Assembly (NCBI GenBank): GCA_038040445.1
Contig: JBBPIG010000018.1
Span: forward strand, 1 to 64,000
Direction of reading: 5' to 3'
Length of the DNA: 64,000 bases
Origin: Acidobacteriota bacterium
GTDB lineage: Bacteria > Acidobacteriota > Blastocatellia > UBA7656
A program made the translations under genes and the position numbers. The notes under the pieces are model-generated. The model was given only the letters and a program-made list of their open reading frames with translations. It ran no database searches and had not been told where the DNA came from. Below are positions 1-64,000 of the stretch, piece after piece. The number at the start of each line of letters is the position of its first letter. Positions within the stretch are counted from its first letter, which is position 1.

Positions 1-547
1 GAACCAGGAAATCTTCCCGCGACCTCTTCCACTCACCCTTCTCGCTCAACCCGCCGCCAGTCACGATGTAGTGCACGTGCGGATGGTAGATCAGCGCCCG
101 AGTCCACGTGTGCAGCACTCCCACCATCCCCACTCGCCCGCCAACGAATCGCTCGTCCCAAGCCAGCTTCTGCACCGCTTCCGATGAAGCCCGAAACAGA
201 ATGTTGTACACCGTCTTCTGATTCGCCCGCGCTACTCGCCTTAACTCTTCGGGCAACGTGAACGTCACCAGAAAATGCACCACCGGCAGCAGCAACTCCT
301 TCTGCTCCTCCAGCCACTTCTCCGCTTGATCGTTCCCGCACTTGGGACAGTGCCGGTTCTTGCACGAGTGATAGCTGTATCGACGCTCATCGCACTTCGT
401 GCACACGTACGCCTGTCCGCCGAGCACAGGCGTCCGGCACTGCTCGATGTCGCGCATCGCTCGTAGGTGAGCGCGCGGCATCCGCTCGCCGTACTTCGCC
501 AGATACTCCGGCCCGTGCGCCCGGAATATCTCGGCCATCTCGACCAT
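1..547 (-). CDS. IS91 family transposase (HUH rolling-circle), partial
   Basis: The reading frame is open through the left edge, so only the N-terminal ~182 residues are present. The visible part has the two landmarks of IS91 transposases: an N-terminal zinc-binding region (CTKCDE, then CKNRHCPKCG) at about residues 45-80, and the HUH metal-binding motif in YHPHVHYIVTGGG at about residue 150. These enzymes nick single-stranded DNA through a tyrosine and transpose by a rolling-circle route. The ATG at 547 (or GTG at 550) follows the recombinase stop by only 4-7 bases, so the two genes are probably co-translated. The catalytic tyrosine lies outside the window. Confidence 0.85.
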   Translation of the reverse strand, partial: MVEMAEIFRAHGPEYLAKYGERMPRAHLRAMRDIEQCRTPVLGGQAYVCTKCDERRYSYHSCKNRHCPKCGNDQAEKWLEEQKELLLPVVHFLVTFTLPEELRRVARANQKTVYNILFRASSEAVQKLAWDERFVGGRVGMVGVLHTWTRALIYHPHVHYIVTGGGLSEKGEWKRSREDFLV

Positions 548-554
548 CACCCGA

Positions 555-1421
555 TCACAGCCCAACCATGATCCGGTTGATGGCTTCCCGGCCGAGGTCT
601 TCCGCTCTCGCCGTCAGATGTGTGTAGATGCTGGTGGTCGTCGGCGAACTGTGGCCGAGATACTCTTGTATGAGCCGCAGATTCACTCCCGCTTCAAGCA
701 AGTGCGTCGCCCACGAGTGCCTGAGCGTGTGTACCGACGCCGCCTTGTTGATCTTGGTCTCTTTGAGCGCCGCTCGAAACGCGTGTTGAACCGTGCTCTT
801 GTGCATCGGCGCGGTCGAGTTCTTCAACCGAACGTGGTCGCGGCCTTCGGATGGGAACATCCAGGCACGGTTGCGATGCGTCACCCAGTACTCGCGCAAC
901 AACTCGACCGTGCGCTCGGGCAGAGGCACATAGCGATCCTTCCCGCCCTTCCCGTGACGCACGTGCAGCATCCCTCGCCCACTATCGATGTCCCGCACCT
1001 GAATGTGCGTCCCTTCCTGCAGCCGCAACCCACACGAGTAGATCGTTCCGAGACACACTCGATACCGCGGCAGTCTCACCCGCCCGAGTATCTTCAGCAC
1101 TTCCTCGACGCTCAGGATCACCGGCAGCTTCTTCTCGCGCGGCGCTCGTACAAGCTTGAGGGTTGTGAACTCTCGGTTCAGTGTCTTCTCGTAGAAGAAC
1201 TTGACCCCGCAGATGGCGATGGTCGAGGCCGCTCGCGAGTACTTCTTGACATTCTTGATGTATAGGAAATACTGTGCAAGTTCTTCCTCGGTGATGAGGT
1301 CAGGAGACTTGTGATAGTGGTCGGCGAGCTGGCGCACGGCACGCACGTAGGCTTCTTCAGTTCGCTCCGAGAGCCCTCGGAGCTGAAGACACTCGATCAT
1401 TCTCTTTCGCAGTTCGGTCAT
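555..1421 (-). CDS. Tyrosine-type recombinase/integrase associated with IS91 element
   Basis: This 288-residue protein has the usual two-domain layout: an N-terminal SAM-like core-binding domain (about 1-90) and a C-terminal catalytic domain. The active-site set is visible: Arg in CGLRLQE (about R133), Lys in GKGGKDR (about K158), HTLRH (H231, R234), LGH (H257) and the nucleophile Tyr in SIYTHL (about Y266). It is therefore likely active in strand exchange. It sits immediately upstream of, and nearly overlaps, the IS91 transposase, which suggests an accessory role in that mobile unit, perhaps resolving multimers or choosing targets; that role is inferred. The ATG is preceded by a GGAGG-like sequence (reverse strand near 1430). 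Confidence 0.9.
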   Translation of the reverse strand: MTELRKRMIECLQLRGLSERTEEAYVRAVRQLADHYHKSPDLITEEELAQYFLYIKNVKKYSRAASTIAICGVKFFYEKTLNREFTTLKLVRAPREKKLPVILSVEEVLKILGRVRLPRYRVCLGTIYSCGLRLQEGTHIQVRDIDSGRGMLHVRHGKGGKDRYVPLPERTVELLREYWVTHRNRAWMFPSEGRDHVRLKNSTAPMHKSTVQHAFRAALKETKINKAASVHTLRHSWATHLLEAGVNLRLIQEYLGHSSPTTTSIYTHLTARAEDLGREAINRIMVGL

Positions 1422-1740
1422 AGCTACACCTCCGGATTGGATTTGTGTTTCGACGAAGGAAGTGTAATGGATCAGACTTCCGGATTGAGAATGATCGAGC
1501 TATTCAGAGGCTGGTCTGAGGTTCTGCGCGTAGCGCTTAGTTCAACAACTGCTTGCAACCGACCCCGCGATGGCGTGCTTCTCAAGACGCCTTATTGCGC
1601 ATCTCGGCCTCTCGCAATATCGCGTAGAGCGTTGTGGGGCTTTGAGAATCATTCACCATTGACAGGTGCCGACTTTTAACAGAAGATTCGCTAACAAGCT
1701 TATTGGAAACTTGCTCACTCAACTCACGGAGGACGCTACA

Positions 1741-3630
1741 ATGGCTGGAACCTGGACAAACCTTACGAATGCGCCACCGCAGACGGTGTGCACGACTTTC
1801 TTACTCACCGACGGCACCGTGCTGGCGCAGGGCGTGAGTACCAACAAGTGGTATCGGCTGACGCCCGATGCCAACGGAAGTTACGCCAACGGCACTTGGG
1901 CGACTATGGCCGACAGCGTCAACGGGCCTCTCTACTACGCCTCCGGCATCCTGCGTGACGGGCGACTAATTTACGCAGGTGGCGAATACAACTTCGGCGA
2001 TGCGGTCTGGCTCAAAGCAGCCGAAATGTATAACCCGGTCGCTAACACGTGGACGACTCTACCCACCCCGGCGGGCTGGAATATCATCGGCGATGCGCCC
2101 GGTTGCGTTCTTCCCGACGGGCGTTTTTTCCTCGGCGAGGTGACGACGAAGCGCACCGCAATCTACGACCCCGCGACCAACGCCTGGACAGCCGCGGCAG
2201 ACAAGATTAACCGTGTAAGTGAGGAGAGTTGGTCACTCATTTTCGACGGCAGCATCCACGCGGTTGACTGCTCCAACCCGCCCAATGCGGAAAAGTATGT
2301 CATCGCCGCAAACGCCTGGGTCGCAGCGGGCGCAACCCCGCACGTCCTGGTGGACACCATCTCGGAGATCGGAGCATCAGTGTTGCTCCCGGATGGCCGA
2401 CTGTTCGTCATCGGGGCGACCGGCTTCACTGCTATCTACACCGTCCCTCCAATCTCCAACCAGCCCGGCACATGGGCGGACGGGCCGACCATTCCACAGG
2501 TCAATCCCGGCGAGGCGCTCGGCACAGTGGACGCGCCCGCCGCGCTCCTGCCTAACGGTCGCGTGCTCTTCTCCGTCGGCCCAATCACCGTCCCGGCTAC
2601 GTTCAAATCGCCCACCTACTTCTTCGAATACGACCCGGACACTAACTCCATTAGTGGGGTTCCGAGTTCGAATCCGATCAACTCGAACGGCGTGCCTTAC
2701 TTCGGTAGGATGCTCATGCTCCCGTCCGGACAGGTCTTGTATACACACGGCACTACCACGGTCGAGTTGTACACGCCGGACGGAACGTATGATCCTGTGT
2801 GGCGTCCGACCCTCACCAGATGTCCGACCACGCTCCGGCGCGGTCGCACGCACACGCTCTCAGGCAGGCAGATCAACGGGCTTTCGCAGTGTATCTATTA
2901 CGGGAACGATGCCACGCAGGCAACCAACTATCCCATCGTCCGCCTCGAATCCACGTCCGGTTCGGCTGTCGTCTACTGTCGAACGTTCGGCTTTTCCACG
3001 ATGGGGCTTCAGACCGGGACGGTGGTTCACACCTGTCGCTTCACAGTACCGGCGTCAACGCCGACCGGGAATTATCGTCTCGTCGTCATAGCCAACGGAA
3101 TTCCTTCCGCGCCGTGCCGTGTGAGCGTAACGAATAAGCGGTTCAAGGAATTGAAGTTCGAAATCAAGGAAAAGGTTGAGATCGTCGAGGTCCATAAGCG
3201 GCTGATTGATCACCAGAAGCTCCCTCAGGAATTCGACCTCAAGATGGTTCGGGAGGAGTTCGAACTTTTCGAGCGATACGAGGAGGAGTGGTTGCAAACC
3301 GTGCGCTCAATGTCCACGCAGCTCGATGAGGTACAACAGGAAATGACGCGTAGTTTCATCAAACCAGAGGAGCGCCCTGAGGTCGGAGGACCGCCTCCGC
3401 CTGAGATCGAGCCGATTGAGCCGCGCAAGATCAGCGCCGCCGAGGGGCGAATCGGACAGATCAAGCGCGCCTTCAACGATGGTCGCAAGGAGCAATCGCT
3501 CACAAAAGAAGCCGACGCTATCCGCCAGAAAGTGCACAACCTCTCAGGGCAGGGCGTCGCCACGAAAGAAACGGAGAAGGGCGGCGGCAAGGCCAGCCGC
3601 AAGGCCGGTAGTAAGCGAGGCCGTAAGTAA
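1741..3630 (+). CDS. Kelch/galactose-oxidase-like beta-propeller protein with charged C-terminal tail
   Basis: The start at 1741 is chosen because a GGAGG sits ~9 bases upstream and the family begins MAGTWTNL. Residues ~1-390 form kelch-type propeller blades, each with recurring LLPDGRLFVIGG-like strands and W-T-L-P turns. Residues ~395-480 match the galactose-oxidase C-terminal Ig-like (early set, DUF1929-like) fold. The last ~145 residues (from about KRFKELKFEIKEKVE) are a highly charged predicted coiled coil ending in a Lys/Arg/Gly-rich tail. There is no signal peptide, and I cannot see the copper site of galactose oxidase with confidence, so enzymatic activity is unproven. It lies 9 bases upstream of two ATP-grasp-type genes, and the tail could be their modification target (inference). 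Confidence 0.75.
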   Translation: MAGTWTNLTNAPPQTVCTTFLLTDGTVLAQGVSTNKWYRLTPDANGSYANGTWATMADSVNGPLYYASGILRDGRLIYAGGEYNFGDAVWLKAAEMYNPVANTWTTLPTPAGWNIIGDAPGCVLPDGRFFLGEVTTKRTAIYDPATNAWTAAADKINRVSEESWSLIFDGSIHAVDCSNPPNAEKYVIAANAWVAAGATPHVLVDTISEIGASVLLPDGRLFVIGATGFTAIYTVPPISNQPGTWADGPTIPQVNPGEALGTVDAPAALLPNGRVLFSVGPITVPATFKSPTYFFEYDPDTNSISGVPSSNPINSNGVPYFGRMLMLPSGQVLYTHGTTTVELYTPDGTYDPVWRPTLTRCPTTLRRGRTHTLSGRQINGLSQCIYYGNDATQATNYPIVRLESTSGSAVVYCRTFGFSTMGLQTGTVVHTCRFTVPASTPTGNYRLVVIANGIPSAPCRVSVTNKRFKELKFEIKEKVEIVEVHKRLIDHQKLPQEFDLKMVREEFELFERYEEEWLQTVRSMSTQLDEVQQEMTRSFIKPEERPEVGGPPPPEIEPIEPRKISAAEGRIGQIKRAFNDGRKEQSLTKEADAIRQKVHNLSGQGVATKETEKGGGKASRKAGSKRGRK

Positions 3631-3639
3631 GCGGGCACG

Positions 3640-4308
3640 ATGATTGTTGTGGTTGGGAGCCGCCACGACTCTGTGGCTACAGACCTCGTCGCGTCGTGGC
3701 CGCGTGCCGCGCTTTGCTCGGCTGAGGACATTGTTAGCCCGGGCTGGGTGTGGCCTCACAGGCAACCTGCGTCGCGGACTTGGATCGTCAACACGAAACA
3801 AGTCCGCGACGAGGATGTGACGGGCGTCTTCATCCGTCGGCCCACAGTCTATGCAGAAGAGCTGGCGACGACTCATCCCGCCGACCGAGCTTTCCTCGCC
3901 TCTGAAGTCCATGCATTTCTAATGTTCGTCCTCGCGACCACGTCGGCACGCGTCGTCAATCCGGTGTGCGACGGTGCGTTCGGCGAGGAAGCACTGCGCC
4001 CCGAGGGTTGGTCAGCAGTCGCGTCGGAGGTAGGAATCTCCGTCCGCCCCCTCCGCGTCACTAGCGAACCCCGGCGACGAACTAGATATCGCACATATGA
4101 AGTCGAAGTGGTCGGAGGCGAGGTGTTCGGCGATGCGCCCGCGCGGGTTCTTGAGGGCGCGCGCCGCCTGACTGGCGAGCTGGGGCTTGCATGGGGAGTG
4201 CTTCTGTTCGACGCGCGTCACCGACTGATTACCGTTACCGGCGCGCGCCGGCCCAGCGACGCAGCGGCGGCGGCGCTCGGTCGCTTACTCAAAGCGGTGC
4301 GCTCATGA
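3640..4308 (+). CDS. Degenerate ATP-grasp-type protein (pre-ATP-grasp domain with shortened core)
   Basis: A 222-residue protein starting MIVVVGSRHDS. Its N-terminal half resembles the pre-ATP-grasp domain of the next gene (similar start, the FIRRP versus YLRPG segment, then a helical stretch before VVNP versus VVNRP). The C-terminal part is short and lacks the nucleotide-binding Lys and the terminal E-x-N metal motif of a working ATP-grasp ligase. It may be a non-catalytic partner or substrate-recognition subunit. It is 9 bases after the kelch gene and its stop overlaps the next start (ATGA), so it is translationally coupled to the full ATP-grasp enzyme. The assignment rests on similarity to its neighbour and is moderate. 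Confidence 0.55.
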   Translation: MIVVVGSRHDSVATDLVASWPRAALCSAEDIVSPGWVWPHRQPASRTWIVNTKQVRDEDVTGVFIRRPTVYAEELATTHPADRAFLASEVHAFLMFVLATTSARVVNPVCDGAFGEEALRPEGWSAVASEVGISVRPLRVTSEPRRRTRYRTYEVEVVGGEVFGDAPARVLEGARRLTGELGLAWGVLLFDARHRLITVTGARRPSDAAAAALGRLLKAVRS

Positions 4309-5180
4309 TTCTCGTCTGGGGATCGCGAACCGATACGCCGGTCGCGAGGGTGCTTGAGGCGCTCGAATTGCGAGGCGCTGATATCTATTACATAGCTGAG
4401 AGCGCCCTGACGACGCTGCGATACGACATCGTCTTCGGGGCGTCGTCTCCCAGCGGCTGGATTGAATCGGGGGGACGACGAATCGCGGTAGACGATTTTC
4501 GCGGCATCTACCTTCGCCCCGGCGAGCCTGTTGCCGGCTTCGCGCGAAGCGCCGCCATGGTTCTTCTCGCGCTCGCGTCCAGCCTGCGGAGCGTGGTCGT
4601 CAATCGTCCTGCGGCGGGTCGCTCCAACGCGTCGAAGCCATACCAACTCGGCCTCATCGCGCAAGCGGGCTTCCAGGTGCCCGATACTCTGGTCACCACC
4701 GATCCAGCCGCTGCTCGGAGCTTCCTGCGCGAGCACGGTCGTCTCGTCTACAAGTCGCTGAGCGGGATTCGCAGCATCGTCGCAACCCTGGACGCGAGCG
4801 ACGAGGCTCGCCTCGACAATGTCCGCACCGGCCCCGTGCAACTACAGGCGTATGTGCCTGGTCTTGATGTGCGGGTGCACATTGTCGGAGAGCATTGGTT
4901 CGCATGTTCGGTGGAATCGGCAGCGGCTGATTACCGTTACGCGGGAGCGGCGGGCACTACTGCGGAGTTGTCCGCGTTCGAGTTGCCGGAGCACGTGGGT
5001 AGACAACTCGTGGCGCTCGTTCATGGAATGAACCTTCTGGTGGCGGGGGTGGATCTCCGCCGCACGCCCGACGGTTCATGGGTCTGTTTCGAGGTCAATC
5101 CGTCCCCGGGCTTTACTTGGTACGAGGAGGCCACGGGTCATCAGATCGCCGAGGCCATCGCGAACTTGCTGGTGAGTTGA
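4305..5180 (+). CDS. ATP-grasp ligase, RimK/MvdD (graspetide-type) family
   Basis: This 291-residue protein has an N-terminal pre-ATP-grasp domain (about 1-110, MILVWGSRTDTPV) and an ATP-grasp domain. Visible elements are the KP at ~110, the nucleotide-binding VYKSLSGIRS, a PVQLQAYVPGLDVRVHIVG strand region, and the metal-binding end AGVDLRR...CFEVNPSPGF (E-x-N). Enzymes of this family join an amine or a hydroxyl to a carboxylate using ATP. RimK adds glutamates to S6, and MvdC/MvdD form side-chain lactams or lactones in graspetides. The substrate here is unknown; the kelch protein upstream and a glycosyltransferase remnant downstream are the only local candidates. The start overlaps the previous stop (ATGA). 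Confidence 0.8.
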   Translation: MILVWGSRTDTPVARVLEALELRGADIYYIAESALTTLRYDIVFGASSPSGWIESGGRRIAVDDFRGIYLRPGEPVAGFARSAAMVLLALASSLRSVVVNRPAAGRSNASKPYQLGLIAQAGFQVPDTLVTTDPAAARSFLREHGRLVYKSLSGIRSIVATLDASDEARLDNVRTGPVQLQAYVPGLDVRVHIVGEHWFACSVESAAADYRYAGAAGTTAELSAFELPEHVGRQLVALVHGMNLLVAGVDLRRTPDGSWVCFEVNPSPGFTWYEEATGHQIAEAIANLLVS

Positions 5181-5305
5181 AATCTCAAGTTCCGCCGATG
5201 CTCGGGGCCACGTACCCGTGCCCTTCTTCGGCTTGCATTGGGTGTATGGGTCGCGTGTTAATGTGGTCGACCGAGACTACATCACTTCACGAAAGGAGCC
5301 GTTCC

Positions 5306-5748
5306 ATGGACAATAATATAAGGGAAAACTTACGAATCCTAATCACCAATAATACTCTTGCGAATCGTGCTGGTTCAGAACTCTACGTGCGTGATCTCGC
5401 AACTGCGTTGCTCGACGGGGGGCACACACCCATTGCCTACAGCACCATCTTGGGGAGGTCGCGCGGGAACTGCGGGCTTTCACAATTCCGGTGATTGATA
5501 ACCTCGATGCGATGGCGACACCCCCTGACGTAATTCATGGCCATCACAGTCTTGATTTGATGACGGCGCTATTGCGCTTCCCAGCAGTACCAGCCATCTG
5601 CTTTTGTCATGGATGGCTTCCCTGGCAGGAGGCTCCCCTACACTTTCCTCGCGTCCGGCGTTACGTAGTCGTCAGCCAGGCGATCCGTGACAAGCTCCTC
5701 TGCCAACTCCACCACAACAATCAGTGTAATGGTATTGGTCAGTACTAA
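5306..5748 (+). pseudogene. Glycosyltransferase family 4 remnant, frameshifted and truncated
   Basis: The gene begins at ATG 5306 after a clear AAAGGAG, with LRILITNNTLANRAGSELY, the N-terminal Rossmann strand and loop of a GT4 (GT-B fold) enzyme. Around 5450 the frame breaks. The continuation LGEVARELRAFTIPVIDNL is in the next frame and runs on through DVIHGHHSLDLMTALLRFP and CHGWLPWQEAP before ending in an unrelated tail at 5748. A loss of one base near 5450 explains the break. The sugar-nucleotide-binding C-terminal domain is missing, so the product cannot be a working transferase. It was probably the last gene of the kelch/ATP-grasp cluster. Confidence 0.7.
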
Positions 5749-5797
5749 GTGTTTGTGAACAGGTTCATCTAATCTTTCACAACGGCGCGAATCTTAA

Positions 5798-5953
5798 ATG
5801 ATAAGAGCGGATTACTGGAAAGCGACTATGTTGACCGCCGGAATGGTTTACTTCTCTGGTATGGAAGATGTGAAAACCAAGAAACCGGCTCTAGAAAAAG
5901 CGGTGAAAAAATGGGTGAAGGCGATGTATAAATTAATGCCCACAAGGCATTGA
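5798..5953 (+). CDS. Possible small ORF of unknown function
   Basis: A 51-codon frame starting MIRADYWKATML and rich in Lys toward its end, in the otherwise empty stretch 5749-6103. No Shine-Dalgarno, no family recognised, and no operon partner. The local base composition is lower in GC than the flanks. It may be the scar of an inserted or decayed gene rather than a real one. Confidence 0.2.
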   Translation: MIRADYWKATMLTAGMVYFSGMEDVKTKKPALEKAVKKWVKAMYKLMPTRH

Positions 5954-6103
5954 AGGTTTCGTTGTAGCAGCCCTTGATACCCTCAGAATGCGGACTCACG
6001 CGGCGCGCTCCTTGCGCATCGCGTGCAGCCTATCAAGTCCGTTAGGCATCGGCAAAAGCTCGCTTGTTATGACGCCTGCTTTACGACCTGCTCACGACAA
6101 CGC

Positions 6104-7648
6104 TCATTGGACAGGCAAGAACGCGTGCGTGAACACCCAATCTGCTACCTTCCGTCCCTGAGCAATACCTTCGGTCTTGTCATACGACCAGTGGATACCC
6201 AGATAGATGCGGCTCTGGCCGTTTTCTTCCTCAGCCTGAGAGAGAGTCGCGAAGCTACGCGGGAGGAGCGGACGACTATTCCCACTATTGTCCTTGGTCA
6301 CGCCGTTGAACTCATCCGACACAAAGGTGAAGGGGATATTGTCCTTCCCGTAGAAGTTGCGCAGTATCTGGAAGAGAGCGCCCCCAAACCCCGCGTGCCC
6401 CGACGGGTAGGCTGGAAAGGGCGGTGTGAAGTTCGGCCCGGTGAGGTTGCTGGCTGGCGCGCCCAACGGCGAGAAAGTCGGATCACAGGTGGTCGCGTCG
6501 TTGCCGTCGCCAAGTCCAGTCGGCCCTGTCCCCGGGTCCGCTTCACGGATACCGCCTATCGGGCGCCAAAGATTGTAGAAGTACTTCGACTCCCAGATTG
6601 CGATGCCTGCGTCAGACATTGCCACGTTGACAAGCGCCAGGAGTCGCGCCAACTCGATGTCATTGGATCCCATCTGATCAGCAATCTGCACGGCAATCTG
6701 GTTGTATAGCCTCGGCGGCGCGCACAGGCTCGGCGTCCCGTCGTAAGCCCAATAAATGCCGATCTGGGTCTGGGTGGCGGTGCGCTCGGTCGGCGTGATC
6801 ACACCGTCACCGCCCAAACGTTTAACCTCGTCGTAAGCAGTCGCGTACGCCGCAGTGGTCATGTCCGGTGGAGCTGGAACCCTGAACTGGTTCCCGGACT
6901 GCAGGACAAACGGGGTAACCTCACCCCAACGTGCTCCCAGCGCGAGGGGTATCAGGCTGATCGGATCCTGGCGCCATTTGCCCGGGTCGTCACTCGTGAA
7001 GTAATCAACGCCGACGCGCATCTCCGGCAGTTGCGCGCCATCGTGGTCGGTGAGCGCCAGTATCGAGAAAGCCGCTTGTCGTCCGAGAGCGATCCCGTTC
7101 CTTTTTTTGCGCCCGTCGGGGATCTGGCTCAGGTCCTGGGCGAGGGCAGTATCGAAGGTCGCCTTTTGAGATGGAAAAAGGGCAACCAGCGTATCGTGCG
7201 CCGCCTGCGCTATTGCGGCATCCTTAAAAATCTTTGGTGTCGGGGGATAAAGGCCCGCGAAGCTCTGATATCCGCCGACGATCGCGTTGAGCGCATCGAA
7301 CATCGCGATGTGGACAATCGCGATCGCCCGGCTTGACCGCCCGGGCCCGAGTTGCTCGCCGAAAACGCGGTTCTCGCCGGGCGCAACGCCTGTGTGGTCG
7401 AACCCGCTGGCGTCGATCGCGATGCGGTTCCAGCGAACCAACTGCTTCCGTGACTGTTTCTGCGCATTGGCGATCTGAAATAAATCATCATTGGTCTGTC
7501 CGGGAGTCGGAGCCTGAGCGGTGTAGAGCGGCCCCCAAGCGTAATTCAATTCGTCACCCGACTGGCGCATCCCGGCTGACACGGCCAGGGTCAGGGCGAG
7601 AATGGCCAGAGTCAACATAACGAACCTCCGATTCGGTTTAATAGTCAT
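6104..7648 (-). CDS. Vanadium-dependent haloperoxidase / PAP2-fold secreted protein
   Basis: 514 residues with an N-terminal hydrophobic signal or anchor (about 9-27). The vanadate/phosphate pocket of the PAP2-haloperoxidase superfamily is complete: K355 and R362 in SKYFYNLWRPIGG, PSGH at ~415-418, and R480 and H486 in SRIYLGIHW. The long helical N-terminal half and the Lys (rather than a short phosphatase pattern) favour a vanadium chloroperoxidase-like enzyme, which would oxidise halide with peroxide outside the cytoplasm; an acid phosphatase is the alternative. ATG 7648 follows GGAGGGTAC. It is a single gene facing away from the next transporter pair. Confidence 0.85.
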   Translation of the reverse strand: MTIKPNRRFVMLTLAILALTLAVSAGMRQSGDELNYAWGPLYTAQAPTPGQTNDDLFQIANAQKQSRKQLVRWNRIAIDASGFDHTGVAPGENRVFGEQLGPGRSSRAIAIVHIAMFDALNAIVGGYQSFAGLYPPTPKIFKDAAIAQAAHDTLVALFPSQKATFDTALAQDLSQIPDGRKKRNGIALGRQAAFSILALTDHDGAQLPEMRVGVDYFTSDDPGKWRQDPISLIPLALGARWGEVTPFVLQSGNQFRVPAPPDMTTAAYATAYDEVKRLGGDGVITPTERTATQTQIGIYWAYDGTPSLCAPPRLYNQIAVQIADQMGSNDIELARLLALVNVAMSDAGIAIWESKYFYNLWRPIGGIREADPGTGPTGLGDGNDATTCDPTFSPLGAPASNLTGPNFTPPFPAYPSGHAGFGGALFQILRNFYGKDNIPFTFVSDEFNGVTKDNSGNSRPLLPRSFATLSQAEEENGQSRIYLGIHWSYDKTEGIAQGRKVADWVFTHAFLPVQ

Positions 7649-8089
7649 ATGTACCCTCCTTACTCAATCATTCGCGGCTTCGGTGTTGGAGGTCCAACAG
7701 ATCCCGACCAGCAGGGGGAGGCTGTGGCAAGACGTTTACCTTCTTCAACCGTTTTACTTGAAACCATGATCTGCCTGGAGCGGCTCTTAAACTGTCCCAC
7801 TCTGAGTTAGAGTTACCAAGCTAACCAAGTCGCACATTCTATAACATTATTCCAATCACTGCCAAAGATTTTCGCGGTCAATGCGCGCCTCGAGTTCCCC
7901 TCCCCCAAATCTCAACGATTGTGCTCTACCCTCAGCTTTCCGTCAATTCGCCTTAAGCGACGGATTCAGCAGTTTGGAATGAGCAGACCAGCTCTTTACT
8001 CTTTTGACGTGCGTGCGTTCGCAATCCGAATAGAGTAGACTCGCAGAATATTTTTCGGCGCTCACTCTTAACCGATTCAAGGAGGCAAT
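7649..8089. other. Intergenic region between divergent genes
   Basis: These 441 bases separate the divergently read haloperoxidase and DUF969 transporter genes and must hold both promoters. A Shine-Dalgarno for the transporter (aaggaggc) lies at 8078-8086. I see no convincing -35/-10 pair, RNA structure or small gene. Confidence 0.5.
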
Positions 8090-8845
8090 GTGCATCTCGT
8101 GGACCTGTTGAAGCTCAGCGGAATTGCGATTGTGATCATCGGGCTGGCGCTTCGTTTGCGCACCACCCTCGTGGTTGTGACGGCCGGGTTGGTTACCGGT
8201 ATAGCGGCGGGCCTGCCGCTCTTTTCAAGTGAGAGCATCTTTCAAGGACTTCCGTTCCTCACCAAGCCCGGCCAGGAAGGCATCATCAACATGCTCGGCC
8301 GCGCGTTTGCCGACAACCGGCTGATGACCTTGTTCATCCTCACGCTGCCGGCGATCGGGCTCGCGGAAAGACACGGGCTGCAGGAACAATCGGCGGCGCT
8401 CATTCGGCGGTTCGCCGCGGCGACGGTTGGACGATTGCAAATCGTCTATCAACTCTTCCGAGTGCTCACCGGAATCCTCGGCGTCAGGCTCAACGGCCAT
8501 CCTTCATTCGTCAGACCGTTGATCTTTCCGATGTCTGTTGGCGCGGCGGAGGTTGCGTTCAAGGCTTCGAGCGCAGACGATCTGCCCGAAGATGTAGTCG
8601 AAGAAATCAAAGCAGCCGATGCCGCAAGCGAGAACTACGGCAACTTCTACGGGCAGAATCTCTCGCCGGTGCAGCCAGGAATCCTGCTGGTGTTCGGGGT
8701 GCTGACGGGACTCGGCTATGTGGTCAGCGTTTGGAGCCTTGTAGCCTACGCCATTCCCATCACTACGATTTCGGTCTTTCTTGGAGCGATCCAGTTCTGG
8801 CTGCTTGATTTGCGACTTCGAAGAAAGGCGGCAACGGGCCGATGA
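8090..8845 (+). CDS. DUF969 family membrane protein (5-oxoproline-type transporter subunit)
   Basis: A 251-residue protein with several hydrophobic segments and a conserved cytoplasmic loop ([18 protein letters not shown], then [18 protein letters not shown]). It matches the DUF969 family, which occurs as a pair with DUF979 and has been annotated as one half of a 5-oxoproline (pyroglutamate) transporter. GTG at 8090 is the start: the overlapping ATG at 8088 runs out after 7 codons. A strong aaggagg precedes it. The stop overlaps the start of the partner gene (ATGA). The substrate assignment comes from family annotation; no 5-oxoprolinase genes are nearby to support it. Confidence 0.8.
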
Positions 8846-9825
8846 TTCAAATCGCGGCCGTTTCCTTCTCATCAGTAGTCAACGCGCTGTTCAGTCTAAA
8901 CTCGGTCTATTTTTTGACCGGGCTCGTGCTGTGGGTATTCGCGGCACTGAGCTTTCGCGACCGCGCCAACAAGAGGCGCAACGGTAGCGGATTGTTCTGG
9001 TTGATACTCGGAGCGATCTTCATTTTTGGCAGCGTCCTGCCTTATTGGTTAACGGGAGTGCTCGTCCTGGCGATGGTTGGCATCGATGGCGCGGGCGGCG
9101 TAGCGCGCGGACACTACAACGAATCGACGAAAGCAGAACAGGCGCAGCGAGCCCGAACGCTCGGCAATCGAATCTTCATACCCGTGTTGTCGATTCCGGT
9201 AGTGACGTTCGGTTTAGCGATCGCATTTCGATTGCTTGGGCTGGATGTGAATCGAGGAGCGCTGGTCGGGCTGGGGTTTGGGGGCATCAGCGCAATGGCT
9301 ACGTGCTTGTGGATCACTCGCGACAAGACTCGAGTGATGATGCAAGAAGGAAGGCGCCTCAATGATGCGATGGGCGCGGTGAATATTCTCCCTCAACTGC
9401 TTGCCTCGCTCGGAGTCATCTTCACCGCGGCGAAAGTGGGCGATCTGATCGCAAGCGGTATCTATCGAATCATCCCGGCCGACAATCTATTCTTGCTCGT
9501 GCTTGCAAACTGTCTGGGGATGGCTTTGTTTACCATCGTGATGGGGAACTCGTTTGCCGCTTTTCCGGTCATAGCGACGGGCGTGCTTGCGCCGCTGATC
9601 ATCCAGCCCTTCGGCGTTCGGCCGGAGATGGTCGCTATCATCACGCTGACGGCCGGGTCCAGCGGCACGCTGATGACGCCGATGGCCGCAAACTTCAACA
9701 TAGTTCCCGCCGCGCTTCTTAATATGCGCGATCAGTATGGAGTCATAAAGTTTCAGTTGCCGTTCGCTTTGACCATATGGTCGCTGCACGTGATCCTGAT
9801 GTGGCTGATGATTAAGCTGTTTTAG
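8842..9825 (+). CDS. DUF979 family membrane protein (5-oxoproline-type transporter subunit)
   Basis: 327 residues with about ten hydrophobic segments and the [13 protein letters not shown] and [15 protein letters not shown] motifs typical of DUF979. It is translationally coupled to the DUF969 partner through an ATGA overlap, so the two are made in step and presumably form one carrier in the inner membrane. No regulator is adjacent. The downstream spacer 9826-10102 has no gene. Confidence 0.8.
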
Positions 9826-10102
9826 TTGTCTCCGTTGAAGGCCTGGGTGTAGCTGCCGGCTTCGAACAATCAAAAAACAACAATCCAATGCCAGAAAACA
9901 TTTGATTCCCGAACTCTATTGCTGTATAAGCAAATTGTCACATCTATCGTTCTTGGAAACCCCGTACAAGGTTCCGATCGATTAAAGCAGCGGCCGATAC
10001 TGGCTCGGACTGCTGCTCGACTGGCAACACAATCACTAACTACCGGAAACGGACGCTAGTAACAGCCACACACTTCCCTGTCCTAACAACAGGAGATTTT
10101 TC

Positions 10103-10516
10103 ATGGATAGAAAGTACAAGCAGCGCGGTTATCAACAAGACGATGAAAGAGAGCAAAAGCCGCGCCCAACGAGTCAATCAAAGAATGACGTGCGCCCGCC
10201 GAAGATGCCCGCGTTTCGCGAAGTAACCCGGTGCTCCCTCTGCGGAACGATGATCAATATCGAGATCGACGGGATCTCGTTTGACGCACAATGCCCGAAG
10301 TGCCACAGCGATCTGCACACGTGCAAGAACTGCGTGAGCTTCGACCCAGGCGCGCGGTTTCAGTGTCGTAAACCGATAACTGAGCGCATACCGAAGAAGG
10401 ACCTGCGCAACGAGTGCTCGCTGTTCGAAGCGCGCAAGACCGTTGAGCGCGAAACAACGACGGCGGTGGCTGAAGTGAAGGACGCGCGCTCCGCATTCGA
10501 TAAGCTCTTCAAGTAA
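10103..10516 (+). CDS. Small zinc-ribbon-like conserved hypothetical protein
   Basis: 137 residues. A hydrophilic N-terminus (about 1-40, rich in Lys, Gln and Arg) precedes a cysteine cluster: CSLCG at ~48, CPKC at ~69, CKNC at ~78 and a further Cys at ~89 and ~106. These could bind one or two zinc ions. The C-terminal 25 residues look helical. ATG 10103 follows aacaggag. I do not recognise a named family. It stands alone, facing the aquaporin gene tail to tail. Confidence 0.6.
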   Translation: MDRKYKQRGYQQDDEREQKPRPTSQSKNDVRPPKMPAFREVTRCSLCGTMINIEIDGISFDAQCPKCHSDLHTCKNCVSFDPGARFQCRKPITERIPKKDLRNECSLFEARKTVERETTTAVAEVKDARSAFDKLFK

Positions 10517-10633
10517 CGCCATACGTACTGACGCTCCTCACCACTCGCTAGCGAAAGACCAATAACGCCGCGCATAGCTCGATCTGCATTCACAGTTGTG
10601 TGCGCCCAGGGAACGCTTGCGCATGAGGAAATA

Positions 10634-11527
10634 TCAGCCGGCGCTTGGCGGGAGGAATCGCCTCACAAGGTAGCGGTATGCGGCAGCGCCGATCAAACCG
10701 CCGATGATCGGCCCAACGATATAAAGCCACCATTCGTCGCCGCGCGGGCCGGGAAACGCGATTCGGCCGAACCCAGCGACGTAAGCGAAAAGCCGCGGCC
10801 CGAAATCGCGAACCGGGTTCACCGCGTCCATCGTGAGCGGCCCGCCAACTCCGACTATCGCGGTTACCGTAAGGCCGATGAATATGGGCCCGAGCCCGGC
10901 CTGCGGCATGCCCGGATTGCCGGGCTCGGTCAGCGCAAAAATCATCAGAAGCAAAAACATCGTCAGCACTACCTCGATGAAAAACGCGGCGCCCGTGCTG
11001 ACCGTCGCCATCGCTGCGGCGTCTACGCCGATGCCGCCTGGATTGGGATAGAAGCACGAGAAGATCATCATCAGCTTCTGGCTGCCCGCGGCTCCAACCT
11101 CGACGCCAAGCTTCTCCAAAGCGCGAGGCCAAAAACCCGACCACAACGCGTAGACGCAAGCTGCTCCCACGAACGCGCCAGCAATCTGGCTGGCGATGTA
11201 AGGGATGATCCGGCTGCGAGGAAAGCCCCGGAAAACAGCCATCGCAATCGTGACCGCGGGATTGAAGTGCGCTCCCGATACCGGACCGGCGACGTAAATG
11301 CCGAACGTGACCGCTAGCCCCCACATCACCGCGACTCCCCATCCGTCGATCGAATCGGTCAACACCGCGGCCGCTACTGCACCGTCGCCGACCAGTATCA
11401 CTATGAAGGTTCCGATGAACTCGGCCAGGCATTGACCCGGCAGGCTTGCGGTGAATACGGCGCTCACGTTCCTCGTGGCGTTCTCGGCTTCGGCGATCGT
11501 TTCCAATTCTATTGCGGCTCTTGACAC
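10634..11527 (-). CDS. Aquaporin / glycerol-facilitator family (MIP) channel
   Basis: 297 residues with six transmembrane segments and the two half-helix loops of the MIP family. The first box is canonical (HFNPAVTIA); the second reads VNPVRDFGPR, with Val in place of the NPA alanine, a substitution seen in some family members that can alter pore selectivity. An N-terminal extension of ~35 residues precedes the first membrane helix. The predicted start is GTG at 11527, preceded by GAGG. Passive water or small-solute flux across the inner membrane is the expected role. Tandem repeats begin directly upstream. Confidence 0.88.
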   Translation of the reverse strand: MSRAAIELETIAEAENATRNVSAVFTASLPGQCLAEFIGTFIVILVGDGAVAAAVLTDSIDGWGVAVMWGLAVTFGIYVAGPVSGAHFNPAVTIAMAVFRGFPRSRIIPYIASQIAGAFVGAACVYALWSGFWPRALEKLGVEVGAAGSQKLMMIFSCFYPNPGGIGVDAAAMATVSTGAAFFIEVVLTMFLLLMIFALTEPGNPGMPQAGLGPIFIGLTVTAIVGVGGPLTMDAVNPVRDFGPRLFAYVAGFGRIAFPGPRGDEWWLYIVGPIIGGLIGAAAYRYLVRRFLPPSAG

Positions 11528-11538
11528 CGATTTACCTC

Positions 11539-11693
11539 ATTTCCGATTGGCGATTTCCGATTGGCGATTTCCGATTGGCGATTTCCGATTGCCGGTTTCA
11601 GATTACCGATTTCAGATTGGAGATCTCAGATCTCAGATTTCAAATGTGCGATAGTCTGCAATTTGAGATCTTGAATCTGAAATCGGCAATCGG
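11539..11693. repeat. 14-bp tandem repeat array with flanking inverted copy
   Basis: From 11539 there are about eight 14-base units of the form ATTTCCGATTGGCG. The first three are identical, the fourth has one change and later ones drift (ATTTCAGATTGGAG and so on). At 11674-11693 the sequence AATCTGAAATCGGCAATCGG is the reverse complement of part of the array, so the region can fold back on itself. It lies between the aquaporin start and the stop of the next minus-strand gene. It has no non-repeated spacers, so it is not a CRISPR. Confidence 0.9.
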
Positions 11694-11698
11694 CAATC

Positions 11699-14065
11699 TC
11701 AGAGATACTCCTGCGCGAGCATAAGCGTGCGCCAATACGCGCGTCGCAGAAATCCCGGCCACTTCGCGTTCAGAAGAGGCGTCGAGCTCGTCGCATTGGC
11801 TTCCTGCCATCGGTTGGACCAGCCGCTCAGATCCCACACCAGGTCAGCACCTTTGAGCCCCGCACGCTGAAGCGCCCCCGCCGGCTTGCGGCCGTTGTCC
11901 GAATACGTGTTGCCGTGAATCCAGTTGTTCTCCGGGATCGCGCCGACGTCGAAGGCTGTGCCCTTCGGAAAAGCAATCTCGAGGCTGAACACCGCGACGC
12001 CGTAGCAATCGTTGCCGCGAATCTCATTCCCGGTTACTTCGTTATTGTCGGCCGCCATCACCATCACGCCGGTGCCCGGCGGAACGTTTGCGACAATTGA
12101 ATTCGGATTTGCGAAGTTCGCAAGATTGTTGTTGATCACCCGATTGTTGCGCACGATGCAGTTGTGCCCGGCCTTCGACGGGTTGTTCGGCAAGATGAAC
12201 ACCAGAATCCCACCGGTGTTGTCGTGAACGTTGTTGTTTTCTACAACCGCATTGACGGAGTTCTCAATCTCGATCCCGGTTACGTTGCCGTACGCTTCGC
12301 AGTCCTTAACGACTATGTCGCGAGATTGACCGACGTACAAAGCCGCGTCTGAGATGCCGGTGGCCACGCAGCGTTCGATTCTCACGCCGGTGCAACTCAC
12401 GGGATAAAGGCCGTACAGCCCGGTGTTAGCAAGCTTCAAGTCGCGGAAGGTCACGTTGCGCGCGTGCTGAGTCACTACGCCGTTGGCGATGTAGTTTTGC
12501 ACGTCGAAGTTCTCGATGAGGAAGTTGCTCCCGGTTGCCAGCACACCGTCAGAGAGTTTGTTCTCGCCATCGAGCACGGGACGCAAAACGAAGCCTTCAG
12601 TAATGCCTGGGGCTACTTGTTGCGCGACGCCGCGCAGCGTGATGTTATCGAGATCAATCTTCACTTCTTCTTTGTAGACTCCGGGCATCACTTCGATGGT
12701 GTCTCCGGGCCGGGCGCGATCGACCGCCGCTTGAATCGATTCACCGGCTTTCACCGAGATCGTTTGGGGCGCGCGTTCGGCAATCAGTTCTTTCGAAGAG
12801 CCGGTGTTGTACCTCGCGACAAGCTCGCGGGCGGTATTCGTCAAGCGCGGCACTACAGGCAACCCTGAGGGTACCTTGTCCGGAAACTCGGGCAGATTAG
12901 ATTCGTCCGTGAGCGAACACAAGAATGCGATGAGGTCTTGCTTCTCTTCAGCGGTGATCGAATAAGTGTGAATCTTGTCGTCTACCTTCGCGTCTTTGAA
13001 TCCGGCTCCGGGTCCGCCACCGGCAGCGTAGAAGTCCAGTACTTCTTCGAGCGTCTTGAAGCGGCCGTTGTGCATGTAAGGCGCATTCAAAACGACGTTG
13101 CGCAGCGTTGGAACTTTGAACGCGAACTTGTTGCCCTCGCCCTTGGTCACTTCAAAGCGGCCGTAGTCCGGTTGCGAAGGGTCGGCGTCGGGGACCCCGA
13201 TGATCTTGAAATCGGGATTCGCAAAGGTCGGAAGACCGTGGCATTCGAAGCAGCGAGTCCGCCCCGAGCGAAACAAGTTGAAGCCGCGCCGCTGTTCGGG
13301 AGTAAGCGCGCCGAGCTCGCCTTTAACGAAGCGATCGAACGGCGAGTTGTTAGCCGTGAGCGTCCTCTCGAATGAGGCGACTGCTTTTTGCACGTTTTCG
13401 AGCGTCACCGCCGAAGCGTCCCGGCTCGCGAATGCCGCATCGAATCGCCGCGCATATTCGGGAATGGCTCTTAGCTCTTTGACCAGTGTTTCGGGGTTCT
13501 CGTTCATTTCGATGTCAGTGGTGATCGGCCCCTTCGCTTGATCTTCGAGGTCATCGGCCCGGCCATCCCAAAACTGCTTATGATTGAATGCCGCATTCCA
13601 CAGCGTCGGCGCGCCCCTGCGCACAACAGATCCGCCGTCGCGTTCTGCCCCGAGGCCGTGACCTCCCTTCCCCATCGACAGCGCCCGCCCGTCGGTGAAG
13701 CCTAGATCGGGATGATGGCAGGTCGCACAAGAGATGTCGTTGGCGCCCGACAGAATCGGATCGAAGAAAAGCAATCGCCCAAGCTGGACCCGTTCGTCGT
13801 CGTTGGCTGCCGGCATCGGATTGTCGGCGCGCAGCACCATTTTCGGGAACTGGCGCACGAGCCCGCCTCCGCCCTTGCCGACTCCGGCTGTTCCGCCATC
13901 GCCAACAAAGTCCGCGCTTGCCGGCCATAGCCCGAGGGCGATGAAGCCGGCGACCGGCAGAGCTGCAAGAACGATTAGCACACGCAGCCATCGCCGCCGC
14001 GGTCGCGTGCGGGGCTGTGAATGAGATTGGTCCAATTGAATCTGTTTTGCGGATGCCGCAGCCAT
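11699..14065 (-). CDS. Di-haem cytochrome c peroxidase (MauG-like) fused to right-handed beta-helix domain
   Basis: 788 residues. An N-terminal membrane anchor or signal (about 26-48) is followed by a MauG/cytochrome c peroxidase module with haem motifs CATCH (~113-117) and CFECH (~272-276) and the APYMHNGRF segment (~330) that supplies a distal ligand. From about residue 435 a parallel beta-helix begins with the carbohydrate-lyase-like entry [17 protein letters not shown], followed by repeated N-rich turns ([22 protein letters not shown]). Peroxidase modules are normally ~320-420 residues and stand alone, so this is a fusion. The reading frame is continuous. A periplasmic redox enzyme with a polysaccharide-binding or structural partner is plausible. 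Confidence 0.88.
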
Positions 14066-14218
14066 AGCGCCTCCCTGAACGATGAGTTGGATGTGAAGTT
14101 CGTGTTGTGAGCGTAGGGGATTATATTGATAAAAGCGCTAAACACAAAGGCGCGAACTCAGGCTCTGAGATCTGAAACTTGAGATTTGAGATTTCCGGAT
14201 CTTAGTGGCTTCGTTGCT

Positions 14219-15160
14219 TTAGTCTCTTCGGCTCAGGCTCGACGCTATAAGCCCGGCAACCTCGGCGTTGTTCTCAAGCAACGCGCGATTGGCCTCCAAC
14301 GTTCTCCCTCCAGTGAGCTTCTCCATCTCCGCGAGCAAGTATGGTGTGAGGGCCTTACCTCGAACCTTCTGTGCCGCCGCACGCGCCATCGCTTCGTCCA
14401 CGGCGACGGCGATTTCGGCAGCCGGTATCTCAAACTCGATGGGCACGGGAACGCAAACCAGAACGGCGGTGCCTCCGCCCATCCGCCAATGGCAGGCGGC
14501 AACTTCCGCGGCTTCGTCCGAAGTGCCGACTGTTACGTCCACTGCCAGTCCGCTGCTTCGGGAGTAAAATGCAGGGAACTCTTCGGTGCCGTATCCGATT
14601 ACCGGAACGCCAAGCGTTTCCAGATACTCGAGCGTCTTCGGCAGATCCAGGATTGCTTTGGCTCCGGCACACACGCAGATGAGCGGCGTGTTGCCCAGCG
14701 CGGTGAGGTCGGCGGAGGTGTCGAACGACTCAGCGGCTCCTCGATGCACGCCGCCGATTCCGCCAGTCGAGAAGACGCGGATGCCCGCAACGTGCGCAAG
14801 CCGCAACGTAGATGCGACTGTCGTCGCACCCCAGCCGCCGTTCATCATCACGCTTGCGAGATTGTTGAGTCCCACCTTCTCGATTCGCCGTCCGTCCGGA
14901 GCCTGAGCTGTGGCGAAGAGGCGGATCTCGTCGTCGCTCAATCCGATCGTTGGCGCTCCATCAACGATTCCGATTGTCGCGGGCGTCGCGCCGCGTTGTC
15001 GCACGGCCCGTTCACAAGCCAGGGACGTCTCGAGATTGAGCGGGTAGGGGAGACCGTGTGCGATCACGGTTGATTCGAGGGCAACGACCGGCATTCGCTG
15101 GTTGAGCGCGCGGCTAACCTCCTCCGCGATTCGAATCTCGGGTCGCGATATGTTCTTCAT
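14219..15160 (-). CDS. psuG: Pseudouridine-5'-phosphate glycosidase
   Basis: PsuG reversibly splits pseudouridine 5'-phosphate into uracil and ribose 5-phosphate. The 313-residue product has the expected length and hallmark segments: [16 protein letters not shown] near the N-terminus, GVDGAP-like [17 protein letters not shown] with the catalytic Lys region, the [14 protein letters not shown] loop, and the GTEEFPAF segment. The start at 15160 is chosen because the protein then begins in register with the family; an upstream extension in frame is not conserved in type. The kinase partner PsuK is not adjacent. A palindromic repeat lies just upstream. Confidence 0.9.
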
Positions 15161-15225
15161 GGAAAGCCGTGTCGTGCGCGCCCATCCTATACAACCCCGC
15201 TCTCGGCTAACAAGCGACCTCCTCC

Positions 15226-15344
15226 GGCTCGCGGCCGGGAAGGTGGGCTGGCCCCCGCTCAATAAATGAAAAGCAACATCTCTGTAATGCCCAAGTCTCG
15301 ACTCAGAGAAAGCGGGGGCAAGCCCACCTTCCCGACCGCGAGCC
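15226..15344. repeat. 34-bp inverted repeat pair
   Basis: Arms at 15226-15259 and 15311-15344 are reverse complements with 2 mismatches in 34 bases, separated by 51 bases. They begin GGCTCGCGG and end CCCCCGCT. The element sits in the divergent spacer between psuG and glgC and looks like a MITE or REP-type unit, not a terminator (no T-run). Confidence 0.85.
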
Positions 15345-15364
15345 TCACCACTATGCTGATCACC

Positions 15365-15442
15365 CAACAGATTCACGCATCACGAATCACCCTCACGCGT
15401 CACGCATCACTCATCACGCATCACGCATCACTCCTCACCCAT
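15365..15442. repeat. Degenerate CACGCATCA tandem repeats
   Basis: About seven imperfect copies of a 9-10 base unit (CACGCATCA, with variants CACGAATCA and CACGCGTCA) in the glgC upstream region. The same motif recurs as an inverted pair between pheA and aroF (28080-28143), so it is a dispersed repeat in this genome. Confidence 0.75.
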
Positions 15443-15522
15443 CCCGCTTCCACAGCAACCAGCCGCGCGGGTATACTCTTGCACCACGCAGCGACTAATG
15501 GCATCCCTCGGGAGGAACACGG

Positions 15523-16812
15523 ATGGCGGCGCAGAGAGTGCTGGCATTGATACTGGGCGGCGGTGCCGGTCAGCGCCTCTATCCACTCACCAAGCAAAGA
15601 GCCAAGCCTGCTGTTCCTTTGGGCGGAAAATACCGCTTGATCGATATACCGGTTTCCAATTGCATCAACTCTGATCTGCATCGAATCTTTATTCTTACCC
15701 AGTACAACTCGGCATCGCTCAACCGGCATATCGCTCGGACGTATCGCTTCAGCCGGTTCACCAATGGCTTTGTCGAAATTCTCGCCGCTGAGATCACACC
15801 CGAGCGGCCGGACTGGTTTCAGGGAACCGCCGACGCCGTGCGCCAGTGCTTGCATCACCTCGACGACTACAGAGGTGACACGATCCTGGTGTTGTCGGGC
15901 GACCACCTTTACAGAATGGACTATCGTGAGTTCATCGCCCGGCACGTTGAGACGAACGCCGACGTGACGATTTCGCTGACCGCCGCGCGCGAGGAAGAAG
16001 CTTCGGAATTCGGGCTGGTCAAGATCGACGACACCGGCCGCGTCATCGAGTTCAGCGAGAAGCCAAAAGGCGAAGCGCTCGAACGCATGCGAGTGGACAC
16101 TACTCAACTCGGCCTTTCGCCCGAACAAGCTCTCCAGCGTCCGTTTCTGGCCTCGATGGGAATCTACGTTTTTCACAAAGAAGTGCTGAGGCGATTGTTA
16201 CTCGAAGAGATGCCCAAGGCGGCGGACTTTGGGAAGGAAATCATCGCCGAGATGCTGCCGCGGTACAACGTGCAGGCTCATCTCTTCGACGGCTATTGGG
16301 AAGACATCGGGACGATCGGCGCATTCTACCGGGCGAACATCGAAATGACTTTGCCGCTGCCGCCGTTCAACGTCTTTGACTCGGAAGCTCCAATGTATAC
16401 GCGGCCGCGCTACTTGCCCGGCTCGAAGCTGCTTGATTGCCATATCCAGAGTTCCATCATCACCGAAGGCTGCATCATCAACGGCGCGACGATTACGGAT
16501 TCGGTCGTCGGCATTCGCAGCCGCGTCGAGCACGGCTCGCGGTTCGAAGGCGTGCTGATGATGGGAGCCGACTTCTACCAAAACCTCGAGGAGCTGCAAG
16601 AGGACATCAATCGAGGCCATCCTCGCATTGGGATCGGCCCAAACTGCTTCATCCGCCGCGCGATTATCGACAAGAATGCGCGCATCGGCGCGGGTGTGCA
16701 AATCCGCAACGAGGCCGGGGTTCAGGAGCTTAAGGCCGACGGCTACTTCATACGTGACGGCATTGTGATCATTCCAAAAAACGGTGTCATACCCGATGGG
16801 ACAGTGATCTGA
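15523..16812 (+). CDS. glgC: Glucose-1-phosphate adenylyltransferase
   Basis: Makes ADP-glucose from glucose 1-phosphate and ATP, the committed step of bacterial glycogen synthesis. The 429-residue protein has the nucleotidyltransferase signature [21 protein letters not shown], the substrate-binding [14 protein letters not shown], the catalytic-metal segment [12 protein letters not shown], the glucose-1-phosphate loop with FSEKPKG, and the C-terminal left-handed beta-helix repeats (for example [16 protein letters not shown]). GGGAGGAACACGG precedes ATG 15523. No other glycogen genes are adjacent. The protein is likely regulated allosterically as in the family. Confidence 0.95.
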
Positions 16813-17075
16813 TCACTCTTCGCACGCCCCGTGCGAGACCAAAGACCCATCACACAAGATCGTCACGATGAGCCTAAGGCGGATAAAGTCGCGTGCGCTC
16901 GGCCCGGCTCGTCTCGATGCACCGACCCAGTTGCATGCTTGCCTTCATCTCGCCAAACTTCATCTAGAGACTTTCGTCGGACTGGCAGCAAGGGTGTTCC
17001 TGCTTCCGCGACAGTGGGCAGAAAAGAGATTGGCGGAAGGCGGACCACGATGCCTGCGCTCGCAGGGAGGCTTTC

Positions 17076-17396
17076 ATGTCCATAGAGAAATTTGTTGAGG
17101 AGCAGGTGAGAAGGGCAATTGAAGCGGGGGAATTTGACAACCTCCCCGGCAAAGGCAAGCCCATCGACTTGAGAGCTTACTTCGAAACACCCGAAGATTT
17201 GAGGATGGCCTACTCGATCTTGAAGGGCAACAACTTCGTACCCGAAGAAGTGGAAATGCTGAAAGACATCGAAGCGCTGAAGAAGCGGCTCGAAGCGAGT
17301 TCCGACGAAGCGCAGAAGAGCAGGCTCAAGAAGGAAATCACCGAAAAAACTTATACCTTCAACATGCTCATCGAGAAGCGCAAACGTAAAGGCTAA
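17076..17396 (+). CDS. DUF1992 (DnaJ-subfamily C28-like) small protein
   Basis: 106 residues with the DUF1992 signature near the start: a helix IEKFVEEQVRRAIEAGEFDN followed by LPGKGKPIDL. The C-terminal half is a charged helix typical of the family. The function is unknown; animal homologues carry a J domain, which is absent here. A GGAGG lies 6 bases before ATG 17076. Confidence 0.85.
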   Translation: MSIEKFVEEQVRRAIEAGEFDNLPGKGKPIDLRAYFETPEDLRMAYSILKGNNFVPEEVEMLKDIEALKKRLEASSDEAQKSRLKKEITEKTYTFNMLIEKRKRKG

Positions 17397-17452
17397 GAAT
17401 CCTTGCTCTTTGAAATTCGGAGCATTACGATAGCCGCGAGGAGACGCAACCG

Positions 17453-17785
17453 ATGAAACAGCAGAAACGTCGGATCAAGCCTCTCAGAGTGATGGCGCAG
17501 GATGCGGTGCGGATCGCGGCGGGCTGGCTTTGGGAGAGCTTGCCCGATCGCTTTGGTCCGGCTGATCCAACCCTTGATGCTCAGGGACAGCTCTGGCGAG
17601 TGCCCATAGTCCTGGCTTATCCAGGTGTGACAGTCGGAGAAGTAGGCGAGATCCTGGTCAATGCATCCAGTGGCGAGGTCGTCTCGCACACGGACATTGC
17701 TCACATCAGAGCGGCTGGCCTGAGACTCGGAAGGAAACAACGTGCCAAAGTTCGGGCCGCCTTTCTACGCACAAGAAACGCCTGA
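17453..17785 (+). CDS. Conserved hypothetical protein
   Basis: 110 residues, basic, no membrane segment. The central stretch WRVPIVLAYPGVTVGEVGEI followed by LVNASSGEVVSHT resembles the strand pattern of PepSY/YpeB-like units (a small beta-sheet with a G-E-V turn), but I cannot name a family. It has its own ribosome site (gaggag near 17440) and is followed after 72 bases by the S9 peptidase. Confidence 0.5.
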   Translation: MKQQKRRIKPLRVMAQDAVRIAAGWLWESLPDRFGPADPTLDAQGQLWRVPIVLAYPGVTVGEVGEILVNASSGEVVSHTDIAHIRAAGLRLGRKQRAKVRAAFLRTRNA

Positions 17786-17857
17786 CTCCTGCTTACCCCG
17801 CTTGCCTGCTGGTGTGTCCTGATCTCTGTCTCGACCTTTCGGAAAAGTGAGGAACGA

Positions 17858-19885
17858 ATGCGAACATTTCGAATATCGATTCTGCCCACCGCGCTGGTGT
17901 TGATGATGACCGGGGCGGCTGCGGCTCAAACCCGCGGGCTTCAAAGCAGCGACCTGCTAAAGCTTCGTTCAGTCGGCGAAGTGAAATGCTCACCAGATGG
18001 ATCGCGAGTCGCCTATTCGGTGATCAACAACGACGCTCCCGGCCGGCCTTACCCGCAACTCTGGATAATGACCGTCGCCGACAACAAGTCGATCAGGCTC
18101 GGCGGCGAAAAAGAGAACTCGTCGAATCTCGAGTGGTCGCCCGATGGGCAGTGGATCGCTTACGACGGGAAGCTCGGCGAGAAGCCGGGCTTGATAGTCG
18201 CCCGTCCGGACGGGTCGAACGCGAAGTTTCTTTCACAGCTTCAGGGGACCAACAGCCCGCTTCCTTCGACCGGCAAGAGCATAGCCTGGTCGCCTGATGG
18301 CAAACAAATCGCGTTCGTCAACGCGGTGCCCGGCCCTGAAACCCAGGACGCGACCGGCGATCCGGTTGTGATTACGCGGTACCTCTACAAGCCTGACGAC
18401 AGCGAAGGCATGACTCGCTTCAACGACAACCGCCGCCTGCACATCTTTGTGGTGGATGTCGCGAGCACGCAGGTTCGGCAGCTTACGAGCGGAACTCACT
18501 CGGAGCATTCAATCGACTGGTCGCCAGACGGCGAAGACATAGCTTTCATCTCGAATCGCGAACCAAACGAAGACCAGTTTTTTAACTACGACCTGTTCAC
18601 GTTGAAAGTCTCGGATGGATCGATTCGGCGGCTGACCTCAACCGAGAGCGCCGAGTATCGACCGCGATGGTCACCCGATGGAAAGACGATCGTCCATCAA
18701 GCGACCAGGCGCGGCTTGACCGATCTCGAGACGACGATGGAAGACACGCACATCTGGTTGATCAATGCCGATGGAACCAACCGCCGCGAGATCAGCTCGA
18801 TGATCGATAACCGGCAGGGCGCGCCCGCGTGGTCACCCGATGGCAGCGCTGTTTACTTCACCGTGCAAGAGCGCGGCAACGTTCGGCTGTATCGCTTGCC
18901 AGTCGCAGGCGGCCAACCGGAAGTCGTCATCAACGATCGCGGATCGGTTGGAGCGTGGTCGGTCGCCAGGGACAACTCGATCGCTTACGCGTTCGCGAGC
19001 CCCTCCGATCTGACGCAACTTTATTTGAAGCCCGGCAACGCGCCCGCGAAGAGAACTACTGATCTGAACGCCGTGGTGCTCGCCGGCAAGCAGATCGCCG
19101 AGGTCGAATCGTTCAGCTTCATCAGCAACGACAACAAGTACACAATCGAAGCGTTCCTCACCAGGCCGCTCGGCATGACCGCGACCTCAAAGCATCCACT
19201 GATTGTGAACATCCACGGGGGACCCCACGGGCAGCAGGGACCGGCGTTCAACTTCAAGCATCAAATCTACGCCGCGCGCGGGTGGGCTACGTTGCTGGTG
19301 AACTATCGCGGCTCGACCGGCTACGGCCAGGCGTTCACCGACGCGGTCTTCGGAGATCAAAACGGCAACGAAGCGCAGGACGTGATCTACGGTTTGAGCG
19401 CCGCCATGCGCCGCAATCTTTGGATCGATCGCGATCGATTGGGCGTCGAAGGCGTCAGCTACGGCGGGCAATTGACGAATTGGCTGATCACCCAGACGAG
19501 CATCTTCAAGGCGGCGATTCCGATTGCGGGCATTTCCAATCTGATCAGCTACAACTACATGACCTACTACAATCAGTACGAGCAGATGGAATTCGGCATC
19601 TTCCCGCATCAAGGCAATATGATGGATGTGTTGTGGGAGCGCTCGGCGTTGAAGCACGTGGCCAAGGCAAAGACGCCTACGATGCTTATGCATGGCGAAA
19701 ACGACAACGACGTGCCGATCGCCGAAGCCGAGCAGTACTACATCGCGCTTCGAGACGTTGGCGTCGAAGCGATCATGATTCGCTATCCTCGCGAAGGCCA
19801 CGGCATTCGCGAGTCAAAGCACGTGGTCGATTCGATCGACCGGTGTATCAACTGGTACGTTAAGCACTTCCCAGCGGCGCAGTAA
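17858..19885 (+). CDS. S9 family secreted serine peptidase (dipeptidyl/acylaminoacyl peptidase type)
   Basis: 675 residues. A signal peptide (about 1-23, ending AAAAQ) directs export. Residues ~35-400 form a WD40-like (PD40) propeller with repeated WSPDGK motifs. The alpha/beta-hydrolase domain carries the triad: Ser534 in GVSYGG, Asp616 or 618 in HGENDNDVP, and His648 in EGHGIRE. The protein would cut small peptides in the periplasm or outside the cell. The length and order match the prolyl oligopeptidase family well. Confidence 0.93.
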   Translation: MRTFRISILPTALVLMMTGAAAAQTRGLQSSDLLKLRSVGEVKCSPDGSRVAYSVINNDAPGRPYPQLWIMTVADNKSIRLGGEKENSSNLEWSPDGQWIAYDGKLGEKPGLIVARPDGSNAKFLSQLQGTNSPLPSTGKSIAWSPDGKQIAFVNAVPGPETQDATGDPVVITRYLYKPDDSEGMTRFNDNRRLHIFVVDVASTQVRQLTSGTHSEHSIDWSPDGEDIAFISNREPNEDQFFNYDLFTLKVSDGSIRRLTSTESAEYRPRWSPDGKTIVHQATRRGLTDLETTMEDTHIWLINADGTNRREISSMIDNRQGAPAWSPDGSAVYFTVQERGNVRLYRLPVAGGQPEVVINDRGSVGAWSVARDNSIAYAFASPSDLTQLYLKPGNAPAKRTTDLNAVVLAGKQIAEVESFSFISNDNKYTIEAFLTRPLGMTATSKHPLIVNIHGGPHGQQGPAFNFKHQIYAARGWATLLVNYRGSTGYGQAFTDAVFGDQNGNEAQDVIYGLSAAMRRNLWIDRDRLGVEGVSYGGQLTNWLITQTSIFKAAIPIAGISNLISYNYMTYYNQYEQMEFGIFPHQGNMMDVLWERSALKHVAKAKTPTMLMHGENDNDVPIAEAEQYYIALRDVGVEAIMIRYPREGHGIRESKHVVDSIDRCINWYVKHFPAAQ

Positions 19886-19902
19886 AGTCGACGAGGAAGC
19901 AA

Positions 19903-20193
19903 GTGGATTCACCAGCGGACAACTACTGGCCCGAACCCTGCGCTACCTGCAGCGGCACGGGCAAGTATCAGATCAACCTTCAGCCGCTGAGTGCGAAGCC
20001 GGGTCTCTCCGTCGCACAACGAATCGCCGATCGCTCACCGAATTGCGTAGTCTGCTGCGGCAAAGCTTTCGTTCTAGTCCTTCAGCCCGCGCAGAAGTGT
20101 CGTCGATGCGCGGGAACAGGCAGGTCAATTGCGACGCGCTGCTTGCACTGCAAAGGCACGGGATGGATGTTCGTGCAGAAGGAACAAGCCTGA
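19903..20193 (+). CDS. Small cysteine-rich protein with DnaJ-type CxxCxGxG repeats
   Basis: 96 residues starting at GTG 19903, 17 bases after the peptidase stop and with GAGGAAGC upstream. Four Cys pairs are present: CATCSGTG, CVVC, CRRCAGTG and CHCKGTG-like CLHCKGTG. This is the zinc-centre pattern of DnaJ-type zinc-finger domains without a J domain. Likely a small zinc-binding chaperone-like or scaffold protein; the specific role is unknown. Confidence 0.6.
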   Translation: MDSPADNYWPEPCATCSGTGKYQINLQPLSAKPGLSVAQRIADRSPNCVVCCGKAFVLVLQPAQKCRRCAGTGRSIATRCLHCKGTGWMFVQKEQA

Positions 20194-20288
20194 TTTCTCA
20201 GATAAACTGGCTGAGTCGCAATACGCAGCTCTGAGCCGGACGGGCTGCTTGACTGACTGAATATGCCGCTGTAATTACGTTGTAGGCT

Positions 20289-20540
20289 ATGAAGACTCGT
20301 ATCATAAGGATTGGCAACTCGCAGGGAGTTCGCATTCCGAAGCTCTATCTGGAGCAGAGCCGTCTCGGCGAGGAGGTACTGCTTGAGGTCCAGAACAACG
20401 AGATCGTCATACGCTCTGCGCGCCCTCCCCGACAAGGATGGGCAGAGGCTGCTAAGGCAATGGCGGCGCGAGGAGAAGACGAACTGCTGGACCAAGGCTT
20501 TTCACACACCAGTTGGGATGAGCAAGAGTGGGAGTGGTAG
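20289..20540 (+). CDS. MazE-like AbrB-fold antitoxin (orphan)
   Basis: 83 residues. The N-terminal swapped-hairpin AbrB/MazE DNA-binding fold is clear (KTRIIRIGNSQGVRIPK, then EVLLEVQNNEIVIR), followed by the acidic toxin-binding tail ending WDEQEWEW. In intact loci mazF starts at or over this stop codon. Here only the first few toxin codons remain (see the next entry), so the antitoxin has no partner. It might still bind its own promoter. Confidence 0.85.
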   Translation: MKTRIIRIGNSQGVRIPKLYLEQSRLGEEVLLEVQNNEIVIRSARPPRQGWAEAAKAMAARGEDELLDQGFSHTSWDEQEWEW

Positions 20541-20551
20541 TGAAACGCTTT
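20534..20551 (+). pseudogene. Remnant of mazF start
   Basis: A GTG overlapping the mazE stop opens VVVKRF, the way MazF/PemK toxins commonly begin. The following residues (ARARTVGRS and so on) no longer match the toxin (expected E-V-W-L-V-D-L-D-P). The toxin gene therefore appears deleted after about six codons, just upstream of the cassette-like boundary at 20567. Confidence 0.4.
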
Positions 20552-20566
20552 GCGCGCGCGCGAACT

Positions 20567-21016
20567 GTTGGGCGTTCAAGAGAGAGCGGTGATGAAAAAG
20601 TTCCTTCAAGTATTTCTTGGCTTGTTCGGCATAACCGCAATCTTCATTGCGTCGCTGCACATTGTCCTTGGCCCCTCAGCAATACCGGGGTCTATTCCTG
20701 TCAATACCACGATGGACAGTGAAGATCGCTTTTACGCCACGTTATTTGCGGCCTACGGGATGGCTCTTCTCTGGTGCATTAAGGACATTGAACGTAAAAG
20801 CATGGTTGTCTATGTTCTGGCGCTCACGTTCTTTGTCGGCGGGCTGGCGCGCCTTGTTTCAATGGCCGCAGTTGGTTTACCCAATACCTTTTTCATCGCA
20901 ATGACTGTGCTTGAGTTGCTCATTCCTTTCTTCATGGCGTTCATGCAGTCGCGCATTTCAAAGGGCGCAGATGCCCAACAAGGCGCTGCACCAGAACAAA
21001 GTCGCTGGTGTTAGCC
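20567..21016 (+). mobile_element. Integron-gene-cassette-like unit carrying a DUF4345 gene (candidate)
   Basis: GTTGGGC at 20567-20573 fits the core-site consensus GTTRRRY. GCCCAAC at 20973-20979 fits RYYYAAC and is its exact reverse complement. It is followed by AAGGCGCTG and a short inverted pair CACCAG (20989-20994) and CTGGTG (21005-21010), and then G|TTAGCC at 21010. If the unit were circularised at G|TT, the two 7-base cores would face each other as in an attC site. Against this, the right half lacks the usual spacer, and no integrase or second cassette is present. It is best seen as a possible solitary or decayed cassette. Confidence 0.35.
20592..21014 (+). CDS. DUF4345-like four-helix membrane protein
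   Basis: 140 residues with four hydrophobic segments (about 7-27, 45-65, 72-92, 98-118). The conserved Asp/Arg-containing second segment with EDRFYATLFAAYG is the typical DUF4345 pattern. The function is unknown. The start at 20592 follows GAGAGCGGTG. The short gene fills almost the whole cassette-like unit, and its stop falls inside the right-hand core site, as often happens in integron cassettes. Confidence 0.7.
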   Translation: MKKFLQVFLGLFGITAIFIASLHIVLGPSAIPGSIPVNTTMDSEDRFYATLFAAYGMALLWCIKDIERKSMVVYVLALTFFVGGLARLVSMAAVGLPNTFFIAMTVLELLIPFFMAFMQSRISKGADAQQGAAPEQSRWC

Positions 21017-21074
21017 GTTCTTGGCGAGATGTTCGCGCCATAATATTTTCGCTACTCCCGCAACGTTGCCACTG

Positions 21075-21995
21075 ATGCGCATCTGGCTTTCAAAAAACAG
21101 CGAAGTCCCTCTGCGCGAGCAACTCGCGACGCAGATCCTTCTCGGCATAGTCAGCGACGATCTGAAGCCCGGTCAGAAACTCCCCAGCACCCGCGAGCTT
21201 GCCCGCCGTTATGACATACACTCGAACACCGTGAGCGCAGCCTTTCAGGATCTGGAGCGCAGAGGCTGGGTCGAGTTTCGAAAAGGAAGCGGCGTCTACG
21301 TTCGCGAGCGTAGCGTCGATGCGAGCGCCGACCCGAAACTCGAACTCGATCAGTTGATCTCGACACTGTTTCGAGTCGCGCGCGAACGAGGTCATTCGCT
21401 CGGCGAGATTCAAGCGCGAGTGAAGCGCTGGCTCGAGACTCAACCGCCCGATCATTTTCTGGTCATCGAGCCCGATGAAGAACTGCGCAGCATCCTCATC
21501 GCCGAGATAAAAGAAGCGACCGGCTTTCGAGTCACCGGAACCGGCCTCGATGAATGCTCACGCACTGACCTGCTCGCGGGGGCCGCTCCGGTTGCGATGT
21601 ACGGTCTGGCAGAGAAGGTGAGAGCCGCGCTTCCGCCCAATGCTTCGTGTCTGCTATTGCGATTGCGTTCGGTACCCGGATCGATCGCAGGTCAGGAGCG
21701 GCCGTCGCTCGAATCATTGGTCACAGTGGTCTCGCGCTGGCCCGATTTCCTGAAGTGGGCTCACACGATCCTTGTTGCCGCCGCAATAGACCCCGATGCT
21801 ATGAGCTTTCGCGACGCGCGAGAACGGGGCTGGCAAAAGGGGTTGGCCGGAAGCGCGATGGTGATAACCGACGCGCTCACCGCAACTCAGCTTCCTTCAG
21901 GTTGTCGCCCTCGCGTGTTTCGAATCATCGCCGACTCGTCGCTTGAAGAGCTGTGCAGCTTCAAAGAGTTCCTCGCAAAGCCGCTCGACCCTTAG
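21075..21995 (+). CDS. GntR-family transcriptional regulator with unusual C-terminal domain
   Basis: 306 residues from ATG 21075 (MRIWLSKNSEVPLREQ). A winged helix-turn-helix of the GntR type occupies ~8-75 (LPSTRELARRYDIHSNTVSAAF, wing at RKGSGVYV). The C-terminal ~200 residues are not the FCD, UTRA or aminotransferase domain; they resemble a helical linker plus a Rossmann-like effector fold. The closest arrangement is the YtrA-like subgroup, but the protein is longer. No obvious target operon is adjacent. Confidence 0.8.
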   Translation: MRIWLSKNSEVPLREQLATQILLGIVSDDLKPGQKLPSTRELARRYDIHSNTVSAAFQDLERRGWVEFRKGSGVYVRERSVDASADPKLELDQLISTLFRVARERGHSLGEIQARVKRWLETQPPDHFLVIEPDEELRSILIAEIKEATGFRVTGTGLDECSRTDLLAGAAPVAMYGLAEKVRAALPPNASCLLLRLRSVPGSIAGQERPSLESLVTVVSRWPDFLKWAHTILVAAAIDPDAMSFRDARERGWQKGLAGSAMVITDALTATQLPSGCRPRVFRIIADSSLEELCSFKEFLAKPLDP

Positions 21996-22074
21996 AGCGC
22001 AGGCATCCCTGCCTGCCGGCCGGCGCGAGATGATTAAGCCGCTAGCGAAAAGGCAGGCAAGGATGCCTGCGCTC
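21995..22074. repeat. 23-bp palindromic repeat, copy 1 (GAGCGCAGGCATCC family)
   Basis: Arms at 21995-22017 and 22052-22074 are reverse complements with 1 mismatch in 23 bases, with a 34-base loop. The left arm begins inside the GntR stop codon. The same arm sequence occurs at 33771-33861, so this is a dispersed family. There is no T-run, but a hairpin in the transcript would be strong. Confidence 0.9.
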
Positions 22075-22213
22075 CCAGGGTCCTGACGCTGTGACGCTCT
22101 AGGAAGTGTCACACCCCTACAATCGCCTACCTTGCATTGAGCCTACAATCGCCCCAGATCAGGAGACCAAGAGGAACGAAGATGTCACGTTCCGAGTGAG
22201 GGAGGACAGGCTT

Positions 22214-22615
22214 ATGTGCGAATCGGAACAGACCACAACCGTTGCGATCAAGCCGTGCCGTAGTTGCGGCGCCGGGCTGATTGAAGACAGCAGGTTCTGT
22301 CGTTCATGCGGAGCGGGCCAGACCGAAACGCTGCCGCCGTCTTTCCCGGTCGCTCCGGTCGATAACGCCAACCCCGAACCTATCCAGAACTACGCGACGA
22401 CGCGGCTTTCGCAGAAGCTCTATCATCCCGTGTCGGGCCCGTTGGTCAATGCCGTCGCCACGGGCGTGCCGGCTAGTGTCGGGCGCTCGCCGGCAGGCAG
22501 CTTCTCCAAAAGAATGCTGTTGGCGCTGATGGCTATTCCAATCTGGGTGATGATCATTCTGCTATCGCCGCTGGATGCGTACGCCTCGGCAAGAATAATA
22601 GGGAGCCGAATATGA
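22214..22615 (+). CDS. Zinc-ribbon membrane-anchored hypothetical protein
   Basis: 133 residues from ATG 22214 (GGAGG 14 bases upstream; an earlier in-frame start would add a stretch with no conserved look). A double-CxxC zinc ribbon (CRSCG, then CRSCG) lies at ~17-40, followed by a polar linker and a single membrane helix at ~100-120. Such zinc-ribbon plus helix proteins often sit at the inner membrane. It is coupled to the next gene by an ATGA overlap. Confidence 0.55.
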   Translation: MCESEQTTTVAIKPCRSCGAGLIEDSRFCRSCGAGQTETLPPSFPVAPVDNANPEPIQNYATTRLSQKLYHPVSGPLVNAVATGVPASVGRSPAGSFSKRMLLALMAIPIWVMIILLSPLDAYASARIIGSRI

Positions 22616-23115
22616 TAACCGTCAAACCACGATGCATAGTCTTGTCAGCATGTCTGCTGGCGATCGCCGTTTCAACCATCCCCGCGAAGGCACTGGACAT
22701 CAGCGTTCAAAATGACGTTTGCCTGAGACTCACCACAGCGCCGCGATCCGACGCCGGTGCTGTTAAGGATCCTGCGGCCATTTTGACTGCAGCTCACATC
22801 ATCTATGTCTGCTCGCGGACCGCGCTCGTGAAATCAGCGGTCATTGAGAACGAACTGCTCAAGCGCGTGGAGTTCCAACAGGCGGGACTGCTCATTACTA
22901 AGGACCCAAACGCGGCTGACCTGATTATTGAGGTTCGTCGATCGAACTTTACGACCGCGTATCCCTACGTCGTCGTCGATCCGAGGACACGGCTCGTCGT
23001 CGCCAGCGGAAATGTGAACTCGCTCTTCGGTAGTGCTGCTGGAAAGATAGCAAAAGGTTTCATGAAGCAAGTACAAAAGGCGAGAACACCCGCCGGCGCC
23101 AAACCGAAGAAGTGA
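22612..23115 (+). CDS. Secreted hypothetical protein
   Basis: 167 residues with a signal peptide (about 1-27, cleavage after PAKA). The mature part contains a region (ADLIIEVRRS...VVDPRTRLVVASGNV) that resembles small periplasmic proteins with a DUF4136-like beta pattern, but I cannot assign a family. Its start overlaps the stop of the zinc-ribbon gene, so the two probably work together. Confidence 0.5.
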   Translation: MITVKPRCIVLSACLLAIAVSTIPAKALDISVQNDVCLRLTTAPRSDAGAVKDPAAILTAAHIIYVCSRTALVKSAVIENELLKRVEFQQAGLLITKDPNAADLIIEVRRSNFTTAYPYVVVDPRTRLVVASGNVNSLFGSAAGKIAKGFMKQVQKARTPAGAKPKK

Positions 23116-23200
23116 TCCCTGTTTTGTGCTTTCCTCGGGCGCCATTAGTCCGGCGCAACCGAACTAGAACACCGCCCAGAAGCCCGTTGCGAGGACAACG

Positions 23201-24742
23201 ATGACGTTATCACGACGAGAGTTTCTCGATTTCCTGAAAGCCACTTGCGCGGTTGCTGCTCTGCCTAACGCGTTTGTCTGTTCGGTATCCGCCCAGCAGG
23301 CCCCTCTGGCAGCCGTGCCGCTAACAGCAAACAACTCAGAACCATTAGTCAACGACATTCACTCTCAGCTCAACGCGACTCGAGTCAACAGAATCATCAA
23401 ACCGCGATCCTCGAACGATCTGCGCGCTACACTCCTAACCGCCAAATCCGAAGGCAAGGCCATAAGCATCGCCGCCGGCCGTCACGCGATGGGGGCTCAG
23501 CAGTTCGGCGCCGGGACGATTCTCGTCGATATGACTGGAATGAATCGTGTGCTGAATCTGGATAGCGAGAAAGGAATAGTCGAAGTCGAGGCCGGAACTG
23601 AATGGCCGGAGTTGATCGATTACCTGATTAAGGCTCAAAGCGGGCAAGACCAACAGTGGGGCATCGTCCAGAAACAGACCGGCGCGGACAGGCTTTCAAT
23701 CGGAGGAGCGCTCGCCTCGAACGTTCACGGCCGTGGTTTGAAGCTAAAGCCGATCATCGATCAGGTCGAGTCTTTCACTTTGATGGATCACGCCGGGGCG
23801 TTGGTGCGATGCAGCCGCGACGAACACTCGGAGCTGTTTCGCCTGGTGATCGGCGGGTACGGTTTGTTTGGCATCGTGACTTCGGTGCGGCTGCGATTGT
23901 GGAAACGAAAGAAAGTCCAGCGCATCGTCGAGATTCGAGACTCGAAGGATATCGTGGCGTCGTTCGATGAGCGAATCGCTAACGGATATCTTTATGGAGA
24001 CTTCCAGATTGCAACCGACAGCAGCCGTGAAAGCTTTTTGCGTCGCGGAGTCTTCTCGTGTTACCGGCAAGTCGATCCCGCGACGCCGCTCACCGAAAAG
24101 CCTACCCGGTTTCATCCGGAGGACTGGGCCCGTCTCACTTACTATTCCCACAAGTACAAGCGGCGCGCGTTCGAGGTGTACACCAGGCGCTATCTCGCGA
24201 CGTCCGGGCAAGTCTACTGGGCCGACTCGCAACTATCTGGGGCCTACGTCGACAACTATCACGAAGACCTCGACCGGAGGCTTGGCGCGAAGGTGAAAGC
24301 TACAGAGATGATCACCGAGATCTACGTCCCCCGGAGTTCGCTCGTGAACTTCCTGGAGGATGCGAGAGTCGAATTGCGCAAGCTGGATGCGAACATGATC
24401 TACGGAACCATTCGATTGATCGAGAAAGATGAAGAAAGCTTTCTTCGCTGGGCGCGCGAGTCATTCGCCTGCGTGATCTTCAACCTGCACGTCACCCACG
24501 ACACCGCGGGACTGGAGAACGCCGCGCGGGCGTTTCGGAGCCTGATCGATCTGGGGATCCGCTATGCCGGCAGCTACTATCTCACTTATCACCGCTACGC
24601 GACTAAGCAGCAGGTGGAAGCTTGTTATCCGCAGTTCAGAGAGTTTCTGGAGATGAAACTGAAGCATGACCCGAATGAGATGTTTCAGAGCGACTGGTAC
24701 CGGCACTACAAGAAGATGTTCGGGATCGATCGCGTCGAGTGA
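23201..24742 (+). CDS. Tat-exported FAD-binding oxidoreductase (FAD-binding type 4, PCMH)
   Basis: 513 residues. The N-terminus SRREFLDFLKA is a twin-arginine signal (about 1-33). An FAD-linked oxidase domain follows, with the AAGRHAMGAQQFGAG flavin-binding loop at ~95, GATEWPEL-like GTEWPELIDYL, SIGGALASNVHGRG, and the C-terminal substrate cap. The loop has His at the position near the flavin, but a covalent His linkage cannot be asserted. It likely oxidises a sugar, hydroxy acid or alcohol in the periplasm. ATG 23201 is preceded by GAGGACAACG. Confidence 0.85.
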   Translation: MTLSRREFLDFLKATCAVAALPNAFVCSVSAQQAPLAAVPLTANNSEPLVNDIHSQLNATRVNRIIKPRSSNDLRATLLTAKSEGKAISIAAGRHAMGAQQFGAGTILVDMTGMNRVLNLDSEKGIVEVEAGTEWPELIDYLIKAQSGQDQQWGIVQKQTGADRLSIGGALASNVHGRGLKLKPIIDQVESFTLMDHAGALVRCSRDEHSELFRLVIGGYGLFGIVTSVRLRLWKRKKVQRIVEIRDSKDIVASFDERIANGYLYGDFQIATDSSRESFLRRGVFSCYRQVDPATPLTEKPTRFHPEDWARLTYYSHKYKRRAFEVYTRRYLATSGQVYWADSQLSGAYVDNYHEDLDRRLGAKVKATEMITEIYVPRSSLVNFLEDARVELRKLDANMIYGTIRLIEKDEESFLRWARESFACVIFNLHVTHDTAGLENAARAFRSLIDLGIRYAGSYYLTYHRYATKQQVEACYPQFREFLEMKLKHDPNEMFQSDWYRHYKKMFGIDRVE

Positions 24743-24819
24743 GGGCGACGCGAGGCATCCGCCATTCCTGCCTCGATACAGTCGTGCGGGTAGACTCTTC
24801 GCAGAGTGCGGGTCAACTT

Positions 24820-25110
24820 TTTGCGCTGAATCCCGAAGGGATGGCGGAATAAAGCCACGGGTGAGTCCGCGAACCCGTGGTCACGCGCGAGGATGACACC
24901 TTAACCCTCGGAGAGGGTGACGGCGAGTTGCAAGCAAGAGTCTTCGTGCGCCGACACATCCTCGCCATTGTCCTCTACCTGGTTTTGCTAACAAAGGCCG
25001 CCACCCGCTTCGCGGGTTAGTGCTGCTATACGCCTCTATCCACGGGTTCGCGGACTCACCCGTGGCTTTATACCTCCACCCTTCCAGGGTTGGACTATCA
25101 ACCACTGGAA
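24820..25110. repeat. MITE-like element with 32-bp perfect inverted repeats
   Basis: Arms at 24849-24880 and 25040-25071 are perfect 32-base reverse complements (starting ATAAAGCCACGGG, ending CGAACCCGTGG). Similarity continues imperfectly outward for another ~15 bases (GAAGGG...GG before ATAAAG). The interior is ~160 bases without an open frame. It fills most of the 507-base gap 24743-25249, where I see no gene. Short non-coding units with long inverted ends suggest a non-autonomous element or structured RNA. Confidence 0.85.
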
Positions 25111-25249
25111 ACTCTAGTGAGCGTGGGTATGCACGCCGGTGGAATTCCGGCGCAAACCTCCGACCCACACGCCTGATACGGAACCCTCTTTACAATCCCG
25201 GTCGAACGCGTTAAGTTGCCCGCCGCAGCGAATCAGTTCAGGGAGAATT

Positions 25250-26053
25250 ATGGGAATACCAACGCAGGTAGACGTGAGGGTGATCGCCAAGGACGGCAAG
25301 TACCTTGGTGACGACATAGGCGGATCGCTGGTCACTATTCACGATGTTCAGACCGGCGAGTTGCTGGCTCGTGGTACTACTGCCGGCGGTTCGGGAGAAC
25401 CGGATCTAATGGATATTTGTCTGAAGCGCTCGGAAGTGCTGCCGGTTGATGGGGCTTCAGTTTTCACCGCCACACTGGACCTGGATCAGGCCACACTAGT
25501 CAGAGTGACGGCATATGGGCCTCTCGCGGCACAGCTATCAGCCAATACCGTATCGCTTACTCAATGGGTTTATCCGGGGAAGAGCATAACTGGCGGAGCA
25601 CAAGGAGGAGGCTTCCTGCTGGAAATACCCGGCCTGGTCGTTCAAATCCTGAATCCGCCGACTCACTTTCTGCCGCAGACGGCACCCAAAAATATCGAGA
25701 TCAGAGCCAATGTGACGATGATGTGCGGTTGCCCAATTGGAGAAGGCCATCCGCCCTGGCATCCCGCTCAGTTCGAAGTAATGGCTTTGATCAAGCAAGG
25801 CGAGTATGGCGCTATCGAGCTTCCGCTTCAGTACGATGCGGATGCGCCCTACGGAGCGCCCAGCCAGTTTGCGGGAGAGTGGCGCATACCACCCAACAGC
25901 TCCGGTCAGCCTGAGATCTACGAGATTGTAGTATCGGCATTCCAGCAGAGGACAGGCAACACAGGAGTCGATCGAGCGACCGTCATCATTCCGGCGCCGG
26001 CTTCGACTTCGACGCCGGGCAAATCAGAAGGGGATCAGAATAAGCCGGCGTAG
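25250..26053 (+). CDS. Conserved hypothetical protein, possible Ig-like domains
   Basis: 267 residues from ATG 25250 (AGGGAGAAT upstream). There is no signal peptide. The sequence is beta-rich, with a first segment up to ~105 and a second beginning near the MCGCPIGEGHPPW motif (~165), whose Cys-x-Cys and His could bind a metal. The tail is Pro/Thr/Ser-rich. I do not recognise a named domain; the strand spacing suggests two immunoglobulin-like folds. Confidence 0.5.
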   Translation: MGIPTQVDVRVIAKDGKYLGDDIGGSLVTIHDVQTGELLARGTTAGGSGEPDLMDICLKRSEVLPVDGASVFTATLDLDQATLVRVTAYGPLAAQLSANTVSLTQWVYPGKSITGGAQGGGFLLEIPGLVVQILNPPTHFLPQTAPKNIEIRANVTMMCGCPIGEGHPPWHPAQFEVMALIKQGEYGAIELPLQYDADAPYGAPSQFAGEWRIPPNSSGQPEIYEIVVSAFQQRTGNTGVDRATVIIPAPASTSTPGKSEGDQNKPA

Positions 26054-26258
26054 AGACCGTCGGCCACCGGTACGGCTCTCACAGACTAAAGTCTGCGGCA
26101 CGTCGGGGGATGTGCGGCCCTGGTTGCATAAAAGCGATTGCAGCGGAGGCGTCTTTGTTACTCCCGATATCCACTTTACAATCCGAATAGAAACCGCTAG
26201 TTTCGCCCCATCAACCGGTTCTACTAACTTTGTCTTCAATCTCCAAAAAGGAGGAGCG

Positions 26259-26843
26259 ATGTTGATGAATCTACTTAAGAAGGTAACGTTGGTGCTTATG
26301 TTTATCTCGCTGCTTGCGTTCTCGCCGTCTTCGCTGGCGCAGACTGACATGTTTGAAGGGAGACCCACTTTTTCCGAAGGCGCGGAACTCGGTTATTACA
26401 TCTGGAAAGAGGGCGACAAGTGGAAGCTTCGTTGGACAACGATGGGGCCGCTACGGCGATTCACCGGTTCAGTTGTCGCCGAAGGCGGCGAGCTCCATGA
26501 CCTCAAACGCATAGACCTCGAGGAGGAACGGCGTGTTCTCTATCCCGGTCGAGCGCCTAACGTCTGGGTTGGTCCGCGAGGCCGCACGCATGTAGGCGGC
26601 GGCCGGGCGCCGGTCGTAGTCGAGCGCAAGCAGGACATAATAAAGAAGGACGGCGACAGGACGATTGTGTTTGCTGCGAAAACAGGCAACGACATCGATG
26701 GATTCGATTTCAAGGTCGATAAAAAAGTGACGGCGCTTCGTTTCGTGTTGGACATTGACGGCAGGAAGCTGCCACAGCGAGTCGAGGTAGGAAAGAATAA
26801 TCAGAAGCTGCCGGCGCTACCATTCGAAGTGAAGTTTCACTGA
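26259..26843 (+). CDS. Secreted hypothetical protein
   Basis: 194 residues from ATG 26259 with a very strong AAGGAGGAG. A signal peptide covers about 1-27 (ending SLAQ). The mature protein has the feature ELGYYIWKEGDKWKLRWTT near its start, then a basic Arg/Gly-rich loop (WVGPRGRTHVGGGRAP) and a beta-rich end. No family recognised. It stands alone. Confidence 0.6.
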   Translation: MLMNLLKKVTLVLMFISLLAFSPSSLAQTDMFEGRPTFSEGAELGYYIWKEGDKWKLRWTTMGPLRRFTGSVVAEGGELHDLKRIDLEEERRVLYPGRAPNVWVGPRGRTHVGGGRAPVVVERKQDIIKKDGDRTIVFAAKTGNDIDGFDFKVDKKVTALRFVLDIDGRKLPQRVEVGKNNQKLPALPFEVKFH

Positions 26844-26860
26844 ATCAAGAGCGCAAAGAG

Positions 26861-26934
26861 CATGGAGTTCAGGCTTTAGCCTGGTAGTACTTTCCTCTTT
26901 TGACACACTACCAGGCTAAAGCCTGAACTCCATG
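26861..26934. repeat. Perfect 28-bp hairpin (CATGGAGTTCAGGC family)
   Basis: Arms 26861-26888 and 26907-26934 are exact reverse complements with an 18-base loop. It follows the stop at 26843 and precedes the pheA promoter. There is no run of T, so it is not a standard terminator, but it could stop read-through or stabilise the upstream mRNA. A structurally similar perfect 28-base pair occurs at 44162-44244. Confidence 0.9.
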
Positions 26935-26944
26935 CCTCGTCAGG

Positions 26945-26974
26945 TTGACAGGTTTCGCCTCTCTCACGGATAAT
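26945..26974 (+). promoter_or_regulatory. Sigma-70-type promoter of the pheA-aroF operon
   Basis: A consensus -35 TTGACA (26945-26950), an 18-base spacer, and GATAAT (26969-26974; 5 of 6 matches) predict transcription starting near 26981. It is 26 bases upstream of the leader-peptide ATG and would give a ~230-base leader before pheA. Confidence 0.7.
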
Positions 26975-27006
26975 CGGCGAGCTTGAGAAAACAGTTGGGA
27001 ATTCAA

Positions 27007-27135
27007 ATGAATTTTTTCGCATCACGAATTGACCGTCACCCGAACCGCGCGCATACCAAAGTGCGGCGTTCTTACTTCTCGTTTAGCGTCTTTAGCTTTA
27101 GCACCGCAACAGGAGCGGGGGGCGCGATGGTTTAG
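27007..27135 (+). CDS. Phenylalanine-rich leader peptide of the pheA attenuator
   Basis: A 42-residue frame beginning MNFFASRIDRH and containing a dense Phe/Tyr block SYFSFSVFSFST at residues 22-33 (five aromatic codons within nine: Tyr, Phe, Phe, Phe, Phe). Two more Phe codons are at 3-4. It lies between the operon promoter and an intrinsic terminator in front of pheA, the classic position of a sensor peptide. A ribosome starved for Phe-tRNA would pause on the block at about 27073-27099, just upstream of the antiterminator strand at 27112. The ribosome site is weak (TTGGGA). Confidence 0.75.
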   Translation: MNFFASRIDRHPNRAHTKVRRSYFSFSVFSFSTATGAGGAMV

Positions 27136-27204
27136 ACCGAAATCCAATCGCACAGGTTTCAGAAGCCCGCTCCTTCCACGAAGGCAGCGGGCTTCAAAGT
27201 TTTT
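27112..27204 (+). terminator. Attenuator: antiterminator/terminator pair before pheA
   Basis: The terminator stem is GAAGCCCGCT (27162-27171) with AGCGGGCTTC (27186-27195), perfect over 10 bases. An inner CCTT/AAGG stem extends it, and T(5) at 27200-27204 follows. The left arm, extended as CCCGCTCC (27166-27173), is also exactly complementary to GGAGCGGG at 27112-27119, inside the leader frame just after the Phe codons. Pairing of those two blocks would prevent the terminator. This gives two mutually exclusive structures controlled by ribosome position, as in pheL/trpL attenuators. Confidence 0.75.
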
Positions 27205-27216
27205 GGGAGTGGTTTG

Positions 27217-28083
27217 ATGGAAGATAAGAACAAAGACAGCACATTGACGGTAGCCTTCCAGGGCGAGCGTGGAGCCTTCAGCGAGGACGCCGCGCGCAAG
27301 CTTCTCGGCGCCGACATTAAAATCCTGCCTTGTCGAGCGTTCGAGGAAATGTTCGACGCCGTGTCATCAGGCGCGGCCGATGCAGCCGCTGCTCCGATCG
27401 AGAATAGCCTTGCCGGTTCGGTGCATAAGAACTACGACCTGTTGATGGAGCACGACCTCACCATCACCGGGGAGACGAACCTGAGAATCGTTCACCACTT
27501 GATCGCGCCGCGCGGCGTTGCGCTGTCAGATGTTCGCCGAGTTCATTCTCATCCGGTCGCGCTCGCGCAATGCGAGAAGTTCCTGCGCGCCAATCCTCAG
27601 ATCGAAGTGGCACCCGCTTACGACACTGCGGGCAGCGTCAAGATGATTGTCGAGAGCGGCTCGAAGGTGGAGGCGGCGATTGCCGGAGCTACCGCGGCCG
27701 AGGTCTACGGCGCCGAGATCATCGCCGAAGGCATCGAAGACAACGCGAAGAATTTCACGCGGTTTCTTCTGTTGGCGCGCCCCGATCGAGCGGATTCGAT
27801 CAAGACGACGTCAAATCAAGAGCAGCGAAAGACATCGATCGTCTTTCGGGTAGCGAACAAGCCGGGCGGATTGTTTCGCTCACTGGCCGCGTTCGCGCTG
27901 CGCGACATCGACCTGACTAAGATCGAATCGCGACCCATCGAAGGCCGCCCGTGGGAGTACTCGTTTTATCTTGACCTGATCGGCGATCCACACGAGCCTC
28001 ACGTCGAGCGAGCGCTTGCGAATCTGGCAGAGCTTGCCGAGAGCGTGCGCGTGCTGGGGAGTTACTGGAGAAGTGAAGGGTGA
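27217..28083 (+). CDS. pheA: Prephenate dehydratase
   Basis: Converts prephenate to phenylpyruvate in phenylalanine synthesis. The 288-residue protein is the monofunctional form: a periplasmic-binding-like catalytic domain (about 1-190) with FQGERGAFSEDAA, the APIENSLAGSV substrate site and the conserved NFTRFLLL end with the key Thr, then an ACT regulatory domain (about 200-285, KPGGLFRSLAAFALRDIDLTKIESRP) that senses Phe. The ATG at 27217 follows a GGGAG; the TTG one codon earlier is also possible. It is preceded by a transcription attenuator and followed by aroF, making an operon for aromatic synthesis. Confidence 0.95.
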   Translation: MEDKNKDSTLTVAFQGERGAFSEDAARKLLGADIKILPCRAFEEMFDAVSSGAADAAAAPIENSLAGSVHKNYDLLMEHDLTITGETNLRIVHHLIAPRGVALSDVRRVHSHPVALAQCEKFLRANPQIEVAPAYDTAGSVKMIVESGSKVEAAIAGATAAEVYGAEIIAEGIEDNAKNFTRFLLLARPDRADSIKTTSNQEQRKTSIVFRVANKPGGLFRSLAAFALRDIDLTKIESRPIEGRPWEYSFYLDLIGDPHEPHVERALANLAELAESVRVLGSYWRSEG

Positions 28084-28143
28084 TGCGTGAAACGTGATGC
28101 GTGACCGGTCCTTTCCAGTCACGCATCACGAATCACGCATCAC
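28080..28143. repeat. Inverted CGCATCAC repeat between pheA and aroF
   Basis: Arms 28080-28105 and 28118-28143 are reverse complements with 2 mismatches in 26 bases and a 12-base loop. Each arm is made of two copies of GTGATGCGTGA. The left arm overlaps the pheA stop. A hairpin here would sit in the operon mRNA and may uncouple the two genes or shield the upstream message. The same motif is arrayed at 15365-15442. Confidence 0.85.
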
Positions 28144-28172
28144 GGCGCCTGGTACCAAAAGGAGAATTAGCC

Positions 28173-29192
28173 ATGATCATCGCGATGAAATCAAATGCAA
28201 CCGAAGACCAGATCGAAGAGGTCTGTGAGAGCATCCGCCGATACGGCTACAAGCCTCACGTCATACGAGGCGAAGAGCGAGTCGTCATCGGCGCGGTCGG
28301 TCACGGCGACAACAAAGACCACCTGCAAAATCTGCGCTCGGTGCCGGGCGTCGAAGACGTCGTTCCGATACTTCAGCCTTACAAAATCGTAGGCCGCGAG
28401 CTGAAGCCGCAGCGAACGATTGTCCGCGTCGGCGATCTGGAGATCGGCGGCAAAGAGTTTGTCGTGATGGCTGGGCCTTGCTCGGTCGAGACGCGCGAGC
28501 AGTTGATGGAAACTGCCGAAGCCGTCAAGCAGGCAGGCGCCCAGGTGCTGCGAGGCGGCGCCTACAAACCACGGACTTCGCCTTATGACTTTCAAGGTCT
28601 TGAAGTCGAAGGGCTCAAGCTGCTGGCCGAAGCGCGCGCTCTTACCGGGCTCAAGATCGTGACCGAAGTCGTCACCACCGAAGACACCGAGGTCGTCGCC
28701 GAGTATGCCGATATCCTTCAGGTCGGCGCGCGGAACATGCAGAACTTCGCTCTACTGAAGAGACTGGGCAGCGTCAAACGCCCGGTGCTCTTGAAGCGAG
28801 GGATGAGCTCGACAATCAAGGAGCTTCTCTTGTCGGCCGAATACATCGCGTCACACGGCAACGATCAGATAATCCTGTGTGAGCGAGGCATTCGAACCTT
28901 CGAGACCGCTACGCGCAACACGTTGGATCTGGCAGCGGTTCCGCTGTTGAACGAACTGAGTCATCTGCCCGTTGTAGTCGACCCCTCCCACGCAACCGGC
29001 CGCAGGAGCCTGGTTCGCCCGGCGGCAAAAGGCGCAGTGGCTGTGGGCGCCGATGGTTTGCTCATCGAAGTTCACCCTCGTCCGCAAGAGGCCTGGTCGG
29101 ACGGCCCACAGTCGCTGACGCCTCCAATGTTCGCCGAAATAATGACAGAGCTGCGCGAGTACGTGCGGCTGGAGTCTCGCTACCTGAATTAA
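28173..29192 (+). CDS. aroF: 3-deoxy-7-phosphoheptulonate synthase (DAHP synthase, type I-beta)
   Basis: Catalyses the first step of the shikimate pathway, joining PEP and erythrose 4-phosphate. 339 residues. An N-terminal ferredoxin-like regulatory domain (about 1-70, [17 protein letters not shown]) precedes the barrel with [45 protein letters not shown] and [12 protein letters not shown], which supply PEP, metal and substrate contacts. The start at 28173 follows AAAAGGAG. It shares the operon and attenuator with pheA, so both the entry and the Phe branch of the pathway respond to the same signal. Confidence 0.95.
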
Positions 29193-29270
29193 ACACAAAG
29201 GCACGAAGTCACTAAGGGACAAGCTGAAGCTTGAACTCTGAACCTGGTACTTCTTTGTGCCTTTGTGTTT
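29191..29270. repeat. Inverted AAACACAAAGGCAC repeat after aroF
   Basis: Arms begin at 29191 (AAACACAAAGGCACGAAGT) and end at 29270 (revcomp AAACACAAAGGCACAAAGAAGT), perfect over the outer 14 bases. The loop contains AAGCTGAAGCTTGAACTCTG (29221-29240), a segment found again in both orientations at 44162-44244. The element overlaps the aroF stop and may act as a weak terminator. Confidence 0.8.
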
Positions 29271-29291
29271 GACCTCTTATACTGAATTTGC

Positions 29292-30176
29292 ATGGCATTA
29301 CCTGAACTGAGACTCGCCGAAAACGTCGCCGGCGATTTCTTCGTCGACAGCACTTGTATCGACTGCGATCTCTGCCGTCAGATCGCTCCAGACACTTTCT
29401 CGAGCGCCGGCGATCAATCAATAGTTCATCACCAGCCAGAATCACCCGAACAAGAATTCGCGGCGCTCAAAGCTCTAGTCACCTGTCCGACCGCTTCAAT
29501 TGGAACGCTCAGCGGCCGCTCGGCGAAAGCGGCTGTAGCAGCTTATCCTGAGTTGATAGAAGATGGCGTCTACTTCTGCGGCTTCGCGTCCGAGTCGTCA
29601 TACGGAGCGTCTAGCTACCTCATCGCCCGCCCCAACGGGAACGTGCTGATCGACTCGCCTCGTTTCGCGAGTCCGCTGGTCAAACGCATCGAGAAGCTGG
29701 GCGGCGTGAGGCTCATGTTCCTAACTCATCGCGACGACGTCGCCGACCACGAAAAGTGGGCCGGTCATTTCAACGCCGAGCGTGTTATGCATAGCGACGA
29801 TATCGGCCGCTCTCTGTCCGGCATCGAGCGCGTGCTCGCCGGCCGCGAAGCCGTTCAGCTCGACGACGACTTGTTGGCTATCCCGACTCCCGGGCACACA
29901 CGCGGGCACACGGTATTGCTCTACCGCAACCGATATTTGTTCTCGGGTGATCATCTCTGGTGGTCCGAGTCTTACGAATCACTTCACGCGTCGTCGAACG
30001 TGTGCTGGTATTCGTGGACGGAGCAGACTCGCTCAATGGAGCGCCTGCTCGGTTACCGATTCGAGTGGGTACTGCCTGGACACGGACGCCGGGCTCGTTT
30101 AAGCTCGTCGCTTATGCATGAGCAGCTCGAGCAATGCGTGGCGCGAATGAAGCGCCGCTCGCGAGCAGCAAGTTGA
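29292..30176 (+). CDS. Ferredoxin-domain / metallo-beta-lactamase-fold hydrolase
   Basis: 294 residues. The N-terminal ~75 residues form a small 4Fe-4S ferredoxin (CIDCDLC at ~22-28 plus a late CP at ~65). The rest is a metallo-beta-lactamase fold: THRDDVADH replaces the usual HxHxDH (the first His of the pair is Thr-His spaced differently), with TPGHTRGH, SGDH and LPGHG for the other metal ligands. Similar fusions occur in cyanobacteria and plants. A redox-linked hydrolase is likely; the substrate is unknown. There is no clear ribosome site before ATG 29292. Confidence 0.8.
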   Translation: MALPELRLAENVAGDFFVDSTCIDCDLCRQIAPDTFSSAGDQSIVHHQPESPEQEFAALKALVTCPTASIGTLSGRSAKAAVAAYPELIEDGVYFCGFASESSYGASSYLIARPNGNVLIDSPRFASPLVKRIEKLGGVRLMFLTHRDDVADHEKWAGHFNAERVMHSDDIGRSLSGIERVLAGREAVQLDDDLLAIPTPGHTRGHTVLLYRNRYLFSGDHLWWSESYESLHASSNVCWYSWTEQTRSMERLLGYRFEWVLPGHGRRARLSSSLMHEQLEQCVARMKRRSRAAS

Positions 30177-30202
30177 TTGCCGGCTTCGAACCAAACAATT
30201 TG

Positions 30203-31576
30203 ATGAAAGGCGCTAAACCATTGAGCTTTACTCATTCTCGGATCGCGGGGTCCAAACTCGCGGCAATCGGCGTGGCCGCCTTCTTAGCCCTGGTCGCGTT
30301 CGGGCAAAGCCAACCGCGCAAGGAATCCTCTCAAATCCGTCTCGCGTTGAGGCTGTTCAACGACTCCCGCTTTTCGACGCCGCAGGGCGATCTTCAGAAT
30401 AGCTGCGCTTCGTGCCATCTAATGGACGAAGACCCGCAGGGCATGAGGGCCCACACCGATTTCTTCGCCCGGAGCTGGGTGCCGTGGCGCGCAGGCGATC
30501 CGCGCCGCGACGGGTTGCGCAACGCGCCGACAATCTTTGATTCGGCGTTGATGCCGCGTCTTCACTTCGACGGGGAGTTCAGCTCGCTGGAGGAACTGGT
30601 CAAGGGAACGCTCGCCGGACGCGCGATGGGATGGTTGCCGGGCGAAGAGGAGCAGGCATTCGATCGGGTCTACAGAATCATTTTGGATGACAATCGCGAA
30701 GGCAGCGGCAATGAAACGAATTATCGTGCGCAGTTCAATGCCGCATACGGGGTCGATCCCACAACGCTCAGCAAGAGCGAAGTTGTCAACGGTGTCGTGA
30801 AAGCCCTCGCGGATTATATTCGAACGCTCAAGACCGGGCGCACGGCGCCATACGATCGTTTCGTTCAGGCGAACGGATTGGACTCCGGACCCGCGGATGG
30901 CGAAGACCCAAAGCTGCTTGCGAACCGGATTCTGGACAAGGTCGCGACGCTCGAAAAGTCACGAACGCTGAAGCTGCCCGGCGGGTTTGACGCCGCTGCG
31001 CTGAGCGGGTTGAAGGTATTTTTCCGCACCAGTGGGAGCGGGTCTATCGGCAACTGCGCCGCGTGTCACACGCCGCCGCTGTTCACGGACTTTTCGTTTC
31101 ACAACATGGGCATCAGTCAAAGCGAATACGATCAGGTGAACGGCGCTGGCAGCTTCGCCGAACTGGAAATCCCCGCCGCCGCCCAGGCCCGGCGCCCTTC
31201 CCCGCAGTTCCGCGAGACTCCTTCGAAGCGGAAACCCCGATACGCGGATCTCGGCTTCTGGAACTTCGTGGATCTCAAGACCTCGCCGCTTCGCGGCGGT
31301 GATGAGAGTGACGATCAGTTCCTGCAGCGAATGACCGCGGCGTTCAAGACTCCGACCCTGCGTAATCTGGCGTTCACCCAGCCGTATATGCACACCGGCG
31401 GCTTCACTACGCTCGAAAGCGCACTGACCGAGATCATTCGCTTGAGTGAGTTGGCGCGCGCGGGGAAAGTGCGAGAAGGCGATAAGCAACTTTCCAGAAT
31501 CAATATCACCGAAGCGGACATAGCTCCGCTAGTCGCGTTCCTTGGAACGCTGAACGAAGAATTAAAGCCGCGTTAG
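30203..31576 (+). CDS. Di-haem cytochrome c peroxidase family protein
   Basis: 457 residues from ATG 30203, with a signal or anchor helix at ~15-35. Two haem sites, CASCH (~70) and CAACH (~283), mark a MauG/CcpA relative. The second-domain TPTLRNLAF...PYMHTGGF carries the distal Met/His region. The protein reduces peroxide or oxidises a substrate in the periplasm. It follows the MBL gene by 26 bases. An upstream in-frame start at 30134 would overlap the MBL gene and adds no signal sequence. Confidence 0.87.
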   Translation: MKGAKPLSFTHSRIAGSKLAAIGVAAFLALVAFGQSQPRKESSQIRLALRLFNDSRFSTPQGDLQNSCASCHLMDEDPQGMRAHTDFFARSWVPWRAGDPRRDGLRNAPTIFDSALMPRLHFDGEFSSLEELVKGTLAGRAMGWLPGEEEQAFDRVYRIILDDNREGSGNETNYRAQFNAAYGVDPTTLSKSEVVNGVVKALADYIRTLKTGRTAPYDRFVQANGLDSGPADGEDPKLLANRILDKVATLEKSRTLKLPGGFDAAALSGLKVFFRTSGSGSIGNCAACHTPPLFTDFSFHNMGISQSEYDQVNGAGSFAELEIPAAAQARRPSPQFRETPSKRKPRYADLGFWNFVDLKTSPLRGGDESDDQFLQRMTAAFKTPTLRNLAFTQPYMHTGGFTTLESALTEIIRLSELARAGKVREGDKQLSRINITEADIAPLVAFLGTLNEELKPR

Positions 31577-31642
31577 AAATACTAGTGGTGTAACCATCCT
31601 CATTCCCAAGTTGGCCGAGGTTGGCCGAGGTTGGACGTTCGA

Positions 31643-32416
31643 ATGATCCCTCGATTGCGCGGAATCTTCCTTCTGACATTCTGGTTCGCATCAATCGCGA
31701 TCGTGGCGCCGTTGTTGATCGTACTCGTACTGATCACCAGGAATGAAAACTTCATCTATTCACCGGTTCGCATGTTCATTCGCGCCGGGCTGGCGATGGC
31801 CGGCGTGCGAATTGAAGTAAGCGGGCTCGAACGGCTGGACCCGAATCAGACTTACATCTTTACTCCAAACCATCAGAGCCTCATCGAAGTCCCTTTGTGC
31901 GTGACTTACCTCAAACGGAATATTGCCTACCTGGGGAAAAAGGAAGTGTTCAAGTATCCGATCTTTGGTCAAGGCATACGGTTGATCGGCGTGGTGTCGG
32001 TCGATCGCAGCAACACAACCGCCGCCGTCGAAAGCGCTCGACAAGCAACCGAGAACCTGCGGCGCGGCAAATCGTATGTTGTCTACCCTGAAGGCACGCG
32101 CTCGCCTGACGGGCGGTTGCTTCCGTTCAAGAAGGGCGCGTTCATGATGGCGATCGATGCCGGCGTCCCGATTGTCCCAATCTCGATATCGGGCGCAACT
32201 GCGATCATGCCAAAAGCCCAGATCAAGGTTTTCCCATCAACCGTGCGAATAACTGTTCACGAACCTATCAGCACCGGCGGCTACACGAAAGAAAACATCG
32301 GCGAGTTGATGCAATTGACGCGAGAGAAGGTCCTCTCAGGCCTGAGCGAGGAACAGGCGCCGCCGGGCGAACGAAAAGCCGCAACGACCCAAATCAGCAA
32401 CAAACAGTCCGCGTGA
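31643..32416 (+). CDS. plsC: 1-acyl-sn-glycerol-3-phosphate acyltransferase
   Basis: Adds the second acyl chain to lysophosphatidic acid in membrane lipid synthesis. 257 residues with an N-terminal membrane helix (about 8-30). Motifs in order: TPNHQSLIEVP, where the usual NHx4D reads NHx4E (H77, E82), GVVSVDR, the glycerol-phosphate-binding YPEGTRSPDG, and VPIVPISISG. The Glu for Asp change is conservative. The start is ATG 31643. The preceding 31607-31633 contains three short GTTGGCCGAG direct repeats. Confidence 0.88.
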   Translation: MIPRLRGIFLLTFWFASIAIVAPLLIVLVLITRNENFIYSPVRMFIRAGLAMAGVRIEVSGLERLDPNQTYIFTPNHQSLIEVPLCVTYLKRNIAYLGKKEVFKYPIFGQGIRLIGVVSVDRSNTTAAVESARQATENLRRGKSYVVYPEGTRSPDGRLLPFKKGAFMMAIDAGVPIVPISISGATAIMPKAQIKVFPSTVRITVHEPISTGGYTKENIGELMQLTREKVLSGLSEEQAPPGERKAATTQISNKQSA

Positions 32417-32430
32417 CTACGAAGACGCGT

Positions 32431-33723
32431 TCAGCGTTTACTTCCCTCTGGCGAATGTCCCTCGTAGTGCAACAGGCTCTTCGCCCAGATGCCGGCGGCG
32501 CCGACCGCAATCAGGCACCCAACGCCGCCTGTCAGAACCGATAGCGTGGCGCCGATGAGCGCGGCAACTGCGCCGGCCTCGAATTCACCAAGCTGCGGCC
32601 CGCCCATGAAAAAAATCATGTTGACCGACGTCATACGTCCGCGCAGGTAATTGGGCGTGACTAACTGGCGGATCGTTTGTCGCAACACCGTGCTCACGGT
32701 ATCGGCAGCGCCGGTGATCGCAAGCATCAGCAGCGAGAGCCAAAACCAGCGCGACAAAGCGAACGCAACTGTGGCCGCTCCGAAGATCGCAACGGAAATG
32801 AGCACCGCCTTGCCTTGCTTCCGCATAACTCCGCGCCGTGCCATGGCGAGCCCGGCTATGATCGAACCGGCTCCCGGCGCCGCGGCAAGAAAGCCAAGCC
32901 CGCGCGCTCCGACATTCAGAATCTCCGCTGCGAATATCGGCAGCAGAGCCGTCGCCGAGGCGAAGAAAGTCGCGATGAAATCAAGCATCATTGTCTGCAC
33001 AATGATTGGGGTGCGCCACACGAACCGCAGCCCTTCGCGAAGCGCACCGAAGTTTATCCGTGCTACTGGGGCTTCGGCTTCAGCGCGGCCGCTCGCGCTC
33101 ATGAGCAGCAGGGCAATGATGACCGCGACGAAGGAGGCCGCATTGATACCATAGATCACCGCAGGTCCGCGCGCGCTCAGAAGCAACCCGGCGAGCGCCG
33201 GCCCAACGATCATTGCAGAATTGAAGACCAGGATTCCAAGGCTGACCGCGTTTGGAAAATCCTCCAGAGGCACCAGTGTTGGCAGCATAGCCTGACGGGC
33301 GGGATTGTCGAATGCCACCGCGGCCGAAGCAATGGCTGTAAGCAAGTAAATGGACCAGAGGCTGGCCAGCCCCGATGCCGTCATCACTGTCAGCAATGCC
33401 GCGCTAATCAACATCACGCTTTGCGATGCCAGCATCAATCGCTTCCGGTCGACCGCGTCGGCGACAACACCACCCAAAAGCGAGCAGAAGATGATGGGCA
33501 ACACACGCACAAGCCCGACGCCGCCTAACGCCAGCGGAGATTTTGTCAGCACGTAGACGTGCCAGTTGATCGCCACAAGCTGCATCTGAGAACCGGTGAC
33601 CGATATGAGCTGGCCAATCCACAATAAGCGAAAATCCCGGTGGCGCAACGCGGTGAACGATGATCTTTTCGGTTTGTTGTTTGACTCTTTGCTGAGTGCA
33701 GGAGAAAGATCGGGTAAAGACAT
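32431..33723 (-). CDS. MFS transporter (MFS_3 / enterobactin-exporter-like)
   Basis: 430 residues with twelve predicted membrane segments. The first loop motif GGVVADAVDRKR (MFS motif A) and the ALRHRDFRLLWIGQLISVTG opening are typical of the EntS/MFS_3 family of effluxers. It would export a small molecule or drug by proton antiport. There is no adjacent siderophore or regulator gene. It converges with plsC (14-base gap) and faces away from the repeat and DUF3500 gene. Confidence 0.88.
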   Translation of the reverse strand: MSLPDLSPALSKESNNKPKRSSFTALRHRDFRLLWIGQLISVTGSQMQLVAINWHVYVLTKSPLALGGVGLVRVLPIIFCSLLGGVVADAVDRKRLMLASQSVMLISAALLTVMTASGLASLWSIYLLTAIASAAVAFDNPARQAMLPTLVPLEDFPNAVSLGILVFNSAMIVGPALAGLLLSARGPAVIYGINAASFVAVIIALLLMSASGRAEAEAPVARINFGALREGLRFVWRTPIIVQTMMLDFIATFFASATALLPIFAAEILNVGARGLGFLAAAPGAGSIIAGLAMARRGVMRKQGKAVLISVAIFGAATVAFALSRWFWLSLLMLAITGAADTVSTVLRQTIRQLVTPNYLRGRMTSVNMIFFMGGPQLGEFEAGAVAALIGATLSVLTGGVGCLIAVGAAGIWAKSLLHYEGHSPEGSKR

Positions 33724-33770
33724 GGGCCACTATAATTCCACGGTTGTGCGTAGTTGCGCCACCGGTACCT

Positions 33771-33861
33771 TGGGAGCGCAGGCATCCCTGCCTGCTTGCT
33801 TATGCCAAAGCTAATCTCTTTCTTTCGCAACGCCAGGCAGGCAGGGCTGCCTGCGCTCCCA
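33771..33861. repeat. Palindromic repeat, copy 2 (GAGCGCAGGCATCC family)
   Basis: Arms 33771-33795 and 33837-33861 are reverse complements with 1 mismatch in 25 bases, separated by 41 bases. They share TGGGAGCGCAGGCATCCCTG with the arm at 21995, while the loops differ. It lies in the divergent spacer upstream of the MFS gene and the DUF3500 gene. Confidence 0.9.
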
Positions 33862-33951
33862 GGGCGGCCGCCCTCGACTTGCTGACGACAGCCTTATACA
33901 ATGCCGCTCGCTGCGCTCAGCCGGTTGAGCTAAGAAAACCAGGAGGCTCTC

Positions 33952-35232
33952 ATGCTACAAGTCAAGCGCGCTCAGGTCAGTGACGGAACTGCGGCGACAT
34001 TAGCTGGCAATCCCGGAAGGTCTCGCCTTCTACTGGTGACATTCGTCTCGATTCTCGTTTCCCTTCCCTTGTTTGATTCCAGCGCGTTCACTCAGCAACC
34101 GGCGCAGGATCGCATCGAACGATTCCGGAAGATGTCCGTGGACGCCGAAACAAAAGGCCTGGCCGAGCCGTTCAATGGGATCACCACGAATGGACAGATT
34201 GCGCCCGGACTGTTCGCCATCCACTCTACCGGCGTATCAACCGAACCGGTTCAGAAAGCGGCCGGTGCATTCCTTGCCGCACTGAGCCTCGAGCAGCGAT
34301 CTAAAACGATGTTCTCCACAGATGACTCGGAATGGCGCAAATGGATGAACCAGAGTTTCTACGTGCGGCAGGGCGTCAGCTTCAAGGAGATGAGCGAGGC
34401 TCAGCGCGAGGCGGCGTTCGGGCTGATGCGCGCGTCGCTCAGCGCAAAAGGATTGAAGCAAACGCGTGACATTATGCGGCTCAATCATACGCTGGGCGAG
34501 TTGAACAACAACGATTTCGAAGCCTACGGGGAATGGCTCTACAACATCACGGTGATGGGCACGCCTTCCGCCAAGGAGCCATGGGGCTGGCAGTTGGACG
34601 GCCACCACGCGATCATCAATTACTTCGTGCTGGGCGATCAGGTGGTGATGACACCCTTCTTCGCCGGGTCGGAGCCGGTGACCGCTGCTTCAGGGAAGTA
34701 CAAGGGCACCACTATTCTTCAAGACGAGCAGAACAACGGCCTTGCGATGATCAACGCGTTCAAAGAAGACGTTCGCAAGAAGGCGCTCGTTCAGGCTTCG
34801 AAGACTGGAAACAACAACCTCACTGAAGCATTCAAGGACAATGTTGTTCTGGACTATGCCGGCGTTCGAGCGTCGGAGCTTTCGAAGCAGGAGCGGAAAC
34901 AGTTGCTCGATCTGATCGCGCTCTACGTGGACAACATGGACAACGGCCACGCCCGGGTCAAGATGGACGAGATCCGCCGGCACCTCGACAACACCTGGTT
35001 CGCGTGGATCGGCGGCACCGAGCCCACCAGCGTCTTCTACTATCGCATTCACAGCCCGGTGATCCTGATCGAATTTGACCACCAACTGCCGGCCAATCTT
35101 CGACACCTGGCCAAGGACCCGCGAGCGCCGAACCGCGAGCACATTCACGTCGTGATGCGCACGCCGAACGGAAACGACTACGGCAAGGACCTGCTTCGGC
35201 AGCATTATCAGCAGCACAAACACGGCGGCTGA
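33952..35232 (+). CDS. DUF3500 family secreted protein
   Basis: 426 residues with an N-terminal membrane or signal segment at ~25-45. The family signature is clear: EPWGWQLDGHHAIINYFV, IEFDHQ, and near the C-terminus HIHVVMRTPNGNDYGKDLL. The arrangement of His and Asp suggests a metal site, but no reaction is established for DUF3500. ATG 33952 follows CCAGGAGG. Confidence 0.9.
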   Translation: MLQVKRAQVSDGTAATLAGNPGRSRLLLVTFVSILVSLPLFDSSAFTQQPAQDRIERFRKMSVDAETKGLAEPFNGITTNGQIAPGLFAIHSTGVSTEPVQKAAGAFLAALSLEQRSKTMFSTDDSEWRKWMNQSFYVRQGVSFKEMSEAQREAAFGLMRASLSAKGLKQTRDIMRLNHTLGELNNNDFEAYGEWLYNITVMGTPSAKEPWGWQLDGHHAIINYFVLGDQVVMTPFFAGSEPVTAASGKYKGTTILQDEQNNGLAMINAFKEDVRKKALVQASKTGNNNLTEAFKDNVVLDYAGVRASELSKQERKQLLDLIALYVDNMDNGHARVKMDEIRRHLDNTWFAWIGGTEPTSVFYYRIHSPVILIEFDHQLPANLRHLAKDPRAPNREHIHVVMRTPNGNDYGKDLLRQHYQQHKHGG

Positions 35233-35300
35233 ATCGGCATTAACCGAGAACGATTCCGGATCTCGATAAACGTTTCGCGGCGCTTGCAGCATCATTCTTT

Positions 35301-35828
35301 GTGGAGTCTTCCAACGTGAGCCGAGAATACGCAGGCGGCGAGTCTGATTACGCCGCTAACCAAACGAAGCAGGACGTCCCTCGCGCGCTCCGCCGCATCC
35401 TGCTCGGCATTTTCCTTTTAGGCCTTCTCGGCACGGGAACCGAGCTGGTTCTGCTTGATCACTTCGAGGACCGGCTACAACTGATTCCGCTCATTCTGCT
35501 GACGCTCGGGCTCGTCGTGGTTACGTGGCAGGTCATCCATCAAGGGCGCGCGAGCCTGAGGACGCTGCAGCTCTTGATGATACTGTTCGTGCTGGGCGGC
35601 CTTGCCGGACTAGTGTTTCACTATCGGGGCAGCATGGAGTTCCAGTTGGAGGTCAACCCCGATCTCAGTGGACTCGAGTTGTTCCTCAAGGCCATCAGGG
35701 CGAAAGCGCCGCCTGCGCTGGGGCCGGGCGCAATGATACACTTGGGACTCTTGGGTTTGGCTTATGCCTATCGCTACCCGGTGTCGGGCGCGCGACCCAG
35801 CGACAAAATAACGAATAGAGGAGATTGA
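35301..35828 (+). CDS. Membrane hypothetical protein, four helices
   Basis: 175 residues from GTG 35301 (a second GTG at 35316 is equally likely). Four hydrophobic segments at ~33-52, 60-80, 86-106 and 143-160. There is a short periplasmic stretch rich in charged residues before the last helix. It is not recognised. It ends 1 base before the HhH gene, so both belong to one transcript. Confidence 0.6.
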   Translation: MESSNVSREYAGGESDYAANQTKQDVPRALRRILLGIFLLGLLGTGTELVLLDHFEDRLQLIPLILLTLGLVVVTWQVIHQGRASLRTLQLLMILFVLGGLAGLVFHYRGSMEFQLEVNPDLSGLELFLKAIRAKAPPALGPGAMIHLGLLGLAYAYRYPVSGARPSDKITNRGD

Positions 35829-35829
35829 A

Positions 35830-36480
35830 ATGAACCGAAAGCGTGCGTTGCTGTTTGCGACCCTCGGGTCGATTGTCCTCGCGGTGAGCTTAAGCGTGAA
35901 CGTCGATGGCCAGGTCGGCAAGTCTCTTGGGCTGATCGACGCGAACGCTGCAACCGAGAAGGACCTGCTGGCGCTGCCCCACATGACTCCGGCCATTGTG
36001 AAAGGCATCATCGACAAGCGTCCGTTTATGAGCATCCTGGACCTGAACGCGTTCCTGCTCAGCCAATCGCTCACCGCGCAACAAGCGGCGGAGTTCTACG
36101 AGAAGGCATTCATTCACATCAATCTCAACACCGCCTCGCGCGAAGAAATTGTCTTGATACCCCGGGCCGGCAACCGGATGGCGCGTGAGTTCGCCGAGTA
36201 CCGGCCGTGGCGGAGCTTCGCGCAGTTCGACAAGGAGATCGGCAAGTATGTGGGCCCAGCGGAAACGGCGCGGCTGGCCCAGTACGGCTTTATTCCAATC
36301 AACCTGAACACAGCGAGCGACGAGGACATTCTGAGCATCCCGGGTCTCGGTCCGCGAATGCTGCGAGAGTTCAAGGAGTACCGCCCATACAAGTCGATCG
36401 AGCAGTTCCGCAAGGAGATTGGAAAATACGTCGGGGCGAAGGAAGTCGCGCGCTTCGAACGCTACGTGACGATACAGTGA
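35830..36480 (+). CDS. Secreted helix-hairpin-helix repeat protein (ComEA-like)
   Basis: 216 residues with a signal peptide (about 1-27). Three ComEA-type HhH units follow: LIDANAATEKDLLALPHMTP, INLNTASREEIVLIPRAG and INLNTASDEDILSIPGLGPR; the latter two are followed by the same ~35-residue EFxEYRPxxSxxQFxKEIGKYVG segment, evidence of internal duplication. ComEA proteins bind DNA in the periplasm during uptake. No other competence genes are nearby, so a role in DNA binding is inferred. GAGGAGATTGAA precedes the ATG. Confidence 0.8.
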   Translation: MNRKRALLFATLGSIVLAVSLSVNVDGQVGKSLGLIDANAATEKDLLALPHMTPAIVKGIIDKRPFMSILDLNAFLLSQSLTAQQAAEFYEKAFIHINLNTASREEIVLIPRAGNRMAREFAEYRPWRSFAQFDKEIGKYVGPAETARLAQYGFIPINLNTASDEDILSIPGLGPRMLREFKEYRPYKSIEQFRKEIGKYVGAKEVARFERYVTIQ

Positions 36481-36484
36481 TGCT

Positions 36485-37660
36485 TTGTCGTTCGATCCGG
36501 CAATAATTAGCGAAGCACCGGTGCGTAATCCATTTCCACATGAACCGACCATCCTATTCGTGGTCCCTGGAGATATTCAGCGGCAAACCGGGGGTTCTTT
36601 TTACGACAGAAAGCTTGCCGACAGCCTGACCGAACGGGGCTTTCGGGTGGAGATGGTAACGGTTCCCGACCTGCCTTATTTTGCCGGCCTTGTCGCGGGT
36701 CTGGCGATTGCTCCCCTCTTATTGCTACGGCTCGCAAGGCGGAAGTATGACGTTGTGATCGAGGATGGATGGGCTCACCCCACAACACTCCTGTTTAATG
36801 TTGCGTGTTGGCTCATCGGCAGGGTTCGGTTAGTCATCATCGTACATCAGGTCAGATGGCGCGCGGTGAAACCGCCCGTCGGATTCATTGTCCGAATGGT
36901 TGAGCGGGTTTCTTTGCGCTCGGCTCAACTGATTGTGACGGTGAGCCGCTTTATCAGCAGCGACGTTGAACGACTGGTCGGGAGCGGAGTGCCCGTTGTA
37001 CTCGCGTCTCCTGGCTCTGCGCCGATTTCGGGTGCAACGCGGGAACGAGGTGAGACCGGCGCCATACCGCTACGGCTCCTGTTCGTGGGGAACTGCGCCC
37101 GCCTCAAAGGGCTCGATCATTTGATCGGTGCGCTCGCGTTACTTCGGGACATTCCGCTCACGCTCGACCTGGTCGGAGACGTGAACGTTGAGCCGCGCTA
37201 TTACAAAAAGTTGGTGAAGCAGGTAAACGCTTTAGGTGTGAGCGAAAGAGTTATCTTTCACGGGGCAGTTGCTCACGAGGACCTGGGCCACTTTTATTCG
37301 CGGGCCGGCATATTCACTTTCCCTTCGCTGTATGAAGGTTTTGGCATTGTATTGGCCGAGGCGATGCACGCGGGCCTGGCCATCGTGGCAACTCGCACCG
37401 GGCCGGCAAATGAAATAGTTCGCGAAGGTGCGAATGCGCTAATTGTGCCGCCTGCGGATTCGGCGGCTCTCGCCGGCGCCATACGACGGCTCGCAACCAA
37501 CACTGTATTAAGAGAGGACTTCGGCCGCCGCAGCCGCGAGCTCGCCGGTTCGCTTCCTACGTGGGCACAGACCTGCGATACCATCTATGATCGGATCGAG
37601 ATTATGAGTCGAACGACTCGCGGTACGAAGCGAACGACGAAGTCCATTCCCACACGGTAA
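36485..37660 (+). CDS. Glycosyltransferase family 4 (GT-B fold)
   Basis: Up to 391 residues from TTG 36485; GTG 36521 gives an N-terminus closer to the family (RNPFPHEPTILFVVPGD). The N-terminal domain has GGSFYDRKLADSL, and the C-terminal nucleotide-sugar domain has LLFVGNCARLKGLDHLIGAL and the FPSLYEGFGIVLAEAMHAGL Glu-x7-Glu motif. It probably transfers a sugar to a lipid or small molecule. Its last ~18 codons (from about SRTTRGTKR) are read from the antisense strand of a PTPS fragment, so the natural C-terminus has been replaced. Confidence 0.85.
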   Translation: MSFDPAIISEAPVRNPFPHEPTILFVVPGDIQRQTGGSFYDRKLADSLTERGFRVEMVTVPDLPYFAGLVAGLAIAPLLLLRLARRKYDVVIEDGWAHPTTLLFNVACWLIGRVRLVIIVHQVRWRAVKPPVGFIVRMVERVSLRSAQLIVTVSRFISSDVERLVGSGVPVVLASPGSAPISGATRERGETGAIPLRLLFVGNCARLKGLDHLIGALALLRDIPLTLDLVGDVNVEPRYYKKLVKQVNALGVSERVIFHGAVAHEDLGHFYSRAGIFTFPSLYEGFGIVLAEAMHAGLAIVATRTGPANEIVREGANALIVPPADSAALAGAIRRLATNTVLREDFGRRSRELAGSLPTWAQTCDTIYDRIEIMSRTTRGTKRTTKSIPTR

Positions 37661-37740
37661 CCTTGAGTCCTTCGAGTCCTCCGGCCCGCACGACTGGAGC
37701 CAGATGCTTAACGATGTACCGCGCCCCAGCCTCGGCATCA
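37606..37740 (-). pseudogene. Duplicated 3' fragment of the PTPS/QueD gene
   Basis: Read on the minus strand, this stretch encodes ARYIVKHLAPVVRAGGLEGL followed by KVTVWEWTSSFASYRESF, which matches the C-terminal ~40 residues of the PTPS protein at 38548-38934 at about 80 % identity. The N-terminal two thirds, including the zinc His residues, are absent. The copy lies on the other side of the toxin-antitoxin module, so the module is bracketed by direct repeats of ~130 bases. Confidence 0.85.
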
Positions 37741-37931
37741 GATTTCCAAGCTGGCGACTCTTTGCCTCCCGCCTTGATTAGGCAGGACACTTGATTAGAT
37801 AGCGGCCTATCGAATAAATAAGCTTTCTCAGGCATCGTTAACTCTGCGCTGAGAGACCTTGTACTCATCCAAATTCTGATCTATATTTGGAGCTGAATTC
37901 GAGTTTGATCTTCAAGGATGGTTTTGCAACA

Positions 37932-38234
37932 ATGCGCGACGTCAACGTATCGGAAGGGATCGTACCTCTCGGCGAGTTCAAGGCTCGAGCATCCAAGATC
38001 ATCGGAGAGCTAGCTGACAGCAAAGAGCCTCTGGTAATCACTCAAAATGGCAGACCTGCTGCGGTCTTAATGTCTCCAGCCGCGTTTCAAGAGTTGCGCG
38101 AGCGCTACGAGTTCCTCGAGGCCGTAGCCCAAGGCGTCGCCGACACCGAAGCCGGGCGCGTCGTGGATCATAAGAAGGTCCGCCGATGGCTCGATAGCTG
38201 GGGCGCGGATCGAGAGAAGGATGCGCCGAAATGA
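37932..38234 (+). CDS. Phd/YefM family antitoxin
   Basis: 100 residues from ATG 37932. The N-terminal YefM/Phd dimerisation and DNA-binding fold is plain: VPLGEFKARASKIIGELADS, then EPLVITQNGRPAAVLMSPAAF. The C-terminal acidic and then mixed-charge helix binds the toxin. It overlaps the toxin start by 4 bases (ATGA). The pair probably represses itself. Confidence 0.9.
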   Translation: MRDVNVSEGIVPLGEFKARASKIIGELADSKEPLVITQNGRPAAVLMSPAAFQELRERYEFLEAVAQGVADTEAGRVVDHKKVRRWLDSWGADREKDAPK

Positions 38235-38512
38235 AACCGGTTTGGGCGCGAGCAGCAATCCGGGACCTGATTCACGCGCGAGAATACATCGGTCTTGAAA
38301 ATCAAGACGCCGCCCGCGAGATCGCTTCGCGCATCGTGGACGCGACTGAACGCGTCATTCAGTTCCCCGAGGCCGGCCGCCAAGGAAGAGTCAACGGAAC
38401 TCGCGAACTAGTTGTATCAGGCACGCAATACCTGATTGTCTATCGCTTGAAAAAGAACGCTGTTCATTTCCTCAGGGTGCTTCACGGGCGCCAGAAATGG
38501 CCGTCCGCTTAA
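38231..38512 (+). CDS. ParE/RelE superfamily toxin
   Basis: 93 residues, overlapping the antitoxin stop. The opening WARAAIRDLIHAREYI with a helix pair, the middle FPEAGRQGRV and the end YLIVYRL...FLRVLHGRQKWP are the ParE/RelE toxin pattern. ParE-type toxins poison gyrase, RelE-type cut mRNA; the FPEAGRQGR motif favours ParE. The pair was inserted within, or gave rise to, the PTPS partial duplication. Confidence 0.88.
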   Translation: MKPVWARAAIRDLIHAREYIGLENQDAAREIASRIVDATERVIQFPEAGRQGRVNGTRELVVSGTQYLIVYRLKKNAVHFLRVLHGRQKWPSA

Positions 38513-38547
38513 ACCCGCGACTCTCCAAGTCCTTTGGCCGTTCTTCT

Positions 38548-38934
38548 CTAAGTCTCGAACGACTCGCGGTACGAAGCGAACGACGAACTCGATTCCCACA
38601 CGGTAACCTTTAGTCCTTCGATACCGGCCGTCCGAAGGACCGGAGCCAGCTTCTTGAAAATGTACCGGGCGACGACCTCGGCCGTGGTGTTCATCCCTGC
38701 AAGCTCCGCAACCTCGTTCAGATTGCGATAGTGGAGAGGCTCCAGCACCGAGATCAACTCAGCGCGAAGCCGCCCGATATCATAGAACGTTCCGGTTGAG
38801 TCAATCTCGCTGGCTTCGGCGCTGACCTCGACTCGGTAGGTGTGCCCGTGAAGACGTGTCGCCGGACCGAAGTCGCCGTTTAGCGAATGTGCGGATTCAA
38901 ACTCGCCCACAATACCTATCTCAAATTTCTGCAT
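38548..38934 (-). CDS. 6-pyruvoyl-tetrahydropterin synthase / QueD family protein
   Basis: 128 residues. The zinc site is visible: FESAHSL (first His) and RLHGHTYRVEV (two His). The catalytic region near Cys is altered: I see no Cys in the N-terminal 30 residues, so the exact reaction (pyruvoyl-tetrahydropterin or carboxy-tetrahydropterin synthase) is open. The C-terminal WESSSSFASYRESFET is the piece duplicated at 37606-37740. The stop of the MDR gene lies 18 bases upstream, so both are one operon. Confidence 0.85.
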   Translation of the reverse strand: MQKFEIGIVGEFESAHSLNGDFGPATRLHGHTYRVEVSAEASEIDSTGTFYDIGRLRAELISVLEPLHYRNLNEVAELAGMNTTAEVVARYIFKKLAPVLRTAGIEGLKVTVWESSSSFASYRESFET

Positions 38935-38952
38935 AGAGCCTCACGGAATGCC

Positions 38953-39999
38953 TTAGTGCCTCTCGTAATCTAAAACAACCTGTATGACCTCGGCGGGCTG
39001 CTCGTCGATCAGATGATAAGCCTCGGCCGCGCGATCGAACGGCAGCACGTGGCTGATCAACTCGTCGAGTGACAACTCACTCAGGTATCCGACGGCGAGC
39101 TCTCGCCGGCGCGAAATGGTCCACCTCGGTGTGAGCGACGGATCAAGATTGGAGACCTGGGAGCTTTTCAGCGTCAGCCGCTTTCGATGAAAATCGCTGC
39201 CCAAAGCCAGGTCCGCTCGCTTCGTGCCGTACCACGAGACCACCACAACGCGACCTTCGGCAGCCGCGACCTTGACGGCCTCATCCAGAGCACGCGGTTG
39301 CCCGCTCGCCTCGATCACCACATCGGCTCCCGTTCCTCCGGTCAAGGCGGACACGCGCTCGGGAAGGCTTTCCGCTGAGGGGTCAACAACCAGATCAGCG
39401 CCGGCTGATCGCGACAACCGCCGGCGTTTCTCGTATAAGTCACTGGTTACCACCAGGCTCGCCCCCGCTCTGCGCGCCAGGTGGGTTATCAGCAAACCAA
39501 CAACTCCCTGACCGATCACGACAACCCTTTCGCCCAAACGAGGCGCAGCGTCCAGCAAAGCATTCACGGCGGTCTCGAGATTGGCAGCAAAGATGCCGAT
39601 GCGCGGATCAAGTTCCCGCGGAAGCCCGATCAAGACCGTCGCGGGAACTGTATAGCACGTTTCGTGCGGGTTGAATGCGAAGACCAGGTCGCCCTCGGCC
39701 CGTTCGGTGACGCCGCTCCCGACGTCGATGACTCGACCAACACTTGCGTAGCCGTACTTGACCGGAAAGCTGAAGCTGCCTTGAAGCGTAGGAAGAGTTG
39801 AATCGAGCGAGAGTTCCGGCGGAACTTCCCCGCGATAGACCATCATCTCGCTGCCGTGGCTGATGCCGGAGAAGAGCGCCTCGATGCGGACTTCGCCTGG
39901 ACCCGGTGGCCTCGCGCTTGAGGTACGCAGCTCCACGATTCCTGGCGATGTGAACCAGACCGAGACCGCCGGACACTCTTGATCGAATTCCGAAGACAT
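38953..39999 (-). CDS. Zinc-type/MDR superfamily alcohol dehydrogenase-like protein
   Basis: 348 residues from ATG 39999 (AGGAGGAG upstream). The catalytic-domain half begins VWFTSPGIVELRTS and contains GISHGSEMMVYRG. The Rossmann half has VVVIGQGVVGLLITHLA. Several usual zinc-ligand Cys are not evident, so this is the MDR subgroup lacking the structural zinc, and possibly the catalytic one. It oxidises or reduces an alcohol or aldehyde with NAD(P). The dehydrogenase-PTPS pair next to a GT4 gene recurs in other bacteria, but its product is not known to me. Confidence 0.85.
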   Translation of the reverse strand: MSSEFDQECPAVSVWFTSPGIVELRTSSARPPGPGEVRIEALFSGISHGSEMMVYRGEVPPELSLDSTLPTLQGSFSFPVKYGYASVGRVIDVGSGVTERAEGDLVFAFNPHETCYTVPATVLIGLPRELDPRIGIFAANLETAVNALLDAAPRLGERVVVIGQGVVGLLITHLARRAGASLVVTSDLYEKRRRLSRSAGADLVVDPSAESLPERVSALTGGTGADVVIEASGQPRALDEAVKVAAAEGRVVVVSWYGTKRADLALGSDFHRKRLTLKSSQVSNLDPSLTPRWTISRRRELAVGYLSELSLDELISHVLPFDRAAEAYHLIDEQPAEVIQVVLDYERH

Positions 40000-40429
40000 T
40001 GCGACTCCTCCTGAGGAGATGGTTTTTGCTAGCCGACCTGGCACGACGTATGAAAGTAATTCACCAACGCCCGAAAATGATGAAAAAAGTACACTGTTTC
40101 TCGATCGTTTTCCTCAACGAGTTTTAGTCAACTCCCTGAAGTGGTTAGCTTAACTCGCTTTTTGAATCGCTGCACGGTGGTTGCACGCTATTTCAGCGGA
40201 TGATCCGGTTCCAAATCAATCTAGTTGCTCTGAGTTCGCCCCCTGTGCGCTGCCGGGGTAACGCCGAATCGTGGGATCTCGGCTTAGCCCCGGCGTGTGC
40301 GGCAATACTCGAACCGAATCTCTATCCATTCTTTGATAGGCCGACCTGGCTTTATTCTCCAGTGAAGAGGACGGTCTCCAATTCAAACGAAATCAATTTC
40401 AGCCCAGTTGCGGGCTGCAGGAGGATACT
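40000..40429. promoter_or_regulatory. Intergenic region with a strong hairpin upstream of the OmpA-family gene
   Basis: This 430-base divergent spacer separates the MDR gene and the OmpA-family gene. At 40252-40294 a GCCGGGG...GCCGA / TCGGC...CCCCGGC stem (16 positions with one slip) closes an 11-base loop. There is no following T-run, so it is more likely a regulatory or stabilising hairpin than a terminator. A good ribosome site (AGGAGG) is at 40420-40425. No other gene is seen. Confidence 0.5.
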
Positions 40430-41446
40430 ATGAAAAAACTGTCGAAGCTCAGTCCCCTCGTGGTGTTATTCATAGCGTTAGCCGTACCGGTTGCCGCTCA
40501 GCAGAACTCCGGTTCAAGCCGCGGCACTACGCAGGTCGCGTCCGGTGCGAAGATGAAGGTAAAAGGCATGATCCTCAAGCGCGAGGCCCAGGGTTTTAGA
40601 CTGCGCGACATGGCGGGATCCGAGTTGATCGTGCGCCTTGCCGGCAACGCCAAGATAGAAGAGAAGAAGGGCAACCCGTTCCGCGGCAGCAAGAAGTTTA
40701 GTGAGGCCCAGTTGGTCCGCGGTCTTTATGTCGAGGTCGAAGGACGCGGAGACTCCTCGGGCGCTCTGGTCGCCGACAAGATCAAGCTCTCCGATAACGA
40801 TCTTAGAGTTGCTCTCGCGGTAGATTCGACGGTGGCGCCAGTTGAAAACCGGCTTGGCGAGGCTGAGGAACGCGTCGCCCGAACCGAGCAGAATGCCCAG
40901 CGGCTCTCGGGTCAGCTTGACGAGTTGACTCAGGTTGCCAATCTCGCGAAGGGCGGAGCGGCAGCGGCCCAGGAAACAGCAGAAGTCGCTGTCGACGGCG
41001 TCAACAGGACTAACGATCGCATCTCGTCTCTGGATGACTATGAAGTGCGAAAGAGCGAAAGCATTAGCTTCAAAGTCGGCAGCGCAGTGCTGTCACCCGA
41101 AGCCAAGTCCATACTCGACGCCATCGCGACTCAGGCAAAGACCGAGAAGGGATTCGTGATCGAGGTGCGCGGTTTCGCTTCAGCGGATGGCGCCGAAAAC
41201 TCAAATCGTGTTCTTAGCCAGCGACGAGCCGAGGCGGTCTTGCACTACCTTGCGGAAAATCACAACATTCCGCTGCGCAGGATAGTACTGCCGTTCGGAT
41301 ATGGCGAGGCCATGCCGGTCGCCGATAATTCCACTCGCGACGGGCGCAAACAGAATCGGCGCGTCGAGATTTCGATTCTGGTCAGCAAGGGTTTGACGAA
41401 CCCGGTGAACGTCAATCGCTCTGTGAGCACGACCCGCGAGCGGTAG
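40430..41446 (+). CDS. OmpA-family outer membrane protein with DUF5666-like domain
   Basis: 338 residues. A signal peptide (about 1-24, ending VAAQ) leads to a DUF5666-like beta domain (about 40-120), a helical segment (about 138-200, typical coiled coil), and an OmpA peptidoglycan-binding domain (about 210-320) with EVRGFASADGAENSNRVLSQ RRAEAV-type motifs and NRRVEI. It anchors the outer membrane to the wall. Confidence 0.88.
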   Translation: MKKLSKLSPLVVLFIALAVPVAAQQNSGSSRGTTQVASGAKMKVKGMILKREAQGFRLRDMAGSELIVRLAGNAKIEEKKGNPFRGSKKFSEAQLVRGLYVEVEGRGDSSGALVADKIKLSDNDLRVALAVDSTVAPVENRLGEAEERVARTEQNAQRLSGQLDELTQVANLAKGGAAAAQETAEVAVDGVNRTNDRISSLDDYEVRKSESISFKVGSAVLSPEAKSILDAIATQAKTEKGFVIEVRGFASADGAENSNRVLSQRRAEAVLHYLAENHNIPLRRIVLPFGYGEAMPVADNSTRDGRKQNRRVEISILVSKGLTNPVNVNRSVSTTRER

Positions 41447-41468
41447 CACCCACGATGCGTAGAGAGAA

Positions 41469-41517
41469 GAGGCGTGACCCTGAATGCGGAGCGGCCTTCG
41501 AGTTCAGGTCACGCCTC
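41469..41517 (+). terminator. Candidate hairpin terminator after the OmpA-family gene
   Basis: GAGGCGTGACCCTGAA (41469-41484) pairs with TTCAGGTCACGCCTC (41503-41517), 15 pairs with one bulged base and an 18-base loop. It begins 23 bases after the stop. There is no T-run, so it would need Rho or act only as a 3' stabiliser. Confidence 0.5.
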
Positions 41518-41639
41518 AATGACGTTCGACAAGTCCAGTTTGTCGCCTCGGTCCGCTGCCCGCTGAGACCGCGACACACCGAAGTTTGCCGGACGCCTCG
41601 ATTCGATTTTGAGTCTGACTGTCATCAGAGGAGTGGGAC

Positions 41640-42650
41640 TTGCCTCTATCATTGTTATTCACAACTATGGCACTGTTGGCGAGCCTGGCTATGCCAATGC
41701 CAATGGCCGTGCTCATGTCCAGCGATCGGATGATCGCCGCCCAGTCGCCGCCTCAGACTAGCCCCGCGCAGAAACCGCCACAAGATCAGGACGAAGCCAT
41801 TCGTTTGACGTCCCGACTGGTCGCCGTGCCGCTGTCGGCGTCGGACGCTACCGGGAAACCAGTCCGCGATCTCAGTGTTCAGGATTTTGTGATCGAGGAA
41901 GCCGGGCGACCGCAAACCCTCATCTCGTTGGGGGAACCGGGAAAGGTGCCTACCGAAATCGCCCTCCTTTTCGACATCTCAGGCAGCACTCACGGGCAGT
42001 TCACCTTCGAGCAACAAGCGGCAGTCCGCTTCATCAAACAAGTGCTCAAACCGGCCGATGCGGTGTCCGTGTTTTCGATTGGTACCAGGCCAAAGCTGAT
42101 AAAAGCGCGCACCACAAGCGGTGAAGAGGCTACGAGCGGTCTGATGTCCATCGAGCCCCTGAAGGAACCTACGGCCTTCTTCGATACGGTGGTCGAGGCG
42201 GCGCTCTACCTCGGCAAGACCGCCGAAGCCGGCAGCAGGCGCGTGATTGTTGTTATCTCCGATGGTGAAGAAAACTATAGCGAGCGTTATAAGCTCGCCG
42301 ATGCGCTCCGAGAATTGCAAAAGAATGATTGCCTCTTCTATTCGATCAACCCGAGCGGGTCTGCGTTGAGCCTGAATCAGGTGAGCGTGAGAGGCCAGAG
42401 CTTTATGGAATCAATGTCAGCGCAAACCGGCGGGAAGGCATTCGTTCCCGCAAAGATTACCGATCTCGAAGCGGTGTTCCATCAAATCGCAGAGGAGCTT
42501 CAGGCTCAATACTTGTTGGGGTACTACTCGACCGATGAGCGGGCGGATGGAGGATTCAGGCCGATCACCGTGCGCGCGCCAAAGCGCCCGGAGCTGCGCG
42601 TACGTGCTCGCCAGGGATACTACGCGCCGGGTTCTACCCCGAAGCCCTAA
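41640..42650 (+). CDS. VWFA-related acidobacterial-type secreted protein
   Basis: 336 residues from TTG 41640 (GAGGAGTGGGAC upstream). A signal or anchor occupies the first ~28 residues. A von Willebrand A domain follows with the MIDAS DISGSTHG (~109) and a later DGEEN. The C-terminal YLLGYYSTDER...GYYAPG end is the mark of the VWFA-related family abundant in acidobacteria. It probably binds a ligand through a metal. Confidence 0.87.
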   Translation: MPLSLLFTTMALLASLAMPMPMAVLMSSDRMIAAQSPPQTSPAQKPPQDQDEAIRLTSRLVAVPLSASDATGKPVRDLSVQDFVIEEAGRPQTLISLGEPGKVPTEIALLFDISGSTHGQFTFEQQAAVRFIKQVLKPADAVSVFSIGTRPKLIKARTTSGEEATSGLMSIEPLKEPTAFFDTVVEAALYLGKTAEAGSRRVIVVISDGEENYSERYKLADALRELQKNDCLFYSINPSGSALSLNQVSVRGQSFMESMSAQTGGKAFVPAKITDLEAVFHQIAEELQAQYLLGYYSTDERADGGFRPITVRAPKRPELRVRARQGYYAPGSTPKP

Positions 42651-42961
42651 ATGAGCGAGTCAACATTTCAGTCTGTGAGATGACGCTCAGATCACGAGCG
42701 CCCGCGTGTTCCGCCTGGCAGACTGCTTACCAATCTATCGCCACTACGGCACGAGGACACAAAGGAACACAAAGCCTGACTTGGTGTAGCTTCGTGTTTT
42801 TGTGTCTTAGTGGCGAGACCCTTTTTCAGCAGCCTGCATCCTGTGTTTCGACGAACGCCTTAACTCAATCTGACTTTACAATCGCCCTCGAATAGCGTTA
42901 AGTTCGCATCCCGCGTTGAGACAGCTTCACTCAATGACGCCGAAGCAAAAAGGACCAGACA
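42651..42961. repeat. Intergenic region with inverted CACAAAG repeat
   Basis: A 311-base space with no gene. An imperfect inverted pair lies at 42740-42775 and 42789-42814 (GCCACTA...GACACAAAG against the complement of GTGTCTTAGTGGC), of the same type as 29191-29270. GGAGTGGG-like ribosome sites are absent until 42950. Confidence 0.6.
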
Positions 42962-44110
42962 ATGAGACGAATATTGATCACCGCAGTCATCGCCCTGACG
43001 TTCCTTGCGAGCGTTGCCGTTGGACAAAAGCCGGCTCCGTCCTCGGCCTATTATCCACCGGCCGGGGATAACTGGGAGCGCCGGACCGCCGCTGAAGCCG
43101 GGTTTGACGCCGCGCTGCTCGATGAGGCAGTCGCGTTCGCGAAGACCCAGGAGACAAAGCAGCCTCGCGACTTCTCGACTCAGATCCAGACCTTCGGCGC
43201 ATTGCTCGGGCCGCTGCCCAAGGAGCGCGGCGAAACCAATGGAATCATTCTTCGCAACGGCTACATTGTCGCCGAGTGGGGCGACACCCGGCGGATCGAT
43301 CCCACCTACAGCGCCGCCAAGAGCTTTCTGTCCACGGTGCTCGGGCTGACGATCGATCGCGGGATGATCAAGAGCGTCGACGATCCGGTTCGCGCTTACA
43401 TAAAAGACGGCGGCTACGACTCGCTCCATAACTCGAAGATCACCTGGCGGCATCACGCGAACCAGACGAGTGAATGGGAGGGCACGATGTTTGGCAAGTC
43501 ACACGACTTCATCGGCGTCGAGCAGTTTGGCAGGGGACGCCGCGAGCCTCGCGAGTTGAAAGGGCCCGGCGAGTTCTATGAATACAACGACGTGCGCATC
43601 AATCGCTTCTCGCTCTCGCTGCTCACGCTCTGGAAGCGGCCGCTGCCTGAAGTGATCAAACAATACGTGATGGATCCGATTGGGGCTTCAACCACCTGGC
43701 AGTATCACGGCTACAACAACTCCGACGTGATGATCGACGGCAAGAAGATGACCTCGGTGAGCGGCGGCACGCGTTGGGGCGGCGGCCTGTGGATCAGCAC
43801 TCGCGATGAAGCTCGCTTCGGCTACCTGTTCCTGCGGCGCGGCAAATGGGGCGAGAAACAGATCGTTTCTGAGAAGTGGGTTCGGATGGCGATAACGCCG
43901 GGACCCCTCGGGCCGGACTATGGATTCTTGTGGTGGCTGAACACACAAAAGAGACAGTGGCCGTCAGCGCCCGCTTCGAGCTTTGCGGCGATCGGCAACG
44001 GTACGAATACAATTTGGATCGACCCCGAGCACGATCTGGTTGTGGTCTGGCGCTGGCACCAGGCAAACGGCAACGAGCTCTTCAGACGCATCCTCGCCGC
44101 AATCAAGTAG
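42962..44110 (+). CDS. Serine hydrolase, class C beta-lactamase-like (secreted)
   Basis: 382 residues with a signal peptide (about 1-20, ending AVGQ). The nucleophile motif is YSAAKS (S-x-x-K, Ser ~119), the second element is EYND (Tyr-x-Asn-like) and the later GGG segment follows TRWGGGLW. This matches the AmpC/serine-hydrolase (DUF/esterase) family, which includes esterases and peptidases as well as true lactamases. Loss of a strict YxN fits an esterase-type member. Confidence 0.85.
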   Translation: MRRILITAVIALTFLASVAVGQKPAPSSAYYPPAGDNWERRTAAEAGFDAALLDEAVAFAKTQETKQPRDFSTQIQTFGALLGPLPKERGETNGIILRNGYIVAEWGDTRRIDPTYSAAKSFLSTVLGLTIDRGMIKSVDDPVRAYIKDGGYDSLHNSKITWRHHANQTSEWEGTMFGKSHDFIGVEQFGRGRREPRELKGPGEFYEYNDVRINRFSLSLLTLWKRPLPEVIKQYVMDPIGASTTWQYHGYNNSDVMIDGKKMTSVSGGTRWGGGLWISTRDEARFGYLFLRRGKWGEKQIVSEKWVRMAITPGPLGPDYGFLWWLNTQKRQWPSAPASSFAAIGNGTNTIWIDPEHDLVVVWRWHQANGNELFRRILAAIK

Positions 44111-44161
44111 GACCAAAACTAGACAGACGCGTTCGTAGTTCGGCCTTTAGGCGGAAAGTTC

Positions 44162-44244
44162 GTCGTTCAGAGTTCAAGCTTCAGCTTGCTTCCAGGGCTT
44201 TACCCGATCGAATCACGCAAGCTGAAGCTTGAACTCTGAACGAC
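44162..44244. repeat. Perfect 28-bp hairpin (GTCGTTCAGAGTTC family)
   Basis: Arms 44162-44189 and 44217-44244 are exact reverse complements; similarity extends imperfectly outward over another ~25 bases on both sides. The internal AAGCTGAAGCTTGAACTCTG occurs again at 29221-29240. It lies between the serine hydrolase and the next small gene, with no T-run. Confidence 0.9.
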
Positions 44245-44295
44245 AAACTTCCCCCTGAGGACCGGACTAGTAACTTCACTTAAGGAGAGACAACA

Positions 44296-44601
44296 ATGCG
44301 TGTACTGCTAACCGTCGCCCTTCCGCTTGAACCATTCAACACCGCCGTGAGGAATGGAACCGCCGGCGAAACGCTCAATCGAATCCTCGAGGACTCGAAG
44401 GCGGAGTCGGTCTATTTCACCGAACTGGACGGCAACCGAACCGCTATTCTGGTGATCGACCTTGAGCGCGCATCCCAGATCCCGGCGTTCGCGGAGCCGT
44501 GGTTTTTAAGCTTCAACGGCAACTGCCAGTTTCGAATCGTGATGTCGCCGGAGGACCTCGCGCAGGCGGGGCTTGAAGAACTTGGGAAGAAATGGGCCTA
44601 G
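44296..44601 (+). CDS. DUF3303-like small conserved protein
   Basis: 101 residues, no membrane segment. The start MRVLLTVALPLEPFN and the middle VYFTELDGNRTAILVIDLERASQ, ending in PEDLAQAGLEELGKKWA, belong to a small ferredoxin-like (dimeric alpha/beta barrel) family often annotated DUF3303. The reaction is unknown. A clear AAGGAGAG precedes ATG 44296. Confidence 0.7.
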   Translation: MRVLLTVALPLEPFNTAVRNGTAGETLNRILEDSKAESVYFTELDGNRTAILVIDLERASQIPAFAEPWFLSFNGNCQFRIVMSPEDLAQAGLEELGKKWA

Positions 44602-44798
44602 GCGGGCCTGCTACTTGAGCGCTAGAGCTCGAATCATCGTCGTGTGTGTCCGTCGCTGCCGACGATCTTCAAGCGCCCGGACTAGCGCAGTTTTGTCGAC
44701 GCGGCCCGGCAGCCGGTAGTGATATGCCTGCGCTCAGAGACCTTGTACCGATGCAATGCTGATCAATATAGGCATTGAGACGTGATTCGGGTGTTTGT

Positions 44799-45263
44799 TT
44801 AGCTATCGGTGGCTTCTGGTTGCGAATCGCCCGGAAGCTTGCTGTAGACCGAGATCGCATAAACCATCTCCTCATCCAAATAGAGGTTGAGTATCCTGGC
44901 GGCCCTATGCCATTCCTCAGCGTCAAGACCGCGCGATTCGTCGGATGAGATCACCAGCAGATGATCGAGCAAGGTTATCCGCAATAGCGACAGCTCGCGT
45001 ATCAGATCGCGCCCCGTGTAACCTTGATGAAAGCGAGTGTAAACGTTCGCCCGGGCCTCATGACTGTTTCGCACGTCGGGCGTTTCGTCCTTTCGTATCA
45101 GTCTGCAAATCTCCTCGATGATTGCCGGGACGTGGTCTATCAGTTCCGGCTTGGATAAATTGTCGTCGGATTCAATGCTCGGGTCATCGCGTATGGCGTG
45201 GATCCAAGTCTCTATTAGCTGATCAATATGTGCTTCAATCTTTTCCGCTGTTGATTGACTCAT
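44799..45263 (-). CDS. RsbRD N-terminal-domain-like sensor protein
   Basis: 154 residues forming one all-helical domain, as in the N-terminal globin-like sensor of RsbRD proteins (VYTRFHQGYTGRDLIRELSLL is typical). There is no STAS domain. It could sense a signal for stress or phosphorylation networks. It follows a second minus-strand gene by 6 bases, so both form one operon. Confidence 0.65.
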   Translation of the reverse strand: MSQSTAEKIEAHIDQLIETWIHAIRDDPSIESDDNLSKPELIDHVPAIIEEICRLIRKDETPDVRNSHEARANVYTRFHQGYTGRDLIRELSLLRITLLDHLLVISSDESRGLDAEEWHRAARILNLYLDEEMVYAISVYSKLPGDSQPEATDS

Positions 45264-45269
45264 AAAGTC

Positions 45270-45626
45270 TCAGCTCACTCTCGCGCACATCGCTAGCGTG
45301 CCGGCGTCCAGGCAAGCTTCAAACTCCATTCCTTGAGTCTCCTTGACGAAATAAAGGAAGCCAAAGATGTTTGCGATTCCTTCATCGTCAAAGCCTAGCT
45401 GCCTTAGCAACACGTCGTCGGCTCGAAATGTGTACGGGTATGGCAGTGTCTTGTAGGTGTATTGTTCGGCGTCAAACATCACCTGGATCATGTTATACAA
45501 ATCCTTTAGAACCATGAATGACGTAATAAGGCAATTATAGTGGCGCTTACTGGCGCGCGTAAGGAGGAGGATGTAGTCTTCATTGTAATCATTCACAAAC
45601 CGATCGAATTCTTTTTGAGAAACCAT
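45270..45626 (-). CDS. Hypothetical protein of unknown fold
   Basis: 118 residues, low GC and rich in Tyr, Phe and Asp, with no signal or membrane helix. Start MVSQKEFDRFVNDYNEDY. I recognise no domain. The atypical composition marks the beginning of the accessory stretch that continues to 53.4 kb. It precedes the RsbRD-like gene by 6 bases. Confidence 0.45.
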   Translation of the reverse strand: MVSQKEFDRFVNDYNEDYILLLTRASKRHYNCLITSFMVLKDLYNMIQVMFDAEQYTYKTLPYPYTFRADDVLLRQLGFDDEGIANIFGFLYFVKETQGMEFEACLDAGTLAMCARVS

Positions 45627-45667
45627 TGGCTATCCTTTGAGGTGTTCGTCCTGCTAAAGATTTGCCG

Positions 45668-46870
45668 TCAAACGTCCAGGTAATTGCATGATAGGTGCAC
45701 CCTGATTGTTTTAACAAGCGGGTTGCCTGTTGACTGCTGCCGGTCTCTACTGCGGCGGCCAGACAAAACAAGCGGCAAAACAACCCGGCTCTTTCGGCCG
45801 CATTGCCGATCCGGTGAGAGCACAAAGCATTCGACAACTGAACCGCTTGCCGTTGGGTGCTCATTGTTACGACGCTTAATGCGATATATCTCTCCGCGAG
45901 AATAGAACGTACGCCATACTTCGTGTGCGACACCGATGCTGTAGAAGCGATAAGCGTCGTCCTTCAGGTCCTTGAACGCAGGCATGCTCGACAGAAGAGT
46001 TAGCGCTTCGCTCCAAAGACCCGACTCCAACAGCTTGCTGGCCTCCTTCAGCTTTCCCGAAGGCAGCGCGACGATCTCCGAGTAAACACGCGGGGAGAGC
46101 TGCGCCAGTATGAGACCAGCCGCGGTGTCCGCGAGTTTCAGGTAGACGAAATTCAAATCATCAAGCGAAGGAACGCTTGGACCGCCGCCAACTTCTCGCG
46201 CATCCGTGTAGACCGCGTCGAACCTGTCCGAGTAGAGAAGGATTCCGGTCGCGACGTCTGTGACTTCGCATTTGACACTCATTCGTGCCTCAAAAACGAG
46301 CGCCCGATATGGCACGTCGACGTATGTGTATTGGGGTTCGATGCGGGTGGCGCCGGTCTCGGGATCGGTCACGGTTGTTTGCCCGGTCTGCTGGTACTCC
46401 TGCCTTGTTCTGGTTTCAACCCCCGGCGACACGCTGAGATCAGTGATGGTGCAGGCGATCGAAGTATCCGCCGCGGTTTGCGCTGCCCTGAGTCTGGGAT
46501 CGTTCCTCAACAGCGTTTGTTCGATGCTCTGTTGTAGAAACTCTGGCACTCGAGGAGTGACGGGCTTCGATGAGGTGACCAGTGTCTTAAACGCCGGTCC
46601 CGGCAGATATACACCGGGCGAAGTTCGAACTTCGATCACCGTCTTCCTGCCCGATGAACGTCGCGCACTTGCATCTAGAGGATTCGGCCCTCCAAGCTCG
46701 TAAGCGCAGACGAGCGGCGCACCATACGCCGCAACAACCAGGCAGCCGCTGAGTGTCAAAACGCAGGCTGACTTGGGCCAGGCAGCAATACGAGTAGCGA
46801 AGCCGAAACGGAAGCGAGTGTGCGCTATTGGACGCGCAGTGAGGCGCTGGACTCTGATAAGGCGCGGCAT
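45668..46870 (-). CDS. Secreted/membrane hypothetical protein, possibly C-terminally frameshifted
   Basis: 400 residues from ATG 46870 (MPRLIRVQRLTARPIAH). A hydrophobic helix at ~30-55 anchors it or acts as signal. The middle part has repeated beta motifs (FEARMSVKCEVTDVATGILLYS) of the kind seen in acidobacterial secreted proteins, and the later half has helical TPR-like segments (LKEASKLLESGLWSEALTLL). After YSIGVAHE (about 45925) the sequence becomes low-complexity and polar. An alternative frame continues as MAYVLFSRRD, so one base may have been gained or lost near 45,920. Confidence 0.5.
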   Translation of the reverse strand: MPRLIRVQRLTARPIAHTRFRFGFATRIAAWPKSACVLTLSGCLVVAAYGAPLVCAYELGGPNPLDASARRSSGRKTVIEVRTSPGVYLPGPAFKTLVTSSKPVTPRVPEFLQQSIEQTLLRNDPRLRAAQTAADTSIACTITDLSVSPGVETRTRQEYQQTGQTTVTDPETGATRIEPQYTYVDVPYRALVFEARMSVKCEVTDVATGILLYSDRFDAVYTDAREVGGGPSVPSLDDLNFVYLKLADTAAGLILAQLSPRVYSEIVALPSGKLKEASKLLESGLWSEALTLLSSMPAFKDLKDDAYRFYSIGVAHEVWRTFYSRGEIYRIKRRNNEHPTASGSVVECFVLSPDRQCGRKSRVVLPLVLSGRRSRDRQQSTGNPLVKTIRVHLSCNYLDV

Positions 46871-47063
46871 ATGGACCTCCGAAGCGTTGAGGCCCCATCT
46901 GCGCTCAAGATCCTCTACCTCAGATACTCGATAAGCGCGCTGACGGTTACCGCCGAATTCGATCGCACGAAATGGTGCTTTGCCGAACCGGCTTTCCGCC
47001 TTCTGATCTCGGGCCACTCTTGTTCTTCTAAAGCACGTCGCTACGATTCGCTGCAGCCGAGCT

Positions 47064-47324
47064 TCACTTGGCGTTTGATTGATGTTTCGCGATCAACTCG
47101 CGAATAGCTGGCAGTAATTCTCTGGGAACTTCTATGACTGTCTTCGTGGGATCACTGAATACGGCCTCGTCTTCGGCGAGCGCTTCTCCTTCAGTCTGGC
47201 GCTCGTAGTGCGAGATCACGCTACGGACCTTCTCGTCGGTCCAGCCCTTGGGAAATCGATTGTTCTTCAATGGTCGCTTCCTCTTCCTGCGTCGTTTATA
47301 CGCCTGCAATGGCCTTCCGTTCAA
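47064..47324 (-). CDS. Small conserved hypothetical protein
   Basis: 86 residues from TTG 47324. A basic N-terminal stretch (KRRRKRKR) precedes the conserved core FPKGWTDEKVRSVISHYERQ, then an acidic segment and VIEVPRELLPAIRELIAKH. This pattern recurs in many genomes as a small protein often near toxin-like genes, possibly an antitoxin or regulator. It is divergent from the ACP/XRE operon and shares its control region. Confidence 0.5.
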   Translation of the reverse strand: MNGRPLQAYKRRRKRKRPLKNNRFPKGWTDEKVRSVISHYERQTEGEALAEDEAVFSDPTKTVIEVPRELLPAIRELIAKHQSNAK

Positions 47325-47343
47325 CTCTTGCTCTGCTCTGCGC

Positions 47344-47381
47344 TTGACAATATCAACCCGAGCGATGTAAGAATTTCTTAC
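47344..47381 (+). promoter_or_regulatory. Putative promoter/operator of the nucleotide-modification operon
   Basis: TTGACA (47344-47349) is a full -35. A possible -10 (TAAGAA, 47368-47373) lies 18 bases on but is poor. Overlapping it is the palindrome GTAAGAA-T-TTCTTAC (47367-47381), a good operator candidate for the XRE protein encoded 340 bases downstream. The AAGGAGG for the first gene is at 47394-47400. Confidence 0.5.
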
Positions 47382-47407
47382 GTGAGGTAAGAGAAGGAGG
47401 TCCCAAC

Positions 47408-47713
47408 ATGCTTTTAAGCCGAGATGAAGTCCGAACGCTCGTGATCTCAAGCATTCGTGAAGTTGCCGAGAACAAGAATGACGATCCAATCGTGGACGAG
47501 ACTGATCCGATTCATGACCTTGGCCTCGATAGTAACGATGGAGTTGACTTCGCATGCGCGATCAGCGAGAAATTGAACTACGACGTCCCTGATAACATCA
47601 ACCCGTTGGTTAGCGATAAACCAACCCGCCCGCGAAAGGTCGGCGAAATTGTCGACCTTATGTGCAACTTGCTGCAAGAGAGTGAACGACACGCTAGGGG
47701 AGATCGAAAGTAG
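47408..47713 (+). CDS. Acyl-carrier-protein-like protein
   Basis: 101 residues. The ACP four-helix core is recognisable: the phosphopantetheine site reads DLGLDSND (Ser42), followed by GVDFACAISEKLNYDVP and a helix at the end (VGEIVDLMCNLL). It would carry an acyl or aminoacyl group as a thioester. Finding an ACP at the head of a nucleotide-enzyme operon is unexpected. AAGGAGG precedes ATG 47408; its stop is 1 base from the next start. Confidence 0.75.
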   Translation: MLLSRDEVRTLVISSIREVAENKNDDPIVDETDPIHDLGLDSNDGVDFACAISEKLNYDVPDNINPLVSDKPTRPRKVGEIVDLMCNLLQESERHARGDRK

Positions 47714-47714
47714 A

Positions 47715-48059
47715 ATGTCTGATATCGATCCGATTCGCACATCAATAGCCGCAAGGCTCCGAGCTGCGAGGGAACAGGCTGGCCTTTCGCAAGGCCAAGT
47801 CGCGAAATTGCTCGACCTCCACCGCCCCTCAATCTCAGAAATTGAAGCCGGTCGCCGGCGGGTTTCTGCTGAGGAGCTCTCTCGCTTGGCAGGCATCTAT
47901 AACGTCAGCATCTCCTGGCTCACGGAAGAGAAATCGGAAGTCGCGGATCCCGCCGTCGAACTGGCAGCTCGCGAGTTGGCAAAGCTGAAGGGCGAGGATC
48001 TGGACCGCGTGCTTCGTTTTCTTCGTACGTTGCGGAAATCTGGAGGCAGTGAGAAATGA
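47715..48059 (+). CDS. XRE-family transcriptional regulator
   Basis: 114 residues. A lambda-repressor-type helix-turn-helix spans ~10-66 (LRAAREQAGLSQGQVAKLLD, then HRPSISEIEAGRRRVSAEEL). The short acidic tail may dimerise or be cleaved. It overlaps the ImmA/IrrE gene by the ATGA junction, the standard repressor-protease pairing: cleavage by the partner relieves repression. It likely binds the palindrome at 47367. Confidence 0.9.
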   Translation: MSDIDPIRTSIAARLRAAREQAGLSQGQVAKLLDLHRPSISEIEAGRRRVSAEELSRLAGIYNVSISWLTEEKSEVADPAVELAARELAKLKGEDLDRVLRFLRTLRKSGGSEK

Positions 48060-48931
48060 TCGATCGGGAGCGGGTTGCAAGGAAGGCTCTTCGCAACGCG
48101 CTCGCGATGCGGCGACGGGTGTCCGCATCAAGATCTCAACCAATCTGTGTCTATGATCTTGCAGAACAGTTGGGGGTCGAGGTTATATTCCGTCCTGAGA
48201 CTAGCCTAGGTGGAATGTATGTGAAAACGTCAGAGACAATTCTGATTCCCGCGAATCGGCCTCCTGGACGTCAAGCTTTTACGTGCGCACACGAGCTTGC
48301 CCACTGGCTGTTTGGACACGGAAGTCGAATCGAAGAAACTGCTGTCCTAGAAGAAGAACACCACAACAATTCCGAAGAGCGGTTGGCGAATTTCTTCGCG
48401 AGTTATTTGCTTATGCCGCCGTGGGCAGTCAGGGAAGCATTCAGTCGGCGTAACTGGATACCTCAGGCAAGTAAGCCGCTGCAGGTATACACAGTTGCGG
48501 GGCAGCTCGGGGTTGGCTACGAGACATTAGTCCAGCATCTCTACCATTCCCTTCAGCTTTTATCTTTGACACAGATGGAACAACTGCTTCGATCTACTCC
48601 GAAGCGATTGCGTCAGTCGGTCCTTGGGCACGACAACGCTCGTCATCTCGTCATCGTGGACCGCGCTTGGACTAAGATAGCCGTCGATTTGCAAGTCGGA
48701 GATTTGACCATCCTTCCGGCGAATGTCACACTCGAAGGCAGCAGCGCAAGTACTGTTGGCGATCATCCCCTGGGTGCGCTCGTCGAGGCGCGGCTGCCAG
48801 GTATTACTCGTGTCCATGCTTGTGATGGCTCGTGGGCCACATTCGTTCGGGTATCTCGTAGAGACTTCATCGGCAGAAGCATCTACCGGCACTTGGAGGA
48901 TCCCGATGTCGAGTACTCCCAATCTGATTAA
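48056..48931 (+). CDS. ImmA/IrrE family metallo-endopeptidase
   Basis: 291 residues. The zinc site HELAHWLFGH (His79, Glu80, His83) and the downstream Glu in EERLANFFASYLLMP are present. The family includes ImmA, which cleaves the ICEBs1 repressor ImmR, and IrrE/PprI, which cleaves the DdrO repressor after DNA damage. A C-terminal domain (about 190-291) after the protease is of unknown role. Coupling with the XRE gene means the operon probably turns on after DNA damage or phage attack. Confidence 0.9.
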   Translation: MIDRERVARKALRNALAMRRRVSASRSQPICVYDLAEQLGVEVIFRPETSLGGMYVKTSETILIPANRPPGRQAFTCAHELAHWLFGHGSRIEETAVLEEEHHNNSEERLANFFASYLLMPPWAVREAFSRRNWIPQASKPLQVYTVAGQLGVGYETLVQHLYHSLQLLSLTQMEQLLRSTPKRLRQSVLGHDNARHLVIVDRAWTKIAVDLQVGDLTILPANVTLEGSSASTVGDHPLGALVEARLPGITRVHACDGSWATFVRVSRRDFIGRSIYRHLEDPDVEYSQSD

Positions 48932-49715
48932 TGAAACAAACCTATCGCGGTCGTGGGCGCGGGCTTTACTTACGGTGTTAGACAACAGCCGAAGTGACTT
49001 GGCTCCTTTAACGGTCTCGATTGCGGACTTCGACGACGGTTTACCAGTCGAAGACGCGCGCATCCGCTCCGCTCTCGAAAAGTCCTTGGCACGGTCGGGA
49101 AAGTTCTCTTGTGACGTTTCCGCAATGGTGATATTCCCTTTCAAGGCATGGACACGAAGAGGGCGACCAGACATAACAACATTCTCTGAGTTCTATCTAA
49201 ACAAGTATCTCCCGAGACTTCGGGCGCTCGATTGCCGCAACAGAAGAGGAACCTACTTTGAGCGCATGATTTCCTTCCAAGGTGTAAGAGGCAAGAACGG
49301 AAAACTCTTGAGCGAGCCGAAGAACCAACTTCAACACATAATTGGTTTGTGGCCTAAGGATGGGTCTCGGCCGAGGCCCCGTCAGTCAGCACTTCAGGTC
49401 GCTTGCTTTGATCCGGTCAGGGACCACAATGGATCGTCTCTCAGCGGCTTTCCATGTCTTCAACAAGTGAGCTTCACGTACGATAACTCTGGTGGACTTG
49501 CGGTGAACGCCTATTATCCTACCCAGTATATTTTTGACCGTGCTTACGGGAATTACCTCGGGCTGTGTCATCTGGGTTATTTCATGGCGTCACAGTTTGG
49601 CCTCGCCATGGTCAGACTGAACTGTTTCATTGGGCGCCCGGAGCGAGGCGATATTACAAAATCCGCTCTGGCGGAATTAAGAAGTATGATAAGTGATGTA
49701 CTTGGTTCTCATTGA
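48906..49715 (+). CDS. Divergent thymidylate-synthase-fold protein
   Basis: 269 residues overlapping the ImmA stop by 26 bases. The C-terminal half follows the TS pattern: RQSALQVACFDP (RQ near 159), the catalytic-type Cys in FPCLQQVSF (C184), an AYYPTQ...YGNYLGL stretch that aligns with RSxDxxxGLPxN, and a last FGLAMVRLNCFIG strand. The N-terminal 100 residues have no match I know. The dUMP contact Arg-Ser pair is not retained, so the substrate may differ or the protein may be a regulator. Second TS-fold gene of the operon. Confidence 0.6.
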   Translation: MSSTPNLINETNLSRSWARALLTVLDNSRSDLAPLTVSIADFDDGLPVEDARIRSALEKSLARSGKFSCDVSAMVIFPFKAWTRRGRPDITTFSEFYLNKYLPRLRALDCRNRRGTYFERMISFQGVRGKNGKLLSEPKNQLQHIIGLWPKDGSRPRPRQSALQVACFDPVRDHNGSSLSGFPCLQQVSFTYDNSGGLAVNAYYPTQYIFDRAYGNYLGLCHLGYFMASQFGLAMVRLNCFIGRPERGDITKSALAELRSMISDVLGSH

Positions 49716-49762
49716 GAAACCACGAGGCAATAGAAGACTAGCCACGGAAAGGTTGTCGACGC

Positions 49763-50683
49763 ATGTCATTCTGGAGCACTGAGAAGATACTCCAAAAGCG
49801 GGTCTTGACGGAACTGATCAAACCCTTCGACCTCAAGCGACTCAAGCACGGTGCCTATGAATTAGCTTTGGGCCACGAGGCACTGATAACCAGCGAACCC
49901 ACTGGCTTGAAGCAAAAGCTTGAACCCGGAGAACAACTCTTAATTCCTCCTGGACAGTTCGGCATTCTCCTGACTGAGGAGATCGTATCTATCCCGGCCT
50001 ACGCAATTGGTTTTATTTCAATCCGGTTCAGTATCAAGTGTCAGGGACTCGTGAATGTATCCGGCTTCCACGTTGATCCCGGTTTCACTGGACACCTGAA
50101 ATTCGCCGTTTACAATGCTGGCAGCCAGAGTATTTTTCTCACACGCGGTGATCGTGTGTTCATGATATGGTTTAGCGATTTGAGTGAAGCTACAAGGGAT
50201 CTTTATGATGGCGAGCATTCTAACCAAAACGAAATTACCTCTGGGGACGCGCGGCTCTTGCACGGGGAGGTCGCTTCTCCAGCAGCGCTCAAGAAACAAA
50301 TTGAAGAACTACGTAGCACCATCGCTCAGCAGGTGGTTACGCTCGGGGACGAGCACAAGCGGCAGGTCTCTGCGCTTGAGGATAAGACCGAACAGCGGAT
50401 TAGGGCACTGGACGACAAGATTGGAACCTGGAGGACCTTTACCATAACCTTCTTCTCTGCAATAACAGTTCTAATACTCGGGACGATACTTAGTCTGGTT
50501 CTTGGTCTATTTACGAAGCTCTTTCCTCCGTCCCCTGCACAGTCTAACCCGGCGATTCATGAACCGCAGCCGCAGGATTCTACAAAGGATTTGAATAGTG
50601 AGAACCCTTCTACCAATCGAGACCGCACTTCCACGGACACGGAAGACAAAGGTCGATCGGTCAAACCAATTCCTAGGAGATGA
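49763..50683 (+). CDS. dUTPase/dCTP-deaminase-like protein with coiled coil and membrane anchor
   Basis: 306 residues. The first ~160 fit the dUTPase/DCD beta-fold: LLIPPGQFGILLTEE, FISIRFSIKCQGLVN, then GFHVDPGFTGHLKFAVYN. The dCTP-deaminase catalytic Glu (LEFxN in E. coli Dcd) is replaced by Ala in FAVYN, while the dUTPase Asp in VDPGFTG is kept. A coiled coil (about 175-225), one membrane helix (about 230-255) and a polar tail follow. It may be a membrane-tethered dUTP-binding or hydrolysing factor instead of a deaminase. Confidence 0.7.
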   Translation: MSFWSTEKILQKRVLTELIKPFDLKRLKHGAYELALGHEALITSEPTGLKQKLEPGEQLLIPPGQFGILLTEEIVSIPAYAIGFISIRFSIKCQGLVNVSGFHVDPGFTGHLKFAVYNAGSQSIFLTRGDRVFMIWFSDLSEATRDLYDGEHSNQNEITSGDARLLHGEVASPAALKKQIEELRSTIAQQVVTLGDEHKRQVSALEDKTEQRIRALDDKIGTWRTFTITFFSAITVLILGTILSLVLGLFTKLFPPSPAQSNPAIHEPQPQDSTKDLNSENPSTNRDRTSTDTEDKGRSVKPIPRR

Positions 50684-50689
50684 TCAACA

Positions 50690-51364
50690 ATGTGTGAACC
50701 GGGAAAACTGTTTGTCTTTGAAGGGCCCGACAACTCCGGTAAAACGACCCTATCGATAGCCTCTGCGGAATACTTTCGAAGCAAGGGGATAGAGTGCGAC
50801 TATTTCGCTTTTCCAGGAAGAGAAATCGGCACTCTCGGAACCCTAGTTTACGGATTGCACCACGACCCCCAATCTAGGGGCGTTCAAGCGATAACCCCGA
50901 CGAGTCTTCAGCTGCTACACATCGCGGCTCATGTTGATGCCATCGAATCCAAAATCCTGCCGGCACTTAAGATCGGCCGGAACGTTGTGCTCGATCGATT
51001 CTGGTGGTCGACGCTAGTGTACGGAAGAGTCGCGGGAGCGAACCGAGCCGCGCTTGGGAGGATGGTCGACTTGGAGCAAGCTTGCTGGGCGAATCATTCT
51101 CCAGAAGGAGTCTTCTTGATACAACGTTCGAACCCTATTACCGCTCCCGCAACAGATGACTGGAAGGCAGTTTCTCAGGAGTACGCTGAGGTTGCCGCGC
51201 AAGAGGCTAATCGCTACCCGGTTTGGTACGTCGAAAACAACGGTGGTTTTGCGGACGCACTGTCACAAGTTGTTAAGCATATCTACCTCGATAGGGAGTT
51301 AAGTGAAGCCGATGGCTCGACGACAGCGGACAGATACTATCATCCAGCTTCAACTGAGGCTTAA
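50690..51364 (+). CDS. Thymidylate-kinase-like nucleoside monophosphate kinase
   Basis: 224 residues. P-loop FEGPDNSGKTT (~10-20) and the DRFWWSTLVYG motif (DR-Y/F and Ser contacts) place it with dTMP kinases. The LID region is shorter and altered (IQRSNPITAPATDDW), so it may phosphorylate a modified dUMP/dTMP. A 6-base gap from the previous gene and an overlap with the next show coupling. Confidence 0.8.
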   Translation: MCEPGKLFVFEGPDNSGKTTLSIASAEYFRSKGIECDYFAFPGREIGTLGTLVYGLHHDPQSRGVQAITPTSLQLLHIAAHVDAIESKILPALKIGRNVVLDRFWWSTLVYGRVAGANRAALGRMVDLEQACWANHSPEGVFLIQRSNPITAPATDDWKAVSQEYAEVAAQEANRYPVWYVENNGGFADALSQVVKHIYLDRELSEADGSTTADRYYHPASTEA

Positions 51365-52388
51365 GCAGACTGTCAAACGGACCCCCGTCATATTCACGCG
51401 GCTTGCACCTGCCAAGGTGACGGTAGTATATGACACTTACTGGCGGTTCGCGGCGGAACGCCAACGAATCTTCTTCCAGCGAGTGAATGGCGAAGCGCCC
51501 CCTTGGACTGACGATCCGACGCTACGACAGTATAAGTTCACAAACGCCTATCGAGCATCTGATCGAGTGAGCCAATACCTAATTAGACGCGTGATCTATG
51601 AGGGTGATCAATCGCTAGAGGAAATCGTCTTCAGAACGCTGCTATTTAAGTTTTTTAACAAAGTTGGGACTTGGGAACTGCTCGAGCGCGCATTCGGAAC
51701 TGTATGGTCTACTGACTATTCCGTCAAACACTACGGCTCAGTATTAGAGAGGGCTCTGAGCACAGGAATTCCGATATACTCCGCCGCGTATATCATGCCA
51801 TCGGGCGGGAGATCTCTCATCCGTGAGAGAAAACACTGCATGCACCTCAAGCTCCTAGAACGAATGATGCGGGACAAACTACCAGATCGTTTGGCTGATG
51901 CTCACTCAATGAAGGAGGCTTTTGAATTGCTACGCTCATATCCCACAATTGGTGATTTTCTCGCATATCAGTACGTGACGGATCTCAACTACAGCACGAT
52001 ACTGAACTACAGTGAAATGGAGTTTGTGGTTCCAGGACCCGGCGCTCGCGACGGAATCCGCAAATGCTTTGAGGATCTTGGTGGATTGAATGGAACCGAA
52101 ATTATTAAGGTGATAGCGGACAGGCAGGAATCGGAGTTTGAACGATTAGAGCTACCATTTCAAACTCTTTGGGGTCGGCGGCTGCAATTGATTGACTGCC
52201 AGAATCTCTTTTGTGAGGTGGACAAGTACTCACGGATAGAACATCCTGAAATCTCAGGCGTTACCGGACGAACGAGGATCAAACAAAGATATCGAATCAG
52301 CTCCGCCCCTATTCCATATTGGTACCCGCCCAAGTGGGGCCTGAACGAGCGCATCAAAGAGGGTGGTCAGTATGTTTCGAGTATTTGA
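51312..52388 (+). CDS. Protein resembling 5-hmdU DNA kinase helical domain / thymine hypermodification family
   Basis: 358 residues, all-helical with no P-loop. The signature stretches are RQYKFTNAYRASDRVSQYLI, GDQSLEEIVFRTLLFKFFNK and GTWELL, then IYSAAYIM and the later TILNYSEMEFVVPGPGARDG. These match what I recall of the helical domain found next to 5-hydroxymethyl-dU DNA kinase and the glutamyl/putrescinyl-thymine pyrophosphorylases of phages with modified T. The catalytic kinase could be supplied in trans by the previous gene. GTG 51303 or ATG 51312 start. Confidence 0.6.
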   Translation: MARRQRTDTIIQLQLRLKQTVKRTPVIFTRLAPAKVTVVYDTYWRFAAERQRIFFQRVNGEAPPWTDDPTLRQYKFTNAYRASDRVSQYLIRRVIYEGDQSLEEIVFRTLLFKFFNKVGTWELLERAFGTVWSTDYSVKHYGSVLERALSTGIPIYSAAYIMPSGGRSLIRERKHCMHLKLLERMMRDKLPDRLADAHSMKEAFELLRSYPTIGDFLAYQYVTDLNYSTILNYSEMEFVVPGPGARDGIRKCFEDLGGLNGTEIIKVIADRQESEFERLELPFQTLWGRRLQLIDCQNLFCEVDKYSRIEHPEISGVTGRTRIKQRYRISSAPIPYWYPPKWGLNERIKEGGQYVSSI

Positions 52389-53424
52389 GGGCAGTACCGC
52401 TGATGAAGTTTGGGCAAAAGCTGCATCTGCGTTTCGGCGTGGTGACGGAACAGATCAGTCGAGCCGTGCGGGGGACACGCGTGAACTCCTGCACTCGGCC
52501 ATGTCCATCTCCAATCCGATTCAAAGATGGGTGATTTCTCGAGTTCCAGCGATCAATCCAGCTTTTGCAATTGCGGAAACAATTTGGATCATGACCGGCC
52601 GGAACGATTCGGCATTCCTGAACTACTTCAATAGACGCTTGCCAGAATACGCCGGACACGGCGACACATATCACGGCGCCTACGGTTATCGCCTTCGCCA
52701 TCACTTTGGTATCGATCAAATCGAGCGAGCTTATCAAGCATTGAACTCGAAGCCTCACACTCGCCAGGTCACTCTCCAGATTTGGGATTCAAGGATTGAT
52801 CTTCCCAGCCCTACCGGTCAGGAAGCCTCGCCCGACATACCCTGCAATGTTGCTTCAATCCTCAAGGTGCGTCGCGGCAGACTTGAATGGATGCAAATCC
52901 TTCGGAGCAACGACCTATATCGTGGCCTCCCTTATAACATTGTCCAGTTCACAACCCTTCAAGAGATCTTGGCGGGATGGTTGGGCATTGGCGTAGGCGA
53001 ATACAATCAGATAAGTAACAGCCTCCATGTTTATGCTCGAGATCTTCCCAGGATCGAGAAAGCTAGCTTGACCGGATCCCTCGCGGACGTACGCAACACA
53101 GACTCTCTGACGCTGCCCAAGGACGAGTCTGAAAAATCGTTCGCGCAGCTTAGCGAGAACGTCCAGACAATCATCGATCAACGTATTTCCGCCGAAGCCT
53201 TAATGCTAAACGTCCGGCGAGTAAGCCTAGGGCAGGCTTTCCGAAACATGCTATGCGTTCTCTCAGCCGAGGGATCCCGCCGCCGCGGCAGTGTAGATAT
53301 TGCGCGGGAAATAATGGCCGAGTGTTCAAATCCCGTCTACAAGGTGCTATTTGATCGCTGGCTCGATCGGGTCTTAGGAAACTCCAAACCACTTTCGGAA
53401 CAGAATGACAGGGTAATGGTGTGA
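52372..53424 (+). CDS. Thymidylate synthase family protein (dUMP methylase or hydroxymethylase)
   Basis: 350 residues. All main TS residues are visible: nucleophile C158 in DIPCNVA, R178-S179-x-D181 in LRSNDLYRGL, N189 (dUMP-specific; Asp would indicate dCMP) and H219/Y221 in SLHVY. Yet the overall sequence is far from housekeeping ThyA and is ~85 residues longer than ThyA, with an extra helical C-terminal region after ~230. Placed at the end of a thymine-hypermodification-like operon it may be a dUMP hydroxymethylase. It overlaps the previous gene by 17 bases. Confidence 0.75.
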   Translation: MFRVFEGSTADEVWAKAASAFRRGDGTDQSSRAGDTRELLHSAMSISNPIQRWVISRVPAINPAFAIAETIWIMTGRNDSAFLNYFNRRLPEYAGHGDTYHGAYGYRLRHHFGIDQIERAYQALNSKPHTRQVTLQIWDSRIDLPSPTGQEASPDIPCNVASILKVRRGRLEWMQILRSNDLYRGLPYNIVQFTTLQEILAGWLGIGVGEYNQISNSLHVYARDLPRIEKASLTGSLADVRNTDSLTLPKDESEKSFAQLSENVQTIIDQRISAEALMLNVRRVSLGQAFRNMLCVLSAEGSRRRGSVDIAREIMAECSNPVYKVLFDRWLDRVLGNSKPLSEQNDRVMV

Positions 53425-53466
53425 ATGAGAAGTTGGCCACTGACGTTGTGACGCTTCCAATCCGAA

Positions 53467-55152
53467 TCAACTCCCCGTCACTTCAATCTTGATCACCGAC
53501 TGTCGATGGCCTTCGATGTGGCGCGCTGGATGATTCGAATTGCAAGTCCAGATGCTGCCATCCTTGCCGAACTCAAGCTCTCGCGTGTAAGTCACCCGAG
53601 TCGGCATCGGAATCACCGTCAGCTTTTCAGTCTTCGGATCAAATCTCATCATCGTGTCGCTGCCCGCGCCGCATATCCAAATCTGGCCCGTGCGCCGATC
53701 GACGTTTATCGCATACGGAATGTCGTCTCCCTTGCCCGGGAGCGAATACTTCTTCCACGCATCTTTCTTTGGATCGTAGCTGCAGAAGTCGCCGCTGCCG
53801 TAGCCCGGTATCCATACGACTCCATCACCCGCCACCTCGAGACGGCGGGGACCATAGACCGGCGGCTTCCACTCGGTGATCTTGCCCGTCGCCGGGTCGA
53901 TCACTCCTACTCGTTGGCCGTTCAGCTTCGTGTACCAAACCTTACCATCCGGCGCGATGTCGATGCCGTAAGGAGTGATCCCTCCAGTCTCGCCCATCGT
54001 CGGGACATTAGAAGCTTGCTCAGGTTTGAGCAGTTGATACTGCTTAATCGTCAGCGTCACCGGGTCGAGCCTGAAGATCGCGTTCATCGCGGCGTCGGTG
54101 TACCAACAGATGCCGCTCTGATCGAAGCGCAATGTGTGAGGATAACCGCCTCGCTTGCCGCCTTCGCCGCTCTCGATCAACAGAAACTCTTTCGTCTTGG
54201 TGTCGAAGCGGGCCATCTTGCCGCCGAGCGCTAACGTGATCCACATATCGCCGTTCGGGGCCTTCTCAATCGAATGCGGCCCTTGCAGAGGATAGTCGCC
54301 CGAGCCGTCCTTTACACCGCCCGGAATCGAGTAAGACTTTCGCTCGCCGGTTTTTGAATCGACCGTGCGAACCGCGTCGTGCACCATATCGACGAGGTAG
54401 ATCAATCCGTCATCGCCGATTTCGAGGTCGTGCATCAACGCGTTGTTCTCGTGCCCGACGGGCCACTCGGTGATGACGACGTTGAGCGCGTCGCCCGAGG
54501 GAGCGGGCGGCGGCGTGTAAGCGGGCCAGTTGGCTTCCGCGCCTTGCTTGTAGGTCTCGTACAACATTCCGGGTAGAGCCTGCTGAGTCTGCTTATGAAG
54601 GGTGCGGAAGCTTCCGAACCCGGTGCGGCTGCCCATCACATCGCGGACCATGACTTCCCAGTCTGCTTTTTCTCGAGGAGCGCGAAAGCCTTCGGTGCCG
54701 ACCTGATGGCAGTAAGCGCAAGCCATTCTGAAATTCAATCGCGCTTCGTCATTCGGCCATTTGATCAGGCGAATGCGGTCTACGCTTGTCTCCTGCATCT
54801 TCGGATTGGCGGCCGGTTTCAGATGAAATGCGACGGGTGCGTTGCTGCCTGACTTGTAAGCGACGTTCGTGAATTCATCCTCGAAGCCGGGCAGGCGGGC
54901 TCGCAGCTTGTAGTCGCGGTTCATGAGCCCCGGCAGCTTGAAGCGCCCGCCTGGCTTTGTGAAGACGGTGATCGTCTTGTCTTCGACCGCATCGAAGGCG
55001 GTGATCATCACGCCGGAGAGCGGCTTCTTCTGCGCGTCGCTGGCGAAGCCGGCGATCGAATAGGAGCTCGCTCCGCTGCCGGTTGTCGCGGGTATAGCGA
55101 GACTCAGAAAGAACAAACTGAAGCCAAGCAGTATAGACTTTTTGAGCGGCAT
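53467..55152 (-). CDS. Vgb-like propeller protein with Cna-B/carboxypeptidase-regulatory and cytochrome-type domains
   Basis: 561 residues from ATG 55152 (GGAGCAACCCACC upstream). A signal peptide (about 1-22) leads to a carboxypeptidase-regulatory-like beta domain (about 30-110), a single haem-c-like segment (ACAYCHQ, CxxCH at ~140), and a virginiamycin-B-lyase-type propeller (about 220-550) with repeated ITEW and APDGKVW motifs. The combination is common in acidobacteria; the reaction is unknown. Confidence 0.85.
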   Translation of the reverse strand: MPLKKSILLGFSLFFLSLAIPATTGSGASSYSIAGFASDAQKKPLSGVMITAFDAVEDKTITVFTKPGGRFKLPGLMNRDYKLRARLPGFEDEFTNVAYKSGSNAPVAFHLKPAANPKMQETSVDRIRLIKWPNDEARLNFRMACAYCHQVGTEGFRAPREKADWEVMVRDVMGSRTGFGSFRTLHKQTQQALPGMLYETYKQGAEANWPAYTPPPAPSGDALNVVITEWPVGHENNALMHDLEIGDDGLIYLVDMVHDAVRTVDSKTGERKSYSIPGGVKDGSGDYPLQGPHSIEKAPNGDMWITLALGGKMARFDTKTKEFLLIESGEGGKRGGYPHTLRFDQSGICWYTDAAMNAIFRLDPVTLTIKQYQLLKPEQASNVPTMGETGGITPYGIDIAPDGKVWYTKLNGQRVGVIDPATGKITEWKPPVYGPRRLEVAGDGVVWIPGYGSGDFCSYDPKKDAWKKYSLPGKGDDIPYAINVDRRTGQIWICGAGSDTMMRFDPKTEKLTVIPMPTRVTYTRELEFGKDGSIWTCNSNHPARHIEGHRQSVIKIEVTGS

Positions 55153-55196
55153 GGTGGGTTGCTCCTTTGGTACGACTCCGCTGGAACGCGGCAGCG

Positions 55197-56504
55197 TCAC
55201 TTCCTTTTTCGGACTTCGGCTACAACTGCCTTAGCTTCCTGGCCGCCTGCCGCTGACAAGCTCGCATCTTCAGAACCGTCTTCTTTAGCCGTCGCCGATG
55301 AGACCAACTGCGGCGAGGGGTTTCCCGTCGGGAACAATCTGAAGTCGAGCCGCGATTCCACTCTCTCCTTCAGTCCGCCAATTCCGGTCGCTCGACCAAG
55401 CAAGCCGCCAGCCTTGCCGGAGGTCTTCAACAGCGTGATGTCGGTGTAGAGAATGTAATCACACGCTTTCCGCTTGGCCTCGGCTTCGATGTCAGCCGGG
55501 GTGCGCGAGTCAAGAGGTACCGCGTCGATATCTGACTCGATTATGTCGCCGATAAGCCTGCTCCGCAGCATATCCACCGAAGGCGAGCGGTCAGTCTTGT
55601 TGCCGACCCAAACCACTCCCACTCGAACCGTGCCGGGCCGCTTGGCACCCGCGGTCATAGCGGTTTCGGAATCCGGTTGGGCAGTCGGCCGGCCGCTGGT
55701 GATCGATTCGACCGAGGGCATTCCCATCAGAGCCTGATAATCCTTCGCTTCGGTGTAGCCGGCCGGCACTTCGAACAACGACGCCTCCAGCGGCGTGGTC
55801 GTTAGTTCCACGACTTCCGTGGCAGAAGTGGATGTCTGTCCTCCATCGAGGTAGATAGTCGTGGTCACAAGAACCGGATATCCCAATTTGCCCGTGCCGG
55901 ACCTCTTGAAACGGACCTCATCCTTACAATCGGGCCTGGCGCCTTGTGGCGCCGAGGCAACCGGAGCCCCGTCCATGTCACAGTTGAAGCTGAAGTCGAG
56001 ATCGATGTACCAGCCATCTGTTTCCATTCGAAACCGGGAAGGATTGCAGGCGTCCGGGCTGGACTCGACGGTCATCGAAGTCTTGATGTGACGCGCCGTG
56101 AACCCGAACAACTTCTTGCGCTCGCCCGTGTCGTTGATAGCCGAGATGTAAGTGACCACTCCGCCGCGCCGCGTCGTAGTTGGCTGGCTCGGGGCCGCAG
56201 ATTGTTCTTCACCGGTTGTAGCAGTGGGCGACGCGGTGGCCATCGGCGTTACCATGTAGGTCCGGGCCTTGTCGTTGATTTGAACGGTCCGCTTCAGATC
56301 ACACTGAATTAAGGTGACCATCTCGAAGCCTGCGCCGAAGCTTTGGCTGGAGCGTTGGCGTGCGCCCTTGATGTAGATCGTGCCTTCGCTGCTATTTCCC
56401 GGCGAAGTGTTTTTTGTTTTCATTTTGATGTCGGCCGAGGCGGAACTGACCACCACGAGCGACAGGATTAGTGCAAATATCTGCGTTGCCCATTTCCTTT
56501 GCAT
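55197..56504 (-). CDS. Secreted hypothetical protein
   Basis: 435 residues from ATG 56504 with AAGGAGGGTG upstream. Signal peptide about 1-26 (ending SASA). A beta-rich region to ~280 carries Thr/Pro linkers, then a helical stretch (VRVGVVWVGNKTDRSPSVDML) that resembles a small Rossmann-like domain. It is not recognised. Next to the propeller gene, same strand, 44 bases apart, perhaps one operon. Confidence 0.6.
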   Translation of the reverse strand: MQRKWATQIFALILSLVVVSSASADIKMKTKNTSPGNSSEGTIYIKGARQRSSQSFGAGFEMVTLIQCDLKRTVQINDKARTYMVTPMATASPTATTGEEQSAAPSQPTTTRRGGVVTYISAINDTGERKKLFGFTARHIKTSMTVESSPDACNPSRFRMETDGWYIDLDFSFNCDMDGAPVASAPQGARPDCKDEVRFKRSGTGKLGYPVLVTTTIYLDGGQTSTSATEVVELTTTPLEASLFEVPAGYTEAKDYQALMGMPSVESITSGRPTAQPDSETAMTAGAKRPGTVRVGVVWVGNKTDRSPSVDMLRSRLIGDIIESDIDAVPLDSRTPADIEAEAKRKACDYILYTDITLLKTSGKAGGLLGRATGIGGLKERVESRLDFRLFPTGNPSPQLVSSATAKEDGSEDASLSAAGGQEAKAVVAEVRKRK

Positions 56505-56587
56505 GAAAAACACCCTCCTTGTTCGAATGATGAAATCAGGGTTGCCGCTCGACATGTAACGGCGAATCCGATAGCAGCTTCTCATTA

Positions 56588-56827
56588 ACACCCAACTTTT
56601 CAGTTGGGTGTCGGTGAATCACCGGTCGGTCGCAACTGTTTTAACGGTTTTGCCGCCTCGTGGACGTGGCGAAACTGTTGAAACAGTTCGGAGATCCGCG
56701 CTCCACAAATCACCCCTAATGAGAGGACAACTAATCATAGCAACCTCAGCGAGACTCTGCCGGCTCGCGAGACTCTGCCTTCTGCCTTCTGCCTTCTGCC
56801 TTCTGCCTTCTGCCTTCTGCCCTTCTG
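56588..56827. repeat. Intergenic hairpin and 7-bp tandem repeat
   Basis: ACACCCAACT-TTTC-AGTTGGGTGT (56588-56611) is a perfect 10-pair hairpin with a 4-base loop. At 56778-56827 the unit CCTTCTG is repeated six times exactly plus a seventh after one extra C, ending 2 bases before the stop of the next gene. These fill the 325-base gap 56505-56829. Slippage could vary the copy number. Confidence 0.85.
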
Positions 56828-56829
56828 AG

Positions 56830-58776
56830 TCATTGAGGACGGCGCCCGAACTGACCACCACCGCGGCCCGCGCCGAAGCCGTTGTTCGCCGAATCTATCG
56901 CAGGCACGCCAAGCACCCCTCGCACCATCGTGAGCCTCACAAGGATCCTCGGTTCGGCGAGTTGAAATCTTTCGGTCAGCAACTGCGCTCTCTCGAAATC
57001 GATCCTGGCAAGCGACGCCAGCTCCGCGCCGTACCGCATCACAATGCTTGTCAGCGAACCGCCGCCCTTGAGCGGCAATTCGCCCTCCTTGAAGATGTTC
57101 ACTTCAAACCCGCTGAGTATCGCCGCGGCCGAAAGAAGCTCGTTGATCTGGTTGATGCCCGGCTCCAACGTTTCGAAACTGCGCGCGGGGTCCAGCGCCG
57201 CATAAGCGTGAGCCACGTTCACCTGCGCTTCAAACTGACCGTAGTTGGTTGCGCGGCGCGTGACCAGGCCTCGCGCCTCATCGAGAAGCTGAAGCGCAAG
57301 CTTCGGGTTGTCAGCTTGCAGGTTGCCGGCGAACTGGAGAAGCAGCGACAACCGTTCCTCATCCGACTGAGCCCGGTTGAGCGTTTGACGTATCTCATCC
57401 ATCTTGTTCGGCGCGGATCGCACCGCCTGCTTGAGCTCGACTGTGTGCAGCATGTTGGTGCGCGCCGTTCCCTCAAGATGCTGGTTAGCTATGTCACGAG
57501 CGCGTTCGGGATTGCCTTCGTCGAGAGCCTTGATCGCGGCCTGCTGATACATCCGATTCTGCATTCCCTGAGGCGCAGAAGGAGCGGCAGCCATCAAGCT
57601 CTCCGATGTTCCTTGTTGCATGAGGTTGGCCATCTGACCGAAGGCGCCGCGCGGGTCATTGTCCATGCCCATTTGAGTCAGCTTCTGGCGCAGGGCCAGA
57701 CTGCGTTCGGGGAGATACTTGTCGATTTGCGGCTGCAAGCTCTGCAAGCCCATCAGCAACATTCGCGCGTTAGCTTGCAGAATCTCCGCTTCACTCTGCG
57801 GCGCGGCGGCTGCGCCCGCGCCCGGATTGTTAGGCCGGCCGCGAAAGCCTCCCGGCCCGCCGCGCGCCTGAGTGTTTTGCGCTTGCGGCGTCGCCCGAAA
57901 CGCCGCCGTGATCGTCGCGGCCATCACGTCGCGAAAGGCCGATTCAGCCAGGAGCTGATCAGAACTCCCGACAGCCGGTTGCGAGCCGTCACCCGGTTTC
58001 TTTTCCGCGCGCGGCCCGGGGCGCAACAGATTCAGCGAGAGCCGCGCGGCATCCTGCTTGGCGAGAAGCTCCTCGGGCTGCAGTTTCTTAACCAACTGGT
58101 CTGAGAGTTTCGTCGCCGCTTCGGCGTCTTTTGATTGAAGCTGCGAAAGCACCTTCGAAAGTGACGATGGGTATTCCCCCTTATCAAGCCAGCCTTGTGC
58201 GTTCTTAAGCGCCGTCTTCGGATCGTTGGCCGCAATCGCCGCGACGAGGCTTTGCTCGAGGCCCGTTTGTGGGTCCTGCCGCCTCCCGCCCGGACCCGTA
58301 GTGGCCGGCGGCGCCGGCATGGTTTGTAGCAACTGATACGCAAACTCCCCGTTGTGCCGGGCCACCGTCATCACCAGTTCCTGTCGCAGCTCGAGCGCAA
58401 TGCGATTAGCGTTAGCGGACCGCCGGGCATTCCGATCATTTGCCGGATCATTGGCGGGATCATTTCGCCGCATCATATCGGCGATGCCGGCGCCGGCTTC
58501 GCCAAACAGCGCGCGCGCACGCGCTTCATCACGATCCCACAGCAAGTCTCCGGCAGAAATCTGGATGTAGATGCGATTCTCTGGAAGCTTGAGCACCCCG
58601 GCCTCGCCAACGATTTGTTCCAGTAGCAGAACGGCTTTCTTTTCCGGCGTGAGCTTCTCTTTGTCGGTTTGCTCGGCGGTTTGTTGACTGGAAGCGTCCC
58701 GGGCGAAAGAGGCGGGGACAGATGGGAGCAGGATTATCAATGCGATCAAAAGAGCAGCGACATTCTTTGGGTTCAT
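56830..58776 (-). CDS. Large secreted hypothetical protein with helical repeats
   Basis: 648 residues from ATG 58776 (GGAGAACCTG upstream). Signal peptide about 1-25. Long helical stretches with Ala/Leu/Asn-rich repeats (NDPANDPAND, LEQSLVAAIAAND) suggest TPR/HEAT-type superhelices, ending in a Gly-rich, Arg-containing tail (GFGAGRGGGQFGRRPQ). The function is unknown. It ends beside the CCTTCTG tract. Confidence 0.6.
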   Translation of the reverse strand: MNPKNVAALLIALIILLPSVPASFARDASSQQTAEQTDKEKLTPEKKAVLLLEQIVGEAGVLKLPENRIYIQISAGDLLWDRDEARARALFGEAGAGIADMMRRNDPANDPANDRNARRSANANRIALELRQELVMTVARHNGEFAYQLLQTMPAPPATTGPGGRRQDPQTGLEQSLVAAIAANDPKTALKNAQGWLDKGEYPSSLSKVLSQLQSKDAEAATKLSDQLVKKLQPEELLAKQDAARLSLNLLRPGPRAEKKPGDGSQPAVGSSDQLLAESAFRDVMAATITAAFRATPQAQNTQARGGPGGFRGRPNNPGAGAAAAPQSEAEILQANARMLLMGLQSLQPQIDKYLPERSLALRQKLTQMGMDNDPRGAFGQMANLMQQGTSESLMAAAPSAPQGMQNRMYQQAAIKALDEGNPERARDIANQHLEGTARTNMLHTVELKQAVRSAPNKMDEIRQTLNRAQSDEERLSLLLQFAGNLQADNPKLALQLLDEARGLVTRRATNYGQFEAQVNVAHAYAALDPARSFETLEPGINQINELLSAAAILSGFEVNIFKEGELPLKGGGSLTSIVMRYGAELASLARIDFERAQLLTERFQLAEPRILVRLTMVRGVLGVPAIDSANNGFGAGRGGGQFGRRPQ

Positions 58777-58882
58777 CAGGTTCTCCAGAAAAGGCTGGCA
58801 AGGCGGCCGCGAGGCACATTCATAGTAGCTCATGCGCGAACCCCGTATCCAGTTGGTTGCGAATTGAAGAAGCAGTGACCGT

Positions 58883-58989
58883 TCCTTGCGTCCTTTGCGA
58901 GTCTTTGCGAGCTTTGCGCGAAACGTGTTGATCAGTGTTGATCAATGTTCACGCAAAGCCCGCAAAGACTCGCAAAGACACAAAGAGGA
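58883..58989. repeat. Inverted CTTTGCGAG repeat
   Basis: Arms 58883-58922 and 58948-58989 are imperfect reverse complements (about 37 of 40 aligned bases, with one 2-base gap), each built from three TTTGCGAG-like units. The loop carries two GTTGATCA copies. It separates the preceding gene start from the carboxylase stop. Confidence 0.85.
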
Positions 58990-58990
58990 C

Positions 58991-60547
58991 TCAAGGTCGA
59001 AAACCACGCGCCTTTGGCCCGAGTTGCGAAGGCAACAACTCATAGGCAGTAGCTACCCACTCACAGAGCAGCCGTCGAGTGTCGCGGGGATCGATGATCT
59101 CCTCGACGCCGAAAGCTTCAGCAGTGCGAAACGGCGAGCGTAATTCATTCAGCCCTTCTTCAATTTCCTGGCGGCGGGCCGCGGGATCGGGAGCCGCCTC
59201 GATCTCGCGCCGATAAGCCGCCTGCACGCCGCCTTCGATCGGCAACGATCCCCAATCTCCTGAAGGCCACGCGTACCGAAGGTTAAGCCCTTGGGCGTTG
59301 CCGTGAGCGGCGCCCGCGACTCCGAACACTCTTCTCAAGATAATCGACACCCACGGCACGGTAGCCTGATACACCGCAGCCATCGCTCGCGCGCCGTACC
59401 TCGCGGTGCCCGCGCGCTCGGCCGCGGTGCCGATCAGGAACCCCGGCTGATCGACAAAGTTCACCACCGGCAGATGAAACGTATCGCACACATCGACAAA
59501 CCGCGTCATCTTTTCGCTGCCCGGCGCGTCGAGCCCGCCGCCGCCTTGTTGAGGATCGCTTGCGAGCACGCCGACCGGATACCCGTCGAGCCGCGCGAGG
59601 CAAGTCACCAGCGGGCGTCCGTAGTAGCGGGCAATCTCAAAAATCGATTCCCGATCGAACACCAGGCCGAGCAACCGCCGCACGTCGAAGCCGAGCCTTC
59701 GATTTCGCGGGATGATCGAGATCAGCTCTTCTTCACGGCGATCCGGATCGTCACGTTCGGCGGATCGCGGCGGAACTTGCCAGACGTTGGAAGGGAGATA
59801 GGAAAGAAACCGGCGGATTGCGGCGAACGCTTCGTCTTCGCTATCGACCTCGTTGTCTACCGCGCCGCTGCCGTGAGCATGAATGTGTGACCCACCGAGT
59901 TGTTCCTTGGTCACCTTCTCGCTTACGCCGCGCTCGACAACCGGCGGTCCCGCTACGAAGAGCTGGCTTGTGCCTTTGACCATCAACGAAAAGTGCGAGG
60001 TAACAACTCGCACGGCGCCGAGCCCGGCAACTGATCCCATGCAAGCTCCGATGACCGGCACTTCAGACATCAACGCCACTACTATGTCCCACGCGGGATT
60101 CGCCGGCACATAGGTGCGCTGCATGGTCTCGAGCGTCTTGACGCTGCCGCCCCCGCCCGTGCCGTCTACCAATCTGATGATGGGCAGCCTCAACTCACGC
60201 GCTAGTCTTTCCGCGTAGCCGGCTTTGTCGCCCACTCGCGCATCAGCCGCGCCGCCGCGCACGGTGAAGTCGTCGCCCGCAACTACGACTCGCCGTCCAT
60301 CAATGCGCCCGGTGCCCATCACGAAGTTCGACGGGATGAATGAAACCATCTGCCCGTCTTCGTAGGCGGCCTGGCCCGCCAGCGCGCCGATCTCGTGAAA
60401 CGATCCGGGATCGAGCAATCGGTCGATTCGCTCGCGGGCGGTGAGCTTGCCGCTGGTGTGCTGGCGCTCGACGTTCGCGGGGCCGCCCATCTGCATTGCG
60501 AGTTCGACGCGGCGTTTTATCTCGTCAACTTCGGGTTCCCAGGTCAA
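58991..60547 (-). CDS. Acyl-CoA carboxylase carboxyltransferase beta subunit (propionyl/methylmalonyl-CoA type)
   Basis: 518 residues with the two crotonase-like halves of the family. Visible marks: TARERIDRLLDPGSF near the start, VVVAGDDFTVRGGA, GTGGGGSVKTLE, the biotin/CoA regions VIGACMGSVAGLGAV and FVDQPGFLIGTAAE, and the late EIIDPRDTRRLL. It transfers CO2 from biotin to an acyl-CoA such as propionyl-CoA. The biotin-carrying partner subunit is not in the window. Confidence 0.93.
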   Translation of the reverse strand: MTWEPEVDEIKRRVELAMQMGGPANVERQHTSGKLTARERIDRLLDPGSFHEIGALAGQAAYEDGQMVSFIPSNFVMGTGRIDGRRVVVAGDDFTVRGGAADARVGDKAGYAERLARELRLPIIRLVDGTGGGGSVKTLETMQRTYVPANPAWDIVVALMSEVPVIGACMGSVAGLGAVRVVTSHFSLMVKGTSQLFVAGPPVVERGVSEKVTKEQLGGSHIHAHGSGAVDNEVDSEDEAFAAIRRFLSYLPSNVWQVPPRSAERDDPDRREEELISIIPRNRRLGFDVRRLLGLVFDRESIFEIARYYGRPLVTCLARLDGYPVGVLASDPQQGGGGLDAPGSEKMTRFVDVCDTFHLPVVNFVDQPGFLIGTAAERAGTARYGARAMAAVYQATVPWVSIILRRVFGVAGAAHGNAQGLNLRYAWPSGDWGSLPIEGGVQAAYRREIEAAPDPAARRQEIEEGLNELRSPFRTAEAFGVEEIIDPRDTRRLLCEWVATAYELLPSQLGPKARGFRP

Positions 60548-60694
60548 GAGTGCGCCTCCAAGGTTGTGAGTTCGTGGATGGTCGAGTCACAGTTCACGCT
60601 CTGGCACCGTACCATTCTTCTCACGGCTGTTTCAAACCTGAGATCGTTCTGCGTCTTGGTCCGGGTGTGATGAATCGCGGAACGCGAACGTCAG

Positions 60695-60879
60695 CCTGCC
60701 AATCCCGGAGGGATGACCTGTTCTATAGAAGGGCCTTGCGCGAAGGTTCTGTAACTCCGGAGGAGTTACCTGTGCTTCGGCAAGCAGCGTTTCTGCGGGA
60801 ACGAGGTCACTCCTACGGAGTTACAGAACCCTGGCGCACGACCCTTTCATAGAACATGTCATCCTACGGGATTTGCAGG
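60695..60879. repeat. Long (75-bp arms) imperfect palindrome
   Basis: Left arm 60695-60770 and right arm 60805-60879 are reverse complements over ~75 bases with about 15 % mismatches, with a 34-base loop. A perfect core is GGTTCTGTAACTCCG (near 60746) against its complement. The element is the largest palindrome here. It sits in the 376-base gap between two minus-strand genes, with no open frame inside. Confidence 0.9.
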
Positions 60880-60923
60880 CGGAAGTCCTGATCTGCGATC
60901 CATCAAGCTGAGTGTGACTGAGA

Positions 60924-63900
60924 CTAGCCTTCACCTGTTTTCATCTCGAGGGTGACGCGAACGCTATGTTGCTTGCCGTCATCTACAAGCTCGATCTCAG
61001 ACGTTGCGAGAAGCTCTCCGTCAATCTCTATCTTTGCATCTCCGCGGCAGAGGCCGTGCGGGTTCTCGATAGCCAGGAGGTAGGTCGTCGACCCGCGCTT
61101 GTAAACTATCTCGTACTCTCTCCAGCCTCGCGGAATGCACGGATCGATTTGCAGCCGATCGCCGCGCAGCTTGAACCCCAGGATCGATTCAAGTCCCGCT
61201 CGATACATCCAGCTTGCCGAACCTGTGTACCACGTCCAGCCGCCTCGTCCCGTGTGAGGCCACACCGCGTAGACGTCGGCTGCCGCAACATAGGGTTCGA
61301 CTCTGTACTTGTGCAACCCGGCTCGGGTCGAAGCGTGATTGATTGGATTCAACAAAGTGAACAGTTCGCCTGCGCGGTCGCCGTCTCCCTGCATGGCATA
61401 AGCTATCAGCGTCCACAATGCTCCGTGGGTATACTGGCCGCCGTTCTCGCGCACACCCGGTACGTATCCTTTTATGTATCCCGGATCAAGAGCGCTCTTA
61501 TCGAACGGCGGAGTGAACAGAATAACAAGCCCGTCGCCGCGCCTAATCAGATACTCTTCCACGGCGGCCATCGCCCGAACGGCGCGGTGGTGATCGGCTG
61601 CGCCCGAGATCACTCCCCACGATTGCGCTATCGAATCGATGCGGCACTCTCCGTTCTGCGCAGAGCCGAGAGGCGTCCCGTCATCAAAGTAAGCGCGGCG
61701 ATACCAGCCGCCGTCCCAACCATTCTCGTCCAGCGCCTGCTTTAGTTTCTCCCCGCGCGAACGATATCTATTGCCTCGTCGCTTCTCCTTGCGCGCATCG
61801 CAAAAGGGTGAGAACTCCGAGAGGACATTGTGAAGAAACCAACCGAGCCAGATGCTCTCGCCTTTGCCCTCAATGCCGACGCGGTTCATTCCGTCATTCC
61901 AGTCGCCCGAACCTATCAGCGGTAAACCGTGCTCTCCGACTGCCAGGCTCCGATCAAGCGCCCGGGCACAGTGCTCATAGAGGCTCGCCGATTCTGCTGA
62001 GACCAACGGCTGTGTGTAGGATTCGTTCGCACCCTCTGCAAGCAGCGGCGCCTCAAGAAACGGCACTGACTCTCCCAGCACCGATTCGTCGCCTGTGACC
62101 TTCACATAGAAGCTTGTGACGAACGGAAGCCACAGGAGATCGTCGGAGCATCGCGTTCGCACGCCGCGCCCGGTCGGCGGGTGCCACCAGTGTTGCACGT
62201 CGCCTTCTTTGAACTGGCGCGCGGCCGCTCGCAGTATTTGCTCGCGGGCTATCTGTGGCTTCGCGTAGACGAGCGCGCACACGTCCTGCAACTGGTCGCG
62301 AAACCCGTAAGCGCCGCCCGATTGATAGAAGGCCGATCGCGCCCACACGCGGCACGAAAGGGTCTGGTAGAGCAGCCAGCGATTCAGCATTGTGTCCATT
62401 GCCGGGTCCGGCGTTTTTACTTCTACCGTCTCCAACAACTCATCCCAATGGGCTATGACTTGCTCGATCGCTTGCTTCGCCACGGCAACCTGCTTGTACT
62501 TAGCCGCCGTAGCGCGGGCTTCTTCAACGCTGTCGCCTTCGCCGATGATCATAACGACTTCGCGCTCTTCGTCCGGAAGCAACTCGACGACGGCTTGCAT
62601 CGCCGCACAAGGATCAAGTCCCGCGCCGACTCGGCCGGAGAGCGTCACCCGGCCGAGAGCGGCAGGGCTCGCGGGCGAGCTGTTACGACCCAGAAACTCT
62701 TTGCGGTCACAGGTGATGCTGCGGTCTTTCTCGCTCATATCCACGAATGCTACGCGATGCGCGAACTCGTTGTTGAAGGGATTGCGCGCGAAGATTGCGC
62801 CGGTCACGTTATCCACTTCGGTGATGATGTAAGGGGCCATGCGGCTGCGCTCCACACCAAGCACCCATTCCGCATAGCTGGTGACCGAGATTCTCCTCTT
62901 TCTTTCTGTTTCATTTCGCAAACGCAGCAACGAGATCTTCACCGGAGCATCCATCGGAACGAAGGCCAGAAGCTCCTGATTGATGCCGTGACTCGCGTGC
63001 TCGAAGAGGGAGTAACCCTGCCCGTGTTTGATCAGGTACCGTTCCGATTCCCGAATCGGCAGCGGCGTCGGCGACCACGTTTCGCCGGTTTCCTCGTCTC
63101 GCAAATATATCGCTTCGCCGGGCGGGTCACTCACCGGATCGTTGGACCAGGGTGTCAATCGATTCTCGCGGCTGTTCACAGACCACGTATAACCGGAGCC
63201 TGTTTCTGAAATTTGAAAACCGAAGTCCTTCGAATTCGATATCACATTCAACCAGGGGGCCGGCGTCCACTGGCCCTCGGCTAAGACGGTGACGTACTCA
63301 CGACCTCCCTGACTGAAACCGCCGAGACCGTTGAAGAAGGCGAGGTCAGGGTCTTGCAGAGTTTGCTCCGGATACTTCCGCGAAGCCGCGCGCGCGACGA
63401 ACCTGGCGGGCAGATCATCCTCGTCAGGCCGCTGCACGAGTTGCTCTTCGAGCGGGCCGCGATCCGCAACGATTACCACGCGCGCAACTGCGTGCAGCAA
63501 GATCCGGTCAGCTTCAGGGATCAAGTCCGAGCGGCGCAGGAATACACCGCCGGGCTTGTCTATCAACGCTTGCGATCCACTCATGCGCACAAGCCGCTGC
63601 ACTTCATCCTGCAAAGATTGAACGTAGCTGGCCGGATGATCATTCAACACCACCAGGTCAAAAACGAGACCCTTCAATCGCAGGTACTCGTGCCCGCGGA
63701 GGAGTTGGCGGACGATGCCCAGGTTGCTCTCTTCGCTGATCCGAACCAGAGCAATCGGCAAGTCGCCGCTTATACCATAAGCCCAGAGGGCCGATTGATC
63801 TCTGGTGTTGAGCTCAAGCACGTGCGAGCGCGGGCGCAGCGAGGGATCCGAATAAAGCAATCGACCTGCGAGCCTCTGAAATAGATGGGCCTCGTCGGCG

Positions 63901-64000
63901 TCCATCTGCAAGTGGCGCATCTCGACTTGAGCTTTCGTCCATGCCAATCCTGCCTCCCGCTCGAACGCGTAAGGGTTGTGATACTTGTCGGCAAGCCTTA
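60924..64000 (-). CDS. Cyclic beta-1,2-glucan synthetase / GH94-type phosphorylase, C-terminal part (partial)
   Basis: The frame is open to the right edge, so only the last ~1025 residues are present. The N-terminal visible part (NPYAFEREAGLAWTKAQVEM) is typical of NdvB-type proteins. The middle is a glycoside-phosphorylase substrate domain (GQGYSLFEHASHG, TPLPIR), and the catalytic GH94 (alpha/alpha)6 barrel has GSGDWNDGMNRVG with the general-acid Asp, then HTGRGGWTWYTGSASWMYR. NdvB makes cyclic beta-glucans for osmotic balance and host contact, and GH94 trims the chain. The GT84 domain lies outside the window. Confidence 0.88.
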   Translation of the reverse strand, partial: RLADKYHNPYAFEREAGLAWTKAQVEMRHLQMDADEAHLFQRLAGRLLYSDPSLRPRSHVLELNTRDQSALWAYGISGDLPIALVRISEESNLGIVRQLLRGHEYLRLKGLVFDLVVLNDHPASYVQSLQDEVQRLVRMSGSQALIDKPGGVFLRRSDLIPEADRILLHAVARVVIVADRGPLEEQLVQRPDEDDLPARFVARAASRKYPEQTLQDPDLAFFNGLGGFSQGGREYVTVLAEGQWTPAPWLNVISNSKDFGFQISETGSGYTWSVNSRENRLTPWSNDPVSDPPGEAIYLRDEETGETWSPTPLPIRESERYLIKHGQGYSLFEHASHGINQELLAFVPMDAPVKISLLRLRNETERKRRISVTSYAEWVLGVERSRMAPYIITEVDNVTGAIFARNPFNNEFAHRVAFVDMSEKDRSITCDRKEFLGRNSSPASPAALGRVTLSGRVGAGLDPCAAMQAVVELLPDEEREVVMIIGEGDSVEEARATAAKYKQVAVAKQAIEQVIAHWDELLETVEVKTPDPAMDTMLNRWLLYQTLSCRVWARSAFYQSGGAYGFRDQLQDVCALVYAKPQIAREQILRAAARQFKEGDVQHWWHPPTGRGVRTRCSDDLLWLPFVTSFYVKVTGDESVLGESVPFLEAPLLAEGANESYTQPLVSAESASLYEHCARALDRSLAVGEHGLPLIGSGDWNDGMNRVGIEGKGESIWLGWFLHNVLSEFSPFCDARKEKRRGNRYRSRGEKLKQALDENGWDGGWYRRAYFDDGTPLGSAQNGECRIDSIAQSWGVISGAADHHRAVRAMAAVEEYLIRRGDGLVILFTPPFDKSALDPGYIKGYVPGVRENGGQYTHGALWTLIAYAMQGDGDRAGELFTLLNPINHASTRAGLHKYRVEPYVAAADVYAVWPHTGRGGWTWYTGSASWMYRAGLESILGFKLRGDRLQIDPCIPRGWREYEIVYKRGSTTYLLAIENPHGLCRGDAKIEIDGELLATSEIELVDDGKQHSVRVTLEMKTGEG

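Follow-up and report, generated by a model that had tools for sequence, protein, structure and literature searches.

Organization of the pheA-aroF control region

The window, that is, the whole 64-kb stretch of DNA that was analysed, is a contig of a genome (G000) belonging to family f1, which shares its class with family f6 (Blastocatellia by the nearest named relatives). Those relatives are genomes of Blastocatellia and Chloracidobacterium, in agreement with a placement in Acidobacteriota. An earlier note made from the sequence had described in it a complete Phe-specific transcription attenuator of the ribosome-mediated kind, placed in front of pheA-aroF. Both genes were identified above the NCBIfam cut-offs, and on re-reading the sequence, the promoter, the 42-codon leader, the Phe/Tyr block, region 2, the terminator and the T5 run were all found where the note had put them (Table 1). 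The parts follow one another in the order promoter, leader with its Phe/Tyr block, antiterminator strand, terminator and pheA-aroF.

Table 1. Features of the pheA-aroF control region and of the two genes behind it
Feature	Position	Strand	Remarks
sigma-70-type promoter TTGACA-18-GATAAT	26945..26974	+	TTGACA 26945-26950, GATAAT 26969-26974; 11/12 consensus matches
Leader ORF MNFFASRIDRHPNRAHTKVRRSYFSFSVFSFSTATGAGGAMV, 42 codons	27007..27135	+	ATG 27007, TAG 27133-27135
Regulatory Phe/Tyr block YFSFSVFSF, codons 23-31	27073..27099	+	last Phe codon 27097-27099, 12 codons ahead of the stop
Region 2, antiterminator 5′ strand GGAGCGGG	27112..27119	+	folding and pairing comparisons
GCGAT/ATCGC stem separating region 2 from region 3, leader stop codon in the loop	27124..27151	+	folding; relatives
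Region 3 CCCGCTCC	27166..27173	+	partner of region 2, or left side of the terminator
Terminator hairpin GAAGCCCGCTCCTTC...GAAGGCAGCGGGCTTC with T5	27162..27204	+	T5 offset by 4 nt; homologous stem covaries in f6
pheA, prephenate dehydratase with ACT domain	27214..28083	+	PRK11898, 246 bits, cut-off 219 (NCBIfam)
aroF, 3-deoxy-7-phosphoheptulonate (DAHP) synthase, second gene of the operon	28101..29192	+	PRK08673, 507 bits, cut-off 335 (NCBIfam)

The promoter was the only promoter-like match within 1 kb in a promoter scan. The leader holds 6 Phe and 1 Tyr, and no clear Shine-Dalgarno sequence was seen upstream of its ATG at 27007. Pairing of the left terminator strand with region 2 was found to be perfect, as the earlier note had it (CCCGCTCC, 27166-27173, with GGAGCGGG, 27112-27119), and refolding of positions 27100-27187 yielded exactly that helix. 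The terminator stem is formed by GAAGCCCGCT (27162-27171) and AGCGGGCTTC (27186-27195), and with the inner stem CCTTC/GAAGG included, the hairpin reaches 15 pairs, interrupted by one bulge. The T5 run is present, though not directly at the stem as had been supposed, since it occupies 27200-27204, 4 nt past the stem, with AAAG in between. Because of this gap, the predicted terminator was not called by a simple terminator scan of the window. The computed folds are close in energy (terminator -26.7 versus antiterminator -24.6 kcal/mol). Translation of pheA starts at TTG 27214 or, more likely, at ATG 27217. As a check on chance, the two strands of the 64-kb stretch were screened for short ORFs with a Phe/Tyr cluster; of the six present, the pheA leader was the only one followed by a terminator.

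Two further observations were made in the surroundings of this locus. An inverted repeat, perfect over 28 bp (ATGGAGTTCAGGCTTTAGCCTGGTAGT..) and with a hairpin energy of -52 kcal/mol, lies at 26862-26935, in the interval that separates the promoter from the gene upstream of it, and its core palindromes have no other copy within the window. At 30134-31573, an ORF resembling a MauG/MbnH-type di-heme enzyme overlaps the 3′ end of the preceding metallo-beta-lactamase-fold gene.

Conservation in families f1 and f6

All genomes sampled from the two families (f1, 7/7; f6, 7/7) carry, ahead of pheA, the promoter, a leader rich in Phe and Tyr, an antiterminator strand and a terminator. The earlier note had held that attenuation would be contradicted if relatives lacked the Phe block or the complementary strands; the device persisted in both families, which supports the ribosome-mediated reading. 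The claim of Phe specificity stood as regards the sensing of Phe, but not of Phe alone, given the Tyr codon in the window and up to 3 Tyr in relatives.

Sixteen leaders of f1 and f6 were compared. In 13/16, a promoter with 10-12 of 12 consensus matches and a spacer of 17-18 lies 21-66 nt ahead of the leader start, and L010 is a fourteenth with a recognisable promoter, a weaker 8/12 variant. More than half of the leaders start with ATGAA(T/C). The last Phe (or Tyr) codon precedes the stop by 12 codons in 14/16, and the last sensing codon and region 2 are separated by 13-15 nt, as the size of a ribosome requires. All 16 leaders place Phe/Tyr codons in a short ORF ahead of a Phe-biosynthesis operon, an intrinsic terminator stands between the leader ORF and pheA (in the window, 4 nt separate its stem from the T run), and region 2, just 3′ of the regulatory codons, forms with region 3 a predicted helix that excludes the terminator. 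What is conserved in this comparison is a unit: a promoter, a leader ORF with its Phe/Tyr block, and predicted 2:3 and 3:4 helices that exclude each other.

The gene order pheA-aroF is kept in G004 and G015. In G002, a locus found by the f1 covariance model (L091) carries a DJ-1/PfpI-family gene between the Phe/Tyr attenuator and pheA, which suggests that the Phe regulon gained this gene. In the remaining families of this class (f2-f5, f7, f8), no convincing leader was found before pheA.

Selection on the RNA

In one leader (L006), region 2 is read in another frame (PKERVAR; FSFSSPKERVAR up to the stop), yet GGAGCGGG and the Phe/Tyr block are intact. Since the frame changed and the nucleotides were kept, it is the RNA and the Phe codons, and not the peptide, that would be under selection there.

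In a set of 22 elements that represent 11 families, the duplex of region 2 with its own region 3 had a mean of -18.2 kcal/mol versus -15.5 kcal/mol with permuted partners, and 6 of 100,000 permutations reached the mean of the true pairs, figures that are inflated by relatedness, the sequences being kin and G+C-rich. Shuffling region 2 weakened the duplex in 21/22 elements. More weight is given to compensated pairs, because relatedness inflates the permutation figures: between families, the 2:3 pairing is kept by altered strands in G019 (GAAGGG/CCCTTC), G387 (GGTGCGG/CCGCACC), G112 (AGCGGGTC/GACCCGCT) and G035 (GAGGGGCC/GGCCCCTC). Inside f1, where the helix barely varies, no covariation of the 2:3 helix was detected, and inside f6 it showed one double change. 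The compensatory case for the predicted 2:3 helix is therefore one of between-family comparison. The terminator stem of f6 displayed 9 double changes, a number that none of 500 shuffles equalled.

The stem that holds the stop codon has counterparts of altered sequence at the same place in relatives, namely in L014 of f6 (AGTTCTG/CAGAACT), L012 (CTCGCT/AGCGAG) and L013 (CTGCGC/GCGCAG). A 1:2 anti-antiterminator is strong in L009, L010 and L079; in the window its pairing is not significant (z 0.83), and a hairpin of this kind is not convincing in the window genome.

Other pheA leaders in the phylum

The covariance model R1, built from 6 f1 sequences, matched 8 of 396 genomes of the phylum at E<=0.01, each time ahead of pheA or aroF, and these matches included three families absent from the model (f85, f86 and f30), all before phe genes. 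Of the two models built from f6 leaders, R2 had its terminator pairs two columns out of register, so that its matches are in effect sequence-driven, and R3, with the correct terminator register, gave 7 matches at E<=2.5e-5, again all before pheA or aroF. The families also found each other, R1 matching f6 and R2/R3 matching f1 with E of 1e-5 to 1e-8. Leaders at the R1 and R3 matches include MNQRTGFTFSPYFYFFPCGERA, MNIAKSRGRFVFTSSLGAGGGFV, SSGFYFYFTPETGRCGPPA (C-terminal part) and MQHNRSAFRFFSRMSAACLIV. Five of the weak R3 matches (below about E 1e-4) were inspected and left uncounted, being mostly plain terminators 3′ of unrelated genes, with one intracoding.

When the regions upstream of 80 pheA genes chosen across the phylum were scanned in a general way, 3 hits were obtained under strict criteria versus 1 on the opposite strand, and 12 versus 10 loci under looser ones. 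Because this barely exceeded the opposite strand, leaders outside f1 and f6 were accepted solely if a terminator also lay just before pheA; further pheA leaders with a terminator were thus found in f28, f29, f33 and f35. No Phe leader was seen in the 13 pheS upstream regions checked. The locus had been presented as a notable case in an Acidobacteriota-type genome, and a clear case it is, but not an isolated one, as scattered other families of the phylum have it.

Leaders for other amino acids

In the same class, leaders rich in Ile, Val and Leu and followed by terminators were found before ilvB (L203, L204, L206, L207, L208, L209, L210, L214 and L215). Long complementarity between region 2 and region 3 was present in 8/9 (z about -3 to -6.5; for instance, GGATGACGGTC/GGCCGTCATCC in G002), and the ninth, in G019, has a leader and terminator with weak pairing (z -0.9). 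A search for ilvB in the window genome itself returned no match at E<=1e-100.

His-rich leaders (HIHLCHHHVH, VHHHVHHHH and HLHHVHHHRH) precede hisG in f3, f50 and f77 (L241, L244, L246), and Trp-containing leaders precede trpE in f3 and f28 (L229, L231). His and Trp leaders are likely in a few relatives; these cases are weaker, because the pairing was not significant or not scored and terminators were not found in all. Among the f1 and f6 genomes checked, that of the window included, none had a His or Trp leader upstream of hisG or trpE.

In f50 and f77, a Val-rich leader, VLVGVVVVVTVV, stands ahead of pheA. Val-rich leaders followed by a CCATCATCC...GGATGATGG terminator directly before pheA were found at L125, L114, L107 and L119 (G288, G183, G281 and G258, respectively), and in the three genomes checked (G288, G258 and G281) an ilv operon begins with pheA. 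The arrangement is pheA-ilvB-ilvN-ilvC in f50, and pheA followed by ilvD and ilvBNC in f77, the names ilvN, ilvC and ilvD having been read from translations, without a family search. In both families, the putative sensing codons match the operon and not only its first gene. Such tracking of operon content by leader content, with a Val-rich leader where pheA heads an ilv operon, counts in favour of attenuation.

Proposed mechanism and alternative explanations

From the arrangement and its conservation, it is very probable that the pheA-aroF control region is a ribosome-mediated transcription attenuator through which the availability of charged tRNA-Phe (and tRNA-Tyr) governs the operon. Under a shortage of Phe-tRNA, a ribosome on the leader would stall in codons 23-31; halted at the last Phe codon (27097-27099), it would shield the RNA as far as about 27111, region 2 (from 27112) would be free to pair with region 3, and the operon would be transcribed. 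When Phe is ample, the ribosome would get to the stop codon (27133-27135), where it would mask region 2 and, in the role inferred for the stop-codon stem, open this stem along with it, so that region 3 would pair with region 4 and transcription would end at the T run. Such a geometry is the one known from classical attenuation. The 1:2 hairpin, where strong, would give termination without translation. Points that speak against this reading are the offset of T5, the lack of a clear Shine-Dalgarno sequence ahead of the leader, the near absence of covariation of the 2:3 helix inside f1 and f6, and the non-significant 1:2 pairing in the window.

The same hairpin might be an unregulated intrinsic terminator or read-through barrier, with the short ORF an accident of a Phe-rich frame. 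Terminators of like shape are common in these genomes, as most of the weak R3 matches inspected illustrate, and the T5 run is offset from the stem. However, the hairpin sits between a promoter and pheA, a terminator follows just one of the six Phe/Tyr-cluster ORFs of the window, and the Phe/Tyr block, the 12-codon stop distance and region 2 are conserved in 14/14 genomes of two families, which makes an accident very improbable.

Smaller still is the probability that the product of the leader ORF is a small protein with a function of its own, the RNA helices being of secondary importance. The C-terminal residues of the ORF (GAGGAMV, SRGVGSSLA) do look conserved inside families, but this conservation tracks the nucleotides of region 2, as L006 makes plain by keeping them in a different frame, and the N-terminal half is not conserved. 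If a T-box, a riboswitch or an RNA-binding regulator, and hence a small ligand or a protein, exerted the control in place of a translating ribosome, it could draw on the stop-codon stem, an extra structure that a factor could bind. Nevertheless, no Rfam family, T-box and riboswitch aptamers included, gave a match in the window or in the f1 and f6 relatives, and the invariant features are in-frame Phe/Tyr codons and their spacing to the stop, which the ribosome alone can read; this kind of control is thus given the same very slight chance as a small protein.

Relation to known attenuators

Ribosome-mediated attenuation as proposed here resembles the gamma-proteobacterial pheA/pheST attenuators (RF01859, Phe_leader) in its Phe-rich leader ORF, in a region 2 right after the Phe codons, in the alternative 2:3 and 3:4 helices and in its target gene, pheA. 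It differs from them in showing no sequence or Rfam match, in mixing Phe with Tyr, in the extra stop-codon stem and in a monofunctional pheA followed by aroF. The leaders are also longer, with 32-52 codons and a long non-regulatory N-terminus, against the 15 codons of E. coli pheL.

Leader-peptide attenuators exist in Actinobacteria and Firmicutes (PMC1262725; His leaders, PMC2965389); the mechanism is the same outside Proteobacteria, in other phyla and before other operons, and sequence homology, sought through Rfam, was not found. In Acidobacteria, Naville and Gautheret (2010) predicted attenuators, almost none of them with an associated function (PMC2965389), in contrast to the present case, in which a putative sensor, ligand and target operon are assigned. 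No leader-peptide attenuator in Acidobacteriota was found in the open literature, although a prior prediction in the survey of Lopatovskaya et al. (2010) is possible. The mechanism is classical; the novelty lies in how broadly Acidobacteriota seem to use it.

Leader-peptide attenuation seems to be in wide use across this phylum, where such switches are largely undescribed. It is fairly probable that Acidobacteriota use ribosome-mediated attenuation generally for amino-acid operons (Phe/Tyr, Ile/Val/Leu, His and Trp), largely unrecorded, and that leader codons were re-specified when operon content changed. The pheA-aroF locus provides a complete, testable case in a phylum whose predicted attenuators had almost no assigned function (PMC2965389), and like devices in relatives, found before phe and ilv operons and probable before his and trp operons, bear on the age of ribosome-mediated attenuation, or on the frequency of its re-invention. 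The exchange of Phe/Tyr for Val codons ahead of the same gene, pheA, amounts to a natural test of codon-specific sensing.

The Rfam model RF01859 had no match in the window at the gathering threshold, and at E<=1 it returned solely a weak, sub-threshold match in Bacteroidota (L080). In this locus and in L081, both from Membranihabitans, pheA is preceded by leaders rich in Phe and Tyr (NNNFFYFYFFSGSGEGI; NKYYFYFFSSIPKWI), along with a GGTCC/GGACC hairpin.

What the first reader, a model, noticed from the sequence alone, without database searches (positions are those of the whole stretch)
47344..53424. Undescribed nucleotide-modification-type operon with an ACP, a repressor-protease switch, two TS-fold proteins, a DCD/dUTPase-like protein, a dTMP kinase and an hmdU-kinase-helical-like protein
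Eight coupled genes combine thymidylate/dUMP chemistry (two TS-fold genes, dTMP kinase-like, dUTPase/DCD-like, helical protein of the phage thymine-hypermodification type) with an acyl carrier protein and an XRE/ImmA switch. GC and codon use differ from the flanks, and no phage structural genes are present. Known systems include TS-like dUMP hydroxymethylases with hmdU kinases in phages having hypermodified thymine, and dCTP deaminase as anti-phage defence. This combination is not one I can name. Inference: a dedicated pathway for a modified pyrimidine nucleotide or nucleoside product, or a defence that changes the nucleotide pool, switched on by DNA damage.
Basis: partly seen in the sequence, partly recalled or inferred. 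Interest (0 to 1): 0.88.

Follow-up and report, generated by a model that had tools for sequence, protein, structure and literature searches.

The report
ACP-linked thymine-modification defence operon
A soil bacterium carries a compact, DNA-damage-type-switched set of eight genes that looks like a bacterial anti-virus system built from the enzymes some viruses use to decorate the thymine in their own DNA, combined with an acyl carrier protein whose role in such chemistry is unknown; the same gene set recurs in at least fourteen bacterial phyla.

Summary
Eight tightly coupled genes at 47408-53424 encode ACP, XRE (CapH-like), ImmA (CapP-like), a divergent TS-fold protein (TSa), a membrane-anchored DCD/dUTPase-fold protein, a TMK-type kinase, a PF18723 protein (HEL) and a second TS (TSb). 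It is not a one-off: of 84 HEL loci from at least 14 phyla, 69 carry XRE-ImmA-TSa-HEL, 66 of these with ACP, usually in the same order; 33 also carry a holo-ACP synthase. The ACP serine is the only invariant residue (64/64). TMK-HEL-TSb is syntenic with gp49-gp50-gp51 of phage PaMx11. TSb is closest to CMP 5-hydroxymethylase MilA but has uracil- and deoxy-type residues: probably a dUMP 5-hydroxymethylase. HEL models as a HhH glycosylase-superfamily fold nearest a phage 5-PmdU glycinyltransferase; sister cassettes put a uracil-DNA glycosylase in its place. Flanks of relatives are rich in defence genes. Most likely this is an inducible anti-phage system acting through a C5-modified deoxyuridine. 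A 2026 paper validated E. coli defence systems with TS and 5-hmdU-kinase domains, so the kind is known; the ACP/AcpS + TSa core appears undescribed. The product and the ACP's job are unproven.

The parts
47340..47407 (+). Presumed promoter and leader with Shine-Dalgarno (aggaggt) upstream of the ACP gene; no sigma-70-like consensus found
   Evidence: sequence; consensus scan found no promoter here
47408..47713 (+). Acyl carrier protein (101 aa), GLDS motif, Ser42
   Evidence: PF00550 E 8e-5, above its cut-off; Ser42 invariant in 64/64 cassette ACPs
47715..48059 (+). XRE/CapH-like HTH repressor
   Evidence: HTH_3 1e-16; PADLOC capH 7e-16
48056..48931 (+). ImmA/CapP-like zinc metallopeptidase with a conserved C-terminal extension
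   Evidence: Peptidase_M78 1e-15; capP 2e-18; H79, E80, H83, E108 in 74/74
48906..49715 (+). TSa: divergent thymidylate-synthase-fold enzyme that keeps Cys184, Tyr117, Asn216
   Evidence: AlphaFold2 pLDDT 93; MilA Z 17.1, AfhB dCMP hydroxylase Z 17.0; invariant columns
49763..50683 (+). DCD/dUTPase-fold protein with C-terminal hydrophobic (transmembrane-like) segment; deaminase Glu absent
   Evidence: PF22769 DCD 7e-12; family alignment and hydropathy
50690..51364 (+). TMK-type P-loop kinase; probable kinase half of a split 5-hmdU kinase
   Evidence: PF02223 7e-14; fused to HEL in 23 loci
51312..52388 (+). HEL: HMUDK_hel protein, HhH glycosylase-superfamily fold (VPGPG motif)
   Evidence: PF18723 1e-112; model pLDDT 89; PaMx11 PUGT 8z2n Z 11.4, then queuosine nucleosidase DUF2419 and 8-oxoG/AlkA glycosylases; SP10 5-hmdU DNA kinase E 7e-15
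52372..53424 (+). TSb: predicted dUMP 5-hydroxymethylase (PCN, RSND, uracil-type Asn188)
   Evidence: PDB best MilA 8e-25 against ThyA about 1e-9; phrog_5131 6e-64; PaMx11 gp51 39% identity, E 4e-47; conserved residues

Best explanation
An inducible anti-phage (conflict) operon that works by making a C5-modified deoxyuridine. Proposed steps: (1) phage- or damage-derived ssDNA activates ImmA, which cleaves the XRE repressor and turns the operon on (inferred from the CapH/CapP resemblance). (2) TSb converts dUMP to 5-hydroxymethyl-dUMP (inferred from homology and active-site residues). (3) TMK plus HEL, a split form of the phage 5-hmdU DNA kinase, phosphorylates the 5-hydroxymethyl group on the base in DNA, HEL being the base-handling HhH subunit (inferred from fusion, synteny and fold). 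(4) TSa together with the 4'-phosphopantetheinylated ACP carries out a further, uncharacterised C5 step in place of the amino-acid transferase that phages use (inference only). (5) The membrane-anchored DCD/dUTPase-like protein senses or trims the dUTP pool (inference). The outcome is modified, repair-prone or blocked DNA that stops phage replication. Shown here: the gene set, the families, the predicted folds, the recurrence in order, the defence-gene-rich flanks of relatives. Not shown: any activity.
For: XRE-ImmA-TSa-HEL in 69 of 84 loci, ACP in 66 of those 69, same order across at least 14 phyla with scattered HEL phylogeny. In 396 sampled Acidobacteriota genomes the five strong TSa genomes are five of the six HEL genomes; the sixth HEL lies at a contig end. 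TMK-HEL-TSb matches PaMx11 gp49-gp50-gp51 in order. TSb co-occurs with TMK in 24 of 26 loci, p 4e-10 uncorrected for ancestry, and in about 5 of 6 independent pairs on the tree. ACP serine invariant, AcpS linked in 33 of 84 loci. TSb is MilA-like but has RSND/Asn against RAND/Asp in MilA. HEL is nearest to a DNA-base glycinyltransferase and DNA glycosylases; UDG occupies its place in three rhizobial plasmid cassettes. CapH/CapP profile matches, whose ssDNA trigger is published (PMC13373217, PMC10904395). 120 flanking proteins hit 258 PADLOC families against 14 for 120 control proteins. TS and 5-hydroxymethyluracil-kinase domains validated in E. coli defence systems (PMC13092281).
Against: No activity or phage phenotype is known for this operon. 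Many loci (MazG type) lack TSb and TMK, so the hmdU route cannot be the whole core chemistry. HEL to PUGT similarity is structural only (8% identity, Z 11.4; no sequence match in the PDB), and mostly helical models can reach such Z by chance. TMK matches gp49 only weakly. The window's own flanks show no obvious defence genes. The validated E. coli systems could not be compared by sequence (searches found no DNA match; the supplement was not readable). The flank control comes from Acidobacteriota only and was not genome-matched.
Confidence: 0.6

Rival explanations
1. Self-protection: the operon decorates the cell's or a mobile element's own DNA with a modified thymine so that it resists nucleases, as hypermodifying phages do.
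For: TSb-TMK-HEL is the phage hypermodification module; cassettes occur on conjugative plasmids.
Against: A damage-type repressor/protease switch suits emergency expression, not constant self-marking; no amino-acid transferase or dedicated polymerase is in the cassette; a uracil-DNA glycosylase replaces HEL in sister cassettes, which would attack rather than protect DNA.
Confidence: 0.15
2. A small-molecule pathway: a nucleoside natural product or signal made on the carrier protein, with TS-type hydroxymethylation as in mildiomycin or bacimethrin.
For: ACP with its own AcpS in many relatives, a MilA-like enzyme, and radical SAM in some loci.
Against: No ligase, ketosynthase, adenylation domain or exporter was seen among the recurring neighbour families; the HEL/UDG slot is filled by DNA-base enzymes; flanks are rich in defence genes.
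Confidence: 0.12
3. A nucleotide-depletion or nucleotide-signal abortive system like dCTP-deaminase or dUTPase-linked defence, in which the TS and kinase enzymes drain dUMP or dTMP and base modification is incidental.
For: DCD-like, MazG-MazG_C and dUTPase genes recur; ThsB-type TIR with Nmad2 sits beside some cassettes.
Against: DCD-like proteins here lack the deaminase glutamate and are in only 29 of 84 loci; HEL and TSa, the conserved core, are not known depletion enzymes.
Confidence: 0.15
4. A remnant of a phage or prophage hypermodification island kept by chance.
For: TSb and HEL belong to phage protein families (phrog_5131, phrog_2396); a few viral contigs carry the cassette.
Against: TSa has no match in 50,697 phage records and only three in viral contigs; the order is conserved across phyla in cellular genomes with intact frames; no structural genes nearby.
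Confidence: 0.05

Closest known systems
Phage thymidine hypermodification module (PaMx11 gp49-gp51; SP10 and M6/ViI types: TS-like dUMP hydroxymethylase + 5-hmdU DNA kinase + HMUDK_hel)
   Same: TMK-HEL-TSb order and families match gp49-gp50-gp51; HEL matches the SP10 5-hmdU DNA kinase fold
   Different: No amino-acid transferase (gp46/PUGT type); adds ACP, AcpS in many relatives, TSa and a CapH/CapP switch; found in cellular, defence-rich neighbourhoods; TSa absent from the phage records
DefensePredictor systems with thymidylate synthase, dNMP kinase, 5-hmdU DNA kinase and NMAD domains (PMC13092281)
   Same: Same enzyme types, validated against phages in E. coli MG1655; the paper also lists MazG, MazG-C, dUTPase, UDG and aGPT-Pplase domains in predicted systems
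   Different: Gene-level content not readable here; 'acyl carrier' does not occur in its main text; no sequence comparison was possible
CapH/CapP-regulated immune operons (CBASS and others)
   Same: XRE + ImmA pair near the head of the operon, profile matches to capH and capP
   Different: No CD-NTase or Cap effector; here the pair follows an ACP gene and heads nucleotide/base enzymes
MilA, CMP 5-hydroxymethylase (mildiomycin pathway)
   Same: Best solved-structure match of TSb (8e-25) and best fold match of TSa (Z 17.1)
   Different: TSb has Ser and Asn where MilA has Ala and Asp, pointing to dUMP; TSa lacks the RSND motif
Antiviral DNA glycosylases (Brig1 type; general knowledge, not read here)
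   Same: HEL has a glycosylase-superfamily fold and is swapped for a UDG in sister cassettes
   Different: Brig1 excises a glucosylated hydroxymethylcytosine; no excision activity is shown for HEL

Membership tests
Phage 5-hmdU/thymidine hypermodification module | HMUDK_hel domain protein | tested here: met
   PF18723 E 1e-112
Phage 5-hmdU/thymidine hypermodification module | P-loop kinase adjoining or fused to HMUDK_hel | tested here: met
   TMK overlaps HEL in the window; fused in 23 loci
Phage 5-hmdU/thymidine hypermodification module | TS-like pyrimidine hydroxymethylase | tested here: met
   by homology: TSb matches MilA 8e-25 and PaMx11 gp51 E 4e-47
Phage 5-hmdU/thymidine hypermodification module | Amino-acid or polyamine transferase (PUGT/AADT, aGPT-Pplase) besides HEL | tested here: not met
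   No such gene among the eight; HEL matches gp50, not gp46, by sequence
Phage 5-hmdU/thymidine hypermodification module | Modified thymine in DNA | not testable with these tools
   needs LC-MS of DNA
CapH/CapP-type damage-responsive regulator | XRE repressor next to an ImmA peptidase with HExxH...E | tested here: met
CapH/CapP-type damage-responsive regulator | ssDNA-stimulated cleavage of the repressor | not testable with these tools
   published for CapP and PprI (PMC13373217, PMC10904395), not for this pair
dCTP deaminase defence (DCD) | catalytic glutamate of dCTP deaminase | tested here: not met
   Ala or Ser at that position in nearly all 28 relatives, Arg in three divergent ones; position mapped to E. 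coli Dcd from general knowledge
Acyl carrier protein | phosphopantetheine serine in a DS motif | tested here: met
   64/64; PF00550 above cut-off
Acyl carrier protein | phosphopantetheinyl transferase available | tested here: inconclusive
   AcpS linked in 33 of 84 relatives but none within the window operon; the host AcpS was not searched for
Thymidylate synthase (TSa) | catalytic Cys, uracil-binding Asn and RSxD motif | tested here: inconclusive
   Cys184 and Asn216 invariant; RSxD not found in the alignments, but profile alignment confidence there is modest
Validated anti-phage system (DefensePredictor TS/5hmdUk systems) | sequence homology to the tested E. coli operon | not testable with these tools
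   supplement not readable; no DNA match in E. coli genomes

The most novel reading that the evidence does not exclude
TSa and the holo-ACP form a new chemistry: the TS-fold enzyme activates C5 of uracil through its cysteine, and the pantetheine arm of the ACP (its thiol, or an acyl group on it) is joined to the C5 carbon or methylene, so that a nucleotide, or a base in DNA, is carried by or conjugated to a protein. Thiol capture of the C5-methylene intermediate is known for mutant thymidylate synthases (general knowledge), but I know of no natural carrier-protein-bound nucleotide of this kind.
Probability: 0.2. Interest if true: 0.92.

Novelty: new variant of a known kind. Interest (0 to 1): 0.75.

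Why it matters
It would be a widespread immune system that turns the viruses' own thymine-modifying toolkit against them, with an acyl carrier protein and its activating enzyme as dedicated parts. No known defence or DNA-modification pathway that I know of explains why a carrier protein should be needed, so the cassette makes a clear chemical question directly testable: what is attached to the ACP, and to which base.

Tried and rejected
A literal dTMP kinase plus dCTP deaminase reading: the kinase is fused to HEL in 23 loci and the DCD-like family lacks the deaminase glutamate. A plain prophage reading: TSa has no match in phage records. Finding the validated E. coli system: three DNA searches of E. 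coli genomes gave nothing and supplements were not readable. Sequence relatives of HEL in the PDB: none. The insertion site: the same-genus genome G398 holds the right flank (87.6% identity, ending at window 53461, about 36 bp right of the cassette) but its contig ends there, and the left flank is not found in it, so an empty site could not be shown; no flanking repeats. Promoter/terminator scan: no excess over shuffles. Second phage-type TS gene in the host genome (G000 C26): no cassette around it. Literature: no open-access paper found that links ACP, ImmA and TS in defence; this covers only open-licence papers.
Full report
What is there. Eight genes on the + strand, 47408-53424, with overlaps or gaps of at most 47 bp, form one operon. 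Profile searches name them: ACP (PF00550, above its cut-off), XRE HTH, ImmA (Peptidase_M78), a protein without Pfam hit (TSa), a DCD/dUTPase-fold protein, a thymidylate-kinase-type P-loop kinase, an HMUDK_hel protein (HEL, E 1e-112) and a thymidylate synthase (TSb). XRE and ImmA match the PADLOC capH and capP models (7e-16, 2e-18). TSa has only a weak hit to methanogen TS, but its model (pLDDT 93) is a TS fold, nearest to MilA (Z 17.1) and the dCMP hydroxylase AfhB entries (Z 17.0), with ordinary TS at Z 14-15.

The host. The window lies in a 6.7 Mb acidobacterial genome (G000; the same-class genome G227 has a contig of the same length, 250194, as a record titled Acidobacteria bacterium ACE_ACI6). 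The host has its own full-length ThyA on another contig (E 6e-127), so the two TS-fold genes here are extra.

It recurs. HEL relatives were found in GTDB genomes; 214 confirmed, the best 80 kept at 57-69% identity. With profiles built from the cassette, 69 of 84 loci (window, three other Acidobacteriota, 80 GTDB) carry XRE, ImmA, TSa and HEL, and 66 of those carry ACP, usually in the order ACP-XRE-ImmA-TSa-(TMK)-HEL. Titles span at least 14 phyla, and a tree of HEL places the Acidobacteriota in five separate spots, at least three forced by well-supported branches, which suggests horizontal spread. Cyanobacterial, rhizobial and Streptomyces plasmids carry it too. In 396 sampled Acidobacteriota genomes, HEL occurs in six and strong TSa hits in five of the same; the sixth HEL is cut by a contig end. 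The 80 loci are the best matches, so counts lean towards close kin of the window's HEL.

Subtypes. The tail varies: TSb (26 loci), a MazG-MazG_C protein (49) or a radical SAM/SPASM protein (10). TSb goes with TMK (24 of 26, p 4e-10), AcpS with MazG (30 of 33 AcpS loci, p 9e-7), and TSb avoids MazG (p 1e-7) (Fisher tests without correction for ancestry). On the HEL tree the independent pairs go the same way (TSb-TMK 5.1 of 6 same, 0 opposite; TSb-MazG 3.4 opposite, 0.2 same) but are too few for firm significance. The window is of the TSb-TMK type. In 23 loci TMK and HEL are one protein.

The carrier protein. Over 64 cassette ACPs the serine is the only strictly invariant residue, and 33 of 84 loci also carry a holo-ACP synthase with a good Pfam score. 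Loci in which the ACP profile finds nothing can hold a diverged one: the gene before XRE in B. elkanii has a DSLS motif and an acpS neighbour. The window operon itself has no AcpS; whether the host enzyme serves it was not tested.

Relation to phage chemistry. In Pseudomonas phage PaMx11, gp49 (P-loop kinase), gp50 and gp51 (TS) lie in this order close to gp46; the PDB calls gp46 a 5-phosphomethyl-dU glycinyltransferase. HEL matches gp50 (E 9e-25, 28% identity) and TSb matches gp51 (E 4e-47, 39% identity); TMK matches gp49 only weakly. So TMK-HEL-TSb corresponds to the phage module that makes and phosphorylates 5-hmdU. TSb's best solved relative is CMP 5-hydroxymethylase MilA (8e-25; ThyA about 1e-9), but where MilA has RAND and Asp, TSb has RSND and Asn, nearly invariant in 27 relatives. 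From established TS work (general knowledge) this favours a deoxy and uracil substrate, hence dUMP 5-hydroxymethylase. HEL's model (pLDDT 89) resembles PaMx11 gp46 (Z 11.4), queuosine nucleosidase DUF2419 and 8-oxoguanine/AlkA glycosylases (Z 7-11), and among viral models the SP10 5-hmdU DNA kinase (E 7e-15): a HhH glycosylase-superfamily fold, though Z near 11 for a helical protein is not proof by itself; the conserved VPGPG motif is consistent.

A telling swap. In three rhizobial plasmids the cassette is ACP-like, XRE, ImmA (with a chagasin I42 domain in the one scanned), C1 peptidase, diverged TSa and, in HEL's place, a uracil-DNA glycosylase; two of the three also have AcpS and MazG-type genes. 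The shared core is thus ACP + TSa + an enzyme that handles a uracil-type base.

Defence context. 120 proteins sampled from the flanks of the GTDB loci hit 258 PADLOC families at E 1e-10, among them DpdF, Druantia DruM, DndD, SoFic, PsyrT and type I/II restriction parts, many at E below 1e-50; 120 proteins from random acidobacterial stretches hit 14 families, none below 1e-30. The control is not genome-matched. One plasmid copy sits beside Shedu. Ten of 99 loci carry a ThsB-type TIR gene and nine an Nmad2 gene. The window's own neighbours showed no defence gene by eye. CapH/CapP pairs are published as ssDNA-triggered controllers of immune operons (PMC13373217; PMC10904395 for PprI). E. coli defence systems with thymidylate synthase and 5-hydroxymethyluracil kinase domains were validated by phage plating in 2026 (PMC13092281); their genes could not be compared here.

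DCD-like protein. It carries a C-terminal hydrophobic segment in all 28 relatives and lacks the deaminase glutamate (Ala or Ser in nearly all; Arg in three divergent ones) while keeping the Asp shared with dUTPases. It is probably a membrane-anchored dUTPase-like or nucleotide-binding protein, not a dCTP deaminase.

How it probably works. Switch: ssDNA-activated ImmA cuts XRE. Chemistry: TSb makes 5-hmdUMP; TMK-HEL phosphorylates 5-hmdU in DNA; TSa with holo-ACP performs a further C5 step; DCD/MazG/dUTPase proteins shape the dUMP/dUTP pool. Effect: modified DNA or nucleotides that stop phage replication, perhaps at a cost to the cell, hence the tight switch. The families, predicted folds and recurrence are shown; every activity is inferred. 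TSa keeps the catalytic Cys, a Tyr and the uracil-type Asn but lacks a recognisable RSxD motif, so its cofactor may not be folate; this rests on an alignment of modest confidence.

Verdict. The kind (nucleotide/base-modifying defence) has been known since 2026 at the latest; the ACP/AcpS + TSa core with a HEL/UDG partner appears undescribed in the open literature searched.

Noticed in passing
L124 (6771-7451), L125 (6692-7372), L141 (6597-7283): Sister cassettes on rhizobial plasmids with a uracil-DNA glycosylase in place of HEL, a C1 peptidase and an ImmA with a chagasin I42 domain.
   Followed up: partly
L027, L029, L048, L052, L054, L055, L062, L072, L087: A ThsB-type TIR gene and an Nmad2 (nucleotide modification associated) gene occur together beside many HEL loci, sometimes without ACP/XRE/ImmA/TSa: possibly a separate HEL-TIR-Nmad2 system.
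   Followed up: no
L011 5301-6937, L044, L077: ImmA with chagasin-like inhibitor domain next to a papain-like C1 peptidase, an extra protease layer in the switch.
   Followed up: no
L113 9377-10402 (G000 C26): A second phage-type TS-like gene in the host genome, near radical SAM genes, outside any cassette.
   Followed up: partly
L009 11821-12081 and L010 11249-11512: An 86-87 aa protein of unknown family between MazG and dUTPase in three acidobacterial cassettes.
   Followed up: no
L093, L138-L140: A few IMG/VR contigs classed as viral carry the cassette or TSa; satellite, plasmid or mis-binned origin not examined.
   Followed up: no
L145 5947-6516 (PaMx11 gp49): Annotated as terminase small subunit, but it has a P-loop and lies next to the HEL homologue; phrog_800 appears to be the kinase-HEL fusion under a wrong name.
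   Followed up: partly
window 47064-47345, - strand: A small reading frame upstream of the operon on the opposite strand, not identified.
   Followed up: no
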